In this document: positions 1-64,000 of the stretch, in pieces
Layout: the number at the start of each line of letters is the position of its first letter
How positions within the stretch are numbered: position 1 is the first letter of the stretch
Assembly: GCA_017442735.1 (NCBI GenBank)
Contig: JAFRZE010000021.1
Coordinates: 1 to 64,000 of the forward strand
Reading direction: 5' to 3'
DNA from: Bacillota bacterium
Lineage (GTDB): Bacteria > Bacillota > Clostridia > Lachnospirales > Bianqueaceae
Length of the DNA: 64,000 nt
The notes under the pieces: model-generated
Told to the model about the DNA's origin: nothing
The model's input: only the letters and a program-made list of their open reading frames with translations
Databases searched by the model: none
Made by a program: the position numbers and the translations under genes

Positions 1-1
1 C

Positions 2-61
2 TTTCGTGCGGACGCGAAGTCCAAGGAGGCATCCGTCCAAACCAATGCCACTACATTCTAA
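2..61 (+). CDS. possible C-terminal tail of an upstream gene (partial)
   Basis: An open frame enters from the left edge and stops with TAA at 59-61, giving about 19 residues rich in Ala, Lys, Asp, Glu and Thr, as in an exposed C-terminal tail. Codon choice (GCG, GAC, AAG, GAG) resembles the neighbouring genes. Nothing identifies the protein, and a frame this short is weak evidence. The other two forward frames look less coding-like. Between here and the transporter there is only a weak imperfect hairpin (about 89-112) and no clear terminator. Confidence 0.3.
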   Translation, partial: FRADAKSKEASVQTNATTF

Positions 62-150
62 CAGCTTAAGCAACAAGATGGCTATACCCCCAGCTGGTTG
101 TCGGGGTGTATGACCACTACATCTTTATATTAGGAGGAGGGTCTCGTTCT

Positions 151-1056
151 TTGCTGACCATCTTATCTCTCCAGATCACGATCTTTTCTCTGGTAGCCCT
201 CGGATTTCTTGTCAAGCGAATCGGCCTAATTGGGGAGCAGGGACAGAAAAACCTTACCGATCTGGTCATCTATGTCGTGCTGCCCTGCAATATACTTGTG
301 GCCTTCCAGAACGGAACAGACGAGGAAAGCCTGATGCCCTATCTCGTGATCCTGCTGATCGCGACAGGGATCCAGCTGATCTCGTTGGTTTATGGCAAGA
401 TCATGTACCGCCGTCAGCCGGAAGGAAGACGCAAGTGCCTCCAGTACGCGACGCTATGCAATAATGCCGGCTTTATCGGCAATCCCATCGCGGAAGGGAT
501 CTATGGAGTGGAAGGGCTGGCGCTGGCCAGCGTCTATCTGATCCCGACCAGAATCATGATGTGGTCCTCCGGCCTGGCGATGTTTTCCGGCGTCAATGAC
601 AGGAAAGCGGCCATCAAACGGGTCCTCCTTCATCCATGCATTATTTCCTGTGCGCTGGGGATCATCCTGATGGTGACAGGCTTTCAGCTGCCATCCATCG
701 TCCTTACGCCCATACAGACTGTTGCCAGGTGCAACACCGCGCTGTCCATGATGGTGATCGGTATGATCCTGGAGAGGATCGACCTGAAACACTTCTGGGA
801 TAAGACCGTAATGATCTACAGCCTGCACCGCCTGCTGATCATGCCGTTTCTTTTCTGGTGCATCTGCCGCCTTCTTCCCATCAATGAGACGGTGTTTGGC
901 GTCAGCGTGATCCTGACGGCGATGCCGGCCGGCGCGACCACCAGTATCCTGGCGGAGAAATACGGGATGGAATCCGAATTTGCGACGAAACTGGTCATTA
1001 CTTCGACGCTGCTTTCCCTTCCGACAGTCTTTCTATGGAATCTGTTCCTGGTATAA
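151..1056 (+). CDS. AEC family transporter (auxin efflux carrier-like permease)
   Basis: A 301-residue, highly hydrophobic protein of about ten membrane segments that matches the AEC (auxin efflux carrier) family of bacterial permeases, several of which move malate or other organic anions. Family features are the opening helix, the early segment LTDLVIYVVLPCNILVAF, the central asparagine-containing CNNAGFIGNP stretch and the closing segment with TAMPAGATTSILAEKYG. I chose the TTG at 151 because TAGGAGGAGG lies at 131-140, 10 bases upstream, and the membrane protein begins there; the longer frame from 106 adds a hydrophilic tail without a ribosome binding site. The gene stands alone before the tyrS leader. 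The substrate cannot be told from sequence. Confidence 0.87.
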   Translation: MLTILSLQITIFSLVALGFLVKRIGLIGEQGQKNLTDLVIYVVLPCNILVAFQNGTDEESLMPYLVILLIATGIQLISLVYGKIMYRRQPEGRRKCLQYATLCNNAGFIGNPIAEGIYGVEGLALASVYLIPTRIMMWSSGLAMFSGVNDRKAAIKRVLLHPCIISCALGIILMVTGFQLPSIVLTPIQTVARCNTALSMMVIGMILERIDLKHFWDKTVMIYSLHRLLIMPFLFWCICRLLPINETVFGVSVILTAMPAGATTSILAEKYGMESEFATKLVITSTLLSLPTVFLWNLFLV

Positions 1057-1060
1057 GCGG

Positions 1061-1089
1061 TTGACTTTCAGGATCAGATATGATAGAAT
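1061..1089 (+). promoter_or_regulatory. promoter of the tyrS T-box transcript
   Basis: TTGACT at 1061-1066 and TAGAAT at 1084-1089 are separated by 17 bp and sit immediately upstream of the T-box leader. It starts only five bases after the transporter stop codon, so tyrS does not depend on read-through. Confidence 0.6.
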
Positions 1090-1094
1090 TCCTT

Positions 1095-1405
1095 CAATTG
1101 AATAGAAAAAGGCTATGACAAGAACAAGTAGCTGCAGAGAACCAGCCAAAGAGAGTTGCCGGTCGGTGAGAGGCGCGGAAAGGTACTGCAGTGAATACCT
1201 CTTCGAGCTGCGCACCGAACGCAGGCAGGCGGAAATCAGCAGGACGACCGCTCCTGGCCAGTAGGCTGCGACGGAGAGCACACCGTAGAAAGGTGCAGAG
1301 ATATCCGGTAAAACGCGTATCTCATGGAGGCAGGCTTTGTGAGGAGTCTGTAAATGAAGGTGGTAACACGGCTATATGCCCGTCCTTTGCATGGACGGGC
1401 TTTTT
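1095..1405 (+). promoter_or_regulatory. T-box leader, tyrosine-type, upstream of tyrS
   Basis: The roughly 310-nt leader carries T-box hallmarks: an AGAGAG-type stem I segment (about 1150-1180), a specifier-loop context GAATAC at 1193-1198 in which TAC (1196-1198) is a tyrosine codon, and the T-box sequence GAAGGTGGTAACACGG ending near 1370. It is followed at once by an intrinsic terminator and then by tyrosyl-tRNA synthetase. By the known mechanism, uncharged tRNA-Tyr would pair with the TAC specifier and with the T-box bulge and stabilise an antiterminator. The specifier was placed by eye from its position and its match to the downstream gene; the exact 5' end is approximate. Confidence 0.9.
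1378..1405 (+). terminator. T-box intrinsic terminator of tyrS leader
   Basis: GCCCGTCC (1378-1385) pairs perfectly with GGACGGGC (1393-1400) around a 7-nt loop, and five T residues follow. It lies directly after the T-box sequence, as expected for the regulated terminator. Confidence 0.9.
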
Positions 1406-1442
1406 CTATTCTTTAATCTATTTCCTCAAAAGGAGACATACT

Positions 1443-2666
1443 ATGACACTTTCCGAAGAACTGCGCGCGAGAGGATTGATCGCTCAGTGGACGAACGAAG
1501 ACGAGATCTGCAAAATGATCGATGCCGGCAAGGCGACCTTCTACATTGGCTTTGACTGCACGGCGGACAGCCTGACAGCCGGACACTTTATGGCGCTGGT
1601 ACTGATGAAACGGCTTCAGATGGCCGGTAATAAACCGATCGCGCTGATCGGCGGCGGTACGACCATGATCGGCGATCCCTCCGGCCGTACAGACATGCGC
1701 AAGATGCTGACCCGCGAGGATATCGATCACAACGCGGAATGCTTCAGACATCAGATGGAGCGCTTTATCGAGTTTGGCGAAGACAAAGCCATGATGGTCA
1801 ACAACGCGGACTGGCTGCTGAACCTGAACTACATCGAGTTCCTGCGTGAAGTCGGTCCTCACTTTTCCGTCAACAACATGCTGCGTGCGGAGTGCTACAA
1901 GCAGCGTATGGAGAAGGGCCTTTCCTTCTTCGAGTTCAACTACATGATCATGCAGTCTTACGACTTTTACTACCTGTTCCAGCATTACGGCTGCAATATG
2001 CAGTTCGGCGGCGACGATCAGTGGTCGAACATGCTGGGCGGCACGGAGCTGATCCGCCGCAAACTGGGGAAAGACGCGCATGCGATGACGATCACTCTGC
2101 TGACCGACTCCCAGGGTAAAAAGATGGGCAAGACGGCCGGCAACGCTGTCTGGCTGGATCCTAACAAGACCACGCCTTTCGAGTTCTACCAGTACTGGCG
2201 CAATGTCGGTGACGCGGATGTTCTTAAGTGCATCCGTATGCTGACATTCATCCCGCTGGAGAAGATCGATGAGATGGAGAAATGGGAAGGCAGCCAGCTG
2301 AACACCGCGAAAGAGATCCTGGCGTTTGAACTGACGGAAATGGTCCATGGCACGGAAGAAGCGAAGAAAGCGCAGGAAACGGCCCGCGGACTGTTCTCCG
2401 GCGCGGCGGCTGCCGCGAACATGCCGGAAGCGGAGATCACGGAAGCGGATCTGACGGACGGGAAGATGGATATTATCACCATGATGCAAAAAGGCGGTCT
2501 CTGCGGTTCCCGCAGTGAAGCCCGCCGGAATATCCAGCAGGGCGGCGTCGAGGCTGACGGTGTAAAAGTCACGGATCCATTCGCGACCTTTGAAGCGGAC
2601 GCGCTGCGCGCGGGCATCGTCGTCAAACGCGGCAAAAAGAACTTTGTCAAGATCGTTTTGAAGTAA
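1443..2666 (+). CDS. tyrS: tyrosyl-tRNA synthetase
   Basis: A 407-residue class I aminoacyl-tRNA synthetase that charges tRNA-Tyr. Visible features are the tyrosine/ATP pocket start YIGFDCTADSLTAGHF with the HIGH-equivalent AGHF at residues 46-49, a GDPSGR segment near 77-82, the KMSKS-equivalent KKMGKT at 226-231, and a C-terminal S4-like RNA-binding domain beginning around GSRSEARRNIQQGG. Length is normal for bacterial TyrS. The frame is open further upstream from 1191, but that stretch is the T-box RNA; the ATG at 1443 follows AAAGGAG (about 1428-1434) and starts the family's N-terminus. The Tyr T-box upstream supports both identity and regulation. Confidence 0.97.
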   Translation: MTLSEELRARGLIAQWTNEDEICKMIDAGKATFYIGFDCTADSLTAGHFMALVLMKRLQMAGNKPIALIGGGTTMIGDPSGRTDMRKMLTREDIDHNAECFRHQMERFIEFGEDKAMMVNNADWLLNLNYIEFLREVGPHFSVNNMLRAECYKQRMEKGLSFFEFNYMIMQSYDFYYLFQHYGCNMQFGGDDQWSNMLGGTELIRRKLGKDAHAMTITLLTDSQGKKMGKTAGNAVWLDPNKTTPFEFYQYWRNVGDADVLKCIRMLTFIPLEKIDEMEKWEGSQLNTAKEILAFELTEMVHGTEEAKKAQETARGLFSGAAAAANMPEAEITEADLTDGKMDIITMMQKGGLCGSRSEARRNIQQGGVEADGVKVTDPFATFEADALRAGIVVKRGKKNFVKIVLK

Positions 2667-2728
2667 TTTTGTAAAACTGTGCTATAAAAATGCTAAGCAC
2701 GTCTACACAAAACGGCAAAATTATATAC

Positions 2729-2758
2729 TTGACAAAAAAGAAAAAATAATGCTATAAT
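2729..2758 (+). promoter_or_regulatory. promoter of the trpB2 T-box transcript
   Basis: TTGACA at 2729-2734 and TATAAT at 2753-2758 are both consensus hexamers, with an 18-bp spacer. The site follows the tyrS stop codon by about 60 bases and precedes the T-box leader. Confidence 0.85.
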
Positions 2759-2764
2759 GCGTTA

Positions 2765-3070
2765 AACCGTTGAAGAAGAATAGTAGGTTTGAAGCGTTTT
2801 TCCACAGAGAGCTGCCGGCGGTGGGATGGCAGTGTCAAACATCAGACTGAATGGCCTTCGGAGGGCGAACCGAAATCGTCAGAGAGTAGGGGAGACGGAG
2901 CTGGACTCTTCGTAATCAAAAGTCGGCATTCACGGGATGCGTCAAAGGCAGCAAGGTGCTGCAAAATAAAGGCTTCCCGGGATGCGTTGAGTGGATGCGA
3001 AAGCATCAAGCCGGGTGGCACCACAGGATAAGATATCCTGTCCCAGCAAACTACTGGGACAGGATTTTTT
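2765..3070 (+). promoter_or_regulatory. T-box leader, tryptophan-type, upstream of trpB2
   Basis: This 300-nt leader has a stem I AGAGAG segment (about 2802-2807) with a GGCGGTGGG loop, a specifier-loop context GAATGG in which TGG (2852-2854) is the tryptophan codon, small internal hairpins such as GCAGC/GCTGC near 2948-2962, and the T-box AGCCGGGTGGCACCAC at about 3009-3024, followed by a strong terminator. The specifier matches the downstream tryptophan synthase beta gene, so expression should rise when tRNA-Trp is uncharged. It lies about 100 nt after the tyrosine T-box gene, so two T-boxes of different specificity stand in tandem units. Confidence 0.92.
3035..3070 (+). terminator. T-box intrinsic terminator of trpB2 leader
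   Basis: ATCCTGTCCCAG (3035-3046) pairs perfectly over 12 bp with CTGGGACAGGAT (3054-3065), loop of 7 nt, followed by a T run to 3070. Confidence 0.93.
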
Positions 3071-3203
3071 GTTTTCAGAAAGTCCTTCCCGAAAAGAAAG
3101 GCCGCAGACGGGCACAGGGCCCGGCGGCCGGAAGAAAGGAAGCCGGCAGGCGCCGGCAAAAGACAAGCCGGCAAGGCCGGAAAAAACAAAGGAGGACTAG
3201 AAA

Positions 3204-4580
3204 ATGTCTATCAACAACATTCCGTTCAAAACCTATCTTGATGAATCCGAGATGCCGAAGACCTGGTACAATCTGAGAGCCGATATGAAAAACAAACCGG
3301 CTCCGCTGCTGAACCCCGGAACCCTTCAGCCCATGAAAGCCGAAGAACTGGCCGGCGTTTTCTGCGATGATCTGATCGCGCAGGAACTGGACAACACGAC
3401 TCCGTTCTTTGAGATCCCCGAAGAGATTCGCACCATGTACAAAATGTACCGTCCGTCCCCGCTCTGCCGTGCGTACCGTCTGGAAGAAGCGCTGGGGACA
3501 CCGGCAAAAATCTATTACAAATTTGAAGGCAACAATACTTCCGGTTCCCATAAGCTGAACTCCGCGCTGGCTCAGGCCTATTACGCGAAGAAGCAGGGAC
3601 TCAAAGGCGTCACGACCGAGACCGGTGCCGGTCAGTGGGGTACCGCCCTTGCCATGGCCTGCGCGTTCTTCGGTCTGGACCTGAAGGTCTTCATGGTCAA
3701 AGTTTCCTATGAGCAGAAACCGTTCCGTCGCGAAGTTATGCGCACCTATGGCGCGCAGGTGACTCCTTCTCCCAGTATGACGACTCAGATCGGTCAGAAG
3801 ATCCTGGCCGAGCATCCCGGCACGACCGGTTCACTCGGCTGTGCCATCTCCGAAGCGGTCGAAGTGGCAGTCGGAACGGAAGGTTATCGTTATGTGCTCG
3901 GCAGCGTGCTGAACCAGGTACTGCTGCATCAGTCAGTCATCGGTCTGGAAACCAAGACCGCGCTGGATAAACTGGGCGAGAAGGCAGATATCATTATCGG
4001 ATGTGCCGGAGGCGGCTCGAACCTCGGCGGTCTGATCGCTCCTTTCATGGGCCAGAAACTGCGTGGGGAAGAGGACTACCGCATTATCGCCGTTGAACCC
4101 GCTTCCTGTCCGAGCTTCACCCGCGGCGTCTACGCCTACGATTTCTGTGACACAGGTATGGTCTGCCCTCTGGCCAAGATGTACACCCTTGGCGCGGACT
4201 TCATTCCCGCTCCGAACCACGCCGGCGGTCTTCGCTACCACGGCATGAGCCCGATCCTTTCCCAGCTCTACGACGATGGACTGATGGAAGCTGTCAGCGT
4301 CCCGCAGACCAGTGTATTTGAAGCGGCTGAACAGTTCGCCCGCATCGAAGGTATCCTGCCGGCTCCGGAAAGCTCTCACGCGATCCGCGTCGCGATCGAT
4401 GAAGCGCTCAAATGCAAGGAAACCGGCGAGGAGAAGACGATTGTCTTCGGTCTCACCGGCACCGGTTACTTCGATATGGTCGCTTATGAAAAATTCCATG
4501 AGGATCAGATGGACGACTACATCCCGACGGATGAAGAACTGGCTGTCTATCGTGCCAAACTTCCGAAAGTCGATGCCTGA
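3204..4580 (+). CDS. trpB: tryptophan synthase beta-like protein TrpB2 type
   Basis: A 458-residue PLP enzyme of the TrpB2 branch, which joins indole and serine (or phosphoserine) to make tryptophan. The N-terminus (YLDESEMPKTWYNLRADM) is the extension typical of TrpB2 and absent from TrpB1, and length exceeds TrpB1 (about 400). The PLP lysine is K117 in SGSHKLNS, and the phosphate-binding glycine loop is GCAGGGSNLGG near residue 265. ATG at 3204 follows GGAGG (3191-3195). No trpA, trpC or other pathway gene is next to it, which suggests use of free indole or coupling to genes elsewhere. The Trp T-box upstream ties it to tryptophan supply. TrpB2 assignment is by sequence character, not alignment. 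Confidence 0.93.
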   Translation: MSINNIPFKTYLDESEMPKTWYNLRADMKNKPAPLLNPGTLQPMKAEELAGVFCDDLIAQELDNTTPFFEIPEEIRTMYKMYRPSPLCRAYRLEEALGTPAKIYYKFEGNNTSGSHKLNSALAQAYYAKKQGLKGVTTETGAGQWGTALAMACAFFGLDLKVFMVKVSYEQKPFRREVMRTYGAQVTPSPSMTTQIGQKILAEHPGTTGSLGCAISEAVEVAVGTEGYRYVLGSVLNQVLLHQSVIGLETKTALDKLGEKADIIIGCAGGGSNLGGLIAPFMGQKLRGEEDYRIIAVEPASCPSFTRGVYAYDFCDTGMVCPLAKMYTLGADFIPAPNHAGGLRYHGMSPILSQLYDDGLMEAVSVPQTSVFEAAEQFARIEGILPAPESSHAIRVAIDEALKCKETGEEKTIVFGLTGTGYFDMVAYEKFHEDQMDDYIPTDEELAVYRAKLPKVDA

Positions 4581-4587
4581 AGTACAC

Positions 4588-4842
4588 CTAGCTATCTCCG
4601 GAGACTACCATAGCAAGACCAGGGTATTTTTGATTTACACCTTGCTACTGTCATAGCAAGGTATATCTAAAAAGAAAGGCGACCTTGCTATCTTCAGAGT
4701 GATTGATAGCAAGGTCAATCTGATTTTAAGAAGAATCTTGCTACGCTGGTAGCAAGGTGTAGTGCTTTTTTGAATGAATCTTGTCATAGACGGCGATAAA
4801 AATAGCAAGATGCCTGCTGTTTCAGAAGGAATCTTGCTATTT
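4588..4842. repeat. array of five inverted repeats sharing the heptamer CTTGCTA/TAGCAAG
   Basis: The gap between the convergent trpB2 and oxidoreductase genes holds nine exact copies of CTTGCTA or its complement (starts 4611, 4641, 4654, 4684, 4707, 4737, 4750, 4803, 4833). They form hairpins: 4588-4595/4610-4617 (one mismatch), 4639-4647/4654-4662 (9 bp), 4681-4692/4705-4716 (12 bp), 4737-4744/4749-4756 (8 bp, 4-nt loop) and 4800-4811/4831-4842 (12 bp). Loops and outer arm bases differ, so only the core is shared. A partial copy is ATCTTG at 4778-4783. No coding frame or good terminator T-tract is obvious except a T run at 4765-4771. I see nothing else in 4843-4903. Confidence 0.85.
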
Positions 4843-4903
4843 GTCTCAGTTGGGAGGGGTCTCGATAGAGAAGGGCCTGTGCAGAGACGGGCTCATAGAC
4901 CGA

Positions 4904-5905
4904 TTAAAGCAGGATCTCCTTACCGATCACACCGGAACGGACGATGGCGTCGATCACCTGGTTGGAGAGACGGGCGTCTTTTACGTGAACATAGTCAGTC
5001 GTATCCTGCTCGATCGCGTCGTAGAACTTGCGGATCAGGCGGCCGTGCGAGGAGCCATAGTAGAACTTGCTGCCCTCAAGAGCTTTGTCTTCCACGATCA
5101 GTTTTCTCTCGCCGCTCTCATCCAGTTGATAGAGCTTGCGGCTGTCTATCTGGAAGATCGCCTTTTCCATGCGGATCTCCAGGAAGGGTCCGGCGTTGTA
5201 GCTGTTGGCCAGGGTAGCGAAGAATACGCCGCGGGCGCCGTTTTCAAAGTCGAGTTTCGCGACCGCGGTGTCCTCAACATCGATCGCCAGATCCAGCAGA
5301 TTCATACTCACGCCTTTGACCGACCTGACCGGTCCGCAGACAAGTCCCATCAGATCGATCAGGTGGATCGCCTGGTTGATCATGCATCCGCCGCCGGCAA
5401 GCTTGAAGTCGCCGCGCCAGGTCCCGTTGTTATAGTACTGCTGATCACGCTGCCAGGGATTGGCGGCGAAGGCGCCGAGGATCTTCCCGTATTCGCCGCT
5501 TCCGACGAGCTCGCGAAGCTTAATGGATGTGTCGTTGAAACGGTTTTGGAAGCAGATGCCTATTTTCAGTTCCGGATGGGCGTCCTCGACTGCGATGAAC
5601 TGTTCGAGTTCATAGGCGTCCCGTGCGGCCGGCTTTTCACAGAAGACATGTACGCCATGATCCGCGAAGAACTTGCTCACGGGATAATGAAGATAGTGGG
5701 GCAGACAGATGTGCGCGACATCCGGATGCTCTTTTTCGTAAAGATCTTTATAATCTGTGTAAAAATGTACAGGATCGGGCAGGCCCGGCTTCTTTGCCGG
5801 ATCGATATCGCATACCGCGACGAGCCGGACATCTTCCATTCCCAAAAGTACGGGGATATGGATCTGAGAGATCACGCCGCATCCGATCACACAGGCTTTC
5901 AGCAT
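4904..5905 (-). CDS. Gfo/Idh/MocA family oxidoreductase
   Basis: A 333-residue NAD(P)-dependent sugar or polyol dehydrogenase-like protein. The N-terminal Rossmann fold opens with KACVIGCGVISQIHIPVL; the family's EKP motif is present in CEKPAARDAYELEQF (about residues 94-108), and the catalytic-domain signature is GGGCMINQAIHLIDL (about 170-184), with the conserved His-Leu-x-Asp. Length is typical. The start ATG is 15 bases after the sugar isomerase gene on the same strand, so the two form an operon. The pair resembles inositol or keto-sugar catabolic modules, but substrate cannot be assigned. Confidence 0.9.
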   Translation of the reverse strand: MLKACVIGCGVISQIHIPVLLGMEDVRLVAVCDIDPAKKPGLPDPVHFYTDYKDLYEKEHPDVAHICLPHYLHYPVSKFFADHGVHVFCEKPAARDAYELEQFIAVEDAHPELKIGICFQNRFNDTSIKLRELVGSGEYGKILGAFAANPWQRDQQYYNNGTWRGDFKLAGGGCMINQAIHLIDLMGLVCGPVRSVKGVSMNLLDLAIDVEDTAVAKLDFENGARGVFFATLANSYNAGPFLEIRMEKAIFQIDSRKLYQLDESGERKLIVEDKALEGSKFYYGSSHGRLIRKFYDAIEQDTTDYVHVKDARLSNQVIDAIVRSGVIGKEILL

Positions 5906-5920
5906 GAGAGTATTCCTCCG

Positions 5921-6796
5921 TTAGTTGATCTCGGAAAGGATCCCAGAAAGCGCCTGATACTGGGCTTCAAAAGCTTCCTCTCCGGAGGCATATCGGTTTT
6001 TGACGGTCACATCGTTTGGGTTGCCTTTCTCCAGGTCCTTCAGGGCGATAAAAGCGAACAGATGAGGCTCCAGCGTCAGAAAACCGTGGTAGTGCTGGTT
6101 TTCGAACGCGTCTTTCAGGATGGGCAGAAGCTTTCCGTCGCCGGTTCCGGCCAGAACGTTTTCCCGATTGGAGAAAAGCGCATCCTTGACATGGATGTAT
6201 TCGGTAAAAGGTTTCAGCATCTCCCAGCATTTTTCCGGATCATCCAAGCACTGAACGAAATTCGCAAAGTCGAACGCCGCCTTCAGATGCGGTGATTCGA
6301 TCTGCCGGAAGATATCCATGCAGCGAGAACCGATATCCCCATAGATATCCTTCTCATTCTCGTGAAGCAGGATGACATCATACTTTTCCGCAAGCGCGAC
6401 GAAGGCTTTCATCTTTTGGATGACAGCCTCGCGATAGTCTTTCGGGTCACATCCTGCCGGCAGATAGAAGCTGAAGATCCGGATATACCGGCAGTCCAGG
6501 ATATGACAGACCTGGCAGAGGTTTTCCAGCTGCGAAAGCTGTTTCTCAAAGGCAGGCTCATCTTCGATCCCGATCTTGCCGATCGGACTTCCGAGGGAGG
6601 AGACGCTGATTCCATATTCTTTCAGGAGCGGAAGCAGCTTTTCTTCTGCCTCTTCCGGCGTATAGTCAGCGATACTTTTTCCGTTGGCTGACCGGATACA
6701 GATATATTTCATGCCGATCCGCCGTAAAGCGTCCAGCTGATCCTGAAAGCCCGGGCAGATCTCATCGGCAAAGCCGGAAATCATTTCATATGTCAT
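5921..6796 (-). CDS. sugar phosphate isomerase/epimerase (xylose isomerase-like TIM barrel)
   Basis: About 291 residues with the AP_endonuc_2/xylose isomerase-like TIM-barrel character: N-terminus ISGFADEICPGFQDQLDAL, a metal-site glutamate in LLHENEKD, HVKDALF late in the barrel and a C-terminal TLEPHLFAF glutamate. I prefer the ATG at 6796 (MTYEMISGFADEI), which has TGAGG nine bases upstream; an in-frame ATG at 6811 would add five residues. It is the first gene of a two-gene unit with the Gfo/Idh/MocA oxidoreductase, an arrangement common in sugar or inositol interconversion. Confidence 0.88.
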   Translation of the reverse strand: MTYEMISGFADEICPGFQDQLDALRRIGMKYICIRSANGKSIADYTPEEAEEKLLPLLKEYGISVSSLGSPIGKIGIEDEPAFEKQLSQLENLCQVCHILDCRYIRIFSFYLPAGCDPKDYREAVIQKMKAFVALAEKYDVILLHENEKDIYGDIGSRCMDIFRQIESPHLKAAFDFANFVQCLDDPEKCWEMLKPFTEYIHVKDALFSNRENVLAGTGDGKLLPILKDAFENQHYHGFLTLEPHLFAFIALKDLEKGNPNDVTVKNRYASGEEAFEAQYQALSGILSEIN

Positions 6797-6837
6797 TGGC
6801 GAAAACCTCATTCATGGAGTATTGACGGACTATGTAT

Positions 6838-6866
6838 ATTATGAAATAGATACAAGCAAAATGCAA
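6838..6866 (-). promoter_or_regulatory. promoter of the isomerase-oxidoreductase operon
   Basis: On the minus strand TTGCAT (6866-6861) and CATAAT (6843-6838) are 17 bp apart and point toward the isomerase gene, about 40 bases from its start. Confidence 0.6.
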
Positions 6867-6920
6867 GTTTCACTTTAGAAAACTGTCAGGATTCCACAGC
6901 CGTACAGAGCCTGAAAATCC

Positions 6921-6949
6921 TTGATTTTTCGGCGTTTTGTTGATATAAT
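6921..6949 (+). promoter_or_regulatory. promoter of the pheST operon
   Basis: TTGATT (6921-6926) and TATAAT (6944-6949) with a 17-bp spacer, 46 bases before pheS. Unlike tyrS and trpB2, the leader is too short for a T-box, so Phe-tRNA synthetase is not under that control here. Confidence 0.8.
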
Positions 6950-6994
6950 ATTCTATTAGTTTTGACTAAAACGACCGAAGAGAGGACAGACCAA

Positions 6995-8023
6995 ATGAAC
7001 AGCAAAGTCGAAGAACTGAAAGCCAGGTTCCAGGAACAGATGGCAGCCGTACAGGATGCCGAAGGACTGGAGAAACTGAGGATCGCGTTTCTGGGCAAGA
7101 AAGGCTTTATTACCGATGTCATGAAATCCATGCGCGACATGAACGAAGAAGAACGCCGCGAAATGGGTAAATATATGAATGAGTTTAAGGGCGAAGTGAC
7201 CCGGCAGCTGGCGGAAGAAGGAAAGAAACTGCAACAGAAGATCGAGGCGGAAAAGCTGAAGAAAGATGTCCGCTACGATATCTCACTGCCCTGCGAGAGC
7301 CCGCTGGGAACGCTTCATCCCATTACGATCGTGCAGAGAGAACTCGAAGAGATCTTCTCCAGCATGGGATTCGCGGTGGAGGATTTCGCCGAGGTCGTCA
7401 CCGAATATGACAACTTCGAAGCCGTCAACGTACCGAAGCACCATCCCGCCCGTGATATGCAGGATACCTACTATCTGGACAACGGCGAACTGCTGAAAAC
7501 GCAGACCTCCGCGGCGCAGAACTTCATCCTTCGCAAATACGGCGCGCCCTGCAAGGCGATCTTCCCCGGAAGATGCTTCCGCAACGAGGCGGTGGACGCG
7601 AGCCATGAGACCACGTTCTTCCAGATGGAAGGCATGATGGTCGATACCGATATCTCGATCTCGAACCTGATCTATTTCATGAAGACTATGCTTTCCGAAG
7701 TGTTCCAGAAGGATATCAACGTCCGGCTTCGTCCCGGATTCTTTCCCTTCGTCGAACCCGGCTTCGAGCTGGATATCCAGTGCCCGTTCTGCGGCGGCGT
7801 CGGCTGCGCGACCTGTAAGCACGGCGGCTGGATCGAGCTTTGCCCCTGCGGCATGATCCATCCGAACGTTCTGGAAATGGGCGGCATCGATCCCGAGAAG
7901 TATACCGGCTTTGCCTTTGGCCTTGGTTTAACACGCCTTGCCATGATGAAATTCGGCATCAGCGACATCCGTTACCTGAACAGCGGCAACCTGAAAGCCC
8001 TGGATCAGTTCCGGACACTGTAA
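6995..8023 (+). CDS. pheS: phenylalanyl-tRNA synthetase alpha subunit
   Basis: A 342-residue catalytic alpha chain of the (alpha-beta)2 PheRS. The N-terminal part is a coiled-coil tRNA-binding arm (about residues 1-85, rich in Glu and Lys). The class II core shows motif 2 (FPGRCFRNEAVDASHE), the TTFFQMEG segment and motif 3 (GLGLTRLAMMKFGI). A cysteine cluster CPFCGGVGCATC followed by CPCGMIHPNVL near residues 250-285 is also usual in Firmicutes PheS. ATG at 6995 follows GAGAGG (6980-6985); a longer frame from 6962 lacks a binding site. pheT follows after 32 bases. Confidence 0.97.
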   Translation: MNSKVEELKARFQEQMAAVQDAEGLEKLRIAFLGKKGFITDVMKSMRDMNEEERREMGKYMNEFKGEVTRQLAEEGKKLQQKIEAEKLKKDVRYDISLPCESPLGTLHPITIVQRELEEIFSSMGFAVEDFAEVVTEYDNFEAVNVPKHHPARDMQDTYYLDNGELLKTQTSAAQNFILRKYGAPCKAIFPGRCFRNEAVDASHETTFFQMEGMMVDTDISISNLIYFMKTMLSEVFQKDINVRLRPGFFPFVEPGFELDIQCPFCGGVGCATCKHGGWIELCPCGMIHPNVLEMGGIDPEKYTGFAFGLGLTRLAMMKFGISDIRYLNSGNLKALDQFRTL

Positions 8024-8055
8024 ATCAATCGGACGAAGGATAGGAGATATAGATT

Positions 8056-10440
8056 ATGTTTTTATCAATGAATTGGATCCGTGATTTCGTCAATCTGGAC
8101 GGGATCGATCTGGATAATTTAGTCCATCAGTTCACCCTGGGAACGGCGGAAGTCGAAGGCATCGAACATATCGGAACGGACACCTACGGCGTAGTCGTCG
8201 GTCAGATCCTGACCGTGGATGAGATCCCTGAGTCGGAGAAGCTGCATAAGCTCACTGTAGATACCGGCGACAAGATCTGGCAGATCATGTGCGGAGCGCC
8301 GAACGTAAAAGCCGGCATGAAGGTACCGGTCGCGAAGCTGGGCGGAAGCGTCAGCGGCATGAAGATCGAAGACCGCAAACTGGCCGGCTATGAAAGCCAG
8401 GGCATGTGCTGCTCACAGAAGGAACTCGGTGTTTCCGATGATCATTCCGGTCTGTGGGAACTGCCGGAAGACCTGCCGATCGGCAAGGATATCAAGGAGA
8501 TCTATGAGATCGATGACGTTGTCTTTGAAGTCGACAATAAATCCCTGACCAACCGCCCCGACCTGTGGGGACACTACGGAATCGCCCGCGAGATCGCGGC
8601 GCTGTCCGGAAGAGAGCTTCGTCCGCTTCCCGTGCAGGATCTGTCTGTCTATGAGAATCTGCCGGAAGTTCCGATCAGTATTGAGGATCCGGAGCTTTGC
8701 TACCGCTATTCCGGCATGACCTTCGGCCATGTCACCAGGAATCAGTCGCCTGTCAACATGCAGATCCGACTGTTCCGCTGCGGTATGCGCGGCATCAATT
8801 TGCTGGCCGACCTGACCAACTACCTGATGCTGGAAATGGGTCAGCCCATGCATGCGTTTGACTATAAGAGAGTAGACGCGATCGAAGTCGGCCATCTGGA
8901 AGGAACGCAGGTGTTCCAGACCCTGGACGGCAAGGAGAGGACCATTCAGCCGGAAATGCTGATGATCAAGTCCCACGGCGAACCGGTGGCAGTCGCCGGC
9001 GTCATGGGCGGCCTGGCCTCTGAGATCGTGGAGGATACCGACAGCTTCCTTCTGGAGAGCGCGACCTTCAACGCGGTCAGCGTGAGAAAGACCGCGCAGG
9101 CGATCGGTCTTCGTACCGACGCTTCCATGCGTTATGAAAAGACCCTGGATCCGGAGATGACGACTACCGCCATCGCCCGTTACTTAAAGCTTCTGATGGA
9201 GATCGATCCTTCGGTTGAAGTCACCAGCCGCCTGACCGACAACTATCCGTGGCATTATCCTGTCCGTACCATCGTCTTCGACAAGGCTTATGTGGACCGT
9301 CTGACCGGTATCGACATTTCGGAAGAGCGCATCGAGAAGACCCTCGGCCATCTGGGATTCACACTAAAACGTGAAGGCAAGGACTTCATCGTGACCGTAC
9401 CCAGCTGGCGCGCCACCAAGGATGTCACCATCAAGGCGGATATCATTGAAGAGATCACCCGTATCTATGGCTATGACAACTTCGAGATCAAAACCTCGAA
9501 GATGGCCCTTTACCCCATGAAACCCACCCCGGAGCACCGTCTGCACAGTGAAGTGAAGAACCTTCTGGCTTTCACCTACGGAGCGCACGAGGTCCATACC
9601 TATGTCTGGAACGACGGCAAACGCCTCGGCGAGCTCGGCCTTTCGAACGAGGGCAAGCTCCACCTGGTGAACTCCGTTTCTCCGGATATCGATACCATCC
9701 GTGAAGAGCTGATCCCGGCGCTGCTTTGTGTCGCGCTGAAGAACAAAGGTTATCAGCCTTCCTACAGCATCTTCGAGATCGGTTCGGTCGTACCGGCGGT
9801 CGGCGAGGATAAGCTGGCAAAAGAAGAAAAACACCTCGGCGCCGTCCTTTACGGACGCAAGGCGGAGGAAGGACCCATGGTCGCGAAAGCAAAAGCGATC
9901 TGTGAATCCATCGCCGCGGAAGTCAAGGGCGTGAAGTTCACCTATCGTCCGGCTGATGAGGCGGAAGTCAAGGAATGGGCGCACCCCTACAATAGCTTTG
10001 TCGTTTCTCTGAATGATGACCCCATCGGCCTGATCGCCGTGGTACATCCTACCGTAGCCGCGAAGATCGAGAAGAAAGCGGCCGCTGTAGCCGTGGAGCT
10101 GAACATGGACAAGATCTATCCTCTGGCGAAGATTCTGCCGCAGTTCCGTGAGCCCAGCCGTTTCCCGTCCATCACCTCCGATGTCACCTTTATCGTAAAC
10201 GCGGAAGTTCCCTACAGTGAGTTCGAGCGCGTGATCGGAAACATCCCGAACGAGCATCTGGCCTCGATGGATCTGGTCGGCATTTATGTGGATCAGGCAC
10301 TGACAGGCAAGAAGAGCGTGACGGTTCGTTTCACCTTCACCTCGAATGAGCGTACCCTGGAAATGAACGAAGTGCTGGATTATGTCGCGACCTATCGTGA
10401 AGCCATGAAAGAGATCGGCGCGGTTACGATCGAAGCCTAA
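8056..10440 (+). CDS. pheT: phenylalanyl-tRNA synthetase beta subunit
   Basis: A 794-residue beta chain of PheRS. The order is the usual one: N-terminal EMAP/tRNA-binding domain (about residues 40-150, with GDKIWQIMCGAPNV), B3/B4 editing domain (about 210-380, with DLTNYLMLEMGQPMHAFD), B5 domain (about 405-475), catalytic-like domain, and C-terminal FDX-ACB anticodon-binding domain (from about 700, REPSRFPSITSDVTF). Length is normal. RBS AGGAG at about 8041-8046. The ribonuclease Z gene follows after 21 bases, so the transcript continues. Confidence 0.97.
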   Translation: MFLSMNWIRDFVNLDGIDLDNLVHQFTLGTAEVEGIEHIGTDTYGVVVGQILTVDEIPESEKLHKLTVDTGDKIWQIMCGAPNVKAGMKVPVAKLGGSVSGMKIEDRKLAGYESQGMCCSQKELGVSDDHSGLWELPEDLPIGKDIKEIYEIDDVVFEVDNKSLTNRPDLWGHYGIAREIAALSGRELRPLPVQDLSVYENLPEVPISIEDPELCYRYSGMTFGHVTRNQSPVNMQIRLFRCGMRGINLLADLTNYLMLEMGQPMHAFDYKRVDAIEVGHLEGTQVFQTLDGKERTIQPEMLMIKSHGEPVAVAGVMGGLASEIVEDTDSFLLESATFNAVSVRKTAQAIGLRTDASMRYEKTLDPEMTTTAIARYLKLLMEIDPSVEVTSRLTDNYPWHYPVRTIVFDKAYVDRLTGIDISEERIEKTLGHLGFTLKREGKDFIVTVPSWRATKDVTIKADIIEEITRIYGYDNFEIKTSKMALYPMKPTPEHRLHSEVKNLLAFTYGAHEVHTYVWNDGKRLGELGLSNEGKLHLVNSVSPDIDTIREELIPALLCVALKNKGYQPSYSIFEIGSVVPAVGEDKLAKEEKHLGAVLYGRKAEEGPMVAKAKAICESIAAEVKGVKFTYRPADEAEVKEWAHPYNSFVVSLNDDPIGLIAVVHPTVAAKIEKKAAAVAVELNMDKIYPLAKILPQFREPSRFPSITSDVTFIVNAEVPYSEFERVIGNIPNEHLASMDLVGIYVDQALTGKKSVTVRFTFTSNERTLEMNEVLDYVATYREAMKEIGAVTIEA

Positions 10441-10461
10441 ATCCTGTATAAGGAATCCCCC

Positions 10462-11385
10462 ATGTTTGATGTTTGTTTATTAGGAACCGGCGGCATGCTG
10501 CCGCTCCCGTACCGGTGGCTGACAGCGCTGATGGTCCGCTACGGCGGGACCTCGATCCTGATCGACTGCGGTGAGGGCACCCAGATCACGCTTCGCCAGC
10601 AGGGATGGAGTTTCAAGGATATCGATTATATCTGCTTCACCCATTATCACGGCGATCATATCAGCGGGCTTCCGGGCCTGCTGATGACCATGGGCAACTG
10701 CGACCGTACGGATCCCGTGACGCTGATCGGCCCGAAAGGGCTCAGGAAGGTCGTGGAAGGCCTTCTGATGATCGCGCCGGGGCTTCCGTTCCCGCTGAAG
10801 TTCGTGGAGCTGACGAAAGAACAGATCGATCAGCAGGAGGAGATGAAGCTCGGAACGATGTATGTCCGGGCGGGCCGCGCGGATCACGGCGTCCCGTGTG
10901 TGGGCTACAGCATCGAAGTCAAGCGCCGTCCCCGGTTTGATCCGGAAAAGGCCAAGGAGAACGGTGTGCCGCTCGCCTTCTGGCGTTATCTGCAGGCAGG
11001 AGAGAGCCGTACCGGTGAAGACGGGACGGTATATGAACCGTCCATGGTCCTCGCGGAGGACCGGAAGGGCCTGAAGGTCACATACTGTACCGACTCCCGG
11101 CCGAAAGACAGCCTGGTGAAACTGGCGGAAGGCTCGGATCTGTTTATCTGCGAAGGCATGTATGGCGAAGCGGATAAAGAAGAGAAGGCCGCGCAGCACA
11201 AGCATATGTCCTTCCGTGAGGCGGCTGAGATGGCAAAGGCCGCCGGAGTGAAAGAGCTTTGGCTCACCCATTTTTCGCCCGCGATGCCGGCCCCCAAGGC
11301 CGCGCTTTCGGAGGCGACTGCCGTATTTGAAAATGCCCGGTGCGGCAAAGATCGACTGACAAGAGAATTTGTATATGAAGAATGA
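10462..11385 (+). CDS. rnz: ribonuclease Z (tRNA 3'-processing endonuclease)
   Basis: A 307-residue metallo-beta-lactamase-fold protein with the zinc motif [10 protein letters not shown] at about residues 60-69, a DCGEGTQ segment, a DSRP segment carrying a metal Asp, and a late HFSP histidine. These are the marks of tRNase Z, which trims tRNA 3' trailers. Between pheT (21-bp gap) and tsaD (11-bp overlap), the gene sits among translation and tRNA-modification functions. The N-terminal [13 protein letters not shown] is typical of the RNase Z-like group of clostridia; full tRNase Z activity is inferred from family membership. Confidence 0.9.
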
Positions 11386-12397
11386 AGACAGATATTCCCT
11401 GATCCTGGGAATCGAAAGTTCATGTGACGAGACGGCGGCCGCGGTAGTAAAAGACGGCCGCCAAGTCTTATCCAACGTGATCAGTTCACAGGTGCCCACA
11501 CATACGATCTATGGCGGCGTGGTCCCGGAGATCGCCTCCCGGCAGCATATCGAAGCTATCGACGGAGTAATCCTGAAAGCGCTTCAGGACGCGAAGGTGA
11601 CCTTCGATGATATCGACGCCATTGCCGTGACGGAAGGTCCCGGACTGGTCGGAGCGCTGCTGGTCGGTGTTTCGGAGGCGAAGGGCCTTGCCTACAGCCT
11701 GAAGAAACCGCTCCTGGGCGTTCATCACCTGAAAGGCCATATCGCGGCCAACTATATCACCGATCCTTCCTGGGAACCCCCGTTCCTGTGCCTGGTCGTT
11801 TCCGGCGGACATACGGATCTCGTCTATATCAGGGATTATGAGAATTATGAGATCCTCGGAAGGACCCGGGACGACGCGGCCGGAGAGGCCTTTGACAAGG
11901 TGGCGAGAGCCATCGGCCTTGGCTATCCGGGCGGACCGAAGGTCCAGAAAGCGGCGGAAGCGGGTGATCCGGAAGCGATCAGTTTCCCGCGTCCCTGTAT
12001 CGAGGAAGAGGGCTATGACTTCAGCTTCAGCGGACTGAAATCCGCTGTCCTGAACTATCTGAATCAGGAACGCATGATGGGGCATGAGATCTCACAGGAA
12101 GACGTTGCCGCCTCTTTCCAGGCAGCCGTCGTGGAGGTCCTTGTGACCAAGACTATGCAGGCAGCGAAGAAGTACAGGGTAAAACGGATCGCCATCGCCG
12201 GCGGCGTTTCGGCGAACAAGCCTCTTCGAGAGGGACTCCGCGAGGCCTGCCGGAAGAAAAAGATCGATTTCTGCTGTCCGGAGTTTATTCTCTGTACCGA
12301 TAACGCGGCAATGATCGCGTCCGCCGCGTATTACAGCTATCATCGGGGCGAGTCATCACCCCTTGACCTGAACGCCGATCCCGGACTGACCCTGTAG
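11375..12397 (+). CDS. tsaD: tRNA N6-adenosine threonylcarbamoyltransferase
   Basis: A 340-residue ASKHA-fold protein that, with TsaB and TsaE, transfers threonylcarbamoyl to A37 of ANN-decoding tRNAs. Hallmarks are the start [15 protein letters not shown], the metal-binding [12 protein letters not shown], the CLVVSGGHT phosphate loop, FSGLKSAV and the closing SANKPLRE and TDNAAMIA segments. ATG at 11375 overlaps the rnz stop by 11 bases, indicating coupling; the two-codon-longer TTG at 11369 is less likely. TsaB and TsaE are not in this window. Confidence 0.97.
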
Positions 12398-12413
12398 GAT
12401 GACGGAGGAAAAG

Positions 12414-14144
12414 ATGGAAAAAGCAAAGCTGAAACGATGGATCGACGCGGCGGCCGGCCGGATCCCGTGTGATCTGCTCATCAAAAACGTACAGCTGGTG
12501 AATGTCTATACCGGACAGATCCGCAAGACGGACATCGCGGTCTTTGACGGCGTGGTGGTCGGTCTGGACGGGAACTACAATGCCCGGGAGACCGTGGACG
12601 CCAGCGGCCTGTACGCTTCGCCGGGCCTGATCGATTCTCATATTCATATCGAATCTTCCTATGTGACGCCGGAAGAGATCTCCCGCCTGGCGGTGCCCTG
12701 CGGTACCACCACCATCGTGGCGGACCCGCATGAGATCGTGAACGTGGGCGGGCTGACAGCCTGGAAGTATATGCTGGAAGCCGCGAAGAACGCGGCGCTG
12801 GATATCAAATATATGGTGCCTTCCTGCGTACCGGCGACGCCTTTCGAGCATTCCGGCGCGGTCCTTATGGCAAGTCAGATGGACGAGCCGCTGAAGGAAG
12901 CGCTGGGTCTGGGTGAATTCATGAACTATCCCGGTGTGATCGCCGGCGCGGATCTGGATATCGACAAGATCCTGGCCGCGAAGGCTCAGGACAAACCCAT
13001 CGACGGACACAGTCCGTTGGTGGAAGGGAATCTTCTGAATGCCTATCTCGTTACCGGCATCCATACGGACCATGAATGTGCCTCTCCGGAAGAAGCACTG
13101 GAAAGAGTCGAACGGGGCATGTATGTCATGCTGCGACAGGGTTCTGCCTGTCACAACCTGTGTACCAACCTGAAAGCGGTGACGAAGGATAACAGCCGTC
13201 GTTTCATTCTCTGTTCCGATGACCGACAGGCCAGAACGCTGATCGAGATCGGCCATCTGAACAATCATCTAAAGATGTGCGTGGAAGAGGGGATCGACGC
13301 TGTCACGGCGATCCGAATGGCTACGCTCAACGCGGCGGAATGCTATGACATGAAAGACCGCGGCGCCATCGCGCCGGGACTTCGCGCGGATATCGTTCTG
13401 TTCGAGGACCTGACGGAATTCCATGTGAAGAAAGTCTATATCGAGGGAAAACTGACCGCCGAAGAAGGCAGGTATCTGCCGGAAGTCATGAGGATCCCCA
13501 TCGATCCGGTACGCAACAGTTTCCATGTAGCCCCGTTCACACAGGAAGATCTGAAGCTTCATCTGACAAGTGACAAGGTGAATACGATCGGCGTCCTGCC
13601 GGGCGGTGTCGTGACCGAGAAAAAGGTCAGTACGGTGAAGCGGACATCAGACGGCGACTTCCTCTACGATCCGGAAAAGGATATCGTGAAGGTGTGCGTC
13701 GTGGAACGCCATCACGCGACCGGCGGGATCGGAGTAGGCCTTTTGGAAAACTACGGACTGAAGCGCGGCGCTATCGCCCTGTCGATTGCCCATGATTCTC
13801 ACAATATCATCGTGGCCGGTACCTCGAACGAAGAGATTGAATTTGCGATCCGGTCCCTGTGTCAGCAGGAGGGCGGCATCGTGATCACCTGCGAAGGAAA
13901 GATCCTCGACAGCCTGCCGCTGCCGGTGGGAGGCCTCATGAGCGATCAGAGCGGAGAATGGGTCGCAGAGCATCTGAAACATGTTCATGAAACCGCTTTC
14001 CGCGAACTCGGGATCCACGAGAGCGTGGAACCGGTCATGACACTGTGCTTTATGGCGCTGCCGGTCATTCCCGAGATCAAGCTCACCGACATGGGCCTGT
14101 TCGATGTGATCAAATTTGCCTTTTTGGATCCAAACGCTGAATAA
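12414..14144 (+). CDS. ade: adenine deaminase
   Basis: A 576-residue amidohydrolase that converts adenine to hypoxanthine in purine salvage. Sequence marks are the metal-binding SHIHIESSYV near residues 72-81, the VADPHEIVNV stretch, HSPLVEGNLLNAYL, the GIHTDHE and CSDDR motifs, and a C-terminal ERHHATGGIG domain characteristic of Ade rather than other amidohydrolases. I use ATG at 12414, five bases after GGAGG (12404-12408); the upstream ATG at 12399 has no binding site. It is in the pheST-rnz-tsaD operon; the M42 peptidase gene follows after 14 bases. Confidence 0.95.
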   Translation: MEKAKLKRWIDAAAGRIPCDLLIKNVQLVNVYTGQIRKTDIAVFDGVVVGLDGNYNARETVDASGLYASPGLIDSHIHIESSYVTPEEISRLAVPCGTTTIVADPHEIVNVGGLTAWKYMLEAAKNAALDIKYMVPSCVPATPFEHSGAVLMASQMDEPLKEALGLGEFMNYPGVIAGADLDIDKILAAKAQDKPIDGHSPLVEGNLLNAYLVTGIHTDHECASPEEALERVERGMYVMLRQGSACHNLCTNLKAVTKDNSRRFILCSDDRQARTLIEIGHLNNHLKMCVEEGIDAVTAIRMATLNAAECYDMKDRGAIAPGLRADIVLFEDLTEFHVKKVYIEGKLTAEEGRYLPEVMRIPIDPVRNSFHVAPFTQEDLKLHLTSDKVNTIGVLPGGVVTEKKVSTVKRTSDGDFLYDPEKDIVKVCVVERHHATGGIGVGLLENYGLKRGAIALSIAHDSHNIIVAGTSNEEIEFAIRSLCQQEGGIVITCEGKILDSLPLPVGGLMSDQSGEWVAEHLKHVHETAFRELGIHESVEPVMTLCFMALPVIPEIKLTDMGLFDVIKFAFLDPNAE

Positions 14145-14158
14145 ACGAGGTAAACAAA

Positions 14159-15253
14159 ATGGAAAAGAAGACTTTTGAACTCATTCGTGATCTGTCCAAC
14201 GCGTTCGGCGTATCCGGATTCGAGGACGAAGTGATCAGGATCGCCAGAGATTACGCGAAGGGCAGCGTGGATCATATGGACGAGGATCCCATCCGGAACC
14301 TCTATCTGTACCGTGAGACGCGGGAAGAAATGGATGATCCCTCGGACGATCGCCCCGTGCTGATGCTGGACGCGCATTCCGATGAAGTCGGCTATATGAT
14401 CCAGTCGATCCGTGACAACGGAACCATGGAAATGATCACAGTCGGCGGACAGATCGCCTCGAATATCCCGGCGACGAAAGTCTGGATCCTGGCGGAGGAC
14501 GGGAAACTGGTTTCCGGCGTGGTCTCCAGCAAACCGCCGCACTTTACCAGCGCCGCGGAGCGGAACAAGCCGCTGGATATCACAGAGCTGGTGATCGATA
14601 TCGGCGCTGTTTCCCGGAAGGAAGTCGTGGAAGATTTCCATATCGGTCCCGGCTGCCCGGCGGTACCGGCTGTAGAGTTCGAGTATAACGAGAAAAACCA
14701 GGTCGCGCTGGGCAAAGGATTCGATGACCGGATCGGCTGCGCTGTCGTGCTGGAAGCGCTTAAACGTCTTTCCGGCAAAAAGCTCGGCACGCGCGTGGTC
14801 GGGACGCTGACCTCCCAGGAAGAGGTCGGAGAAAGAGGCTGCATCGCAGCTCTCGAGAAGGTACGTCCTCAGATCGCGATCTGTATCGAAGGCGCGCCGG
14901 CGGATGACACCTTCAGCCCGGCTTACAACATCCAGAACGGTCTGCATAAAGGGCCCATGCTTCGGTATATGGATATCGGGATGATCACGCATCCTCGTTT
15001 CATCCGTTACGCATTCAGCATCGCTGATGAACTGGGTATTCCCACGCAGAAAGCGGTCCGCCGCGGCGGCGGAACGAACGGAGGCATGATCCAGAACCAG
15101 ACCGGCGCGGTCCCGACGATCGTCATCAGCTGCCCGGTACGCTACACCCACAGCCATCAGACGTTCACCGCTCTGGATGACTTTGAGAAAGTCGTGGAGC
15201 TTGTCTGCGGGATCCTGGAGCGGCTGGACGGGAAAGTGCTGGCGTCTTTCTGA
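14159..15253 (+). CDS. M42 family metallo-aminopeptidase
   Basis: A 364-residue dinuclear-metal aminopeptidase or deblocking peptidase of family M42 (also called glutamyl aminopeptidase/cellulase M). Metal and catalytic motifs are MLDAHSDEVGYM (about residues 66-77), KGFDDRIGCAVV (about 185-196), TSQEEVGERG (about 219-228, catalytic Glu pair) and HSHQTF near the C-terminus. The large self-compartmentalising enzymes of this family clear short peptides in the cytoplasm. The stop TGA overlaps the capA start by one base. Confidence 0.93.
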   Translation: MEKKTFELIRDLSNAFGVSGFEDEVIRIARDYAKGSVDHMDEDPIRNLYLYRETREEMDDPSDDRPVLMLDAHSDEVGYMIQSIRDNGTMEMITVGGQIASNIPATKVWILAEDGKLVSGVVSSKPPHFTSAAERNKPLDITELVIDIGAVSRKEVVEDFHIGPGCPAVPAVEFEYNEKNQVALGKGFDDRIGCAVVLEALKRLSGKKLGTRVVGTLTSQEEVGERGCIAALEKVRPQIAICIEGAPADDTFSPAYNIQNGLHKGPMLRYMDIGMITHPRFIRYAFSIADELGIPTQKAVRRGGGTNGGMIQNQTGAVPTIVISCPVRYTHSHQTFTALDDFEKVVELVCGILERLDGKVLASF

Positions 15254-16410
15254 TGGAAAAGGAATGTTCGATCGTTTTTTCCGGCGATATCGGGTTTGAC
15301 CGGTATATGGCTAGAAAATGGGAAGATGAAGATCTTCTGTCTTCGGATATTCTCTCGTTCTTCCAGAGCGCCGACCATGTTGCGGTCGACGTGGAAGGAG
15401 CGCTGTACAAGGCCAAGGATGACGGAAGCCGCGGGGTATTTTTCCACGCGATGGATCCGGCGGCCGCATCTCTGATGCATAAGATCGGCGCGGATCTTTG
15501 GTGTGTGGGCAATAACCATATCATGGATGCCGGTCTGGAAGGAATGATCAGTACCCGAAGGACAGCGGAAGAAAATCATGCAAAAATGTTTGGAGCCGGA
15601 GAAAATATCCGAGAAGCATCCCAACCTGTTTTTCTTCCCGAAGCCGGAGGGATCGGCCTGATCTCCGTCGCCTATCTGAATGAATGTATCCCGGCTACAG
15701 AGACCTCGCCCGGGATCTTTCCCTGGAACGATATGGAGCGTATCGCGGCAAGGATCCGCGAGATCAAATCGCGCTGCCGCTGGTGCGTGGTCGTCGCTCA
15801 CGGAGGCGAGGAGTTTTCTCCTATGCCCATGCCTTTCGTCCGGGATCGTTATCTTCAGTACCTGGAATTCGGAGCGGACGCGGTCGTCGCGATGCATCCT
15901 CATGTCGCGGAGAACTATGAAGTCCTGGAAGATGGGAAGATGATCTTCTATTCGCTGGGAAACTTCATCTTCGATACCGATTACCAGCGGGCGCATCTGT
16001 ATACCGATTCCGGCGTGCTTCTGAAGCTGATCTTCACGGAAGACAAGATGCGTTTTGAGGCCATGGGGACCCGGATCCTCCGCGGAGAAGAACGGGTCGA
16101 GAAAGGCCCGCTGCCGGAGATCTTCACGAATGTACCTTCAGAAGAATATGAACTTTTAGCTCCGCTGGCGGCCAAGGCCCTGGTAGCGGAGGACAGCCGC
16201 AAGATGATCTTCCTGGAGCCGGAACGCTTTACGAATGCTCCGATCGATGTCTGGAACGGATATTTCTTTAGTGAAGAGCCGGATGGCTATTACAAGGGAC
16301 AGCACATGGACTTCGGCCTGATCGTGCCGCTCTCGGAAAAAGCCGCGGAAGGAAAGTGGAAGAAGAGCTCGCTCGAAAAAGTGAAGGAATACATGCTTCG
16401 CCTTGTATAG
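15253..16410 (+). CDS. CapA family protein (metallophosphatase-like, polyglutamate capsule family)
   Basis: A 385-residue protein of the CapA/PGA_cap family, which has a calcineurin-like fold and is linked to poly-gamma-glutamate anchoring in Bacillus. The family features are the opening FSGDIGFDRYM, the GNNHIMDAG segment, VVAHGGEEF and HPHVAENYE with YSLGNFIFD. There is no signal peptide, unlike secreted CapA, so a cytoplasmic role is possible. It is the last gene of the pheST operon; no capB, capC or other capsule genes are near, so the name reflects family only. Confidence 0.85.
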   Translation: MEKECSIVFSGDIGFDRYMARKWEDEDLLSSDILSFFQSADHVAVDVEGALYKAKDDGSRGVFFHAMDPAAASLMHKIGADLWCVGNNHIMDAGLEGMISTRRTAEENHAKMFGAGENIREASQPVFLPEAGGIGLISVAYLNECIPATETSPGIFPWNDMERIAARIREIKSRCRWCVVVAHGGEEFSPMPMPFVRDRYLQYLEFGADAVVAMHPHVAENYEVLEDGKMIFYSLGNFIFDTDYQRAHLYTDSGVLLKLIFTEDKMRFEAMGTRILRGEERVEKGPLPEIFTNVPSEEYELLAPLAAKALVAEDSRKMIFLEPERFTNAPIDVWNGYFFSEEPDGYYKGQHMDFGLIVPLSEKAAEGKWKKSSLEKVKEYMLRLV

Positions 16411-16431
16411 TTTTTTGAATATGATCCAAAT

Positions 16432-16466
16432 AAAAGTGCTCGGGGAATCGCTCCCCGAGCACTTTT
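16432..16466. terminator. bidirectional terminator between capA-like gene and DUF3048 gene
   Basis: AAAAGTGCTCGGGG (16432-16445) and CCCCGAGCACTTTT (16453-16466) form a perfect 14-bp stem with T runs on both strands. It closes the pheST operon from the left and the minus-strand fucI-DUF3048 unit from the right. Confidence 0.95.
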
Positions 16467-16509
16467 TGGTTTCTTTTGTATGGGTTCTTTCCGGCTGATC
16501 CCTGCCTGG

Positions 16510-17670
16510 TTAATTCAGTCCGCCGTCATCCCGGACGATAGCGATATAGGTCCGGCCAACTCCGAAGGTAACCGGCGTACCGTCAAGGTAGGTATAAACG
16601 AACTGCGCGTCTTCATCGGTGCGGGACCAGGTGATGGGCGCCGCGACACCGTTCACGCAGAACCAGCCATCGCCGCTGCCGATCAGATCCATATCCTGGT
16701 GGCCGGCGTCATCGCATACCCAGACATCGGTCCGGACGACAACGATATTCTTGAAGTGGACCAGCTCATCCGTCGCGTCATCAATATAGGGCTCATCGTA
16801 TTCCATCGCGGTATAATCATTGGTATCCGCGTGGAATGTGAAGTACATGTGTTTGTCGGTACCGAAGTCGACATCGACATCGGTCTTCACATCTCCGCCG
16901 CTGACCTTGGGATCCTCGGAGAAGACCATGTTGCACCGATAATCCGATTCATGCTCGGTGCGATACGGCGCGTCAGCGAGGAAACCGTTGATCGCCTCTC
17001 CGGTCGTCATCAGACTGTGCTCGTAACCCATGTTGTCCATTCTCCACTGATCGCGGTAGAACAGATCACCGGCCCAGGAGATGGCTTCGATATCGTCGTA
17101 GTCGCGGCGATCCAGCGCGTCATTCGCCAGATTCGAGCCGCCGCAGTGAGCGATGATCGCGTCATAGCCGGCGGCAAAGTCGATGTAGTTGTGGCGCAGG
17201 CTTCGGACCGAACCGATGACGATATCATCCGGGATCTCCTGATAAATGCACATCATACGTGTGATGCCGCCTTCAACGATCGCCTCGAAGATAATATCCG
17301 CTTCGGATACGCCGACCTGTGGAACGGCTACCCAGATATTATTGATCATAAACGCGATCGGGCGCTTGTTCGCGACCACATGATCCTCGATCTCGCCGGT
17401 CAGCGGGTTCATGTTGGGATCAAGGTTCGGATCCTTTTTCTCTTCCTCCGCCGGAGCCTGGGAGGACTCTTCCTTTTTCTGCTCGGAAGATTCTTCTTTC
17501 TTTGACTCCTGCTGGGATGATTCGACCGGTTCGACGACTGTTTCCTTTGTGACGCTTTCTTCGATGATCACACTTTCCTCGGCTTCTTCTTTCTTACAGC
17601 CGGAGAGCAGCGTGAGCAGCAGACTTAAGCCCAGGATGAGTAAAAGGGTAGTGCGGAATGTCTTTTTCAT
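16510..17670 (-). CDS. DUF3048 domain lipoprotein (YerB-like)
   Basis: A 386-residue exported protein with a lipoprotein signal peptide (lipobox LLSGC, Cys25), then an acidic Glu/Lys/Ser-rich linker (about residues 26-80), then the DUF3048 domain found in Bacillus YerB. Domain features include LTGEIEDHVVANKRPIAFMI, RMMCIYQ, GSVRSLRHNYIDFA and a C-terminal DGTPVTFGVGRTYIAIV. Molecular function of the domain is unknown; it is extracytoplasmic and membrane-anchored. It lies 36 bases after fucI on the same strand, but a role in fucose use is not implied. RBS GAGGTGA precedes the ATG. Confidence 0.9.
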   Translation of the reverse strand: MKKTFRTTLLLILGLSLLLTLLSGCKKEEAEESVIIEESVTKETVVEPVESSQQESKKEESSEQKKEESSQAPAEEEKKDPNLDPNMNPLTGEIEDHVVANKRPIAFMINNIWVAVPQVGVSEADIIFEAIVEGGITRMMCIYQEIPDDIVIGSVRSLRHNYIDFAAGYDAIIAHCGGSNLANDALDRRDYDDIEAISWAGDLFYRDQWRMDNMGYEHSLMTTGEAINGFLADAPYRTEHESDYRCNMVFSEDPKVSGGDVKTDVDVDFGTDKHMYFTFHADTNDYTAMEYDEPYIDDATDELVHFKNIVVVRTDVWVCDDAGHQDMDLIGSGDGWFCVNGVAAPITWSRTDEDAQFVYTYLDGTPVTFGVGRTYIAIVRDDGGLN

Positions 17671-17706
17671 TGCTTCACCTCGTTTTTTATCTATAAGTTT
17701 TATTTT

Positions 17707-19509
17707 TTATCGGATGCTTTTGTAAAGAGGACCGTAGGCCTGGCAGGCACGGTAGTCGGCGCCTTCCGGATCCATCCCGAAAGCGTTCCAGGAAGCGGGA
17801 CGGAAGATATCTTCTTCCGGTACATTGTGCATGGCGACCGGGATGCGGAGAATGGAGCACAGGCTGATGATATCCGCGCCGATATGGCCGTAGGAGATCG
17901 CGCCGTGGTTCGCGCCCCAGTGATTCATGACTTCATAAGCGGAAGAGAAGGGGCCTTTGCCGGTGACACGCGGGACGAACCAGGTGCAGGGCCAGGTGTA
18001 GTCTGTCCTCTTCCAGAGCTTGTCGGAAACTTCCTCGGGAAGATCGACTGACCAGCCTTCCGCGATCTGCAGGACCGGACCGAGGCCTTTGACCAGATTC
18101 AGACGGATCATGGTCATGGGCATTTCGCCGCGGGTAAGGAAACGGCTGGAGTATCCGCCGCCGCGGAAATAACCCATATCCGCGTAATTCCAGGTGGTAT
18201 GATCCATGATGGCTTTCTGATCCGTCTCATTTACTTCCCACCATTTTTTCATCAGGCGGTTGCCGGCTTCGTCTCTGGCTTCACCGTTCGCGTCAAGGCA
18301 GCAGGCACCGGAGTTGATGAGATGAATGAACCCGTCGGCTTCTTTTACCTTGCCTTCGATCTCGTAGCCGGTGACACGTCTTACGGCGTTGCCGCTCCAG
18401 TAGGTACGCACGTCGGCAAACATCTGCGCGCGTCCGGTGAGCAGCTTCATAAACAGCATGCCCAGACCGTTCAGGACGTCATTCTCGGTCGCAAGGATAT
18501 AGGGCTCTCTCGCTCCGTTCCAATCGAAGGAAGTATTGAGAAGCGCCTCGGGGAAGTCACAGTTCGGATAAAAGTCGGTCCACTGACGCTGACCCTGGAA
18601 ACCGGCCGCGATCGCGTTATGGCCCACCATTTCCTCTTCCGCGCCTTTGGGAAGATTGGGATTACCGTTCATCAGGTCTTTGATGATCACCATCATCTTG
18701 ACGACGAATTCCCAGTCGGCGTCTTTCTGCGCTCTGGATTTCTGCATATCTTCCGGATTCTTGTCAAACCCTTCAATAGCGTATTTCTTCGTCCAGGCGA
18801 GGGCTTTTTCATATTCTTTCTTATCGTAGATCTCTTCCGTCATGCGGCGGATGATCTCCACTTCATCCACGGATTCGACACGCATTCCCAGATATTCTTC
18901 GATAAATTCCGGGGAGATGATCGATCCGCCGATACCCATCGTCACAGAACCGATCTGCAGATAGGATTTACCGCGCATCGTGGCGGCAGCGATCGCCGCG
19001 CGGCCAAAGCGGAGAAGCTTGGCGGCGACGTCGTCCGGGATGCTCATATCATCGGCTTCCTGCACGTCATGACCATAGATGCCGAAGGCGGGAAGGCCTT
19101 TCTGCGCATGAGTGGCCAGGACGGAAGCAAGATAGACCGCGCCGGGACGTTCGGTCCCGTTAAAGCCCCAGACTGCTTTGATGGTGTGCGGATCCATATC
19201 CATGGTTTCCGCGCCGTAGCACCAGCAGGGCGTCACGGTGATGGTGATATCGACGCCGGCCTTGCGGAACTGGTCGGCACAGGCGGCAGCTTCTCCGACA
19301 CGTCCGATCGTGGTATCGGAAATGATCACCTTCACAGGATCACCGTTACTGTAGAAAAGATTTTCTTCGAGCAGTTTCGCGGCTGCTCTGGCCATGCCCA
19401 TGGTCTGGTCTTCCAGAGATTCACGGACTTTGATTTTTCCGCGCCGGCCATCGATCGTGGGACGGATGCCGATCACGGGATAGGAGCCTATGAGTCGATT
19501 TTCAGCCAT
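17707..19509 (-). CDS. fucI: L-fucose isomerase
   Basis: A 600-residue enzyme close to the usual 590-residue length of L-fucose/D-arabinose isomerase, which converts L-fucose to L-fuculose using Mn2+. The N-terminus [25 protein letters not shown], the [20 protein letters not shown] segment, [13 protein letters not shown] and a C-terminal [13 protein letters not shown] with [14 protein letters not shown] are characteristic. Metal residues expected near Glu and Asp in the middle domain fit but were not mapped. It has its own promoter. No fuculose kinase or aldolase is adjacent, so the rest of the pathway must lie elsewhere. RBS GGAGGG precedes the ATG. Confidence 0.96.
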
Positions 19510-19538
19510 CGTATTTTCCCTCCGGGTAATTTGTTACC

Positions 19539-19567
19539 ATGATACTGTTTTTATGTAGAAAAGTCAA
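19539..19567 (-). promoter_or_regulatory. promoter of fucI
   Basis: On the minus strand TTGACT (19567-19562) and TATCAT (19544-19539) are 17 bp apart. It begins directly after the T run of the preceding terminator, so fucI is transcribed separately from the regulator gene. Confidence 0.75.
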
Positions 19568-19573
19568 CAAAAA

Positions 19574-19598
19574 AGACGTTATCGGGGAGATAACGTCT
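19574..19598 (-). terminator. terminator of the XRE-like regulator gene
   Basis: AGACGTTATC/GATAACGTCT (19574-19583 and 19589-19598) is a perfect 10-bp stem with a 5-nt loop; on the minus strand it is followed by TTTTTTG. Confidence 0.88.
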
Positions 19599-19600
19599 GT

Positions 19601-20161
19601 TTATTCTGCTTCATGAAACCAGCGGATCAAAGCATCTTTGAAGGTGGTGTCTTCCTCCGGATATTTCAGCTCGAGTGCTCGGGAGAGCTGTTTTTTCGAT
19701 GCTTCGGTGGTGTAATGCTCCGCAACGAATGTACAGAGCTTTTCGATGAATGCGCCGGGTGAGGAAGGGAATCGCTGCGCGGAACAAATCTTCGAGAGAT
19801 AGGAGGGGTCATAACTTAAGGCCCTGGCCATATGGCTCATGGGGATCTGTGTGACCTTGACCAGTGTAACGAGATGATTTCGAAAACGCTCGGGACAAAT
19901 CGAAGCGTCATATTTCGGAAGGGTGGATTTCAGTGTTTTTTCGATCTCTTCTGCCGTATCCGGAAGGCCTTTTTCCCCGCATAGCAAAGCTAGCCCTTTG
20001 ACCAGGCTCGAAAACTGGGTGCTGTTTTTGAGCGGTGTACGTTCACCGGAGCGATATCGACTGATGACAACAGCGGAAAGTCCGCTGGCGAGTGTTAGTT
20101 CTTTGGATGTGCAGTGAAGCCGGGATGTATATTCAGAAAGAGCTTCCTGAAATGTACCCAA
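19601..20161 (-). CDS. putative DNA-binding protein with two XRE-like helix-turn-helix segments
   Basis: About 186 residues. I choose the TTG at 20161, which follows GGGAGG with 8-9 bases spacing; the open frame continues upstream to 20284 but that part looks non-coding. The first half has an XRE-type helix-turn-helix (SKELTLASGLSAVVISRYRSGERTP), and the second half has another (IPMSHMARALSYDPSYLSKICSA..., residues about 110-140). Two HTH segments in one small protein suggest a dimer-like monomer or a regulator recognising a compound site. No sensor domain is evident. It lies between GH127 and fucI with terminators on both sides, so it may regulate one of these sugar genes; that is inference. 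A perfect 15-bp palindrome lies upstream at 20336-20350. Confidence 0.72.
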   Translation of the reverse strand: MGTFQEALSEYTSRLHCTSKELTLASGLSAVVISRYRSGERTPLKNSTQFSSLVKGLALLCGEKGLPDTAEEIEKTLKSTLPKYDASICPERFRNHLVTLVKVTQIPMSHMARALSYDPSYLSKICSAQRFPSSPGAFIEKLCTFVAEHYTTEASKKQLSRALELKYPEEDTTFKDALIRWFHEAE

Positions 20162-20335
20162 GGCGCTCACCTCCCTTCTGTAGGGGCCTGGCAGGAATGA
20201 TAAGAATCTTCTCTGCTGGGGTGGGCAAAAGGATCTTTCAATCAACTTTATTAATTCATTATACCTGAAAAGCCGCAAAAACACACGAAATATCTTTCCT
20301 CAGCCGGCGGACAAATTTGGTAAGTATGGCGGGTT

Positions 20336-20350
20336 TTCGATATTATCGAA
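20336..20350. promoter_or_regulatory. 15-bp perfect palindrome, possible operator
   Basis: TTCGATATTATCGAA is a 7+1+7 palindrome located between the GH127 terminator and the regulator gene, about 175 bases upstream of its TTG. It is not followed by a T run and is therefore not a terminator. An operator for the regulator is a guess. The rest of 20162-20388 shows no gene. Confidence 0.4.
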
Positions 20351-20388
20351 GGATTCTCAGCATATGTTCCCGTGTGGAAAATAAAAAA

Positions 20389-20412
20389 GATCCGGGTCAT
20401 TTTACCCGGATC
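20389..20412 (-). terminator. terminator overlapping the GH127 stop codon
   Basis: GATCCGGGT (20389-20397) and ACCCGGATC (20404-20412) form a 9-bp stem; on the minus strand it is followed by TTTTTTATTTT. The GH127 stop codon (20399-20397) is in the hairpin, so the last codons encode the 5' arm. Confidence 0.88.
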
Positions 20413-22394
20413 CAGACTGTCAGGTCGCTGCTTCCGCGATTCGCGAAAGCGTAATAGGGAATCAGCCGTACACGAACCTTTCGGAAGGCACTTGGATCAA
20501 AGGAACGGTAAAGTTCCGTATCCCGGTCCCCGCCAGGGAAGAGATCGCCTGCCGCACTGTCTTCATATGGCAGGGGCAGCACACCTTCCGCTTCGATGCT
20601 TGGCAGCAGAAAACCGGAAAGCACCGGTCCCGGACTGGCGCCGGCCGATGGGTCGATCAGGAACCGGTGGATGTCGATGTCCGGCTGATCCTTGCCTTCC
20701 AGAGCATAGATGACCGGGCCGCGGGAGACAGCCACTTTCCCTAACGCATCATGGACGCGGGGATCCGCGCTGACAAAACGGATCGGCATACCAAGATCCA
20801 GTTCGATCGTGGTCTCATCGGAAAGGTCTACATAGAGATAACCGTTTTTCTGTTCATACGGAAGATACAGCTTAAAATGTTCACACCAGCTGGGAAGCCG
20901 GAGGGCGATCCGGCGGATGGCGGGATCTTCGCGTCGGATCGTCAAATTGATCCTGCCGGAGGCCGGATAATCTGTTTTCTGGCAGACTTTCAGCGAGGGA
21001 AGCGAGGCCTCGCTCTCCATATACTGATGGACATAGAGGGTGTCTTCATCCACGGAGTACAGATAATCGCCGAGAGAAGCGTAGAAACGCAGAACATTCG
21101 GCGGGCAGCAGGAACAGGAGAAGACTTTTCGACGGGTCGTTTCCGGATAGTATTCCTTATCTTTGGTGGAAACATTGGGGTCGTTGAACCGAAGGTCGAT
21201 GGTCAGCGGGTTCTCATAGAAGAAGCCGGTCCCGTCCAGGGAGATGCCGGAAAGGATTCCGTTGTACATCGTCCGTTCCAGCGTATCGGCGTAGGAGGAA
21301 AGAAGAGGAACAGAAACGGCAGGGCCATCTTCTCCGGTGTTCGCGGTGCTGGCTCCGATCATCCGCCCGCACACCTGAGCCAGCGCGATGGCGGCGCAGG
21401 TCTCCGAGTAAGCCGTGCGGCTCGGGAGATGATAGTCGATGGTGAAAGCTTCTCCGATATGCGTCGATCCGATCCCGCCGGTGATATACATCCGGTGATT
21501 CACGACGTTATCATACAGACGGCGGCAGGCATCCATGAGGGAAGCGTCCTGATACCGGGCGGCGACGTCGATCATGCCCGAGAGCAGATACATGGCCCTG
21601 ACAGAGTGGCCATCCGCCGTGGTCCGCTTTCGAAGTGGCATTTCATCCTGGTTGTAGCGGTTATTGAAAACATCATAGGGAGGAATATCCTTGGAACTGT
21701 CGCCGTGATGATCGATGAACCATTTGGCGAGATCCAGGTATTTTTCCTCTTCGGTAAAATGAGCAAGTTTGACCAGCGCCAGTTCCAGCTCGGGATGCCC
21801 CGGTGTCTCGAAGACGGCGCTGTTTTCGATATGGAAGACCCGGTCGATATAGTCGGCGTAGCGGATCATCTGCCGGAGCAGTTTATCCTTCCCGGTGGCT
21901 TTCTGATACGCCAGAGCGGCCTCGATAAGATGGCCGGCACAGTAGAGTTCATGCTGAGAGCGGTCCGTGAATCGTCTGGCTTCGCCCAGGGCTTCCGTTA
22001 TCTGGAAGTGACTGTTGAAATAACCGTTTTCATCCGCGTTTTCACAGATGGTATCGATTGTATCATCACAGATCTGTTCCAGCGCCAGAAGCTCGTCCTG
22101 CTGATCCGGAGTAAGGTCCCAGGCCTGGGCGATTTTGATCAGGTAAGCCGTGCCCTCGATCCACTTGGCGACATCCGAATCCCAGAAGATATGCGGCACG
22201 CGCGGACGATCCGTAGAAGCGGCGGATCCTTCCGCAAGCAGCCTGTCCAGCCAGCCTTTGACATTCTCGGCTTCAAAACGGTAGGTCTCGGCAAAGCGGT
22301 CATAGACAGAGCGGGAGGTATTAAGCAGCATTTCCTGCTTGGTCTTCCAGAATCCGCCGGTGATACGGACCTGATCATAAGCGATGTTTTTCAT
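20397..22394 (-). CDS. glycoside hydrolase family 127 protein (beta-L-arabinofuranosidase type)
   Basis: A 665-residue protein matching GH127 (formerly DUF1680), whose founding members release beta-L-arabinofuranose from hydroxyproline-linked arabinans and plant glycans. Sequence marks include the opening VRITGGFWKTKQEML, the RVPHIFWDSDVAKWIEG substrate region, AYSETCAAIALAQ (Glu and Cys of the active-site zinc set) and the double-cysteine FSCSCCPPNVLR. No signal peptide, so the substrate is probably imported oligosaccharide. ATG at 22394 follows AAAGGAAA. Terminators flank it on both sides, making it a single-gene unit. Members of GH127 vary in specificity, so the exact substrate is uncertain. 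Confidence 0.92.
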   Translation of the reverse strand: MKNIAYDQVRITGGFWKTKQEMLLNTSRSVYDRFAETYRFEAENVKGWLDRLLAEGSAASTDRPRVPHIFWDSDVAKWIEGTAYLIKIAQAWDLTPDQQDELLALEQICDDTIDTICENADENGYFNSHFQITEALGEARRFTDRSQHELYCAGHLIEAALAYQKATGKDKLLRQMIRYADYIDRVFHIENSAVFETPGHPELELALVKLAHFTEEEKYLDLAKWFIDHHGDSSKDIPPYDVFNNRYNQDEMPLRKRTTADGHSVRAMYLLSGMIDVAARYQDASLMDACRRLYDNVVNHRMYITGGIGSTHIGEAFTIDYHLPSRTAYSETCAAIALAQVCGRMIGASTANTGEDGPAVSVPLLSSYADTLERTMYNGILSGISLDGTGFFYENPLTIDLRFNDPNVSTKDKEYYPETTRRKVFSCSCCPPNVLRFYASLGDYLYSVDEDTLYVHQYMESEASLPSLKVCQKTDYPASGRINLTIRREDPAIRRIALRLPSWCEHFKLYLPYEQKNGYLYVDLSDETTIELDLGMPIRFVSADPRVHDALGKVAVSRGPVIYALEGKDQPDIDIHRFLIDPSAGASPGPVLSGFLLPSIEAEGVLPLPYEDSAAGDLFPGGDRDTELYRSFDPSAFRKVRVRLIPYYAFANRGSSDLTVWIRVK

Positions 22395-22417
22395 GGAGAT
22401 TTCCTTTCTCAGAAAAA

Positions 22418-22444
22418 ACCGGCCGCCAGAAAATGGCAGCCGGT
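22418..22444 (-). terminator. terminator after glpK
   Basis: On the minus strand ACCGGCTGCCA and TGGCGGCCGGT (22444-22434 and 22428-22418) form an 11-bp stem with one G-U pair, a 5-nt loop and a following TTTTTT run. Confidence 0.9.
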
Positions 22445-22458
22445 CAGTCTTATCTTTT

Positions 22459-23958
22459 TCAGCCTTCCGGATGGCCGATGGCTTCCAGCCAGCCACGGTA
22501 GAGTTTCGCGGCCTTGTGCGGCTCCATCTGTGGATACAGGCGGCTCTCCGCGCTCTCGGGACCGTTCAGATCACGCACCAGTGCGCGAAGAGAATCCTGA
22601 TCCTTCCAGACGCCTTCGGTAAGCCCGGCCATGAAAGCGGCGCCCATGGCGGTCGCTTCCGCGGTCGCCGAGCGGACGACCGGTGCCTGCAGCACATCTG
22701 CCTGGAACTGCATGAGGAAATCGTTGGCGCTCATACCGCCATCGACTTTGAGCGATTTACAGGGCATTCCCATTTCGCGCTCCATCGCGCCGATGACGTC
22801 CTTGACGCGGTAGGCGACGGATTCCAGCGCCGCGCGAACGATATGGGCTGCGTTCGTCTTGCGGGTCATGCCGATGATACTGGCCTTGCGGCCGTTATCC
22901 CACCACGGCGCGCCAAGTCCCTGGAAGGAGGAGATGAAGTAAACGCCGGCAGTGTCCGGAACGGACGCGGCGATGGGACCGGTCTCGGATGCCTTTTTGA
23001 TCAGGCCCAGGTTGTCTCGGAGCCACTGGACCGTGGCGCCTGCCATGAAGATACTGCCTTCAAAAGCGTAGCAGACTTCACCGTTCAGTCCCCAGGCAAC
23101 GGTGGTCAGAAGACCGTTTTTCGAAGTCACCGGCTTGTCTCCGATATTCGAAAGGATGAATGCGCCGGTACCGTAGGTACATTTCGCTTCGCTCTTTTCA
23201 AAGCAGAGCTGGCCGAACAGTGCGCTCTGCTGGTCGCCCAGAACAGCGCGGATCGGGATCTCGCTGCCAAGGTACGAGGCATCCAGCATACCGAAATCGG
23301 AACCGCTTTCCTGCGCGCGGGGCAGGTTGCGGCGGGTCAGTCCGAAGTATTCCAGGATCTCATCATCCCAGCCGAGGGAATGAATGTTGAAAAGCATGGT
23401 ACGGCAGGCGTTGGAGTAGTCTGTCGCGTAGGTGCGGCCTTTGGTCGCGTTATAGATCAGCCAGGTATCGATCGTACCGAAGAGCAGGGAGCCTTCCGCC
23501 GCCTTCTCGCGGGCGCCGGGTACATTCTGCAGGAGCCACTGGATCTTGGTAGCGGAGAAGTAGGCGTCGGGGATCAGGCCGGTACGGCTCTGGAACCATT
23601 CGCCGAGACCTCTTTCCAGGATCGCGGCCGCGGTTTCTTCCGTGCGGCGGTCCTGCCAGACGATGGCGGGATAGACCGGTTTACCGGTCTCCTTGTCCCA
23701 GGCGATCAGGGTCTCGCGCTGATTGGTGATACCGATAGCAGTGATATCGGAAGCCTTCAGCCCAGCCTCATCGATGACCTTTTTCGTGACGTCCAGCTGA
23801 TTGTTCCAGATCTCGACGGGATCCTCTTCGACCCAGCCGGCATGGGGATAGGTCTGATGGATCTCCTGCTGCGCCATGCCTAGCGCTTCGCCCCGTTCGT
23901 TATAGAGGAGGGCGCGCACGCTGGTGGTGCCGGAGTCCAGGGAAATAATATAGGCCAT
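22459..23958 (-). CDS. glpK: glycerol kinase
   Basis: A 499-residue FGGY-family kinase, the standard length for GlpK, which phosphorylates glycerol to sn-glycerol 3-phosphate. The ASKHA N-terminus SLDSGTTSVRALLYNERG, the FGGY-type ITNQRETLIAWDKETGKP and VWQDRRT segments, TYGTGAF, SWGLNGE-like WGLNGEVCYAFEGSIFMAG, and KVDGGMSANDFLMQFQAD are all characteristic of glycerol kinases. It begins three bases after the stop of the polyphosphate kinase gene, so the two are co-transcribed. No glpF facilitator is adjacent. Confidence 0.97.
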   Translation of the reverse strand: MAYIISLDSGTTSVRALLYNERGEALGMAQQEIHQTYPHAGWVEEDPVEIWNNQLDVTKKVIDEAGLKASDITAIGITNQRETLIAWDKETGKPVYPAIVWQDRRTEETAAAILERGLGEWFQSRTGLIPDAYFSATKIQWLLQNVPGAREKAAEGSLLFGTIDTWLIYNATKGRTYATDYSNACRTMLFNIHSLGWDDEILEYFGLTRRNLPRAQESGSDFGMLDASYLGSEIPIRAVLGDQQSALFGQLCFEKSEAKCTYGTGAFILSNIGDKPVTSKNGLLTTVAWGLNGEVCYAFEGSIFMAGATVQWLRDNLGLIKKASETGPIAASVPDTAGVYFISSFQGLGAPWWDNGRKASIIGMTRKTNAAHIVRAALESVAYRVKDVIGAMEREMGMPCKSLKVDGGMSANDFLMQFQADVLQAPVVRSATAEATAMGAAFMAGLTEGVWKDQDSLRALVRDLNGPESAESRLYPQMEPHKAAKLYRGWLEAIGHPEG

Positions 23959-23961
23959 GTT

Positions 23962-25452
23962 TTATTTCAACCTTTCCTTCAGGGTTTCGACGACTGTCTC
24001 CAGGACTTTGATACGGGCATAGAGTTTGTCGTTGGCTTCGACGATGATCCAGGGAGCGTAGGTCGTGGAGGTCTTGACCAGCATTTCATCAACGGCGACT
24101 TCGTACTGATCCCATTTCGCGCGGTTTCTCCAGTCCTCGTCGGTGATCTTCCACTGCTTGTCGGGCGTGTTCTGACGCTCGGTGAAACGGCGTTCCTGTT
24201 CGTCCTTGTCGATCTGCATCCAGAATTTGAGCACCACGGCACCGTAGTCAGCCCAGTTCTTTTCCATGGAGTTCATCTCTTTGTAGGCACGGCGCCATTC
24301 ATCCTCGGAGCAGAAGCCTTCCAGACGTTCCACCATCACGCGGCCGTACCAGGTACGGTCGAAGATCTCCACGTGGCCGGCCTTCGGAATGGAAGTCCAG
24401 AAACGCCACAGGTGGTTGTGCGCTTTCTCGATGTCGTTCGGGGAAGCGGTGGGATGAACTTCATAACCACGCGGATCGAGCGCCTGGGTGAGACGCTTGA
24501 TCGCGCCGCCCTTGCCGCCGGCATCCCAGCCTTCAAAGGCCAGGATCACGGGGATACGGCGCATATAGAGCTCGCCGTGCAGCTTCGCCAGTTCTTTCTG
24601 AAGTTCTTTCAGACGGACTTTGTATTCCTCGCGGGTGAGGGACTTGTTCAGATCCACACCGGCCAGAGCAGAGGCGCGCAGCGGATCGTTCTTGATGCAG
24701 GCGGATTCTTCCGCGGACACCTTCGGCAGCGCCTGGCGGCGTTCATAGTCCGCGAGGGCTTCTTCCATCCGGTCGACCACGGTGGTCGCGATCTTGGCGG
24801 CGGCAAATTCCTTGTCCTCAGCCTCGATGATGTTCCACGGCGCGTTCTCGGTATCGGTCTTTCTAAGGGCTTCTTCGATAATGTTCGTATATTCATCGAA
24901 CTTCTCGTTCTGTTTCCAGTCTTCTTTGGAGACTCTCCAGGCGGTCGTCTTGTTGCCTTCCAGCTTCTTGAAGCGTTTCTTCTGTTCCTTGCGGGAGATC
25001 GCCAGGAAGAACTTGATGATCAGTACATGGTCATCCGTCAGGACACGTTCGAATTCCACGATCTCGTCCGGCGCGGACTGCTGCAGCTTCTCGGAAACCT
25101 TGCCCGCGAATTTGTCTTCCAGAAGGATCCGGTACCAGCTGCCGTCCAGGACATTGATACGGCCTTTGGCGGGGGTCATCTTCCAGAATTTATACATAAA
25201 GGGATAATATTTGTCTTCTTCGGTCTCAGCCGTGGAATAAACAGTGAATCCTCTGGGATCCAGCGGCTCGATGAAACGGCTGATCGCGGTGCCGCGGCCG
25301 GCGGCGCCATAGCCGTCGAAGAGGATGATGATCGGAATGCCTTTTTCTCTGCAGGCTCTCTGGAGCCGGCCGAGTTTGGCGTCCGCCTCTTCCATAATGG
25401 CTTTGTAATTCTCTTTATCCAGGTCTTTCTTGAGATCGATCTTTTCCAGCAT
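23962..25452 (-). CDS. pap: polyphosphate:AMP phosphotransferase (two-domain PPK2 family)
   Basis: A 496-residue protein with two tandem PPK2 domains (about residues 1-240 and 265-496). PPK2 enzymes use polyphosphate to phosphorylate nucleotides; the two-domain class mainly makes ADP from AMP. Walker A-like loops are GYGAAGRGT in the first domain (Arg replaces the usual Lys) and GWDAGGKGG in the second; each domain repeats the LDPRGxxV and FDRTWY/DGSWY segments. The substitution suggests that the C-terminal domain is the main active one, as reported for other two-domain members. ATG at 25452 follows AGGAGG. glpK follows after three bases. Confidence 0.92.
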   Translation of the reverse strand: MLEKIDLKKDLDKENYKAIMEEADAKLGRLQRACREKGIPIIILFDGYGAAGRGTAISRFIEPLDPRGFTVYSTAETEEDKYYPFMYKFWKMTPAKGRINVLDGSWYRILLEDKFAGKVSEKLQQSAPDEIVEFERVLTDDHVLIIKFFLAISRKEQKKRFKKLEGNKTTAWRVSKEDWKQNEKFDEYTNIIEEALRKTDTENAPWNIIEAEDKEFAAAKIATTVVDRMEEALADYERRQALPKVSAEESACIKNDPLRASALAGVDLNKSLTREEYKVRLKELQKELAKLHGELYMRRIPVILAFEGWDAGGKGGAIKRLTQALDPRGYEVHPTASPNDIEKAHNHLWRFWTSIPKAGHVEIFDRTWYGRVMVERLEGFCSEDEWRRAYKEMNSMEKNWADYGAVVLKFWMQIDKDEQERRFTERQNTPDKQWKITDEDWRNRAKWDQYEVAVDEMLVKTSTTYAPWIIVEANDKLYARIKVLETVVETLKERLK

Positions 25453-25541
25453 GATGAAAATCCTCCTGTAGTTTGCCGACATGTTGACTTTAGACTATCA
25501 TAAAACTGCCTGAACTTCAATGGGAGAGCGTGGATTTTTAG

Positions 25542-25570
25542 TTGCAAAATTACCAGAAAAGAAGTATGAT
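25542..25570 (+). promoter_or_regulatory. promoter of the DUF308 operon
   Basis: TTGCAA (25542-25547) and TATGAT (25565-25570), 17-bp spacer, 30 bases before the DUF308 start; GGGAGG lies at 25588-25593. Confidence 0.75.
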
Positions 25571-25600
25571 TAAGTATCAACCTGACGGGAGGTTTTTCTC

Positions 25601-26593
25601 ATGACGGAAGAAAAGAAACACGAAATACCGGTTTGGCGGATCATCTTCTCGGGAGCTACGCTCACAGCGCTCGCGTATATTATCGTGGGCGTCGTGCTGA
25701 TCGTATGGCCCGAGATCACTTATACCAGTCTCTGCTATGTCGCGGCGACAGCGGTCATGATCATTGGTCTGATCGATGTTATCCGCTATATTCTGAGAGG
25801 CATCAGTGAAGGCAGACTGAACAATTATCTTTCCCGCGGTCTGATCCTGGTCATCATTTCCGCGTTTATGTTCGTCCGGAACGACTATGTGGAAATGGTT
25901 CTGCCGACAATGCTTGGCCTGGCCATCCTGATCGACGGGATCATCAAGCTTCAGCGAAGCGTGGACCTCATCCGGCTGAAGGATGACGGATGGATCTTCG
26001 TCCTGATTTTGGCGGTTCTGGCTATCCTCAGCGGCGCGATCCTGGTATTCCGCCCGCTCGACGGGACCCGGATCGTAACAGCGATCGCGCTGATCTACTG
26101 CGGCGTGACTTCGATGGTCGTGAGTATCTTCGTTCATGCGAAACTGAGAAAATATCGTGAGAAACTGACCAGCGGCGAGATCGATGAGCGGCCGGTACGT
26201 TCTTCCGAAGAGATCGCGCAGGAAGCCGCAGCCGCGGCCGCGGCGCAGTCAGCGGAAAGCGCGGAAGCCATTGTGGAAGGGGCGAACGAGGCAGCTTATA
26301 CCGCACAGGCAGCGCCTGCGATCGAAGCGGCGCCTATCCCGGCGCTGGAAACAGCACCGGTCCAGCCGATACCGGAACAGCCTGTACCGGAAACTCCGGT
26401 GCAGACAGAGGTTCCCTTTGACAGTGTTTTGCCGGAGGAAGAAGAACTGGAGTGGCACCGGGTCCCGACCAACATGGCGGAAGCCGCGATGACCACGCTG
26501 GAAATGGAAGAGGAGATGAATCCTCTTTATCCGGTGGAAGAACCGCTGGAAACAGAAGACGGGGATATTCCTTTTGAGAAGATAGAGATTTAG
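25601..26593 (+). CDS. DUF308 (HdeD-like) membrane protein with acidic, proline-rich tail
   Basis: A 330-residue protein. Residues about 10-190 hold six hydrophobic segments, the pattern of the HdeD/DUF308 family (GIIKLQRSVDLIRL and a repeated VLAILSGAILVF-type hairpin). From about residue 195 to 330 it is a low-complexity cytoplasmic tail rich in Ala, Glu, Pro with repeated E-x-P-V-P units, ending in an acidic stretch. HdeD is tied to acid stress in enterics, but most DUF308 proteins have no known role. It starts an operon with an ATP-grasp and a radical SAM gene (10-bp gap, then 4-bp overlap). Confidence 0.85.
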   Translation: MTEEKKHEIPVWRIIFSGATLTALAYIIVGVVLIVWPEITYTSLCYVAATAVMIIGLIDVIRYILRGISEGRLNNYLSRGLILVIISAFMFVRNDYVEMVLPTMLGLAILIDGIIKLQRSVDLIRLKDDGWIFVLILAVLAILSGAILVFRPLDGTRIVTAIALIYCGVTSMVVSIFVHAKLRKYREKLTSGEIDERPVRSSEEIAQEAAAAAAAQSAESAEAIVEGANEAAYTAQAAPAIEAAPIPALETAPVQPIPEQPVPETPVQTEVPFDSVLPEEEELEWHRVPTNMAEAAMTTLEMEEEMNPLYPVEEPLETEDGDIPFEKIEI

Positions 26594-26603
26594 GAGGCGA
26601 GAG

Positions 26604-27611
26604 GTGAAAATCAGTTATCTGGTAAAGCGTGTTCTGGCCATGGACTTCAAGGCCATGAACGCGAGGATCGACGGGATCCACAAGAAGACCGGAAAGAATA
26701 AGCTTTTTATCCTGGGAGATATGGCGGTCTGTGCGGTACGCTACGGTGCAGGTTATATGGATTATGATCTGTTTGAGATGTATGATCTGACCGCGGCCCA
26801 GCGCGATACCTATATCACGCGCGGCCGTAGCAACGATCTGGTCCGCAAGTATAACGACCGCAGCTTCTCCCACTACTTTGACTATAAAGATGAGTTCGAC
26901 GCCCGTTTTACCGAATATCTGCATCGCGACTGGGCGCCGATCACGGATCAGCCGAATGAAGATGACAAGGAACGCGCGCTGAAGGTGATCGAGGCGCACG
27001 ATGTGATCTTCGCGAAACCGGTCGACGGATCCTGCGGGATCGGAGTCGAGCGGCTCCTGACGAAGGACTTTGAAAACGCGGAAGCGCTGTATAAATATGT
27101 CAAAGCCTACGGAAAGCGTTATGTGCTGGAGGAGGAGATCCGTCAGCATCCCAAGGTGAGCAGTATTTATCCGGGATCCATCAATACCGTCCGGATCGTT
27201 ACGATCGTAAAGGATATGGTGCCGCACGTGATCTGCGCGTATTTTAGGATCGGCAACAGCGGCAATGCGGTGGACAACTTCAATCACGGCGGCATGGTCA
27301 CGCCCGTGGACGAAGTGACCGGTATCGTGAAATATCCGGCCATGGATAAGACGAAAGTGGTTTATGAAGACCATCCGGTAACAGGCACTCATATCCAGGG
27401 ATTTGAGTTCCCGGACTGGGAAAAAGCGCGTGAGCTCGTGAAGAAGGCTGCCATGGAAGTCCCGCAGATGGGCTATGTCGGCTGGGATGTGGCCTTTGGT
27501 GTGGACGGCCCGCTGCTGGTGGAAGGCAATGACTTTACCGGACACGATCTGTACCAGCTAAAACCCCATACGCCCGATAAGATCGGAATCTATCATAAGT
27601 TTCTGGTATGA
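26604..27611 (+). CDS. sugar-transfer-associated ATP-grasp protein
   Basis: A 335-residue ATP-grasp-fold protein resembling the 'sugar-transfer associated ATP-grasp' family (PF14397), often found with polysaccharide biosynthesis genes. It has the nucleotide-binding FAKPVDGSCGIGVERL stretch (about residues 136-151), a YVLEEEI hinge with two Glu acids (about 174-180), SINTVRIVT, and metal-ligand segments WDVAFGVDGPLLVEGND near 295. It starts with GTG at 26604, seven bases after AGGAGG (26592-26597). No glycosyltransferase is nearby, so what it ligates is unknown. The stop overlaps the radical SAM start by 4 bp. Confidence 0.83.
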   Translation: MKISYLVKRVLAMDFKAMNARIDGIHKKTGKNKLFILGDMAVCAVRYGAGYMDYDLFEMYDLTAAQRDTYITRGRSNDLVRKYNDRSFSHYFDYKDEFDARFTEYLHRDWAPITDQPNEDDKERALKVIEAHDVIFAKPVDGSCGIGVERLLTKDFENAEALYKYVKAYGKRYVLEEEIRQHPKVSSIYPGSINTVRIVTIVKDMVPHVICAYFRIGNSGNAVDNFNHGGMVTPVDEVTGIVKYPAMDKTKVVYEDHPVTGTHIQGFEFPDWEKARELVKKAAMEVPQMGYVGWDVAFGVDGPLLVEGNDFTGHDLYQLKPHTPDKIGIYHKFLV

Positions 27612-28573
27612 TCTTGAAAACCATGGATGAGTCTATTTTAAGTCTGGAAAACTGCCATCTGTGCCCCCGCGCCTGCGGGGCGGACCGAACGGCCCAGCCC
27701 GGTTACTGTGGTGTGCCAGCTGATCTCAGGCTTGCCAAAGCCATGATCCATGAAGGCGAAGAACCGTGCCTGCTCCCTGCCGGCGCGGTTTTTTTCAGTG
27801 GCTGCAACCTGCGATGCGTTTTCTGTCAGAACTATGAGATCAGCCTGGAACATAAAGGTTTCGCAGTTTCCGAAGAGCGGCTGGGTGAGATCCTGATGGA
27901 ACTGCAGGACGCCGGTGCTTCGACCATCGACCTGGTAACACCCACGCCATGGGTGCTGCAGATCGCCAGAACCTTAAAGAAGCTGCGGCCGGCAGAGGAT
28001 CCCGCGGCAGGCACATCTGCCGGAGGAAAGCTTAGAATCCCCGTTGTCTACAATTGTGGCGGCTATGAGAGCGTTGAAGCCCTGCAGATGCTGGATGGCC
28101 TGATAGACATCTATATGCCGGATCTTAAATACTTTGATTCTTCTCTTTCCCGCCGCTACAGCGGCGCTACGGACTATTTTGAAGTGTGCAGCGCGGCGCT
28201 TGCCGAAATGTATCGCCAGGTCGGCCCGGTAAGAATAGAAGAAAGTTCCGCTGCCGGTAGTACCGGCTTAATGAAAAAAGGCCTGCTCATTCGCCATCTG
28301 GTACTGCCCGGCTGTTATCAGGACAGCGTCCGGCTGATGGACTATCTCGGTAAAACTTTCCCTGAGGGGAGTATCCGTATCAGCCTTCTCGCGCAGTATA
28401 CGCCATACGGTGAATTGACTGAATTTCCCGAGCTTCAGCGCCGCGTCACGACCTATGAATATGAAAAAGTCGTGGAAGCCGCGGACAAGGCCGGCCTTTT
28501 GGGCTACCGCCAGTTCCGCTCATCCGCTACGATGGATCTTCGGCCTAAGTTTGACGGCAGCGGTTTGTACTGA
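27608..28573 (+). CDS. radical SAM protein, PflX/pyruvate formate-lyase activase-like
   Basis: A 321-residue radical SAM protein with the [4Fe-4S] motif CNLRCVFC (Cx3Cx2C, about residues 62-69) in FSGCNLRCVFCQNYEIS, and an N-terminal extra cysteine cluster CHLCPRACGADRTAQPGYCG seen in the COG1313 PflX-like group. HDx/VTPTPWVLQI and the DIYMPDLKYFDSS strand are also in that group. Annotated relatives are called pyruvate formate-lyase activating enzymes, but this subgroup's substrates are not established. The ATG overlaps the TGA of the ATP-grasp gene (ATGA). No glycyl radical enzyme is in the window. Confidence 0.87.
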   Translation: MILKTMDESILSLENCHLCPRACGADRTAQPGYCGVPADLRLAKAMIHEGEEPCLLPAGAVFFSGCNLRCVFCQNYEISLEHKGFAVSEERLGEILMELQDAGASTIDLVTPTPWVLQIARTLKKLRPAEDPAAGTSAGGKLRIPVVYNCGGYESVEALQMLDGLIDIYMPDLKYFDSSLSRRYSGATDYFEVCSAALAEMYRQVGPVRIEESSAAGSTGLMKKGLLIRHLVLPGCYQDSVRLMDYLGKTFPEGSIRISLLAQYTPYGELTEFPELQRRVTTYEYEKVVEAADKAGLLGYRQFRSSATMDLRPKFDGSGLY

Positions 28574-28611
28574 TCCTGAAAAAGCATATGCTCACCGTAA
28601 AATCTGGACAG

Positions 28612-28640
28612 TTGCGAAATAACTTAAAATATGGTACAGT
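28612..28640 (+). promoter_or_regulatory. possible promoter of the clostripain gene
   Basis: TTGCGA (28612-28617) and TACAGT (28635-28640) are 17 bp apart, 63 bases before the protease start. Both hexamers depart from consensus. Nothing else is seen in 28574-28702. Confidence 0.35.
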
Positions 28641-28702
28641 TAAATGTAATCTGTTGTAAGATAAAGAACGTTTTCAGATAGACAAGTAAGGAGGGTTCAT
28701 TT

Positions 28703-31456
28703 ATGTCAAATCAGAGACCCAGAGGCAGAGACCGTTCGACCGGCTCTTCCGGATCGAACTCCAGTTCCGGTTCTTCCAACAACGGGACCGGCGGCGTCTA
28801 CCGGCGCGGCAGCGGTCTGGGAACCGGCCCGGTAGGAAGAAAAGAAGGCTACGGCGGCCGTTTTGGCAACAATTCCGGCAGCTCCAATCAGGGCAGCCAG
28901 AATCAGAGCGGTTATCAGCATGGCCAGAATCAGCAGCGGGTTTACCGTGGGAGCACCAATACCGGCGGGACCGGCATCAACTTAAACGGTGTTCAGAAAT
29001 CCGGCGGCGGATGCCTGACCAAGATCATCCCGATCCTGATCGTGATCATCGTCGGCTATTTCATCATCAAATTCCTGTTTGGCGGAAGCGGCAGCAGCAC
29101 AGCAGACGATAACTACAGCGGCGATTATAAGCCGAACGCGCAGACACAGCAGCAGCAACAGACCAGCCAGGATCAGTCAGACGCGCTTTCGCAGCTGTTT
29201 AACGGCGGTATGGGCTACTATGGCGGCAACTCCTCGATGTCGAGCGGATGGACGGATGTGGGACTCAGCACGACGACACTCGATACCACGGTTGCTTCCG
29301 GCTCACGAGAGAAGTACACCGATGTTCTTGGAAACGGCAAGGATGAAGTGACGATCATGGTCTACATGTGCGGCACCGATCTGGAGAGCAAGAACGGTAT
29401 GGGCACAGCTGATCTTTCTGAAATGGCCAACGCGAAGATCGCGGATAATGTCAATGTACTGGTTTATACCGGCGGCTGCAGCAGCTGGAGAAACTCGGTC
29501 GTTTCCAGCAAAGTCAACCAGATCTACCAGATCACCGGCAACGGCCAGGTAGCCAGAGTAGTGGAGGATGCCGGCAAAGGCGCGATGACCAGCCCCGATA
29601 CCCTGACTTCCTTTATCACTTACTGTACCCAGAACTATCCGGCCAACCGGCAGATCCTGATCTTCTGGGATCACGGCGGCGGTTCCGTGAGCGGTTACGG
29701 CTATGATGAGAAGAACCCCAGGATCCAGTCCATGACGCTGGCCGGCATCAATACTGCGCTCAAGAACGCGGGCACCAAGTTTGATATCATCGGCTTCGAT
29801 ACCTGTCTGATGGGCACATTGGAAAACGCCCTCATGCTGAACAGCTATGCCGATTATCTGATCGCTTCCGAAGAGACCGAACCCGGTGTGGGCTGGTACT
29901 ATACCAACTGGATCACCGCGATCTCCAGCAATTCTTCCATGAGCAGTCTGGACATAGGAAAACGCATCATTGATGACTTCGTTGATGTATGTGCTTCCAA
30001 GTGCCGCGGACAGAGTGCGACGCTGGCCCTGATCGACCTGGCGGAACTTTCCAACACGGTCCCGGATAAACTGAAAGCTTTCTCAGCCGGCGTTTCCGAA
30101 CTGCTGACACAGGACAGCTACAAGCAGGTCTCCGATGCCCGTTCACATACCAGAGAATTCGCGGCGAGCACCAAGATCGACCAGATCGACCTGATCAACT
30201 TCGCGCAGAACCTGAATACGCAGGAATCGATCGAGATGGCCAGAGCCCTCGCGGCGGCGGTCAAGTACAACCGTACTTCTTCCAACATGACCAATGCCTA
30301 CGGTTTGTCGATCTACTTCCCGTACAAAGCGACTTCCTATGTCGACCGTATGGTCAAGACCTACAAAGAGATCGGCATGGATCAGACCTACTCCAAGTGC
30401 ATCCAGCAGTTCGCGAAGATGGAAACTTCCGGACAGCTGGCAGGCGGCGGTACCAGCGGCTCCTACAGTTCACTGTTTGATTCCCTGCTGGGTTCTGATT
30501 ATACGCCTTCTACCGGCTATCCGAGCGATTCCTACTCCGGTTATCCGAGTGGTTCTTCCTACAGTGGCCTGTCCGATCTTTTCGGCGGCACGGACGGTTC
30601 CAGCAGCATGCTGGATTCGCTCTTCGGCAGCTTCCTGGGCGGCAGCAGCGACTTCTCCAGTCTCTTCGACGGACTGGATAGCTCGAATACGGAATATTAT
30701 TATCAGGACCGCAGCATCCCGCAGCAGGATATGGTCGACTACATCAGTGACAACTGGTTCGACGGCTCGCTCCTGAAGTGGAATTCCGATGAAAGCGGCA
30801 ACCTTCTGATCCGGCTTTCCCAGCAGCAGTGGAGCCTCGTACACAACCTGCAGCTAAATATGTTCGTGGATGACGGCGAAGGCTTCATCGACCTGGGTCT
30901 GGACAACATCTTCGAGTTCACCCAGGATGGCGCGCTCATCTGCGATACCCAGAAAGTCTGGCTCGGCATCAACGGTCAGGCGGTCGCCTATTACCACGAA
31001 TCGACTGTGGATGACGGAACGAACTACACGATCACCGGCCGTGTCCCGTGCTTCGTGAACGGTGAACAGTCCGAGCTCATCATCGTCTTCGACAACGACA
31101 ATCCGAACGGCTATGTCGCCGGCGTCCGCAAAGTGTATCAGGAAGACGAGACCATGACCATCGCGAAAGCGCAGAGCGGCTTTGCGCTGGTTACGGATGA
31201 TTCGAACGCTTTCGGTTACAGCGCGGCAGATACTACTGTACTGCAGCCCGGTGACGTGATCGACTTCGTCTGCGACTACTACGGATATGACGGCATGTAT
31301 CAGGACAGCTACTATCTGGGCGACCAGATGGTGGTACCCGCCAGCGGCGAACTGACGGTCGAGAACGTTTCCCTGGAAGCGCTTCGCCTGAAGATCGCCT
31401 ACGTCTTCACCGACATCTACAACCAGGAACGCTGGACCGAATCGGTGGATAGATAA
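28703..31456 (+). CDS. membrane-anchored clostripain-family (C11) cysteine protease
   Basis: A 917-residue protein. Residues 1-105 are a Ser/Gly/Asn/Gln-rich cytoplasmic-type tail, 107-126 form a single membrane helix, and the large remainder is outside. The C11 (clostripain) domain (about 210-570) has the catalytic histidine H324 in FWDHGGGS and catalytic cysteine C368 in GFDTCLMG. After it come Ser/Gly/Tyr-rich segments (about 590-680) and a beta-rich C-terminal domain. Clostripains cut after Arg or Lys and self-activate at internal Lys/Arg; there are several possible sites. RBS AGGAGG (28689-28694) precedes the ATG. The lipoprotein gene follows after seven bases. The unusual N-terminus places the enzyme on the cell surface. 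Confidence 0.88.
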   Translation: MSNQRPRGRDRSTGSSGSNSSSGSSNNGTGGVYRRGSGLGTGPVGRKEGYGGRFGNNSGSSNQGSQNQSGYQHGQNQQRVYRGSTNTGGTGINLNGVQKSGGGCLTKIIPILIVIIVGYFIIKFLFGGSGSSTADDNYSGDYKPNAQTQQQQQTSQDQSDALSQLFNGGMGYYGGNSSMSSGWTDVGLSTTTLDTTVASGSREKYTDVLGNGKDEVTIMVYMCGTDLESKNGMGTADLSEMANAKIADNVNVLVYTGGCSSWRNSVVSSKVNQIYQITGNGQVARVVEDAGKGAMTSPDTLTSFITYCTQNYPANRQILIFWDHGGGSVSGYGYDEKNPRIQSMTLAGINTALKNAGTKFDIIGFDTCLMGTLENALMLNSYADYLIASEETEPGVGWYYTNWITAISSNSSMSSLDIGKRIIDDFVDVCASKCRGQSATLALIDLAELSNTVPDKLKAFSAGVSELLTQDSYKQVSDARSHTREFAASTKIDQIDLINFAQNLNTQESIEMARALAAAVKYNRTSSNMTNAYGLSIYFPYKATSYVDRMVKTYKEIGMDQTYSKCIQQFAKMETSGQLAGGGTSGSYSSLFDSLLGSDYTPSTGYPSDSYSGYPSGSSYSGLSDLFGGTDGSSSMLDSLFGSFLGGSSDFSSLFDGLDSSNTEYYYQDRSIPQQDMVDYISDNWFDGSLLKWNSDESGNLLIRLSQQQWSLVHNLQLNMFVDDGEGFIDLGLDNIFEFTQDGALICDTQKVWLGINGQAVAYYHESTVDDGTNYTITGRVPCFVNGEQSELIIVFDNDNPNGYVAGVRKVYQEDETMTIAKAQSGFALVTDDSNAFGYSAADTTVLQPGDVIDFVCDYYGYDGMYQDSYYLGDQMVVPASGELTVENVSLEALRLKIAYVFTDIYNQERWTESVDR

Positions 31457-31463
31457 AAACAAA

Positions 31464-33272
31464 ATGAATAAAAAACTTATCAAGAGGGCTTTTCTGCTCA
31501 TCGTTTCGATTTGTCTGCTTCTGACATCGTGCAGCAGCGGACAGACGGAACTGACAGGAGAGCCCTCTCTCCAGTCTCTGGAAAGGAAGGTCCCGGAAAA
31601 GCAGGTTCTGACAACAGAAGAGCGGCTGCTGTCGATCGTGATGAATCACGCTTATTGGGAAGAAGATATCTGCTTTCTGCCAAAGGAAGACCAGATCATT
31701 CCGACTGCGCTCAGTAAAGCGTTTCCTGAACAGGATAGCACCGGCTATTATAGTATTTCAGACGAATATCATGAGCACATTTTCGGCTTCTGGCTGATCC
31801 CGGATACAGAAGAAGCCAGGAAGAAGTTTGAACAGGCGGTAAATCAGATCGGTATACGACAGACTTATCTTTTTGTCTATGATCCCTCAGAACAGCCTGG
31901 TATGATCCGAGCCTTCTACGCGTCGGGAGAAAAAGCGGAGAAGATCCTGTCACTGCGCAAAGAAACAGACTGGGCAGTCGATCCGTATTTTTATTATACC
32001 GATGATATGGAGGGACTGCCGCAGGTGACAAAAGCATCGCTGCTGGAACTCATCGCACCGTATCTTCAGAAAGAAGAAGAGAGAAAACCACACGAAAAAG
32101 CCCAGTCGGACGGTCGATTCATCTGTCAGGACGGCACCTGGTATCTTTTTTCTTTTGATGGCGTCAGGCTGATCCCGGAAGCCGGCGGGCCCCGGAAGGA
32201 AGAGGCCGTGAAACTGCTTCAGCAGCTGATCGATGAGGGCACGGCATCCTTCCCGCGGAAAGAATGGGTCTATCCCGATCAGAACATACTGGACGTATGG
32301 GGGATCAGGGAAGAAGAGATCAGGCAGATCGAACTGAGCTATATTTTTTCTACAGAAACCGGTGAAGAGAGAACGATTGCCGTGGTTGGTCTGGGCGGTC
32401 AGGAATCTCAGTGTTTTGATTTCCTGGCGGACCTTATTGAAATGAGCATCTGGCCGGAAGAACGGGGTGATGTGCCCATTTCCCCCTATCAGCTGGAGGT
32501 CAAAACGGACCGCAAGACATATCTTCTGAAGATAGCGGTCAGTCAGACGGCAGAGACGGACGAGCCCAATGCGCTTTGGCTGATCGATGGAAAGAAAAGT
32601 TATCGGATGCATGTGGATCCTTACGGCTTCCGATTCTTCCAAAAAGAAAATGTGAGGCCTTTTTACATAGATAGCTATCCGGAGATGCTGATGCGCTTTC
32701 TTTGGATCCGGGCGGACGAGAGGATCGGCGAGGAGTACGGCCTGGGAATGCCAAATGTGGAAAATGGCAGGAAGCCCATGATGTTCTGGGAGGAGCTGCT
32801 GGAAGCGGATGACATTTTTACAGCGGTGGTCACTTCACAGGAGATCCATACGGATACGACCATCTATGATTACACAGCCGAGGCTTATCGCGATCATCAG
32901 CTGCATCTGGAGATCCCTTATGTATGGCGAAACCGGTTATTGCTGGAAAATGTGACAAACCTGAAAGGAGCCTTCTCAGGTGAGTATATTCGTGTGCCAG
33001 CTGGAGAAGAAGTGCCTGAAGAAGGACAGTTCGCTCTGTGGCCGTACGGCATCAGCGGACGGGGGCTGGAGGAAGGAAAGCGCTATATCTTCTTCATGAA
33101 TCAGCTGCCCTGCGAAGCTCCGGGAACCTACGCGGTGAGGGACTACTATCTGGGCGTCATGGAAGTGGGGGCGGACGGCATGCTTTCGCCGCTCTTTGCT
33201 CTGCCGCCGGAAGAGGAAGCATACTACCGCATTTCTCTGGATGAGCTGATCCGCCGGATCGGCGGCCAGTGA
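31464..33272 (+). CDS. hypothetical lipoprotein
   Basis: A 602-residue exported protein. Residues 1-23 are a lipoprotein signal peptide with lipobox LLTSC and Cys23. I do not recognise a conserved domain in the mature part, which is mixed hydrophilic with many Trp, Tyr, Glu and Arg. The gene starts seven bases after the clostripain gene and has no strong own ribosome binding site, so it is probably co-transcribed and may be coupled. The location suggests a surface partner of the protease, which is inference. Alternatives are a solute-binding or cell-wall protein of unknown family. Confidence 0.6.
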   Translation: MNKKLIKRAFLLIVSICLLLTSCSSGQTELTGEPSLQSLERKVPEKQVLTTEERLLSIVMNHAYWEEDICFLPKEDQIIPTALSKAFPEQDSTGYYSISDEYHEHIFGFWLIPDTEEARKKFEQAVNQIGIRQTYLFVYDPSEQPGMIRAFYASGEKAEKILSLRKETDWAVDPYFYYTDDMEGLPQVTKASLLELIAPYLQKEEERKPHEKAQSDGRFICQDGTWYLFSFDGVRLIPEAGGPRKEEAVKLLQQLIDEGTASFPRKEWVYPDQNILDVWGIREEEIRQIELSYIFSTETGEERTIAVVGLGGQESQCFDFLADLIEMSIWPEERGDVPISPYQLEVKTDRKTYLLKIAVSQTAETDEPNALWLIDGKKSYRMHVDPYGFRFFQKENVRPFYIDSYPEMLMRFLWIRADERIGEEYGLGMPNVENGRKPMMFWEELLEADDIFTAVVTSQEIHTDTTIYDYTAEAYRDHQLHLEIPYVWRNRLLLENVTNLKGAFSGEYIRVPAGEEVPEEGQFALWPYGISGRGLEEGKRYIFFMNQLPCEAPGTYAVRDYYLGVMEVGADGMLSPLFALPPEEEAYYRISLDELIRRIGGQ

Positions 33273-33295
33273 ACATTTGGTGTGGAAGATAAGTA

Positions 33296-33325
33296 TTGCA
33301 AAGCCTCCTTGGAGTATGATATATT
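33296..33325 (+). promoter_or_regulatory. possible promoter within a terminator-like hairpin
   Basis: TTGCAA (33296-33301) and TATATT (33320-33325) are separated by 18 bp. This would start transcription at about 33332, between the arms of the 33300-33351 hairpin, giving a leader in which the ribosome binding site is free. Confidence 0.4.
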
Positions 33326-33354
33326 GGCTGTATCTGTTCCAAGGAGGCTTTTTT
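33300..33354 (+). terminator. terminator whose 3' arm contains the next gene's ribosome binding site
   Basis: AAAGCCTCCTTGGA (33300-33313) pairs perfectly over 14 bp with TCCAAGGAGGCTTT (33338-33351), with T residues to 33354. AAGGAGG (33341-33347) inside the 3' arm is the ribosome binding site of the TPR gene, whose ATG is at 33356. Read-through transcripts from the lipoprotein gene would be stopped, or have the site masked. Confidence 0.72.
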
Positions 33355-33355
33355 C

Positions 33356-34183
33356 ATGGACTTTTTGAAGAAACATCCGTTTCTTGTGATCTATATCGTT
33401 TTGATGATCGGAGCTGTCGTCTTTAAGATCGGCGGTGGCTGGATCCTGCTTGGATCTTTAGGCTATCTTCTGCTGGTCGCGTTGATCCGCCTGCCGAACA
33501 CCTGTGCCCGGATCGGTTACTTTGCTCAGGGTGTGATGAAAAAGAAAGAGCTGGCATTTCATTTCTATGAATTTGCTTTCCGGCACGGAAGCACAGCCGC
33601 TGCGCCGAAGGTAGCCTACGCGATGCAGCTCATGGAAAAATGCCGGTATGAAGAATCGAAGCAGGCGCTCGAAGATGTGCTGGTCATGAAGGATCTGCAG
33701 CCCACGCTTCTGAAGATCGTGCGGCAGGATCTCGCGATCGCCTACTGGAACTGTGGTGAGCTGGAAAAAGCCATCGACACACTGGAAAACATGAAAGAGG
33801 ACTATGACCTGCTTTCTGCAGAATACTATACGACGCTCGGCTATTTCTACATTGAAGCCAAAGACTACGACAAGGCGGCCGAGGCGACGGAAGAAGCGCT
33901 GAAACTGGATGAAGGCAACGGCGGCGCCTACGACAACCTGGCTCTCATTGAATATGAACAGGGGCACATGGAAGAGGCCAAAGAGCTGTTCCACAAGGCG
34001 CTGGAAATGAAGGAGTCGCTGGCCTCCAGCAAGTATTACCTGGGTCTGATCTATGAGGCGGAAGGTGACATCGAGACCGCCAGGACCTATTTCTCCGGCG
34101 CGTACAATTCCCGGATCACCGGCATGAATACCGTGAGTCGGGAACAAGTCGACGCCAAGTACAATGAATACCTGGACAAGTGA
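33356..34183 (+). CDS. TPR-repeat membrane protein
   Basis: A 275-residue protein. Two hydrophobic segments (about residues 8-25 and 28-48) form an N-terminal membrane hairpin; the rest (about 60-270) is alpha-helical with several tetratricopeptide repeats, for example YDLLSAEYYTTLGYFYIEAKD, KAAEATEEALKLDEGNGGAY and SSKYYLGLIYEAEGDIETAR. TPR domains hold together protein partners; here the repeats would face the cytoplasm. RBS AAGGAGG is 8 bases before the ATG. Its ribosome binding site lies inside a hairpin. DUF4838 gene follows after 15 bases. Confidence 0.8.
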   Translation: MDFLKKHPFLVIYIVLMIGAVVFKIGGGWILLGSLGYLLLVALIRLPNTCARIGYFAQGVMKKKELAFHFYEFAFRHGSTAAAPKVAYAMQLMEKCRYEESKQALEDVLVMKDLQPTLLKIVRQDLAIAYWNCGELEKAIDTLENMKEDYDLLSAEYYTTLGYFYIEAKDYDKAAEATEEALKLDEGNGGAYDNLALIEYEQGHMEEAKELFHKALEMKESLASSKYYLGLIYEAEGDIETARTYFSGAYNSRITGMNTVSREQVDAKYNEYLDK

Positions 34184-34198
34184 TCCAGGAGGTGTGTG

Positions 34199-36160
34199 GT
34201 GCAAATACGTATAAGTGAAAGTCTGCGAGAATTTTCGGAAAAAGAGCTCTGGCCGATTCGGTTTGCCGCGGAAGAACTTCGCAAATACCTGCTCCGGATG
34301 GGAGCACCGGATATCAGCCTGACGCTGTCTGTAGATCCGGAACTGATGGCTGGTCCGGGAGAACAAAGTACGGAGACGGTGGCATATGATCCGAAACTGG
34401 ATGACAGGTACAGGGTCCGCGTCCGAAGGACCGGCACGGAATCGGCAGATACACCGGATCTTTCCGGCAGCATCACCGGCAACAACCCGCGGGCGGTGCT
34501 GTTGGGAGCTTACCGGTATCTTTCTCTGATCGGCTGCCGGTTTCTGAAGCCTGGACTGGAAAATGAGTGGATCCCTTACAGCCCGGACCCGGATACCTAT
34601 GCAGCGGAAGACTATGTCGAAGCGGCGCTTCGTCACCGCGGCGCCTGTCTGGAAGGCGCGAACTCGATCGATGATATCCTTCGTTTTATCGACTGGTCAC
34701 CGAAGGTAGGCTACAACAGCTTTTTCTTCCAGTTTGAACTGCCCAAGACCTTCCTGGAGCGCTATTATCTTCATATCGCCAACCCCCTGATGAAGCCCGA
34801 GAAGGTGACCATGGAAGACGCTAAGCGGCTGATGATGCTTTTCGATGAGGAGCTGCAAAGACGTGGACTTCTGCAACACCGGGTAGGGCACGGCTGGACA
34901 TCCAAAGTTCTTGGCGCGAAGCAGACCGGATGGGAATCCTCCGATGAAGTGTTCGATGAAGAAACGACCGCGCTGATGGCGCAGGTGAACGGAAAGCGGG
35001 AGCTCTGGGGTGGCATCCCTACCAACACGAACCTGTGTCTTTCCAATCCGCTGGCCAGAGAAAAATTTGTTGCCGCTGTCATGGCATACCTCCGGAAAAC
35101 ACCGTCGGTCGATTACCTGCATATCTGGCTTGCCGATGACAGGAACAATTCGTGTGAATGCGAAAACTGCCGGAAGAAACGGCCTTCGGACTGGTATATC
35201 GTCCTTCTGAACGAGCTCGATGAAGCCATGACGAAAGAGAACATTACCGCAAAGCTCGTCATGCTGCTTTATGTGGATCTTCTGTGGGAACCCCTCATGG
35301 ACAAGATCAAAAACCCGGAGCGCTTCCTGCTGATGTTCGCTCCGATCACCAGAAGCTTCAAGAACAGCTTCGCGGATTATGATCCGGAAAAACTTCCCGA
35401 GGAGCCGCCGTTCGTGCTGAACAGGCTGACCTTCCCGAAGGATGTCGAGACGAATCTGACTTTCCTGAAAGCCTGGCAGGAAAAAGCATTCATTAAGCCG
35501 ACCTTTGACTGTTTCGATTATGATTACTATATGGGCCGCGCGCACTACGGAGATCCTACCTACGTACGGATCGCGCGGACGATCGACGGCGACATGAAGA
35601 ACCATAAAAAGTTTGGTCTGAACGGCTACAACAGCTGTCAGGAGCTTCGGTCCCAGTTTCCGAACGGACTTGCGAACTTCGTTCTGGCGACCGCGGCTGT
35701 CGATCCGTCCGTGCCGTTCGAAGAGAGGGCCAAGGTCTATTACCGCGACTGTTACGGGGAAGAGGGACCGGCACTCTTTGAGAAGATGAGTGAGCTGTCC
35801 TATTGTTTCGACCCCAATTATGTCATGTGCCAGACGCCCAGAAAGGACCCGGAATACCACAAGCGGCTGGAAAAAGCGGCAGCGCTGATCGATCAGATCG
35901 AAGAGGTGACGCCAGCCGATCCTTTCCTGAATCCACAGCAGGTCCGCCACTGGGCTCTGCTGGATAAATGGATCCTGTACGCGCGGATCTATACCCGCAT
36001 GATGCTGCATACGACAGCCGAGGAGATCTCGCTGGCACAGAAAGTGTATGAGGAAGAATACATGCCTATGATCCGCGGACTCGAGCGCGAGGATCCTTCA
36101 CTGCTCGATGTGTACAGGCTCGACAATATCATCGGCCGTACGATCCGCTGGAGCCGGTAG
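34199..36160 (+). CDS. DUF4838 domain protein, GH67/GH20-like N-terminus
   Basis: A 653-residue protein. The N-terminal part (about residues 1-125) has the mixed alpha/beta module seen at the N-terminus of alpha-glucuronidases (IRFAAEELRKYLLRM ... GAYRYLSLIGCRFL). The middle (about 150-480) is the TIM-barrel-like DUF4838 domain; a CECENC cysteine cluster (about 320-325) in LADDRNNSCECENCRKK is typical. Acidic residues near WLADDR could be catalytic, but no catalytic pair is proven. GTG at 34199 is six bases after AGGAGG (34187-34192). It has no signal peptide. Glucuronate isomerase follows after 50 bases, so release of uronic acid from a small substrate is a reasonable guess. Confidence 0.8.
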   Translation: MQIRISESLREFSEKELWPIRFAAEELRKYLLRMGAPDISLTLSVDPELMAGPGEQSTETVAYDPKLDDRYRVRVRRTGTESADTPDLSGSITGNNPRAVLLGAYRYLSLIGCRFLKPGLENEWIPYSPDPDTYAAEDYVEAALRHRGACLEGANSIDDILRFIDWSPKVGYNSFFFQFELPKTFLERYYLHIANPLMKPEKVTMEDAKRLMMLFDEELQRRGLLQHRVGHGWTSKVLGAKQTGWESSDEVFDEETTALMAQVNGKRELWGGIPTNTNLCLSNPLAREKFVAAVMAYLRKTPSVDYLHIWLADDRNNSCECENCRKKRPSDWYIVLLNELDEAMTKENITAKLVMLLYVDLLWEPLMDKIKNPERFLLMFAPITRSFKNSFADYDPEKLPEEPPFVLNRLTFPKDVETNLTFLKAWQEKAFIKPTFDCFDYDYYMGRAHYGDPTYVRIARTIDGDMKNHKKFGLNGYNSCQELRSQFPNGLANFVLATAAVDPSVPFEERAKVYYRDCYGEEGPALFEKMSELSYCFDPNYVMCQTPRKDPEYHKRLEKAAALIDQIEEVTPADPFLNPQQVRHWALLDKWILYARIYTRMMLHTTAEEISLAQKVYEEEYMPMIRGLEREDPSLLDVYRLDNIIGRTIRWSR

Positions 36161-36210
36161 ATACTCCTAGTGTAAATGGTCAAAGAAATGAAGAATTCAA
36201 GGAGAAAATC

Positions 36211-37593
36211 ATGAAAAAAGACGTCCTGCTGAGAAATGAGACCGCTAAGAGATTGTATGAAAAGTTTGCGGAACTGCCGATCGTCGATTACCACTGCCAT
36301 CTGTCCCCACGGGAGATCTATGAGGATAAGGAATTTGGCACGATCACGGATATTTGGCTGGGCGGCGATCATTATAAATGGCGCCTGATGCGTGCGTTCG
36401 GCATTCAGGAGGATTTGATCACGGCCAAGGCGGAAACGCCTGAAGCGAAAGAGCAGCTCGACCGGGAGAAATTCCGAGCCTACGCGAAAGCCCTGGAAAT
36501 GGCGGCAGGCAGCCCGTTATATGTCTGGTCTCATATGGAACTGGCTCAGTATTTCGAGATCGAAGACGCGCTGACCAGTGAGAACGCGGATGAGGTCTTT
36601 GACCGCGCGAACAGGTTTATCCGCGATACCGGTATGTCCCCCAGGAAGCTGATCGTCACGAGCAATGTGGAGATCGTCGCAACGACTGATGACCCAGCCG
36701 ATTCTCTGGAATGGCATCAGAAGATCCGTGAAGACGTGACCTTTCCCGTGAAGGTCGTCCCGTCGTTTCGACCGGACAAGGCGCTGTCCCTCTGGGCCCC
36801 AGACTATCCGGACTATATCGCGCGTCTTGGCGAATCAGCCGGTGTCAGGATCCATACGCTCGATGACCTGAAGGAAGTCCTCTCCGCCAGACTGAGCTTT
36901 TTCGCGGAAAACGGATGTGGCGTTTCGGATGTGGGAATTGAATTCTTCCCGAAAAAGGATGCCGATCATGACGCGGAGCATACCTTCAAAAAAGCGCTGG
37001 CCGGCCATAAAGTGAGCCGCAGTGCTTTTAAGAATTTCCTCTTTGACATGTATCTGTTCCTGGCCGGGGAATACAAAAAACATGACATCACGATGCAGCT
37101 CCACCTGAACGCGAAGCGCAACGATTCCAGCTGGCTCCTGAAAAACCTCGGACCGGACGTGGGTGGTGATTCCATCAGCACCAGTATACCGGCGGAAGAC
37201 CTCATCGCTTTCTTTGATGCCGCCGACCAGGCGGGAAAACTTCCTAAAACACTGGTCTACAGCAACAATCCGGACTGCTACGAAGCCTACACGACCGCCT
37301 GCACTTCCTTCCGCGGCGTACACATGGGTGCCGCCTGGTGGTTCAATGATCACGAACGCGGCATTATAGAGCTCATGGACCGGTTCGCCGAGAACAGCAA
37401 TATCGCGGCCTTCCGCGGGATGCTGACCGACAGCCGCAGTTTCCTTTCCTACGCGCGCCATGACTATTTCCGCCGTATCTTCGCAAGCTGGGTCGGCGCG
37501 AAACTCGAGGACGGGACCTTCCTTTCCGAAGCGGCCGCCGAAAAGCTGATCCGCCGCGTATATTACGAGAACGCGAGAGCCATGTTCCGCTAA
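36211..37593 (+). CDS. uxaC: glucuronate isomerase
   Basis: A 460-residue amidohydrolase-fold enzyme that converts D-glucuronate to D-fructuronate (and galacturonate to tagaturonate). Marks are the metal motif VDYHCHLSPREIYEDK (about residues 24-39), the family core FGTITDIWLGGDHYKWRLMRAFG, a MQLHLNAKRNDSS motif with conserved His, and GGDSISTSIP. Length is normal. RBS AAGGAG is seven bases before the ATG. No uxuA, uxuB or kdgK is in the window, so the downstream steps are elsewhere. Linked to the DUF4838 gene on the same strand. Confidence 0.96.
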   Translation: MKKDVLLRNETAKRLYEKFAELPIVDYHCHLSPREIYEDKEFGTITDIWLGGDHYKWRLMRAFGIQEDLITAKAETPEAKEQLDREKFRAYAKALEMAAGSPLYVWSHMELAQYFEIEDALTSENADEVFDRANRFIRDTGMSPRKLIVTSNVEIVATTDDPADSLEWHQKIREDVTFPVKVVPSFRPDKALSLWAPDYPDYIARLGESAGVRIHTLDDLKEVLSARLSFFAENGCGVSDVGIEFFPKKDADHDAEHTFKKALAGHKVSRSAFKNFLFDMYLFLAGEYKKHDITMQLHLNAKRNDSSWLLKNLGPDVGGDSISTSIPAEDLIAFFDAADQAGKLPKTLVYSNNPDCYEAYTTACTSFRGVHMGAAWWFNDHERGIIELMDRFAENSNIAAFRGMLTDSRSFLSYARHDYFRRIFASWVGAKLEDGTFLSEAAAEKLIRRVYYENARAMFR

Positions 37594-37629
37594 GCAGTTT
37601 CAATATCCAATAATCTCGTGTTATTTCTT

Positions 37630-37952
37630 ATCCGCTCCAACCATTTGAGACCCCCAATTCTTTGGGGCGGATCGTGCATTTTCAGGCTTCGCCGCCCAGT
37701 GCATTTTTGCATTATTGGGCGGCGCATCATTTTGACGAGCTGTCTTTTCTAAATCTTGGGCGAAAGGAGTTAACAGGCTTCTATTTCACCCAGAAATTTT
37801 ACTCATTGAGAGGCTCGTCTGGGTGAGAATGCAATTTGATGAGATATCTCTTCCAATCCTTGGATAAGATAGCTCGTCCGGTTGATATCTCATCCAAAGA
37901 TCACAGGGGATTTTGGGTGGCGTGACGAGCAAAAAAGCTAAACGCCCCAAAG
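37630..37952. repeat. structured non-coding region with nested inverted repeats and a shared heptamer
   Basis: The 550-bp gap between uxaC and the ABC operon has no convincing coding frame. Inverted repeats: 37630-37640/37662-37672 (11 bp, one G-U), 37690-37698/37716-37724 (9 bp), 37786-37794/37818-37826 (9 bp), 37838-37848/37884-37894 (11 bp), and a long-range 10-bp pair 37660-37669/37943-37952 that brackets the region. The heptamer GACGAGC is at 37734-37740 and 37924-37930, and its complement GCTCGTC at 37813-37819 and 37872-37878. The 37690-37724 hairpin could also end uxaC transcription, although only four T residues follow it (37730-37733). Confidence 0.7.
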
Positions 37953-38019
37953 GACTTACAGAAGCACTTTTTCACAGTGGTTTTCGGAAAATTCCGGCAT
38001 AGATTATCTCTCTGTGTAT

Positions 38020-38057
38020 CAGCCATATGGCTGCAATGTCCGCCTGAGGCGCACATT
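38020..38057. repeat. palindrome and hairpin upstream of the ABC operon
   Basis: CAGCCATATGGCTG (38020-38033) is a perfect 14-bp palindrome. It abuts a hairpin AATGTCCGCC/GGCGCACATT (38035-38044, 38048-38057; one mismatch). They lie about 50 bases before the -10 element. Confidence 0.55.
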
Positions 38058-38104
38058 TCTATATGGATTCATAAATCGTTCATACTTTGTTCAAAAATGA
38101 GAAG

Positions 38105-38110
38105 TATAAT
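38105..38110 (+). promoter_or_regulatory. -10 element of the ABC operon promoter
   Basis: A consensus TATAAT lies 36 bases before the GTG start. No good -35 is found at 16-18 bp (ATACTT at 38082-38087 is the best), so an activator may be needed. Confidence 0.5.
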
Positions 38111-38145
38111 AGTCGAGTATTTTGTATAACAGGAGGTTTTTCACT

Positions 38146-39096
38146 GTGATCGAAGTGAAACATCTGACCAAACGGTACGGAGATCATCTGGCGCTGGATG
38201 ATATTTCCTTTACCGTAGAAGATGGTGAGATCGTCGGATTTTTGGGCCCGAACGGCGCCGGCAAATCCACGACGATGAACATCATCACCGGGTATTTGAG
38301 CTCAACGGAAGGAGAAGTGAAGGTAGGCGGTGTGGACGTTTTGGAAAACCCCATCGAAGCCAAGAAAAAGATCGGCTATCTGCCTGAAGTCCCTCCGCTG
38401 TATGTGGATATGACCGTACAGGAATATCTGGACTTTGCCTGTGATCTGAAAGGTGTTCCGGCCGCGAACAAGCCGGATACTATCGAGCAGGTTTGCAAAC
38501 TTACCAAGATCTCTGACGTCCGAAAACGGCTCATCCGCAATCTTTCCAAAGGTTACCGGCAGAGAGTCGGCCTTGCCCAGGCTCTCGTAGGCAATCCGGA
38601 AGTCCTGATCCTCGACGAGCCTACGGTCGGCCTTGACCCCAAGCAGATCATCGAAGTGAGAGACCTCATCAAGAACCTCAGCAAGAAGCATACGATCCTG
38701 CTCAGTTCTCATATCCTTCAGGAAGTGCAGGCGGTCTGCGACAAGCTGGTCATCATCAATCATGGCCGTATCGTTGCCATTGATACGCCGGAAGCGCTGT
38801 CCCGCAATATTCTCCAGATCAACAAGCTGGAACTGAGGATTAAGGGACCGAAGAACGCGATCCTGCAGGGCATTCAGGATATCGACGGCGTTGTGACTGC
38901 CGAGATCGTAAGGATCCGGGAAGAGGGCACCGTGGATATCCGAGTCGAGACAGATGATGAGACCGATGTGCGTGGAGAGATCTTCCAGTTCTGTGCCAGG
39001 GAGAATTACCCCATCTATATGATGCGGACCGACGAGATCAACCTGGAAGACATCTTCCTGCAGGTCACCGGAGAAAGAGAGGCGAGACGCAGATGA
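38146..39096 (+). CDS. ABC transporter ATP-binding protein (Gld/ABC-2 type)
   Basis: A 316-residue ATPase with Walker A GPNGAGKSTT (about residues 36-45), signature LSKGYRQRVG (about 135-144) and Walker B VLILDEPTVGLDP. The residues beyond about 220 form the C-terminal extension common in GldA/CcmA-like ABC-2 exporters. I start at the GTG at 38146, 10 bases after AGGAGG (38131-38136), because IEVKHLTKRYGDHL is the usual beginning. The stop overlaps the permease start by 4 bp. It powers the export or envelope process carried out by the next three gene products. Confidence 0.93.
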   Translation: MIEVKHLTKRYGDHLALDDISFTVEDGEIVGFLGPNGAGKSTTMNIITGYLSSTEGEVKVGGVDVLENPIEAKKKIGYLPEVPPLYVDMTVQEYLDFACDLKGVPAANKPDTIEQVCKLTKISDVRKRLIRNLSKGYRQRVGLAQALVGNPEVLILDEPTVGLDPKQIIEVRDLIKNLSKKHTILLSSHILQEVQAVCDKLVIINHGRIVAIDTPEALSRNILQINKLELRIKGPKNAILQGIQDIDGVVTAEIVRIREEGTVDIRVETDDETDVRGEIFQFCARENYPIYMMRTDEINLEDIFLQVTGEREARRR

Positions 39097-39962
39097 CAGC
39101 CGTATTCTTAAAAGAACTGCGAAGCTATTTCAGGGGCCCCATCGGCTATGTATTCATCGGGATGATGTTCCTGGTCATCAGCTTCTATTATATCGTCTAT
39201 ACCATGTACTATCAGTTCGCGGATTACTACTATGTCCTCGACGCCAGCGTAGGTCTGATCATGTTCATCTTCCCTGTTTTGACGATGCGCATCATGTCGG
39301 AGGAGATGAAGACCAAGACCGACCAGATCCTTCTGACCAGCCCGGTCAAGACGTCCGGCATTGTGCTGGGTAAATTCTTCGCGGCGGAAGCAGTCTTTCT
39401 GATCGTGATTCTGCTGACCCTGATCCAGCCGCTGGTGACGCTCGTTCATTTCAAGGGCGTGATGAACTCCGCCTTTACCTTCGGCGGCTATCTGGCGTTC
39501 TTCCTGCTGGGCACCGCGTTCATCGCGATCGGTATGTTTATCTCGTCCCTGACGGAAAACCAGCTGATCGCCGCGGTCATCACGATCGTGATCTTCATGC
39601 TGATGAACCTTTCCAACGGTCTTTACAACGTATTCCCGAGTTCCCGTTATTTCTCGCTCGGCGCGCTGATCGTGGCACTGATCATCATTCTGTTCCTGAT
39701 CTACCGCGCGATCCATGAAGTTATCATCACCGGCATTGTCGGGGTAGTCAGTCTGCTGATCCTGCTCGTGACGTTCTTCATCGTCCCGACAGCATTCGAC
39801 GGACTGCTTGTAAACATTCTGAAAGAATTCTCCGTGTTTGAACGCTTCGGCGACATCTTCACCGGTGTCTTCGAACTGAATCACGTGGTGTTCTTCCTTT
39901 CGGTCATCGTTTTCTTCCTTTTCCTGACCTATCAGGAAGTGGAAAAGAAGCGCTGGAGCTAA
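39093..39962 (+). CDS. ABC-2 type permease (GldF-like)
   Basis: A 289-residue membrane protein with six membrane segments and the start VFLKELRSYFRGPIGYVFIGMMFLV, the form typical of ABC-2 permeases in Gld-like systems. A ETKTDQILLTSPVKTSGIVLGKF-like loop after the second segment is also typical. ATG overlaps the ATPase stop (ATGA). The substrate is unknown; a similar cluster helps gliding motility in Bacteroidetes, but clostridia do not glide by that machine. Confidence 0.9.
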   Translation: MTAVFLKELRSYFRGPIGYVFIGMMFLVISFYYIVYTMYYQFADYYYVLDASVGLIMFIFPVLTMRIMSEEMKTKTDQILLTSPVKTSGIVLGKFFAAEAVFLIVILLTLIQPLVTLVHFKGVMNSAFTFGGYLAFFLLGTAFIAIGMFISSLTENQLIAAVITIVIFMLMNLSNGLYNVFPSSRYFSLGALIVALIIILFLIYRAIHEVIITGIVGVVSLLILLVTFFIVPTAFDGLLVNILKEFSVFERFGDIFTGVFELNHVVFFLSVIVFFLFLTYQEVEKKRWS

Positions 39963-39974
39963 GGAGGGGATATC

Positions 39975-41459
39975 ATGAGTAAATTCAGTTACAGAAGCTC
40001 CAAGGGAAGGAAAAAATCCCTCAAATACGGCGGCTATATGACGATCACCACCATGATCCTTCTGGTGGCGCTCATTCTTGTGAACGTCCTGGTCTCGCAG
40101 CTGCACCTGCGGGTGGACATGACAGCGAATGATCTGTATACTCCGGGCGATCAGACCCTCGAGACCCTGGACAAACTGGAAGACAACGTCACGATCTATG
40201 GTCTCTACAATCAGGGCACCGAAGGCAATTCCACCAACATTATGGTCATCAAATTGATGGAAGCCTACGCGGATCTTTCTTCGAAGGTCACCTTCAAAAA
40301 GATCGACCCCCTGAACGATCCGGCTTTTGTCAACCAGTTCCTGCTGGATAACTCCAGTTCGCTGGATAACGGAAGCCTGATCGTCGTGAACGAGACCACC
40401 GGTAAATTCCGTACGATCCCGATCAGCAACATGTTCGTCGACACCGGCGATTCCACCAACCTGACCCGTCAGATCACCGGTTTTACCGCGGAAGAATCCG
40501 TCACCTCCGCTATCCAGTATGTGTGCCTGGATCGCACGCCTGTCCTGTATCAGCTGGAAGGCCACAGCGAAACGCCGCTCAGAGACGAATTCCTGAACTA
40601 TTTCAGCTACACGAACTATGAAGTCAAGTCCATGAACCTGGTCAACGAGAACATTACCGAGATCCCCGGCGACGCCTACACGGTCATCCTTGTAAATGCG
40701 CCGTACCAGGATATCAACGACAACGAATATGAAACGCTCCTGAACTTCCTGGAAGACGGCGGCAAGATGCTGTTCCTGGTGTCCTATGACACGCCGGATC
40801 TGCCCAACTTCCAGAAACTGCTGGGCCGTTACGGACTCGGTTACCAGGTCGGTACCATGCTGGAGACCGACACCAGCCGTTACTACCAGATCCCTATCGT
40901 GATCAATCCTATCCTTTCCACGGACAGCGAGATCACCAAATATATGGCCGGCGACACGAACAGCTATGTCCTGATGCCTCTGCCGGCTGCCATCACGACC
41001 AGCGACAATATCTCCAGCCGCATCAAGCTGACGCCCTTTGCTACTACCTCGGAAGGCGCGATCCTCAAAGGCGGCACCAACAATGCCACGGTCTATGAGG
41101 AAGGCGACTTCAAAGGTCCCTTCAATCTGGGCGTGCTGGCAGAGGAGAGTGTCTCGAAGAAAGACGGTACCGTAGGCTCGACCCGTGTGGTCGCCCTGGG
41201 CAACTCCGATTTTATCGATCCACAGTCCGGCACCGGCACGCTGGTCCGTTCCGGCAACTACCGTCTGCTGACGGTCATCTTCGACTATCTGCAGGATACT
41301 TCCGATTCGCTGTACATCTCCGGCAAGAGCATCGAAGCGACCAATATCACGACGACACAGGCTGATTTCCTGCTGTACGGACTGCTGTTCGTCATCCTGA
41401 TCCCGGCAGCCATCATCGTCACGGGTATCGTGATCTGGGCCAGGAGGAAACACCTGTAA
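39975..41459 (+). CDS. GldG-like ABC transporter auxiliary protein
   Basis: A 494-residue protein with an N-terminal membrane anchor (about residues 20-40, TTMILLVALILVNVLVSQL), an extracellular domain with the PF09822 'ABC transporter auxiliary' character (LYTPGDQTLETLDKLEDNVTIYG, ALVLDRTPVLYQLEGHSE-like segments) and a C-terminal membrane helix (about 464-486). This is GldG's layout. RBS AAGGAGG is before the ATG. The stop overlaps the DUF4340 start by one base. Confidence 0.9.
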   Translation: MSKFSYRSSKGRKKSLKYGGYMTITTMILLVALILVNVLVSQLHLRVDMTANDLYTPGDQTLETLDKLEDNVTIYGLYNQGTEGNSTNIMVIKLMEAYADLSSKVTFKKIDPLNDPAFVNQFLLDNSSSLDNGSLIVVNETTGKFRTIPISNMFVDTGDSTNLTRQITGFTAEESVTSAIQYVCLDRTPVLYQLEGHSETPLRDEFLNYFSYTNYEVKSMNLVNENITEIPGDAYTVILVNAPYQDINDNEYETLLNFLEDGGKMLFLVSYDTPDLPNFQKLLGRYGLGYQVGTMLETDTSRYYQIPIVINPILSTDSEITKYMAGDTNSYVLMPLPAAITTSDNISSRIKLTPFATTSEGAILKGGTNNATVYEEGDFKGPFNLGVLAEESVSKKDGTVGSTRVVALGNSDFIDPQSGTGTLVRSGNYRLLTVIFDYLQDTSDSLYISGKSIEATNITTTQADFLLYGLLFVILIPAAIIVTGIVIWARRKHL

Positions 41460-42961
41460 TGTCTATGAAGAAAAAAGTGATCCTCGGAATTATCGTGCTG
41501 CTGATCCTGGCAGGCGCGGTGATCGCCGTTTCGATCATCAACAAACAGAAAGAAGCCAATCAGCCGGAGGAGTCTTCCAGCTCGATCGTGCTGAAGAACC
41601 TGTGGAAGAATGAACGTGAAGACATGGAGTCCATCGATCTGAAGACCGAAACGGATCTGATCACGCTCATTCCCAACGGCTATAACTCCACCGGCACCAT
41701 GTTGTGGGTGATCAAGGGGCATGAAGACTGGCACCTGATCAACACCTACCAGAATATCGTGACCATGGCGGCGTTGCTGCCGGCCTACAAGCTCATCGAG
41801 GAGGACGTGACCGATCCGGATCGACTGGCGGAATTCGGCCTGCTGGACCCCACCTCTATCCTGACCGTCCATTTCAAGGACGGCACGGAGAAGATCTGCT
41901 ACGTGGGCATCCTTTCATCCGACAAGGAATATACCTTCTGCCGGATCGAAGGAGATAACTCCGTCTACGCGACCAACGCGGACTACGCCAAGTTCTCTTC
42001 GTTTACGAAAAACAGTATCCGCTTAAGAACGATCACCGAGATCAACAATACCAGCGGCACCCTGATGTACGTTTTCGTACAGAAGAAGGGCGGGATCGCT
42101 ACGGAGATCTCCAAGGATACGAGTATCGACGTGAACAACAAGCCGGCGGACGGCATGATGTATCCCACGACGAACTGTCTGTTCAAGCAGCCTTACAGCA
42201 ATCCGATCATTCAGGTCGGTACCGATCTGGAATACAACTATCTGCAGTATCTGACAACTCCGGAGATCGTCGAGACCATCGATGCGGACTGTCAGGACTT
42301 CACCCCCTACGGACTTGGCGATGAACCGGAGTATCATGAAAAGATCATCACCCGGACCGGCGATACGGACGACAACTACGAATATGTCACGACCGATTAC
42401 TACTTCGGCTATACCTACGGAGATTCGAACCAGTACATCTATTTCCGTGAGGGGGACAGCAACCTGGTACTCGGCGTGGACGTTTCCTGCATGGCCAACC
42501 GCCAATTTGAGCCTTTCTTCTTCGTGAATAAGCTGATCTATATCAACTCCGTCACGAACGTGGAATCCGGCTATATCATCACGGGAGATACCACGCATAC
42601 GTTCCAGATGAAGCGTTCGGATATCCCGGAGGGAGGCACGGCGGAAGACAGGCTCTACAGCTACCGCATCAACGACGAACTGATCGAAGATGAGACTTTC
42701 CAGGCTCTGTACCGTTCAATGATCGAGCTGATCCCCAGCTATGAGATCCGCGGCGAGGCCCCGGAATATGATGAAAACGATAAGGTCGAGCTCTACTATA
42801 AGTTCTGGGACGGAACGGATCTGACTCTGACTTTCTACCGGCTGAACGAATTCTACTATGTGATCCAGATGGAAGACGATGTCTGGTTCGCCTGTGACGA
42901 CGAACGGTTCGACCGGATGCTGGAACGCCTTTCCGAAGCGGATCAGGCGATCGGAAATTAA
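41459..42961 (+). CDS. DUF4340 domain membrane-anchored protein
   Basis: A 500-residue protein with one N-terminal membrane helix (about residues 5-24) and an exported repeat-like domain with the DUF4340 character (ESIDLKTETDLITLI... and DRLAEFGLLDPTSILTVHFKDG). DUF4340 genes usually accompany GldG-like ABC modules, as here, and so probably form part of the same complex at the membrane. The function of the domain is unknown. Confidence 0.86.
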   Translation: MSMKKKVILGIIVLLILAGAVIAVSIINKQKEANQPEESSSSIVLKNLWKNEREDMESIDLKTETDLITLIPNGYNSTGTMLWVIKGHEDWHLINTYQNIVTMAALLPAYKLIEEDVTDPDRLAEFGLLDPTSILTVHFKDGTEKICYVGILSSDKEYTFCRIEGDNSVYATNADYAKFSSFTKNSIRLRTITEINNTSGTLMYVFVQKKGGIATEISKDTSIDVNNKPADGMMYPTTNCLFKQPYSNPIIQVGTDLEYNYLQYLTTPEIVETIDADCQDFTPYGLGDEPEYHEKIITRTGDTDDNYEYVTTDYYFGYTYGDSNQYIYFREGDSNLVLGVDVSCMANRQFEPFFFVNKLIYINSVTNVESGYIITGDTTHTFQMKRSDIPEGGTAEDRLYSYRINDELIEDETFQALYRSMIELIPSYEIRGEAPEYDENDKVELYYKFWDGTDLTLTFYRLNEFYYVIQMEDDVWFACDDERFDRMLERLSEADQAIGN

Positions 42962-42976
42962 CAGGAGGTGCCCTCT

Positions 42977-43417
42977 ATGTCGAAGACGGAATACTTCATT
43001 ATCGATCGAAGCGCGCTTCCCGAGGTGTACGGACAGGTCATCGAAGCCAAGAAGCTCATCGCGGGCGGCAAGGCGGCCACCGTACAGGAAGCGGTGGACA
43101 CGGTCGGTATCAGCCGCAGTTCCTTTTACAAGTACAAAGACGTGGTCGAGCCCTTCAACGATATGGTCCGCCATAAGACGGTGACCTTCACGGCCCGGCT
43201 GGAGGATCATCCGGGAGTGCTCGCCCAGTTCCTGCTGGTACTGGAAAAAGCAAAAGTCAATATCCTGACGATCCATCAGGCGATCCCCATCGGCGGGGTC
43301 GCGAACGTGACGCTGTCGATCGATCTTCTGGAAGACAGCTGGCCGATCGAGGATATCGTGGAAAGCCTGTCAAAAGTCGAAGGCAGTACGCATATCCGGG
43401 TGCTGGCACGCAATTAA
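42977..43417 (+). CDS. ACT domain-containing protein (PheB/UPF0735-like)
   Basis: A 146-residue protein with a small N-terminal helix-turn-helix-like segment (VQEAVDTVGISRSSFYKYKD, about residues 30-50) and a C-terminal ACT domain (about 68-142, TFTARLEDHPGVLAQFLLVLEKAKVNIL and HQAIPIGGVANVTLSIDL). This matches the PheB-like family, proposed amino-acid sensors; they are not chorismate mutases despite some labels. ATG at 42977 follows AGGAGG (42963-42968). It is the last gene of the Gld-like operon, which is odd, as it has no obvious link to transport. Confidence 0.9.
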   Translation: MSKTEYFIIDRSALPEVYGQVIEAKKLIAGGKAATVQEAVDTVGISRSSFYKYKDVVEPFNDMVRHKTVTFTARLEDHPGVLAQFLLVLEKAKVNILTIHQAIPIGGVANVTLSIDLLEDSWPIEDIVESLSKVEGSTHIRVLARN

Positions 43418-43442
43418 CAGAATATAATTCACGCAATACGCG

Positions 43443-43476
43443 AAGAACCCAGGACGAAGTTTTGTCCTGGGTTCTT
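43443..43476. terminator. bidirectional terminator after the ACT gene and DUF4091 gene
   Basis: AAGAACCCAGGAC (43443-43455) and GTCCTGGGTTCTT (43464-43476) form a perfect 13-bp stem with an 8-nt loop. TTTTT follows on the plus strand. Confidence 0.93.
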
Positions 43477-43512
43477 TTTGGTTGCGCAAGAAAAATGTTT
43501 AGCTTTCTGGCG

Positions 43513-45225
43513 TTAGCTTAGTTGTTTGATCTCTTTGTTGACTTTGTCACGGAGGTTCAGCAGATAGCTTTCACCGGTGGGGTAGACATGGAAGGTGATG
43601 GGTTCCACCACATCTTCCTGGATGAGTGCTATGACATGTTCACGGCTGGTCAGGCTTTCCAGAAGCTTCAGCGCCTGCAGATCCTGCAGTGCTTCGCCAA
43701 AGATGATCAGACGCTGGGAAGCGACAGCCGTCTCGTCCTCGCCGGGATAGATGATAAAGGAATCACCTGCCGGGAAAGAGACCTCGCCGTCGGTCACGGC
43801 ATAGGGATTGATATGATGCAGGGACTGAACGGAATTGTAGAAGTTCATGCCCCACTGCAGGAAGCCGGCGACATTCTCCAGATACAACTGTACGCCCAGG
43901 ATCCGGGTGCGGTAACCGGGCATAGCCATAAAGCGGTTGGAAAGGTTGCTGTGTCCCTGACCGATGCAGTAGTAGACCCAGAAATCATCCGGACGCTTGC
44001 CGGTGAGGAAGGGCTCCAGCGCGGAAGTCGCGACGACCGGTACCTTGCAGACTCCCTGCTCGAAGTAGCTGTAGTCGCTCATGGCGTCCATGATGGGATA
44101 GGGATCGATCATAGGAGCGACGAATTCCTTCAGCGCCATGTACTGCGGCAGATGATCGCCGTGCGGTTCGTCCGTCAGATGGAAATATGTGCAGTCATGA
44201 AGGCCGTTCGTATTCAGATAGTTCACGAGCTCCGGCAGGAAAACGGACAGGAAATCCTTGTACTCATCGGAAAGCGCTTCCTGCTCCCAGCCGAAGAGCT
44301 TCTTATATTCTCCGTCGACCGTGGCCATGACCTTCGGACAGCATTTGCCGCCCCACTGGGTGAAGAGATGAGAGATCTCGAAATACTTGATCCCGCATTC
44401 CTTGGCCATCGCGATGAAACGGGTCAGTTTATCGAAGTTAAAGCTGTACTGACCGTTCTCTTTGATCACATCGACGAGCTGGATCGTGGTCCTCTCCCAG
44501 CCGATCGCGGTATCCAGCGGCGGCGTGAAAACTGGCATCAGGATCATGGTCTGGCCGTAGTAGGCGACCATCTCGATCTGGGCTCTCATGGCCTTCCAGT
44601 GCTCTTCGGAGAAGACCGGCACATGGTAATAGTCGGCCAGGCAGTCGCCGTGGAACCAGTTGGTATATTTGAAGGTCTTCTCGGGAAGCTTCGCGCCAAT
44701 GACCTCGATCTCGGTATGGACCTTGTAGCTGTAGCTCTTTTCCGGCTCACGGATGTTTTTGGCTTCGAAAAGCACATCGATCGGATAGATCCCGGCCGGA
44801 ACGTTTTCCGGACGAACTTCCACCATAAAGCTGTTCCACTGATTGGAGACCATGCGGAACGTACCGACTTCATCTCCGGAGGCTTCCGCTACGGTAAAGG
44901 CGTCTCCCGCGACATCGTTCTTTTTTGCAGGAAAGAGGGGATCGGGGAAGATACCGGGTTCATCCGTCAGGAAGTGGCCGTCATTGTTGATGACGTAAAG
45001 CATCTGGGCGGGCACATAGCCGACCTGCTTGAAGCTGACGGAAAGGGCGGAGTTGACCGATACCTTGATCCCGGCGCCCCTGGTGAAGGGCGCGTCCGGA
45101 CGGACCGCGATCTGGAAAGCGTAATTCTCTCCGAGAAGGCAGGTCATGGGCTGCGTCATCGGAGCAGGTGCCTTGGTGGGGAAAACTTTCTCCATCGAGG
45201 AAAGGATCCTTGTTTCGATATTCAT
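43513..45225 (-). CDS. DUF4091 domain-containing protein (glycosidase-like)
   Basis: A 570-residue protein with an N-terminal beta-sandwich-like half (about residues 1-170) and a TIM-barrel-like half. Typical DUF4091 segments are KYTNWFHGDCLADYYHVPVF, GIKYFEISHLFTQWG, YFHLTDEPHGDHL (acidic Asp/Glu likely catalytic) and the C-terminal GVQLYLENVAGFLQWGMNFY. No signal peptide. Such proteins occur near glycan-use genes and are thought to be glycosidases, but specificity is not known. RBS GGGAGG precedes the ATG. It is 48 bases after the second MutS-like gene on the same strand. Confidence 0.85.
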   Translation of the reverse strand: MNIETRILSSMEKVFPTKAPAPMTQPMTCLLGENYAFQIAVRPDAPFTRGAGIKVSVNSALSVSFKQVGYVPAQMLYVINNDGHFLTDEPGIFPDPLFPAKKNDVAGDAFTVAEASGDEVGTFRMVSNQWNSFMVEVRPENVPAGIYPIDVLFEAKNIREPEKSYSYKVHTEIEVIGAKLPEKTFKYTNWFHGDCLADYYHVPVFSEEHWKAMRAQIEMVAYYGQTMILMPVFTPPLDTAIGWERTTIQLVDVIKENGQYSFNFDKLTRFIAMAKECGIKYFEISHLFTQWGGKCCPKVMATVDGEYKKLFGWEQEALSDEYKDFLSVFLPELVNYLNTNGLHDCTYFHLTDEPHGDHLPQYMALKEFVAPMIDPYPIMDAMSDYSYFEQGVCKVPVVATSALEPFLTGKRPDDFWVYYCIGQGHSNLSNRFMAMPGYRTRILGVQLYLENVAGFLQWGMNFYNSVQSLHHINPYAVTDGEVSFPAGDSFIIYPGEDETAVASQRLIIFGEALQDLQALKLLESLTSREHVIALIQEDVVEPITFHVYPTGESYLLNLRDKVNKEIKQLS

Positions 45226-45273
45226 GATGAGAACCTCCCAAAGTTTTTGCGTTTATCGTGCGCTGGGACCGGT

Positions 45274-46803
45274 TTAGAAGACGCCGGTCTCGCGGCGAAG
45301 AACTTCTTTTGCGTAGCTGGTGAACTTGGGCTCACCGCGTTTGATGATATAGCTGGCGGAAACATCCGCGCCGCTGCCGACAGCGATGGCGGTCAGGGAG
45401 CTGATGGTACTTCCGGAAAGATCCCGGTTCATATCGGCGGCGCCGCTGGCAAGATCGTAGATGTGCGTGACCCAGATCCCGTGGAATCCCTGCAGCTTGC
45501 AGGCGGAGAGCACCTCGCGGGAAAGATACAGGTTTTCCATGGGGCTCGTCCCGGTGATGGGCTCATTGCAGAGCAGCAGCGAGTCAGCCGTCGCGATATC
45601 GAGACCGGCACGGACAGTCTTCAGCTCCTGGCCGAGCTTGCCGTGCTGCAGATTCGTGTTCTCCTCATGGGAGAAAACGGTCACGATGTTTTTCACCGGA
45701 CTGACGGAAGCTTTTTTGCAGCTGACGGGCCAGCCCAGCTGGAAGAAGGCCTGCGTGACGCCTACCGCGCGCAGGAAAGTCGTTTTGCCGCCCTGGTTGA
45801 TGCCTGTGAGGATCAGCAGTTCGCCACCTTCTTTGAACGTGATGTCGTTCGGGATCGTACCGGACTTTTTATATACGCAGAGGATGGGATTGTACATTTC
45901 CTGTACGTCAAATCCGCGCGCCGCCTCCGGCAGGATCCCGGGATAGCAGAGCGGGACGGAAAGCTTTTCCATCTGGCGGATATAGCGCAGCGCGCCGAGA
46001 TAGAACATCAGATCATCGTACAGATCCGTGAGATCAGCGGTGATACGGGAAAGCGCCTGGAAGAAGGCTTTCATGTTGTTGGAAAGCTGGATGCGGATCA
46101 GTTCCTCCGCGGGGGTCTTCATCTCCTTGAGCGTCGCCAGATCCCAGGGTTTTTCGTTCTGTCTGAGTTCCTTGATGGGGCGGGCGCCGAAGATCGAACC
46201 CACAAAACGTTCTTTCTGGATGTGGGTGAGGGCCGCGCCGATCACGTGCAGCTCCCCGTCCATAGTAAGCCGTACCCGGAAGGAGCCGAGCTGCTCAAGG
46301 CCGCCGGCAAGCTCTTCCCAGTGCGTATCAAAGTCAGCCGTAAAGTTGGTCGCGACTTTTTCTTTCATCATATCCTTCAGCAGAAGAAGGCCGCGGGACT
46401 GAAGGCGGCCGGCGCCGGAGAGTTCATCCAGCATCCCGTAGAGAGACTGCATGGTCTGATGCGCCAGACGCAGCACGGAGAATTCGCGGATGCTTTCCGC
46501 GTAGAATTCTCCGGAGACCGGCATTTCCTGGAATGCGTGGATCTGCGAGAGACATTTGCAGACGTCCGTGATCTTCTGAACGAGTTGCGGATGCGCGCTG
46601 AGCTCCGTCAGTACCTCCCGGCGGAAGAGGATATCCTCCGTATCGGCTGTGAAGAAGCGGGTCCAGTCGAAGGTCTTGCCGCCCTCGTGGATATCGAAGA
46701 TCCGGTCCAGGTAGTCCCGGAGCATCAGATCGACGAGCGCTTCCTCCTTGATCTGCATCGGACGGGGTGTTTTGGAGATGTCAGTGGTCGTCAGAAATCC
46801 CAT
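45274..46803 (-). CDS. MutS-like ATPase, second of a pair
   Basis: A 509-residue protein with a MutS-family core: helical lever-like region (about residues 50-290) and a C-terminal ATPase domain with Walker A GINQGGKTT (334-342). The Walker B region is SLLLCNEPITGTSP: Asn413 takes the place of the usual Asp while Glu414 is kept. No mismatch-recognition (domain I) motif is present, so it is unlikely to be a canonical mismatch-repair MutS. Start ATG at 46803 follows AAGGAGGTG and overlaps the stop of the upstream paralogue by 23 bases, so the two are translationally coupled. Confidence 0.85.
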   Translation of the reverse strand: MGFLTTTDISKTPRPMQIKEEALVDLMLRDYLDRIFDIHEGGKTFDWTRFFTADTEDILFRREVLTELSAHPQLVQKITDVCKCLSQIHAFQEMPVSGEFYAESIREFSVLRLAHQTMQSLYGMLDELSGAGRLQSRGLLLLKDMMKEKVATNFTADFDTHWEELAGGLEQLGSFRVRLTMDGELHVIGAALTHIQKERFVGSIFGARPIKELRQNEKPWDLATLKEMKTPAEELIRIQLSNNMKAFFQALSRITADLTDLYDDLMFYLGALRYIRQMEKLSVPLCYPGILPEAARGFDVQEMYNPILCVYKKSGTIPNDITFKEGGELLILTGINQGGKTTFLRAVGVTQAFFQLGWPVSCKKASVSPVKNIVTVFSHEENTNLQHGKLGQELKTVRAGLDIATADSLLLCNEPITGTSPMENLYLSREVLSACKLQGFHGIWVTHIYDLASGAADMNRDLSGSTISSLTAIAVGSGADVSASYIIKRGEPKFTSYAKEVLRRETGVF

Positions 46804-48535
46804 CTGCTTCACCTCCTTCATAGATCGAATCGATATTGTGGCTGTCCACATACGAACGGGCCTCGGAGAGAAGATCGCCGGAGGCGATCATGTCTTCCAG
46901 CGTGATTCCGTAGGCCGTGGCTGTTTCACGGGCATAGCTGTTGCCCAGCGGCTCGTGATAGTAGAGTTTATAGGCATGGACCATCTGGCCGGTGGTCGGA
47001 TCGTAGGACGACTCGGTGACCAGGGAATCCAGCCTTTTCAGAAGTTCGGGCTTCAGTTCCGCTTTCAGCAGGAAATAGATGTCGTACAGATGCGTGACCA
47101 GCAGATGAGTGATGTTCTTTTCGAGGAAATGACGGGTCATGTCGGCGCAGATCGAAACGGCTTCCACGGGGTTCGTACTGGTCATGGGCTCGTTGAGCAG
47201 GATCAGATCCGTGTCCGTTGCCTTTTTCAGGATCGCGGTCAGTTTCTTCACTTCCAGACCCATGCGGGACGCGTTCATGGAACTGTCCTCGCCGGCAGAG
47301 AAAAGGGTAAAAATATGGGTGACCGGGGTGAAGACCATTTCTTTCGCCGGAACGAAGAATCCCAGCTGCGCGAGGGCGGTACACTGACCGATCGTTTTCA
47401 GGTATGAGGTCTTTCCGGAGTGATTGGCACCGGTGATGATGACCGCGTTGCCGCGCTTTAAGGTAAGGTCGTTGCCCTGGATCCCTTCATGCTGCAGGAT
47501 GAAATCCGGATACAGCGCTTCCCGGATGATAAGCGGCGTGTCCGGAAGGGGCTGTGGGATACACAGGCTGTATCCGCGCTTTTTAAACGCTTCCAGACAT
47601 AAAAGACCGACCTGATAGAAGGACAGCGGCTCACGAAGAGAGAGGAGATCATCCAGTTCTTTGAGCTTTTCTCCCTTGGGCTGAAGCTTATCCAGGATCT
47701 TCTCGGCGCGGCCGATCTCCGCCTTCCACTGTTTTTCCACCGCGTGTTCGATATACTCATCAAAGTGAGAACCGTAGAGTCCGCGGTTGTAGATGAATTC
47801 CGGCCCGAGGCCTTTGGAAGGCTGGGAAGGATCATCAAAGGAAAGAAGCGCGTTCAGCGGTATCTCTGAGTCGTCGGAAATATTGTCATTCCCGGAGATT
47901 TCCGAAGCGAAATCCGTTTTTCTAAGATCGATATGGCCTTCCGCCCCGATGATCCCCATTTCCTGCGGATAGCCGTCTTCCCGCATGTTGAAGCCCAGCT
48001 GGATATAGCGGGGCAGGATGAGCGCCTCATCCAGTGATCCCAGTGCTTCTTCCAGTGAGGCAAAGAACGGTTCCTCACGAAGGGAACGGAAATAGTCGGT
48101 CAGGATCTGACAGCGTCTGGAGAGTGCGCTGCCATCCTCCGTCTTCGGGCTTAAGATCGCGCAGAAAGAAAGCACGACTTTCCGGTAAGCCGCCAGACGA
48201 CGCCAGCGGTAGAGAACAGACTGGAAGCGTGTCGGAGCGATCAAAGCTTTTTGGTTTTCCGTATCCAGCTGATGGATGGCGTCGATCCCCTTCTGCAGAG
48301 AGTCCGCGTCCGTGAGGACAGAAAGATCCTTTATGAAGGCGGAACGCTCAGCGATCTCACCGGAATCGGAAGAGAAGTAGCGGCCGGCAAAGCCGGATGC
48401 TGCCTTCTGATCCATCCGTGGATCGATCAGGCACAAAACCTGCGTCAGGTCGAGATCCGTGAGGGTCTGCCGGAGCTCTTCAAAGGAAGAAAGAGCCGCC
48501 TCCGGATTGGGTGTCAAAAGTTCCTGATATATCAA
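46781..48535 (-). CDS. MutS-like ATPase, first of a pair
   Basis: A 584-residue MutS-family protein. The N-terminal ~350 residues hold the helical core, and the ATPase domain has Walker A GANHSGKTS (369-377) and the altered Walker B LILLNEPMTSTNP (Asn448-Glu449-Pro450). Like its neighbour, it lacks the mismatch-binding N-terminal domain. I start at the TTG at 48535, nine bases after AAGGAG. It is divergent from the RHH-clpB operon. Overlap of 23 bases with the second MutS-like gene suggests the two gene products work as a heterodimer, as eukaryotic MutS homologues do; this is inference. Confidence 0.87.
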   Translation of the reverse strand: MIYQELLTPNPEAALSSFEELRQTLTDLDLTQVLCLIDPRMDQKAASGFAGRYFSSDSGEIAERSAFIKDLSVLTDADSLQKGIDAIHQLDTENQKALIAPTRFQSVLYRWRRLAAYRKVVLSFCAILSPKTEDGSALSRRCQILTDYFRSLREEPFFASLEEALGSLDEALILPRYIQLGFNMREDGYPQEMGIIGAEGHIDLRKTDFASEISGNDNISDDSEIPLNALLSFDDPSQPSKGLGPEFIYNRGLYGSHFDEYIEHAVEKQWKAEIGRAEKILDKLQPKGEKLKELDDLLSLREPLSFYQVGLLCLEAFKKRGYSLCIPQPLPDTPLIIREALYPDFILQHEGIQGNDLTLKRGNAVIITGANHSGKTSYLKTIGQCTALAQLGFFVPAKEMVFTPVTHIFTLFSAGEDSSMNASRMGLEVKKLTAILKKATDTDLILLNEPMTSTNPVEAVSICADMTRHFLEKNITHLLVTHLYDIYFLLKAELKPELLKRLDSLVTESSYDPTTGQMVHAYKLYYHEPLGNSYARETATAYGITLEDMIASGDLLSEARSYVDSHNIDSIYEGGEADGISDDH

Positions 48536-48607
48536 AACAAAAACTCCTTAGCGATAAAAATCCACATTCTATTGTACCATGAACAGTGTAAAAAAGCCAC
48601 AGAAAAA

Positions 48608-48647
48608 GAATTTGCGAATAAACTTATATAATTCGCTTGACAAATTC
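48608..48647. promoter_or_regulatory. dyad over the -35 region of the clpB operon
   Basis: GAATTTGCGAAT (48608-48619) is followed after 11 bases by ATTCGC (48631-48636), TTGA and CAAATTC (48641-48647). ATTCGC is the complement of GCGAAT and CAAATTC that of GAATTTG. The -35 hexamer TTGACA is inside the right half, so a protein bound here would block transcription. It does not match the CIRCE or CtsR consensus. Confidence 0.5.
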
Positions 48648-48664
48648 TAAAATCTGACTATAAT
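48637..48664 (+). promoter_or_regulatory. promoter of the RHH-clpB operon
   Basis: Consensus TTGACA (48637-48642) and TATAAT (48659-48664) with a 16-bp spacer. A small leader hairpin AAGGCC/GGCCTT follows at 48678-48694. Confidence 0.88.
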
Positions 48665-48724
48665 ATTCTTCAGAACGAAGGCCGGTGAGGCCTTTGTCAT
48701 CCAATAGAGAAAGAAGGTAGAACC

Positions 48725-49393
48725 ATGCAGCGAAGTCTCGGACCCAGCAAAAGCGTCTATTCGCTGGTTTTAAACGACGATGTCATCCGCGCGGTCGACC
48801 GGCTGGCATATCAGATGAATACCAGCCGCTCGAACATGGTGAATCAGATCCTGGCGGAATACACCTCTCTGCTCACGCCGCAAAAGCGCATGAGCACCGT
48901 ATTCGATGAGATCCAGAACCTGCTGATCCAGGGAGCCGGATTCCAGCTTCTGATGAAACCATCGGACAGCATGCTGTCGCTCAGACAGGCGCTTAACTAT
49001 AAATACAATCCCACGGTACGCTACAGCATCGAACTGGTACAGACAGAAACCGGATCGCTGATCCGTCTGAAGGTCATCCTGCGTTCGCAGAATCAGACCC
49101 TGATCCACTATCTGTCGCAGTTCTTCAGTCTCTGGCAGGAGTTGGAGCAGAAGATCGGCGGCGTAAATATCAGCTGGACGATCGAGGACGCCCGCTATAC
49201 CAGAGTACTGGACCTGCCCGGCGAAGAGATCTCCGATGAGGATTTCGGACAGGAGATCGCCGCGTATATCCAGGTGCTGGATCAGGCCATGAACGCGTTC
49301 TTCGAAACCTTAAGTGAACCGCAGAGCGCTGTGGCGGCCGTGAACCATATCTACCGTGACTATATCTCTCATATCAGAGGAGGTATCCTATGA
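48725..49393 (+). CDS. ribbon-helix-helix (CopG-like) protein of unknown function
   Basis: A 222-residue protein. Residues about 10-50 ([19 protein letters not shown], then [16 protein letters not shown]) show the short strand plus two helices of the RHH fold that binds DNA as a dimer. The rest (about 55-222) is not recognised; it looks alpha/beta and could hold a sensor or an oligomer surface. It is directly linked to clpB by an ATGA-type 4-bp overlap, so it is expressed in fixed ratio with the disaggregase, and it sits behind a promoter with a dyad. Autoregulation is likely but not shown. RBS AGAAAGAAGG precedes the ATG. Confidence 0.75.
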
Positions 49394-52008
49394 ACACTCA
49401 GAAATTGACGCAGAAAAGTCTGGAAGCGATCCAGACCGCGCAGAAGATCGGATCGGAAAATCACAATCAGGAACTGCAGCAGGAACATGTCCTGCTGGCG
49501 CTGGTGCAGCCGTCGGATGGACTAATCCGTCAGATCCTCGGACAGATGGGAACGGATCCCGCAGCCTTCGAGCGGGCACTTGAAGAGCAGGTGAACCGCT
49601 TCCCGAAAGTGACCGGACAGACCGAACTGGACCGGGTATATGTCAGCCAGGATCTGAACGACGCATTGAATGAAGCCGAGAATCAGGCGGCACAGATGAA
49701 GGACGAGTATATCTCCGTCGAGCACCTGTTCCTTGGTATGCTGAAAAAACCTTCGACCAACGTCCGGGGCCTGTTTGGGACGTTCCATATTTCGGAAAAC
49801 GCGTTCCTGAACGTACTGAAAACCGTGCGCGGTAATACCCGTGTCACTTCCGAAAACCCGGAAGACACCTATGACGTTTTGAAGAAATACGGCCAGGATC
49901 TGGTGGAACTGGCCCGCCAGCAAAAGCTGGATCCGGTCATTGGCCGAGACAGCGAGATCCGGAGCGTCATCCGGATCCTCTCCAGAAAGAGCAAGAACAA
50001 CCCATGCCTGATCGGTGAACCAGGCGTTGGCAAAACCGCCATTGCGGAGGGACTCGCACAGCGGATCGTCCGCGGAGACGTTCCGGACAGCCTGAAGGAC
50101 CGCAAGCTCTTCTCGCTGGATATGGGCGCCCTGATCGCCGGTGCGAAATACCGCGGCGAGTTCGAGGAACGTCTGAAAGCCGTACTGAACGAAGTGAAAA
50201 AGAGCGACGGTCAGATTATTCTGTTCATCGATGAGCTGCATACCATCGTAGGTGCCGGAAGAACCGAAGGCTCCATGGACGCCGGCAATCTGCTGAAACC
50301 TATGCTGGCCAGAGGCGAACTGCACTGCATCGGCGCTACGACGCTGAACGAGTACCGCCAGTATATCGAAAAGGATGCCGCGCTGGAGCGCCGTTTCCAG
50401 CCGGTCATGATCCCCGAACCCTCGTTGGAGGATACCATTGCGATCCTGCGTGGCCTGAAACAGCGTTATGAAGTCTTCCACGGCGTGAAGATCCAGGATC
50501 AGGCCCTGATCGCCGCAGCGACCCTTTCGAACCGCTATATCACCGACAGGTTCCTGCCGGATAAGGCCATAGACCTCGTGGACGAAGCCTGTGCGATGAT
50601 CCGTACCGAGATCGATTCTCTGCCTACGGAACTCGATGAGATCCAGCGGAAGATCATGCAGCTCGAGATCGAGGAAGCCGCGCTGAAGAAAGAGACCGAC
50701 CAGATCTCTCTGGAGCATCTTTCCGACATCCGTAAGGAACTGGCGGATCTCAGAGAGAACTTCAATAGTATGAAAGCCCGCTGGGAAGGTGAAAAGAAAT
50801 CCATCGGCAAGGTCCAGCAGCTGAGAGAAGAGATCGAGCAGACGAACGCGGACATCGAACGAGCCGAGCGTTCCTACGACCTGAACAAGCTGGCGGAGTT
50901 GAAATACGGCAAACTGCCGCAGCTGAAAAAACAGCTGGAAGAGCAGGAAAAGCTCGCGGATCAGGCAGCAGGCGGATCCACCTCGCTGCTGAGGGACAAG
51001 GTCACGGAGGAAGAGATCGCGAAGATCGTCGGCCGCTGGACGGGGATCCCGGTCAGCAAGCTGGTGGAAAGCGAAAGAGAAAAGCTGCTTCATCTGGATG
51101 ACGTCCTGCATCAGCGGGTCATTGGTCAGGACGAAGCGGTACAAAGGGTCTGTGACGCCATCCTTCGATCCCGTGCCGGGATCAAGGATCCGAATCGTCC
51201 CATCGGTTCGTTCCTGTTCATGGGTCCCACCGGCGTCGGTAAGACCGAACTGGCCAAAGCCCTGGCGGAAGCCCTGTTCGACAACGAGAAGAACATGGTC
51301 CGTATCGATATGAGCGAATATATGGAGAAATACTCCGTCTCGCGTCTGATCGGAGCGCCTCCCGGATATGTCGGATACGACGAAGGCGGTCAGCTGACCG
51401 AAGCAGTCCGTCGCAGTCCTTACAGCGTGGTGCTCTTCGACGAGATCGAAAAAGCCCATCCGGATGTATTTAACGTCCTGCTGCAGGTGCTGGATGACGG
51501 CCGGATCACCGACTCCCAGGGCCGTACGGTGGACTTCAAGAATACCATCATCATCCTGACTTCGAACCTCGGTTCGCAGCTGATCCTTGAGGGGATCGAC
51601 GAGATGACCGGCGAGATCTCGGAAGAGGCGAGAGAAGGCGTGGAGATGATGCTGAAATCCTCCTTCCGTCCGGAGTTCCTGAACCGTCTGGATGAGATCG
51701 TCTTCTACAAACCTCTGACAAAGGACAACATCAGCCATATCGTGGATCTGCAGCTGAAGGATCTTGACAAACGACTGAAAGACAAACAGCTGAGCGTCGT
51801 GCTCACCGATTCAGCCCGCCAGTACATCATCGACGGCGGTTACGATCCGGTTTACGGAGCCCGTCCGCTGAAACGTTTCATGCAGGCGAAGATCGAGACG
51901 CTCCTTGCCAGAAAGATGATCGCGGAGGACATCGCTCCCGGAACGAAGATCACAATCGATTATATCACTGAACCTACGGGTGAGTCTAAACTGGTAGCTG
52001 AGGTATAG
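49390..52008 (+). CDS. clpB: ATP-dependent chaperone ClpB
   Basis: An 872-residue AAA+ disaggregase of normal length. The order is N-domain (about 1-145), AAA1 with Walker [10 protein letters not shown] (about 208-216), a middle coiled-coil domain rich in Glu and Lys (about 410-530, present in ClpB and absent in ClpA), and AAA2 with GPTGVGKTE (about 614-622) and [20 protein letters not shown]. The PF10431 ClpB D2-small domain closes the protein. It works with DnaK to rescue aggregated proteins after heat stress. Terminator follows at 52029-52107. Confidence 0.97.
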
Positions 52009-52028
52009 ATAAATAGCTAATATAAATG

Positions 52029-52107
52029 AGTCACCATGTGTGTCGACGGACGATTCCGCAGGCCGTAGGCCGAGGACCAGTCCGTCGGCGCATGTGGTGA
52101 CTTTTTT
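52029..52107 (+). terminator. long terminator after clpB
   Basis: A 23-bp arm pair, 52029-52051 and 52080-52102, pairs with several G-U wobbles and few mismatches around a 28-nt loop and is followed by TTTTTT (52102-52107). Confidence 0.8.
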
Positions 52108-52166
52108 ATATCGCTTTTTGTCCATAATCTACGAAAACAGAGGTGTTCGAAAGTCGCTTTTCTACG

Positions 52167-52195
52167 TTGAATTTTTATGTAAAATAGCGTATAAT
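52167..52195 (+). promoter_or_regulatory. promoter of the L,D-transpeptidase cluster
   Basis: TTGAAT (52167-52172) and TATAAT (52190-52195), 17-bp spacer, 41 bases before the first LDT start. It is the only clear promoter ahead of the four genes. Confidence 0.85.
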
Positions 52196-52236
52196 GAAAC
52201 ATGTATGTTTATCGAAAAAAGTAAGGAAATATAGAT

Positions 52237-53628
52237 ATGAAAAAACTATGGTGGATCATCCCCGTCCTGCTGATTCTCGGTGGCGTGGGTTACTTTTATT
52301 ATCAGGGCTATGATAAGTCTCTTCATGAGTATCTGCCCGGTACCTATATCAACGGCATGGATGTTTCCGGCATGAACCCCAAACAGGTCGAGGACATCCT
52401 GAATGAGCCTGCGCGTTCGTTCGTCGTGACCGAGATGAACGCGGAGACCAGAGAGCCCATGGAAGAGACGCTGGATCTTCGGGTCCTTGGATATTACCAG
52501 CATTTCGATACGCAGAAAGTGCTTGATGAGCAGCGGCACAGCACGTGGTTCTATTCCTACTGGGAACAGACGAAGCATGAAGTCGTATACGACGGGTTTG
52601 TCATCGATGAAAATGCGGTCGCGGCCAGTATCGCGAAGCTTTATTTCGTACAGCCCGAGAATAATATCGCGCCAATCGATGCCGAGCTTGTCGCGGATAA
52701 CGGTTATTACAATATCACCGAGTCGGATGACGGATGTCAGATCGATATCGAAAAGGGCGTACAGCTTATCACGGACTCGATCATGCGCGAAGAGACCGCT
52801 TTTGACCTTACGAATCCCGAGCTCAATCTGTATGCGGAAGCCGCGGTGAAAACCGATGATAAGGGTTTGAACGATCAGGTCGCGGAACTCAATAAGATCT
52901 GGACCAAAACCATCACGATTCCCATGTACGGAGAAGTGAAGGAAGTGATCGATGAGACGCTGCTTCGGCGGCTGATCATCGCGGACGGCTTCGAGTTCTC
53001 CATCAATGAGGAAGAGCTCGACAAATACATGGATGAACTGTGGGTAAAATACAGTACCTGGCAGACACAGCGTGACTTTGTCACATCCAAAGGAAAGACT
53101 GTCAAAGTAGGCTCGGAACTGGACATTTTCGGCTATGATCTGGCCAAGGAAATGACCCGCGAAGAGATCCATGATGTTCTTTTAGGTAAGGAAGATGCCA
53201 AGTGCCAGGCCTACTGGGATGACCAGGGCACCTGGAGCGACAAGACGAAAAACGACATTGGCGAGACTTATGTCGAGATCTCGATCGCCGATCAGCATCT
53301 GTGGTACTATGTGGACGGCAAGCTGTCCATGGAAACAGATATCGTTACGGGTACAAAGGATAAGACCGATTCTCCCGTAGGTGTATTCAAGATCTGGGCC
53401 AAGAGAACGAAAGTCACCCTGATCGGAGATGATTATCAGACGCCGGTCGAACTCTGGCTTCCCATCACCTGGGACGGCGTGGGGATCCACGACGCTTCCT
53501 GGCGCTCGACATTTGGCGGAACGATCTACGAGACCGACGGATCACACGGCTGTATTAACACGCCTTATGATTTCTGTCAGCCTTTCTTTGACGCAGTGGA
53601 AATCGGAACAGCGGTGGTTATCTATTGA
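52237..53628 (+). CDS. L,D-transpeptidase (YkuD), cluster copy 1
   Basis: A 463-residue envelope enzyme. An N-terminal membrane helix (about 3-20) is followed by a PG_binding_4-like segment (LPGTYINGMDVSGMNPKQVEDIL, about 35-57) and at least one more copy, then the YkuD domain (about 345-463). The catalytic set is visible: His418 in GVGIHDASW and Ser436-His437-Gly438-Cys439 in GSHGCINTPYDF. By family, it makes 3-3 cross-links or attaches proteins in peptidoglycan. RBS AAGGAAA precedes the ATG. It overlaps copy 2 by one base. Confidence 0.92.
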   Translation: MKKLWWIIPVLLILGGVGYFYYQGYDKSLHEYLPGTYINGMDVSGMNPKQVEDILNEPARSFVVTEMNAETREPMEETLDLRVLGYYQHFDTQKVLDEQRHSTWFYSYWEQTKHEVVYDGFVIDENAVAASIAKLYFVQPENNIAPIDAELVADNGYYNITESDDGCQIDIEKGVQLITDSIMREETAFDLTNPELNLYAEAAVKTDDKGLNDQVAELNKIWTKTITIPMYGEVKEVIDETLLRRLIIADGFEFSINEEELDKYMDELWVKYSTWQTQRDFVTSKGKTVKVGSELDIFGYDLAKEMTREEIHDVLLGKEDAKCQAYWDDQGTWSDKTKNDIGETYVEISIADQHLWYYVDGKLSMETDIVTGTKDKTDSPVGVFKIWAKRTKVTLIGDDYQTPVELWLPITWDGVGIHDASWRSTFGGTIYETDGSHGCINTPYDFCQPFFDAVEIGTAVVIY

Positions 53629-55091
53629 TGAAAAAAGCACTGAAAATCATTGGGTGGACGGTACTTAGCCTGCTGGTTGTCGCTTATATAGCGGGAAACG
53701 TCTACTCACGCCTTCGTTTCTGGCCCGGCACCACGATCAACGGGGTCGATGTCGGGACCATGGACGCAGTCCAGGCGGAAAAGGCGCTGAACGAAACAGC
53801 ACCTGTCCTGACAGTCATCCAGAAAGACGCTGAAACGCTGGAGGAGAAGGAAGAACAGATCTTGCTGAAGGACTGTGATTACTGGGCTTCCTACGAAACC
53901 GCGGCAGCGCTGGACGATCAGCGGCACATGACCTGGCCGCTCATGCTGTTTAAGACTCCGTCGATCACCCTGCAGAAGACTGCCTTCACCTATGATGAAA
54001 ACAAACTGATGCAGAAAGTAGAGAAACTCTACTGCATGCAGGATGAGAACAAAGTCGCGCCGGCCGACGCCTATCTGGTAGGTAACGGCCAGAACAAGGT
54101 CATTATTGAAGAAGCCGACAATGGCTGCGAAGTCAACGAAGAGATGGTCCGCGAACTGATCCGTCACGCTGTGGATAACGAAAGTACAGCCGCGGATATT
54201 TCCGGCTGCTATCTTACCGCGAATCGCTGGTCGGATGACCAGATCTTTCAGGCTGTGGCCAAACGGACGGAAAGCATCTACTCGAAGACGATCACGGTCC
54301 ATATCGTGGATGATATTTATGAATCCTTTGATGAGGCCGAACTGAAGAAGATGGTCACGATCAACGAAGACCTGACCTATTCGATCAATGATCAGGCGGT
54401 CCTGGACTATTGTAAAAAGCTTGCGGAAAAATATCCCACCGTCAAGCATCGCCGGGGGCTTTTGACCTCCAGAGGTGACGTCGTTCCCGTGGGACAGTCC
54501 TGGGATACCTATGACTATACCTTCGATCCGGAAAGGACCGCGGAAAACATCAAACCGGTCCTGACCATGATCGGAGATATGAGTGTGGAAGCCTGCTGGA
54601 ACCGGGTCGTCGTTGTGATGAAAGAAGACAAAGACGGCAATAATATTCAGACCGAATATATTCAGCCGGGCCTCAATGAAGGAGAATTCGGACCCGGGAC
54701 CGAGACGGACGGTACCTACATCGAGATCTCGATCGATGATCAGAAAATGTGGTACTATGAGAAGGGTGTCCTGAAGCTGGAAACGGATGTCGTCACCGGA
54801 GAAAAATACGTTTTTGATACGCCTTGCGGCATTTTCTCGATCCTGCATAAAAGCGCCGGCCATAACGTCCTGCAGGGCGGGGCGATCTCGGATTACTGGA
54901 TGTCCTTTATCGGCGGACAGTACGGGATCCACGACGCCTATCGATGGAGAGATGCCTACGGCGGCGATATCTATGAATGGGACGGGTCCCACGGATGTGT
55001 CAATACGCCGCTGGAGAAGGTCTCTGAACTGTTTGAAATGGCTGATTATGATACACCGGTAATTATATACGAAGCTTCAGAAGGACGTTAA
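53628..55091 (+). CDS. L,D-transpeptidase (YkuD), cluster copy 2
   Basis: A 487-residue paralogue with N-terminal membrane helix, FWPGTTINGVDVGTMDAVQAEK as PG-binding segment, and the YkuD domain at the C-terminus. Catalytic residues are His in YGIHDAYRW and the motif GSHGCVNTPLEK with Cys457. ATG at 53628 overlaps the preceding stop (TGATG); the TTG one codon upstream is less likely. It is the second of four genes separated by at most a few bases. Confidence 0.92.
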   Translation: MKKALKIIGWTVLSLLVVAYIAGNVYSRLRFWPGTTINGVDVGTMDAVQAEKALNETAPVLTVIQKDAETLEEKEEQILLKDCDYWASYETAAALDDQRHMTWPLMLFKTPSITLQKTAFTYDENKLMQKVEKLYCMQDENKVAPADAYLVGNGQNKVIIEEADNGCEVNEEMVRELIRHAVDNESTAADISGCYLTANRWSDDQIFQAVAKRTESIYSKTITVHIVDDIYESFDEAELKKMVTINEDLTYSINDQAVLDYCKKLAEKYPTVKHRRGLLTSRGDVVPVGQSWDTYDYTFDPERTAENIKPVLTMIGDMSVEACWNRVVVVMKEDKDGNNIQTEYIQPGLNEGEFGPGTETDGTYIEISIDDQKMWYYEKGVLKLETDVVTGEKYVFDTPCGIFSILHKSAGHNVLQGGAISDYWMSFIGGQYGIHDAYRWRDAYGGDIYEWDGSHGCVNTPLEKVSELFEMADYDTPVIIYEASEGR

Positions 55092-55093
55092 CT

Positions 55094-56650
55094 TTGGAAC
55101 AGACAGTAAACGAAAAGAAGACAAAACGGGGAGCTGCGTCTGAAGAAACGCAGGAAAAAACCAGGCCGGTCAGGAAGTCCAGACGTATGGGCTCTCTGGC
55201 GATCATCCTGATCGAGATCCTGGTGGTCATGGGGATCTATGTTTTTGGCTATATTCGTTCCACCACCGTGTTTTGGCCGGGTACGACGATCAACGGGGTA
55301 AAGGTCGGCGGGAAAAGCGCCAAAGAGGCGGAGAAGGCAATCAACCGGACGGCGCCGGCCATGGACGTCGTGATGAGGAATGCCGAGACCGGTGAGACGA
55401 TGACCCAGAAACTCTATCTGATCAACGCGGATTATTACGCCGTTTACGATACAAAAGCAGCACTGAAAAATCAGAATACGCCTCTTTGGTTTACCGAATT
55501 CCTGTCCGCGGAAAGCTACACGCTCCCGCGGGAAGGGTTTGCTTTTGATGAGCAAAAACTGAATGAGCTCATTGACAGACTCTACTGCATGCAGGATAAA
55601 AACCAGGTCGCACCAGTGGACGCGCATCTGGCAGGAAACGGAACGGATCAGGTTTTCCTTGTCCCGGCGGATGACGGATGTACGATCCGCAGGGAAGAGG
55701 CCAGAGAACTGATCCTCACGGCCGCCCGCGCCGGTGAAAGCTCGGTCGATGTGACTGGCTGCTACGAAAAGGCAACGCTTCGTGAGGATGAGCCGATCTT
55801 CCAGACCCGTATGAAAATGGTCGAAAGTGTGTACCGCAAACAGTTCACGATCAACATTTATGATGATATCATCGAGACTGTGACCGAAGAAGATCTTCGA
55901 AAGATGGTCCATATCGATGAGAATGCCGATTTCGAGATCGATGAGGCGGCGGTCCGGGCCTATACGGCGTCTCTTGCGCAGAAATATCCGACGGTCGAAC
56001 ACCGCCGGGGCTTTATGACGACCAAAGGTCATCTGGTCCCGGTAGGTGACAATCAGGATGTATATCTATATACCTTCGATAAGGAAGAAATGGTCAAGGC
56101 TCTTTCGGAAAAACTTCCGCTGATCGGTGATCTGTCCATGCCGGCATGCTGGTACCGGATCAAGAAAACCGAGACAGAGCAGGGCGGCAAGACCGTTACG
56201 ACGGAGACCAAGATCCCCGGGCTGACGATCGACGAATTCGGTGTTGGTACCGAGTATGACGGAACATATATCGAGATCTCCATCGATGATCAGCACATGT
56301 GGTACTACGAGCACGGAGAGCTGATCCTGGAGACGGATGTGGTCACCGGGCGTAAAGGCGTCTCGGATTCACCCTGCTGCGCGGAGCCCATCTGGTACCG
56401 GGCGGACGGTTATATCGAACTCGACCATCAGTCGTTCGTGGATTACTGGATGGCCTTTTACGGCATATCCTACGGGATTCATGACGCAGCCCGCTGGAGA
56501 AGTGAATACGGCGGCGATATTTACCTGAGAAACGGATCGGGCGGCTGCATCAATACCCCTTATGATATCTGCGAACAGCTGTATGAACTGACCGATTTCG
56601 GCACGATGGTCATCGTCTACGAAGAATCCACGAACAGGGGAGGAGTATAA
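55094..56650 (+). CDS. L,D-transpeptidase-like protein, cluster copy 3 with SGGC variant
   Basis: A 518-residue paralogue with a charged N-terminal tail before the membrane helix (about 30-52), PG-binding-like segments (WPGTTINGVKVGGKSAKEAEK) and a C-terminal YkuD domain. The catalytic histidine region YGIHDAARW and the cysteine (Cys485) are kept, but the motif is GSGGCINTPYD: the conserved His of SHGC is replaced by Gly483. The codons read TCG GGC GGC TGC (near 56538-56549), so it is not a frameshift. TTG start at 55094 follows AAGGA. The enzyme may have reduced activity or a different acceptor. Confidence 0.87.
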   Translation: MEQTVNEKKTKRGAASEETQEKTRPVRKSRRMGSLAIILIEILVVMGIYVFGYIRSTTVFWPGTTINGVKVGGKSAKEAEKAINRTAPAMDVVMRNAETGETMTQKLYLINADYYAVYDTKAALKNQNTPLWFTEFLSAESYTLPREGFAFDEQKLNELIDRLYCMQDKNQVAPVDAHLAGNGTDQVFLVPADDGCTIRREEARELILTAARAGESSVDVTGCYEKATLREDEPIFQTRMKMVESVYRKQFTINIYDDIIETVTEEDLRKMVHIDENADFEIDEAAVRAYTASLAQKYPTVEHRRGFMTTKGHLVPVGDNQDVYLYTFDKEEMVKALSEKLPLIGDLSMPACWYRIKKTETEQGGKTVTTETKIPGLTIDEFGVGTEYDGTYIEISIDDQHMWYYEHGELILETDVVTGRKGVSDSPCCAEPIWYRADGYIELDHQSFVDYWMAFYGISYGIHDAARWRSEYGGDIYLRNGSGGCINTPYDICEQLYELTDFGTMVIVYEESTNRGGV

Positions 56651-56651
56651 G

Positions 56652-58079
56652 TTGAGCAAACGCAAAAAGAAAAAGAAGAGCAATGCCGGCCTGATCATCG
56701 TGATCCTTCTCCAGCTGATCCTGATCGGCGGAGTTTACGCCTACGGACTCAACTATTCGGGCCAGAAATTCTTCCCGGGCACCACGATCGATGGTCTGGA
56801 CGTCAGCAAGATGACCGCAGAAGAGGCGGAAGCCGAACTGCAGAAGACTGTTCCTTCCATCCGTATCGTGGAAATGGATCCAAGCGGCAAGAATCCGATC
56901 ATCGAAGAAATATCCCTGGACAAGATCGGCTACAAAGCCAGTTACGATACGCAGTCTCTGCTTTCCGGTCAAAAGCATATCGACTGGTTCATTCAGTACA
57001 GAAACCCTGCCAGCTTTTCCATCATCAAGACGGGTTTCACCTATGATTCTTCTCTGCTGGAGCAGGTCACCGATTCTCTCATCTATGTACGCAACATCAG
57101 CGGACGACAGCTGAGCCGTGATGAAGTCAGGGATCTTTTCAAACAGGCCGTGGAGGAAGAACTGGATACGATCCTCCTTTTCCGGAACGGTTATCTTCGA
57201 AATGATCCTTCAGAGAGCGATGAAGATCTGCTGGAAGAGGCGCGGGCGGTTGAAGGTGTTTACCTGAAAAGCCTGACCGTCCATATGTACGATGAAGTGA
57301 CCGAGATCCTGTGGCCGTCAGATCTGAAAGACATGATCTATATCGATGACGAGATGCATTTCACCGCGAACGAAGCAGCGGTGGATGCGTTCGTCGACAA
57401 GCTGTCAAAAAAATACACCGTTGTCCTGGGACACCGCCGGTCGCTGGTGAGCGGCAGTGGGAAAACCGTGTATGTCGGAACAGAAGACGATGTGTTTGAT
57501 TATACATTCGACGCGGCGCTGACAAAAGAAGCCATTATGGAAGGCCTTTTCTCGCCGGAAGATATCACGGTCCCGGCCGGATGGATCCGGAAGGAACGTT
57601 ATGTCTCGCCGGATCAGGAAGAAGAGCTGGAGATCCACAGCGAACCTTCGATCCCTGGACTGACGGTCAACGAGTTTGGCGTAGGGACGCCGGCAGGCGG
57701 TACGTATATCGAGATCTCTCTGGACGATCAGCATCTCTGGTATTTTGAGAACGGTGAACTGATCGTCGAAGGGGATGTCGTCACTGGCTATCAGGATGTA
57801 CATGATACGCCCTGTGCCGTATTCCAGGTCGAAAATAAGGACGAAGACTACAACAAGCTGGAAGGCGGTTCCGTCTGCGATTACTGGGTGGGCTTCTACG
57901 GTCAGACCTACGGGATCCATGACGCTTACCGCTGGCGGACGAAATACGGCGGAGACATCTATCAGTGGAACGGTTCGCACGGATGCGTGAACGCACCGCT
58001 GGAAGTCGCGCAGACCCTCTATGAAAGAGTGGAAATGGGTACACCGGTCATCGTCTACGAATCTTCAAGAAAGCGATAA
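56652..58079 (+). CDS. L,D-transpeptidase (YkuD), cluster copy 4
   Basis: A 475-residue paralogue. A Lys-rich start (residues 2-9), membrane helix (about 12-30), FFPGTTIDGLDVSKMTAEEAE as PG-binding segment and C-terminal YkuD domain are in the same order as the others. Catalytic residues are intact: His in YGIHDAYRW and GSHGCVNAPLEV with Cys445. TTG start at 56652, one base after the stop of copy 3, is preceded by AGGAG. It ends the cluster at the terminator at 58080-58110. Confidence 0.92.
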   Translation: MSKRKKKKKSNAGLIIVILLQLILIGGVYAYGLNYSGQKFFPGTTIDGLDVSKMTAEEAEAELQKTVPSIRIVEMDPSGKNPIIEEISLDKIGYKASYDTQSLLSGQKHIDWFIQYRNPASFSIIKTGFTYDSSLLEQVTDSLIYVRNISGRQLSRDEVRDLFKQAVEEELDTILLFRNGYLRNDPSESDEDLLEEARAVEGVYLKSLTVHMYDEVTEILWPSDLKDMIYIDDEMHFTANEAAVDAFVDKLSKKYTVVLGHRRSLVSGSGKTVYVGTEDDVFDYTFDAALTKEAIMEGLFSPEDITVPAGWIRKERYVSPDQEEELEIHSEPSIPGLTVNEFGVGTPAGGTYIEISLDDQHLWYFENGELIVEGDVVTGYQDVHDTPCAVFQVENKDEDYNKLEGGSVCDYWVGFYGQTYGIHDAYRWRTKYGGDIYQWNGSHGCVNAPLEVAQTLYERVEMGTPVIVYESSRKR

Positions 58080-58110
58080 AAAATACCGCGCCGATGAAGC
58101 GCGGTATTTT
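58080..58110. terminator. terminator between LDT cluster and hydroxyacid dehydrogenase
   Basis: AAAATACCGCGC (58080-58091) and GCGCGGTATTTT (58099-58110) form a perfect 12-bp stem with a 7-nt loop and T/A flanks usable on both strands. Confidence 0.92.
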
Positions 58111-58146
58111 CATACATATGTCAGTTTATTTCTTGGGAGCGGATCA

Positions 58147-59142
58147 TCAGTATCCCAGTTTCCGGTCCACCACGTGGTGCAGTTCTTCCCCGCTGAAATA
58201 CCGTTCCAGGTTGCGGCAGAAGATGTCCACATTCAGATCGGACGTGTAGCTCAGCGACATATTGCCGGCCACATGGGGTGTGAGGATCACATTCGGAAGA
58301 TCATAGAGCGGGTCGTCTTTCGGCAGCGGTTCCGGTGTAAATACATCGAGGCCCGCGCCGGCGAGACGGCCTTCTTTTAACGCCTCGGTCAGGGCTTCCT
58401 GATCGATGGCGCTGCCCCGGCCGACATTCACTACGAAGGTCTTGGGATCCATTTTCGCGATGATCTCCCGGGATAGAAGACCGTTCGTTTCAGAAGTCGC
58501 CGGTACGCAAAGCGCGAGGACGTCAGCGCCTTTCAGTGCTTCTTCCAGGTGTTCCAGCGTTCCGATGGTATCAAACGCCGGATCGGCGGCTTTCAGGGTC
58601 CTGCGAAGACCGATGATCTTAGAAGCGCCCATGGCTTTCAGCCGTCTGGCCAGGTTCGTTCCGATATCGCCGGTACCTACAATGACCACCCGGCTGCCAT
58701 AGATGGAGCGGATCTCACCGACATTTTTCCATGTCCGTTCGATCTGGAGACGGTTGTACTCGATTTGCCGGCGCATGAGCATGAGGATCATCATGACCAT
58801 GTACTCGGAGATCGTGATTCCGTAGGATCCGTTGGAATGGGTCAGGATCACCTTTTCCGGATGCGCATAGACGTCGTCGGAAAGGAGCGCGTCCACACCG
58901 GCGGAAGCCGCGTGCAGCCAGATAAGGTTTTCGGCCTGTTTAATCACGTCTGCAGGGAAATACCCGTAAAGGATCTCGCAGTCGGCGATCCCTTCCTGCA
59001 CCTCTTCGGCCGATTGAAAATAGCGGATGGTATACGGCTCTTTGCCCTCGCGAATGAGCAGGGCGTTGCCGCGCGCCACCGTATCCTCGATATGGGCAGC
59101 GCGATGGGCCAGATAGTTGGCCCAGATTCCGATGATAGGCAT
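58147..59142 (-). CDS. D-2-hydroxyacid dehydrogenase
   Basis: A 331-residue NAD-dependent dehydrogenase. It has the Rossmann GxGxxG in VIVGTGDIGTNLARRL (about residues 152-167), VNVGRGSAIDQEAL with the substrate Arg (about 230), and the catalytic His in VILTPHVAGN (about 285-294). Substrate may be a 2-hydroxy acid such as glycerate or glyoxylate derivative; it cannot be told from sequence. It starts 19 bases after the GH36 stop on the same strand, RBS AGGAGG, so it is in the GH36 operon. Confidence 0.93.
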   Translation of the reverse strand: MPIIGIWANYLAHRAAHIEDTVARGNALLIREGKEPYTIRYFQSAEEVQEGIADCEILYGYFPADVIKQAENLIWLHAASAGVDALLSDDVYAHPEKVILTHSNGSYGITISEYMVMMILMLMRRQIEYNRLQIERTWKNVGEIRSIYGSRVVIVGTGDIGTNLARRLKAMGASKIIGLRRTLKAADPAFDTIGTLEHLEEALKGADVLALCVPATSETNGLLSREIIAKMDPKTFVVNVGRGSAIDQEALTEALKEGRLAGAGLDVFTPEPLPKDDPLYDLPNVILTPHVAGNMSLSYTSDLNVDIFCRNLERYFSGEELHHVVDRKLGY

Positions 59143-59161
59143 GGATGCCTCCTCCTTTCAG

Positions 59162-61360
59162 TTAAACTTTATGGAAAACAATGGTACGACTGACAAAGTC
59201 GCCGGTCTTGTCCCAGATCATCGGGACGCCGGCTTCCATGAGAGCGGAACCGGTAAATAAACCTCGGAAAGCTTCCGGAAGGGATGAAACGTCGGCCTCA
59301 TCCACGCGGTACAGCGCATCCCGTTCAAGACCTTTGAGATATACCCGGTGCGGAACGGGATTGGGCTCGGCCATGATTCGGTAGAAACAGAGCAGGACGC
59401 GTTTCTCGTCCGCGAACTGCCAGGCGGTATAGTTCGTTTCAAAGGGAGAGATCAGCCGGGTAAAAGTACCTCTGGCCGTCAGGCCGCGGAGGTCTTTCAA
59501 TTTCCGGACATAGGATTTTGCGGTGGCCAGGTCCCGATCGGACAGTTTGTCCAAATCGAGCTCAAAGCCAAAGTTTCCGCCGATCGCCACATCAGCCCGC
59601 ATGTTCATGGATGTGATTCGGCCGATCTGATGATTCGGAACGGCGCTTACATGAGCGCCCATCGCCGAAGCGGGATAGACCAGAGAAGTCCCGTACTGGA
59701 TCTTCAGACGTTCGACCGCGTCGGAATCATCCGAAGTCCAGGTCTGCGGCATGAAGTAGAGCATACCGGGATCAAAACGTCCGCCGCCGCCTGAACAGCT
59801 CTCGAAAAGAATGTGCGGGAACGCCTGTGTGAGGGTATCGAGTACCCGGTAAAGGCCCAGGATATAGCGGTGCTGGGTCTCCATCTGCAGGCGAGGCGGG
59901 AGCAGAGCGGAGAAGCTTTCTGTCATATTGCGGTTCATATCCCACTTGACATAGGAGATATCCGCGGAAGAGAAAACACTGGTCAGGACCCGGATCAGGT
60001 AATCCTGTACATCCTCACGCGAAAGATCGAGGATCAGCTGATGTCTTCCTTCTGTCCGGCTGCGGCCGGGTGCGTGCAGACACCAGTCCGGATGGGCCCG
60101 GTACAGATCGCTGTCCGGAGAGATCATCTCCGGTTCCACCCATAGTCCGAACTTCATCCCCAGTTCACTGACTTTCTTCGCGATCCCGGAAAGTCCGTGA
60201 GGGAGCTTTTCCGGATTCACATACCAGTCACCCAGGGAACGGCGATCATCATTTCGGACACCAAACCATCCGTCATCCAGTACCAGCAGCTCGATCCCCA
60301 GGGAAGAGGCTTTTTTCGCCAGGGAAAGAAGTTTTCTTTCGTCAAAATCAAAGTAAGTGGCTTCCCAGTTGTTGATCAGGATCGGTCGTTCTTTCCCGGC
60401 CCATTCGCTCCGGCACAGATGATCTCGGTAGAGTTTGTGATAGATCCGGCTCATCCCGTTGACGCCTTCGTGAGAATAGACAAGGACCGCTTCCGGACAC
60501 TGGAAAGTCTCGCCGGGCGCCAGATGCCACTGGTGGGTCATGGGATTGAGCCCGATCGAAACATAGGTGCTGTCGAAGGGACTGACCTGCGCCTCCGCGA
60601 GAAAACTGCCGCTGTAGACAAGGCTGAGTCCATAGACAGAACCAGCATTCTCCGTCGTTTCCGGCGCAAGCAGCGCGATGAAAGGATTTTCCTCATGTCC
60701 GGAGGCACCGCGCTGGGACTGAACACGGATCGAACCCTGTCCAAGCGGTGTCCGGACGATATGCCGTTCTCTGGCCCAGGCCCCGCGAAGATGAAGAACT
60801 TCATACCGGCGGGAGGGGAGAGAAAAACCGGCGGACGCCATATGGGTCAGCAGGAGTTCATCGGATCCCGCGTTCGTAAGCCGCATGGAGCGGGCTAGCG
60901 CGGCATAGTCGCCCATATGCAAAACCGTATAGGAAAGGATCGCCTGCAGTCCAGTCAGTTCATCTTTCAGAAGGATCTCCAGCGTTTCATCGTTTTCCAG
61001 CCGGGCACTGCCTGAACCTACAGAGGGAAGCCCTTCGAGAGGTTCCTTGTGCGGCAGGATCTTATAGTCCGCGAACCGCAGCTTGGTAATGTTGTTGCCG
61101 TCCGGTCCGATCGCCTGCACGGCGGGATCGCCGTACCAGCCGGTACCGACGGACGGCAGCTCCAGCGGCAGGTTTTGCTCGATCTGTTCAAAGGAAGAAA
61201 CGTTATAGTAGGAAGAGAGCAGATAGCTAAGATCCGTTCCCGGGACCAGCGGATCACCATAGTACAGATTCAGCAGTCTTCCGTCCTTGACAGCCAGCAC
61301 ATAGCTGAAAGTATCGGAGGAAAGATGAAACAGGCCGGATTTCTGATTATATTCGATCAT
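59162..61360 (-). CDS. alpha-galactosidase, GH36
   Basis: A 732-residue enzyme of glycoside hydrolase family 36, full length. N-terminal beta-sandwich, then a TIM barrel with LILDLS, the nucleophile motif YVKWDMNRNM (Asp in KWD, about residues 465-475) and the acid/base segment SCSGGGGRFDPG. These are diagnostic for cytosolic GH36 alpha-galactosidases acting on raffinose-type oligosaccharides. ATG at 61360 follows GGAGG; an in-frame start further upstream (61432) is inside the DUF3783 gene. ATG overlaps the DUF3783 stop by 4 bp. Confidence 0.95.
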   Translation of the reverse strand: MIEYNQKSGLFHLSSDTFSYVLAVKDGRLLNLYYGDPLVPGTDLSYLLSSYYNVSSFEQIEQNLPLELPSVGTGWYGDPAVQAIGPDGNNITKLRFADYKILPHKEPLEGLPSVGSGSARLENDETLEILLKDELTGLQAILSYTVLHMGDYAALARSMRLTNAGSDELLLTHMASAGFSLPSRRYEVLHLRGAWARERHIVRTPLGQGSIRVQSQRGASGHEENPFIALLAPETTENAGSVYGLSLVYSGSFLAEAQVSPFDSTYVSIGLNPMTHQWHLAPGETFQCPEAVLVYSHEGVNGMSRIYHKLYRDHLCRSEWAGKERPILINNWEATYFDFDERKLLSLAKKASSLGIELLVLDDGWFGVRNDDRRSLGDWYVNPEKLPHGLSGIAKKVSELGMKFGLWVEPEMISPDSDLYRAHPDWCLHAPGRSRTEGRHQLILDLSREDVQDYLIRVLTSVFSSADISYVKWDMNRNMTESFSALLPPRLQMETQHRYILGLYRVLDTLTQAFPHILFESCSGGGGRFDPGMLYFMPQTWTSDDSDAVERLKIQYGTSLVYPASAMGAHVSAVPNHQIGRITSMNMRADVAIGGNFGFELDLDKLSDRDLATAKSYVRKLKDLRGLTARGTFTRLISPFETNYTAWQFADEKRVLLCFYRIMAEPNPVPHRVYLKGLERDALYRVDEADVSSLPEAFRGLFTGSALMEAGVPMIWDKTGDFVSRTIVFHKV

Positions 61361-61758
61361 GATCGATTCCTCCGATTCTGATAGTAAGCACGTTCTTCCT
61401 GGAGATGCTCCAAAAGATACAGCGTGCTCCATTCGGCATTCGTGGGTGTCAGCATCGCTTTCAGGATCTTCGAGGACGTGCCCCCGGAAAGCGCTTTCAG
61501 CTGATCCACAAAAGAACTTACCTGTTCCTGATCCATGCCGGCAAACAGCATGAGCGGTTCTTCCGGTACCGGATCAACCGGTGCCGCGGCTGGCACAGCG
61601 AAAGGCAGGGCAGTCCTTGTCTCAGCACTCACGAGTTCTCTGAGTGGCTGCCTTAGTTCATTCGTTTCGATGATCCGGGCTTTATGACCGTACATGGCGC
61701 AAAGCATACGGATCGAAGGAAAGAGCGGATGCTCGTTTAGTCTATAGAGAAGGATCAT
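61357..61758 (-). CDS. DUF3783 domain-containing protein
   Basis: A 133-residue protein of the DUF3783 family (found in Firmicutes), with the start ILLYRLNEHPLFPSIRMLCAMYG and a central LMLFAGMDQEQVSSFVDQLK. Function is unknown. It is translationally coupled to the GH36 gene downstream by a 4-bp overlap and follows the rubredoxin terminator, so it begins its own transcript or receives read-through. RBS AGGAGG precedes the ATG. Confidence 0.82.
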   Translation of the reverse strand: MILLYRLNEHPLFPSIRMLCAMYGHKARIIETNELRQPLRELVSAETRTALPFAVPAAAPVDPVPEEPLMLFAGMDQEQVSSFVDQLKALSGGTSSKILKAMLTPTNAEWSTLYLLEHLQEERAYYQNRRNRS

Positions 61759-61781
61759 AGTTCCTCCTGAGAGAGAAAAAT

Positions 61782-61806
61782 AAGGCCGGCTCAGAAAGCC
61801 GGCCTT
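61782..61806 (-). terminator. terminator after the rubredoxin gene
   Basis: AAGGCCGGCT (61782-61791) and AGCCGGCCTT (61797-61806) form a perfect 10-bp stem with a 5-nt loop. On the minus strand it is followed by ATTTTTC. Confidence 0.88.
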
Positions 61807-61825
61807 GCTTTATAGATATATCCGA

Positions 61826-61987
61826 TTATTCCTCTTCTTCGGTGAAGTCTTCTTTACCGGCTCCGCACAGGGGGCAAAGGAAATCCTCGGGAAGTTCGTC
61901 CCATTTGGTTCCGGCTTCGATATCATTTTCCATATCGCCAAGCTCTTCGTCATAGACGTAGCCGCAGATGTTGCAGACATACTTCAT
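61826..61987 (-). CDS. rubredoxin
   Basis: A 53-residue small iron protein. The frame reads MKYVCNICGYVYDEE at the start and LCPLCGAGKEDF near the end; Cys5-x2-Cys8 and Cys38-x2-Cys41 are the four iron ligands. Rubredoxins carry electrons in anaerobes, often to oxygen or peroxide detoxification enzymes (rubrerythrin, not seen here). RBS AAGGAGG precedes the ATG; the length and motif spacing match the family exactly. Confidence 0.95.
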   Translation of the reverse strand: MKYVCNICGYVYDEELGDMENDIEAGTKWDELPEDFLCPLCGAGKEDFTEEEE

Positions 61988-62017
61988 TCAGGTGGTCCTC
62001 CTTCATTTGTTTTCCTG

Positions 62018-62046
62018 AATATATCATAGAACGAACTTAAGTGCAA
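62018..62046 (-). promoter_or_regulatory. promoter of the rubredoxin gene
   Basis: On the minus strand TTGCAC (62046-62041) and TATATT (62023-62018), 17-bp spacer, about 30 bases before the rubredoxin start. Confidence 0.68.
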
Positions 62047-62057
62047 TAGAAATTTGC

Positions 62058-62870
62058 TCAGTTTTTCAGGTATTCGATGGACAGCTTGACTGCCTCCATG
62101 GGCGTACGGCCTACGCTGCGATCCTGTTCAACCACAAGGTATTTCGCACCTGCTTCTTCCGCGGCTTTGACGATCGCGGGCATATCCTGCAGACCATATC
62201 CGCAGGGACGAAATTCGAACACGCCCTTGGATTCTTCTTTCTTCGTGATGCCGATCAGCTCATACATACCTTCGGCTTTGCCTTCTTTGTAGAAGTCTTT
62301 CAGATGAACGACAGGGCAGCGGCCTGCGTATTTCTTCACATATTCAGCGGGATTCTCACCGGCGACGTTGACCCAGCAGGTGTCGATCTCGGTCTGCAGA
62401 AGGTCCGCGGGGATCACTTCATACATGTAATCGAACGCGTATTTGCCGTCATCCATCTTAATGAATTCGAAATCGTGGTTGTGATAGAGCATGACCATGC
62501 CCATCTCTTTGGCGACTTCACAGATCTTCTTCATGTTGGCGAGGGTCTCCGGAAATGCCGGGGTGCCATGGCGTACGGAATCATCCAGATACGGGAAAGC
62601 GATATACTTCACACCGATCTTCTGATATTTCGCGATCGTGCCAGCCGGATCTGCCAGCAGCTCTACATAGGGAACATGCGCACTGATCGCCGGGATCCCG
62701 ACTTCATCCAGCACTTTCCTGATCTCTTCGGCTTCCATGCCGTAAAGGCCGGCCAGTTCGACAAAATCGTAACCCATGTCCTTCAGGGCCTGGATCGTTC
62801 CGCGGAAATCCTTTTCCGCATATTCACGGACGGAATACACCTGTATACCGATCGGCAGATTTGTCATCAT
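62058..62870 (-). CDS. sugar phosphate isomerase/epimerase
   Basis: About 270 residues with the xylose-isomerase-like TIM-barrel pattern: IGIQVYSVREYAEKD at the start, LYHNHDFEFIKMD (metal-ligand His and Glu) in the middle, and VVHLKDFY and LVVEQDRS near the C-terminus. Similar genes act on inositol and keto-sugars, but substrate is unknown. I start at the ATG at 62870 because GGAGG is nine bases upstream; ATG at 62876 (spacing three) is less likely. It is the second such isomerase in the window, unrelated in close sequence to the gene at 5921. Confidence 0.87.
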   Translation of the reverse strand: MMTNLPIGIQVYSVREYAEKDFRGTIQALKDMGYDFVELAGLYGMEAEEIRKVLDEVGIPAISAHVPYVELLADPAGTIAKYQKIGVKYIAFPYLDDSVRHGTPAFPETLANMKKICEVAKEMGMVMLYHNHDFEFIKMDDGKYAFDYMYEVIPADLLQTEIDTCWVNVAGENPAEYVKKYAGRCPVVHLKDFYKEGKAEGMYELIGITKKEESKGVFEFRPCGYGLQDMPAIVKAAEEAGAKYLVVEQDRSVGRTPMEAVKLSIEYLKN

Positions 62871-62926
62871 AACCATTTTCCTCCTCTTATTTTGCGGACG
62901 CATTCGCCGCGATATTCCTTGCTTCA

Positions 62927-62955
62927 ATCTTACAGGATTCACTGCCCGTTGTCAA
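62927..62955 (-). promoter_or_regulatory. promoter of the sugar isomerase gene
   Basis: On the minus strand TTGACA (62955-62950) and TAAGAT (62932-62927) are 17 bp apart. Confidence 0.72.
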
Positions 62956-62988
62956 TCAAAAAGCAAGTTTGCATAAACAGATGCCCTC

Positions 62989-63017
62989 TTGCCGAAGTGA
63001 GGTCGGCACGCTATAAT
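62989..63017 (+). promoter_or_regulatory. promoter of the DUF1461 gene
   Basis: TTGCCG (62989-62994) and TATAAT (63012-63017), 17-bp spacer, 29 bases before the ATG. Confidence 0.72.
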
Positions 63018-63046
63018 GGTTTCATCCATTCAAAGAGGAAAATGAT

Positions 63047-63739
63047 ATGAACAGAAAAAAGGAAAGCAACCTGCTGACGATTATCATCTATCTGGCGGGT
63101 ATGCTCTTTATCGTCAGCGGATCGATCGCCGTACCGATCCTGATTCGTCCACTGTACGCCATGCAGATCGATCCACTCCATCTGACGGAAGTGAAGATCG
63201 CTCTCGCAGAAGGCACCCGTACCTTAACCCGTGCGGAGATCATGGAAGCATACAATGATATGATGAATTACTGCATCGGCCTTTCATCCACTTTCCGTAC
63301 CGGTATTCTGGCTTTCTCGGAAGAGGGCAGGATGCATTTTGAGGATGTCCGAAAGCTCTTTTTATTGGATCTTTGGGTCCTGGGCATCAGTGGAACGATC
63401 GTCCTCGGCTGGCAGATACTAAGGCGGGTAGTGAACGTTCGCCTGAAAAGATGGGCCGGACACCGGACAGGTTTCTGGTGCGCGGTCACGCTGCTGGTTC
63501 TCTTCGCGGTTATCGGCATTTTTGGAGCCATTGATTTTACGCGGTTCTTTACGATCTTTCATCATGTGTTTTTCCCCGGCAAGTCCAACTGGATCTTCGA
63601 TCCCCGCTATGATCAGATCATCAACATCCTCCCGGAAGAGGTATTCATGCATTTCGCGGCCGTGGTCGCCGGCCTAATTCTCCTGACATGTATTATTCTC
63701 ATTCTCCGCGACCTGAAAAGACAAAAAAAGAATCCATAG
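63047..63739 (+). CDS. DUF1461 (TIGR01906-type) integral membrane protein
   Basis: A 230-residue membrane protein with a hydrophobic N-terminal helix (about residues 10-30), an outer segment with the typical LTRAEIMEAYNDMMNYC and FSEEGRMHFEDVRKLF motif of this family (about 62-107), three more membrane helices, and a Lys-rich C-terminus. Function is unknown. RBS AGAGGAAA precedes the ATG at 63047. Convergent with purH across a terminator. Confidence 0.85.
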   Translation: MNRKKESNLLTIIIYLAGMLFIVSGSIAVPILIRPLYAMQIDPLHLTEVKIALAEGTRTLTRAEIMEAYNDMMNYCIGLSSTFRTGILAFSEEGRMHFEDVRKLFLLDLWVLGISGTIVLGWQILRRVVNVRLKRWAGHRTGFWCAVTLLVLFAVIGIFGAIDFTRFFTIFHHVFFPGKSNWIFDPRYDQIINILPEEVFMHFAAVVAGLILLTCIILILRDLKRQKKNP

Positions 63740-63758
63740 CGAAATCGCTATGGATTCT
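63729..63758. terminator. bidirectional terminator between DUF1461 gene and purH
   Basis: AGAATCCATAGCG (63729-63741) and CGCTATGGATTCT (63746-63758) form a perfect 13-bp stem with a 4-nt loop. A run of seven T residues follows on the plus strand (63761-63767). Confidence 0.92.
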
Positions 63759-63772
63759 CGTTTTTTTACAGA

Positions 63773-64000
63773 TTAGTGGTGGAACAGTCTGAGTCCGGTG
63801 AAGCACATGACCATATCATGCTTGTCGCAGGCGGCGATGACATTGTCATCTCGAACAGATCCGCCGGGTTCCGCGACATATTTCACGCCGCTCTTGAACG
63901 CGCGTTCGATATTGTCACCAAAGGGGAAGAAGGCATCGGAACCTAGAATGACATCCGTATTCTTGGCCAGCCATTCTTTCTTTTCCTCCCGTGTGAAAAC
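63773..64000 (-). CDS. purH: 3' end of purH, AICAR transformylase/IMP cyclohydrolase (partial)
   Basis: The 75 C-terminal residues of a bifunctional purine enzyme, cut by the right edge. ILGSDAFFPFGDNIERA, YVAEPGGSVRDDNVI and the terminal MCFTGLRLFHH are highly conserved in PurH and its C-terminal AICAR transformylase domain. It is read on the minus strand and ends in TAA at 63775-63773. The start is outside the window. Confidence 0.95.
   Translation of the reverse strand, partial: VFTREEKKEWLAKNTDVILGSDAFFPFGDNIERAFKSGVKYVAEPGGSVRDDNVIAACDKHDMVMCFTGLRLFHH

Follow-up and report, generated by a model that had tools for sequence, protein, structure and literature searches.

Phased heptamer arrays and an adjoining nuclease-like gene: an apparently new genetic element in two parts from bacteria of the gut and rumen

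The window, the first 64,000 nucleotides of contig JAFRZE010000021.1 (assembly GCA_017442735.1) from a Bacillota bacterium of the family Bianqueaceae, carries a repeat array between the 3' ends of a trpB-like and an oxidoreductase-like gene (Table 1). A reading made from the letters alone (the sequence-only reading) had described this gap as convergent and as holding nine copies of the heptamer CTTGCTA or its complement TAGCAAG, and both statements hold: the 64-kb window contains nine exact copies, all of them inside 4611-4839, whereas whole-window shuffles gave a mean of 4.2 copies scattered across the 64 kb. The same reading took the heptamers as five hairpins. The inverted heptamers are real, but the hairpins represent only one possible pairing, and the unit that is invariant across species has its two heptamers separated by N22/23. 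In this register the array resolves into five dyad units of 37 bp on the pattern TAGCAAG-N23-CTTGCTA, each centred on an A/T tract. The linkers between them run 6, 16, 6 and 16 bp, and the unit centres are 43, 53, 43 and 53 bp apart.

Table 1. Features of the window array, its flanks and the neighboring gene-adjacent array. Positions are those of the window unless contig C12 is indicated.
Feature	Position	Strand	Remarks
Contig end	1..20	.	20 bp exact match (reverse complement) to contig C12
trpB-like gene	3204..4580	+	Left flank; stop codon 8 bp before array start
Whole array	4588..4839	.	Decayed half-site CTAGCTA (4588-4594) and five dyad units
Unit 1	4611..4647	.	TAGCAAG-N23-CTTGCTA
Unit 2	4654..4690	.	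Past 6-bp linker
Unit 3	4707..4743	.	Past 16-bp linker
Unit 4	4750..4786	.	Past 6-bp linker; right half-site at 4780 decayed to CTTGTCA
Unit 5	4803..4839	.	Past 16-bp linker
Oxidoreductase-like gene	4904..5905	-	Right flank; convergent with trpB-like gene
Partner gene of the same genome	C12:346-1119		Outside window, beyond left edge
Gene-adjacent TAGCAAG array	C12:1141-1422		Outside window; partner gene stop 22 bp earlier

Three features extend the description beyond the sequence-only reading: a genome-wide family of arrays, the occurrence of other heptamers in congeners, and a partner gene for a nuclease-like protein just outside the window. The source genome (G000) contains 20 arrays of the window register, and it has 89 exact CTTGCTA-N6..36-TAGCAAG pairs, the reversed pattern that served as control giving 2. 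About 17 arrays in this register occur in G006 (RGIG8018), a congener from a water-buffalo rumen assembly, which also provided the sole match to a four-heptamer stretch of the window array in a search of 84,980 species with one genome per species. The earlier suggestion of a REP-like, dispersed intergenic element in which the core is kept while the flanks change, to be sought in relatives, was in this way borne out, and the core is indeed not a copy of any described one. In both genomes the arrays are placed mostly at gene 3' ends; among the 19 arrays of G000 with both flanks called, 12 are flanked by convergent genes and one by divergent genes, and in other genomes 10 of 16 such arrays are convergent. 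The 20 arrays of G000 are confined to 10 of its 83 contigs, often 20-40 kb apart, which hints at regional chromosomal clustering.

The geometry of the window array is found with different heptamers in G003, G004 and G005. The trpB ortholog of G004 is likewise followed by an array, with the core TACTGCC; TACATCC occurs in a single array in G005, and TCGAGGA in 96 units in G003. The unit measures 36-37 bp throughout the congener arrays, linkers are about 5-6, 14-16, 24-27 or 36 bp, and arrays comprise 3-9 dyad units.

Unit-centre spacings in 16 array families cluster at 41-43, 50-54, 61-64 or 72-75 bp, and spacings of 84-85 bp occur in another family, more distantly related; these values correspond to 4 to 8 helical turns. 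The phasing of 37 spacing modes reached a vector length R of 0.82 at 10.5 bp (best period 10.6 bp); an R as extreme never arose in 100,000 simulations with uniform draws. When the bacterial families were considered separately, R was 0.81 for 22 non-redundant modes (f1) and 0.84 for 15 modes (f6). Spacings of this kind are expected where proteins line up along a single face of the double helix. Sequence conservation follows the same units. In six orthologous arrays of G000 and G006, 476 of 483 heptamer positions are identical (98.6%) as compared with 879 of 1147 spacer positions (76.6%; p=9e-36), and the flanks of these arrays are 86.2% identical. In G003 most arrays run to six units, spaced 50/51/63/72/62 bp in one or the other orientation, with all heptamers kept, and the mean identity of their spacers is 64%. 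Selection acts on the heptamers. At the dyad centre 98-99% of bases are A/T, and an A4/T4 tract is present in 91% of the units (n=98). Decayed arrays are under-counted because detection used exact heptamers, a bias that affects the comparison within orthologous arrays to a lesser extent. One array of G003 (L305 2507-2891) carries a seventh, decayed unit 51 bp past the usual six, with the helical phase retained.

These data bear on the proposal, also raised in the sequence-only reading, that the array is a structured small RNA, a terminator or an mRNA 3'-end element. Its predicted folding is strong (z -6.9) and three terminator-like matches were obtained, both of which inverted repeats give anyway. 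The compensatory changes that such a structure would call for were looked for beside the heptamers and none rose above the independence level: complementarity was close to that expected for independent positions in 40 N6, 47 N16 and 98 N23 spans. Besides, there is no Rfam match at the gathering score and the spacings track the DNA helical repeat. The RNA reading was dropped for want of covariation and is now hardly credible; the lack of excess pairing beside the heptamers, together with the helical-repeat spacings, indicates protein sites on double-stranded DNA.

A candidate for such a protein is encoded next to the arrays. An unnamed protein family of ~260 amino acids adjoins the arrays of G004 and G005, and a profile search detected this family in all 19 genomes of the bacterial family to which the window belongs, in several copies each; across the order, 50 of 295 genomes have it, nearly all of them from two bacterial families. 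Linkage was scored with a fixed scan, in which three or more units had to occur within about 1.5 kb of the gene locus to count as an array. Arrays were nearby at 19 of 44 gene loci as compared with 7 of 264 random windows (p=6e-13), five of these seven being clear arrays themselves, and no array was seen by this strict scan beside the remaining 25 gene copies. The linkage was repeated in a second bacterial family (f6), where most of the fetched gene loci have arrays, among them all 4 gene loci of genome G265. Arrays adjoining different gene copies have mostly different heptamers, a copy often standing right beside an array of its own heptamer, and every dispersed class of heptamer can be traced back to a single member of the partner family.

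In the source genome the partner gene and its own array lie ~0.3 to 1.4 kb past the left edge of the window, to which contig C12 is joined by its 20-bp overlap, and the same gene order is observed in G006 (locus L065, where the protein has 257 residues). Only one of the 20 arrays is adjacent to the gene, and the pattern of dispersed copies referring to one gene is likewise found in G003 and G004. Other arrangements also occur at family genes: a TGTACAC array with atypical unit lengths overlaps the 5' end of the reading frame at L258 2059-2278 (G003), this heptamer being found again at L156 18955-19210 in the same genome, and at L294 (family f6) GTCCGTG arrays flank the gene on both sides.

No family in Pfam or NCBIfam matches the partner protein. 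In 26 of 26 members a C-terminal stretch of ~110 residues matches the tail of the PADLOC candidates PDC-S68/S69 (best E 1e-32), and a weak profile match to T7 endonuclease I, over an RSxxE...PDF segment, is below significance (E 0.15). E187, D217 and E232, the acidic residues of the predicted active site, are invariant in the 26 proteins, as is H233; the (D/E)XK motif lacks its canonical K, and that position is not conserved as K. The single-sequence AF2 model, at pLDDT 43, cannot serve as a fold; in the secondary structure that it predicts, the N-terminal part runs helix, three strands, helix, and the order of helices and strands in the C-terminal part is compatible with PD-(D/E)XK. Judged from these sequence features, the C-terminal domain would be PD-(D/E)XK nuclease-like and is predicted to cleave DNA. 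The dN/dS between G000 and G006 is 0.083 for the whole gene and similar in both halves, so that selection acts on the protein as well as on the heptamers. As for recognition, of 105 pairs the three with the closest N-terminal regions also rank as the top three in half-site similarity, which suggests that the heptamer is read by the N-terminal region; a Mantel test of half-site against protein distance gave no overall correlation (p=0.8).

The array and the gene for the putative DNA-binding nuclease probably form a two-part element, in which the arrays are cooperative, phased binding sites and their upkeep and dispersal are driven by the protein. One part would be the ~260-aa protein, with a putative heptamer-reading N-terminal region and the C-terminal PD-(D/E)XK nuclease-like domain; the other would be the array, with 3-9 dyad units in which the heptamer of that protein occurs twice in inverted orientation; a unit is ~36-37 bp from end to end in the family of the window, and the units lie whole helical turns apart. 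Protein molecules would occupy the half-sites on one DNA face and assemble cooperatively. One array would remain beside the gene while array-only copies spread to gene 3' ends, making the element mobile, and at these dispersed sites heptamers and spacings would be kept by selection or by continuing activity of the protein. The window array may be such a dispersed array-only copy, ~5 kb from its gene.

This organization is close to that of REP/BIME repeats and their RAYT (TnpA_REP) proteins, whose gene lies directly beside its own REP repeats and which leave dispersed copies consisting only of repeats (PMC2817692). The likeness includes short palindromic intergenic units, alternating arrays, many copies, a species-specific core, a gene adjoining its own repeats and the dispersal of repeat-only copies. 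The array element works like REP/RAYT, yet it has neither a Y1/HUH partner gene nor the stem covariation nor the GTAG head of these systems: the partner is of PD-(D/E)XK type, the units are helically phased on duplex DNA, and no GTAG head is constant across species (half-sites in G000 are often gTAG, other families having TACTGCC, TCGAGGA, TACATCC, etc.). The source genome does encode one Y1_Tnp-like protein, and the alternation of palindromic units and the two linker lengths recall a BIME, so a conventional RAYT-driven family had to be considered. The HUH motif of this protein reads NTAH, the first His being lost, the contig of its gene (C18) has no array, and a different gene adjoins the arrays. 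With no array nearby and the motif degenerate, the Y1 protein was dropped as partner, and a RAYT-driven origin is very improbable. The gene itself (L062 6399-7253) adjoins an ftsY-like gene, and divergent relatives of its product occur in most genomes of the bacterial family of the window. The best reading of the arrays is that they are dispersed and maintained in a REP-like manner without a RAYT.

Orthologous arrays in G000 and G006 speak against the reading as a two-part element, since they show long residence, which is also compatible with a host function. Since arrays have been retained at orthologous positions, a role in chromosome organization ranks first among the rivals. The arrays would then be chromosome-organizing or transcription-insulating sites bound by a domesticated, possibly non-cutting nucleoid protein, those in convergent gaps constraining supercoils or anchoring a domain. 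The preference for convergent gaps, the restriction to few contigs, the retention of heptamers and exact spacings while spacers diverge, and purifying selection on the partner protein all agree with this role. It is nevertheless unlikely, given that the active-site residues are invariant and that several paralogs with different heptamers occur per genome, in some cases (G005) with a single array of a class, which is more like independent elements.

Candidate defence proteins have to be considered as well. PDC-S68/PDC-S69 and HEAT_CxxC_PDDEXK proteins (PADLOC) have a homologous C-terminal nuclease-like domain, and the match in all 26 members together with several orthogonal copies per genome would suit an anti-phage or self/non-self system, in which a nuclease held inactive or guided by the chromosomal arrays attacks invading DNA. 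The PDC-S68 proteins have ~1200 residues and no arrays in the loci seen, whereas the partner protein has ~260, differs in its N-terminal region and has a cognate array; its match to the PDC-S68 model is confined to the final ~110 residues of that model, the full ~1200-aa architecture being absent. A defence function also leaves the exact helical spacing unexplained and is considered improbable. Plasmids, phages and viral contigs contain relatives of the C-terminal domain only, and the loci of the viral-contig relatives (~1200 aa, the size of PDC-S68) had no arrays; a phage or plasmid origin was rejected on these two grounds.

Further systems share single traits with the two-part element. The ends of Tn7-type transposons are bound by TnsB at several spaced sites, and the system includes the nuclease TnsA. 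Multiple spaced putative sites for an element-encoded protein and a restriction-enzyme-like nuclease are common to both; unlike Tn7, the element has no paired ends or cargo, and its putative binding region and nuclease domain reside on one small protein. T7 endonuclease I, similar over the weakly matching segment mentioned above, has no array. CRISPR has direct repeats of one orientation with unique spacers, whereas the repeats described here are 7-bp alternating inversions, and the same spacers are met again in other units and loci. A limited look turned up neither target-site duplications nor empty sites, and a literature search, with preprints and most subscription journals outside its scope, returned nothing matching an array-nuclease element. 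The chances are evenly balanced that this is an undescribed mobile or domesticated class, in which a single DNA-binding PD-(D/E)XK nuclease disperses and maintains its own phased arrays and has diversified into many orthogonal heptamer specificities per genome.

The partner proteins constitute an unannotated, multi-copy family of anaerobic gut and rumen bacteria linked to cognate DNA sites that can be read from the genome, and many natural protein-heptamer pairs are available for testing. If the protein binds as predicted, gene and arrays would make up a REP-like system that is new and relies on an unrelated enzyme. They would also supply orthogonal DNA-binding specificities ready for use and allow a direct test of the way in which nucleases cause repeats to spread or persist in bacterial chromosomes.

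Repeats of other types were encountered in the same genomes. A second array type with the core TGCTTT and spacings of 42 and 61 bp (L064 537-680, G006) shares its contig with a TAGCAAG array. In G003, TGTCAC-core arrays of equal unit length (L156 6029-6315 and L161 5765-6085) lie beside no fetched gene copy. Tandem hairpin repeats GACTAATGAGAAA..TTTCTCATTAGTC with a period of ~70 bp and a different geometry are present in G010 (L188 798-1060 and L190 50-200).
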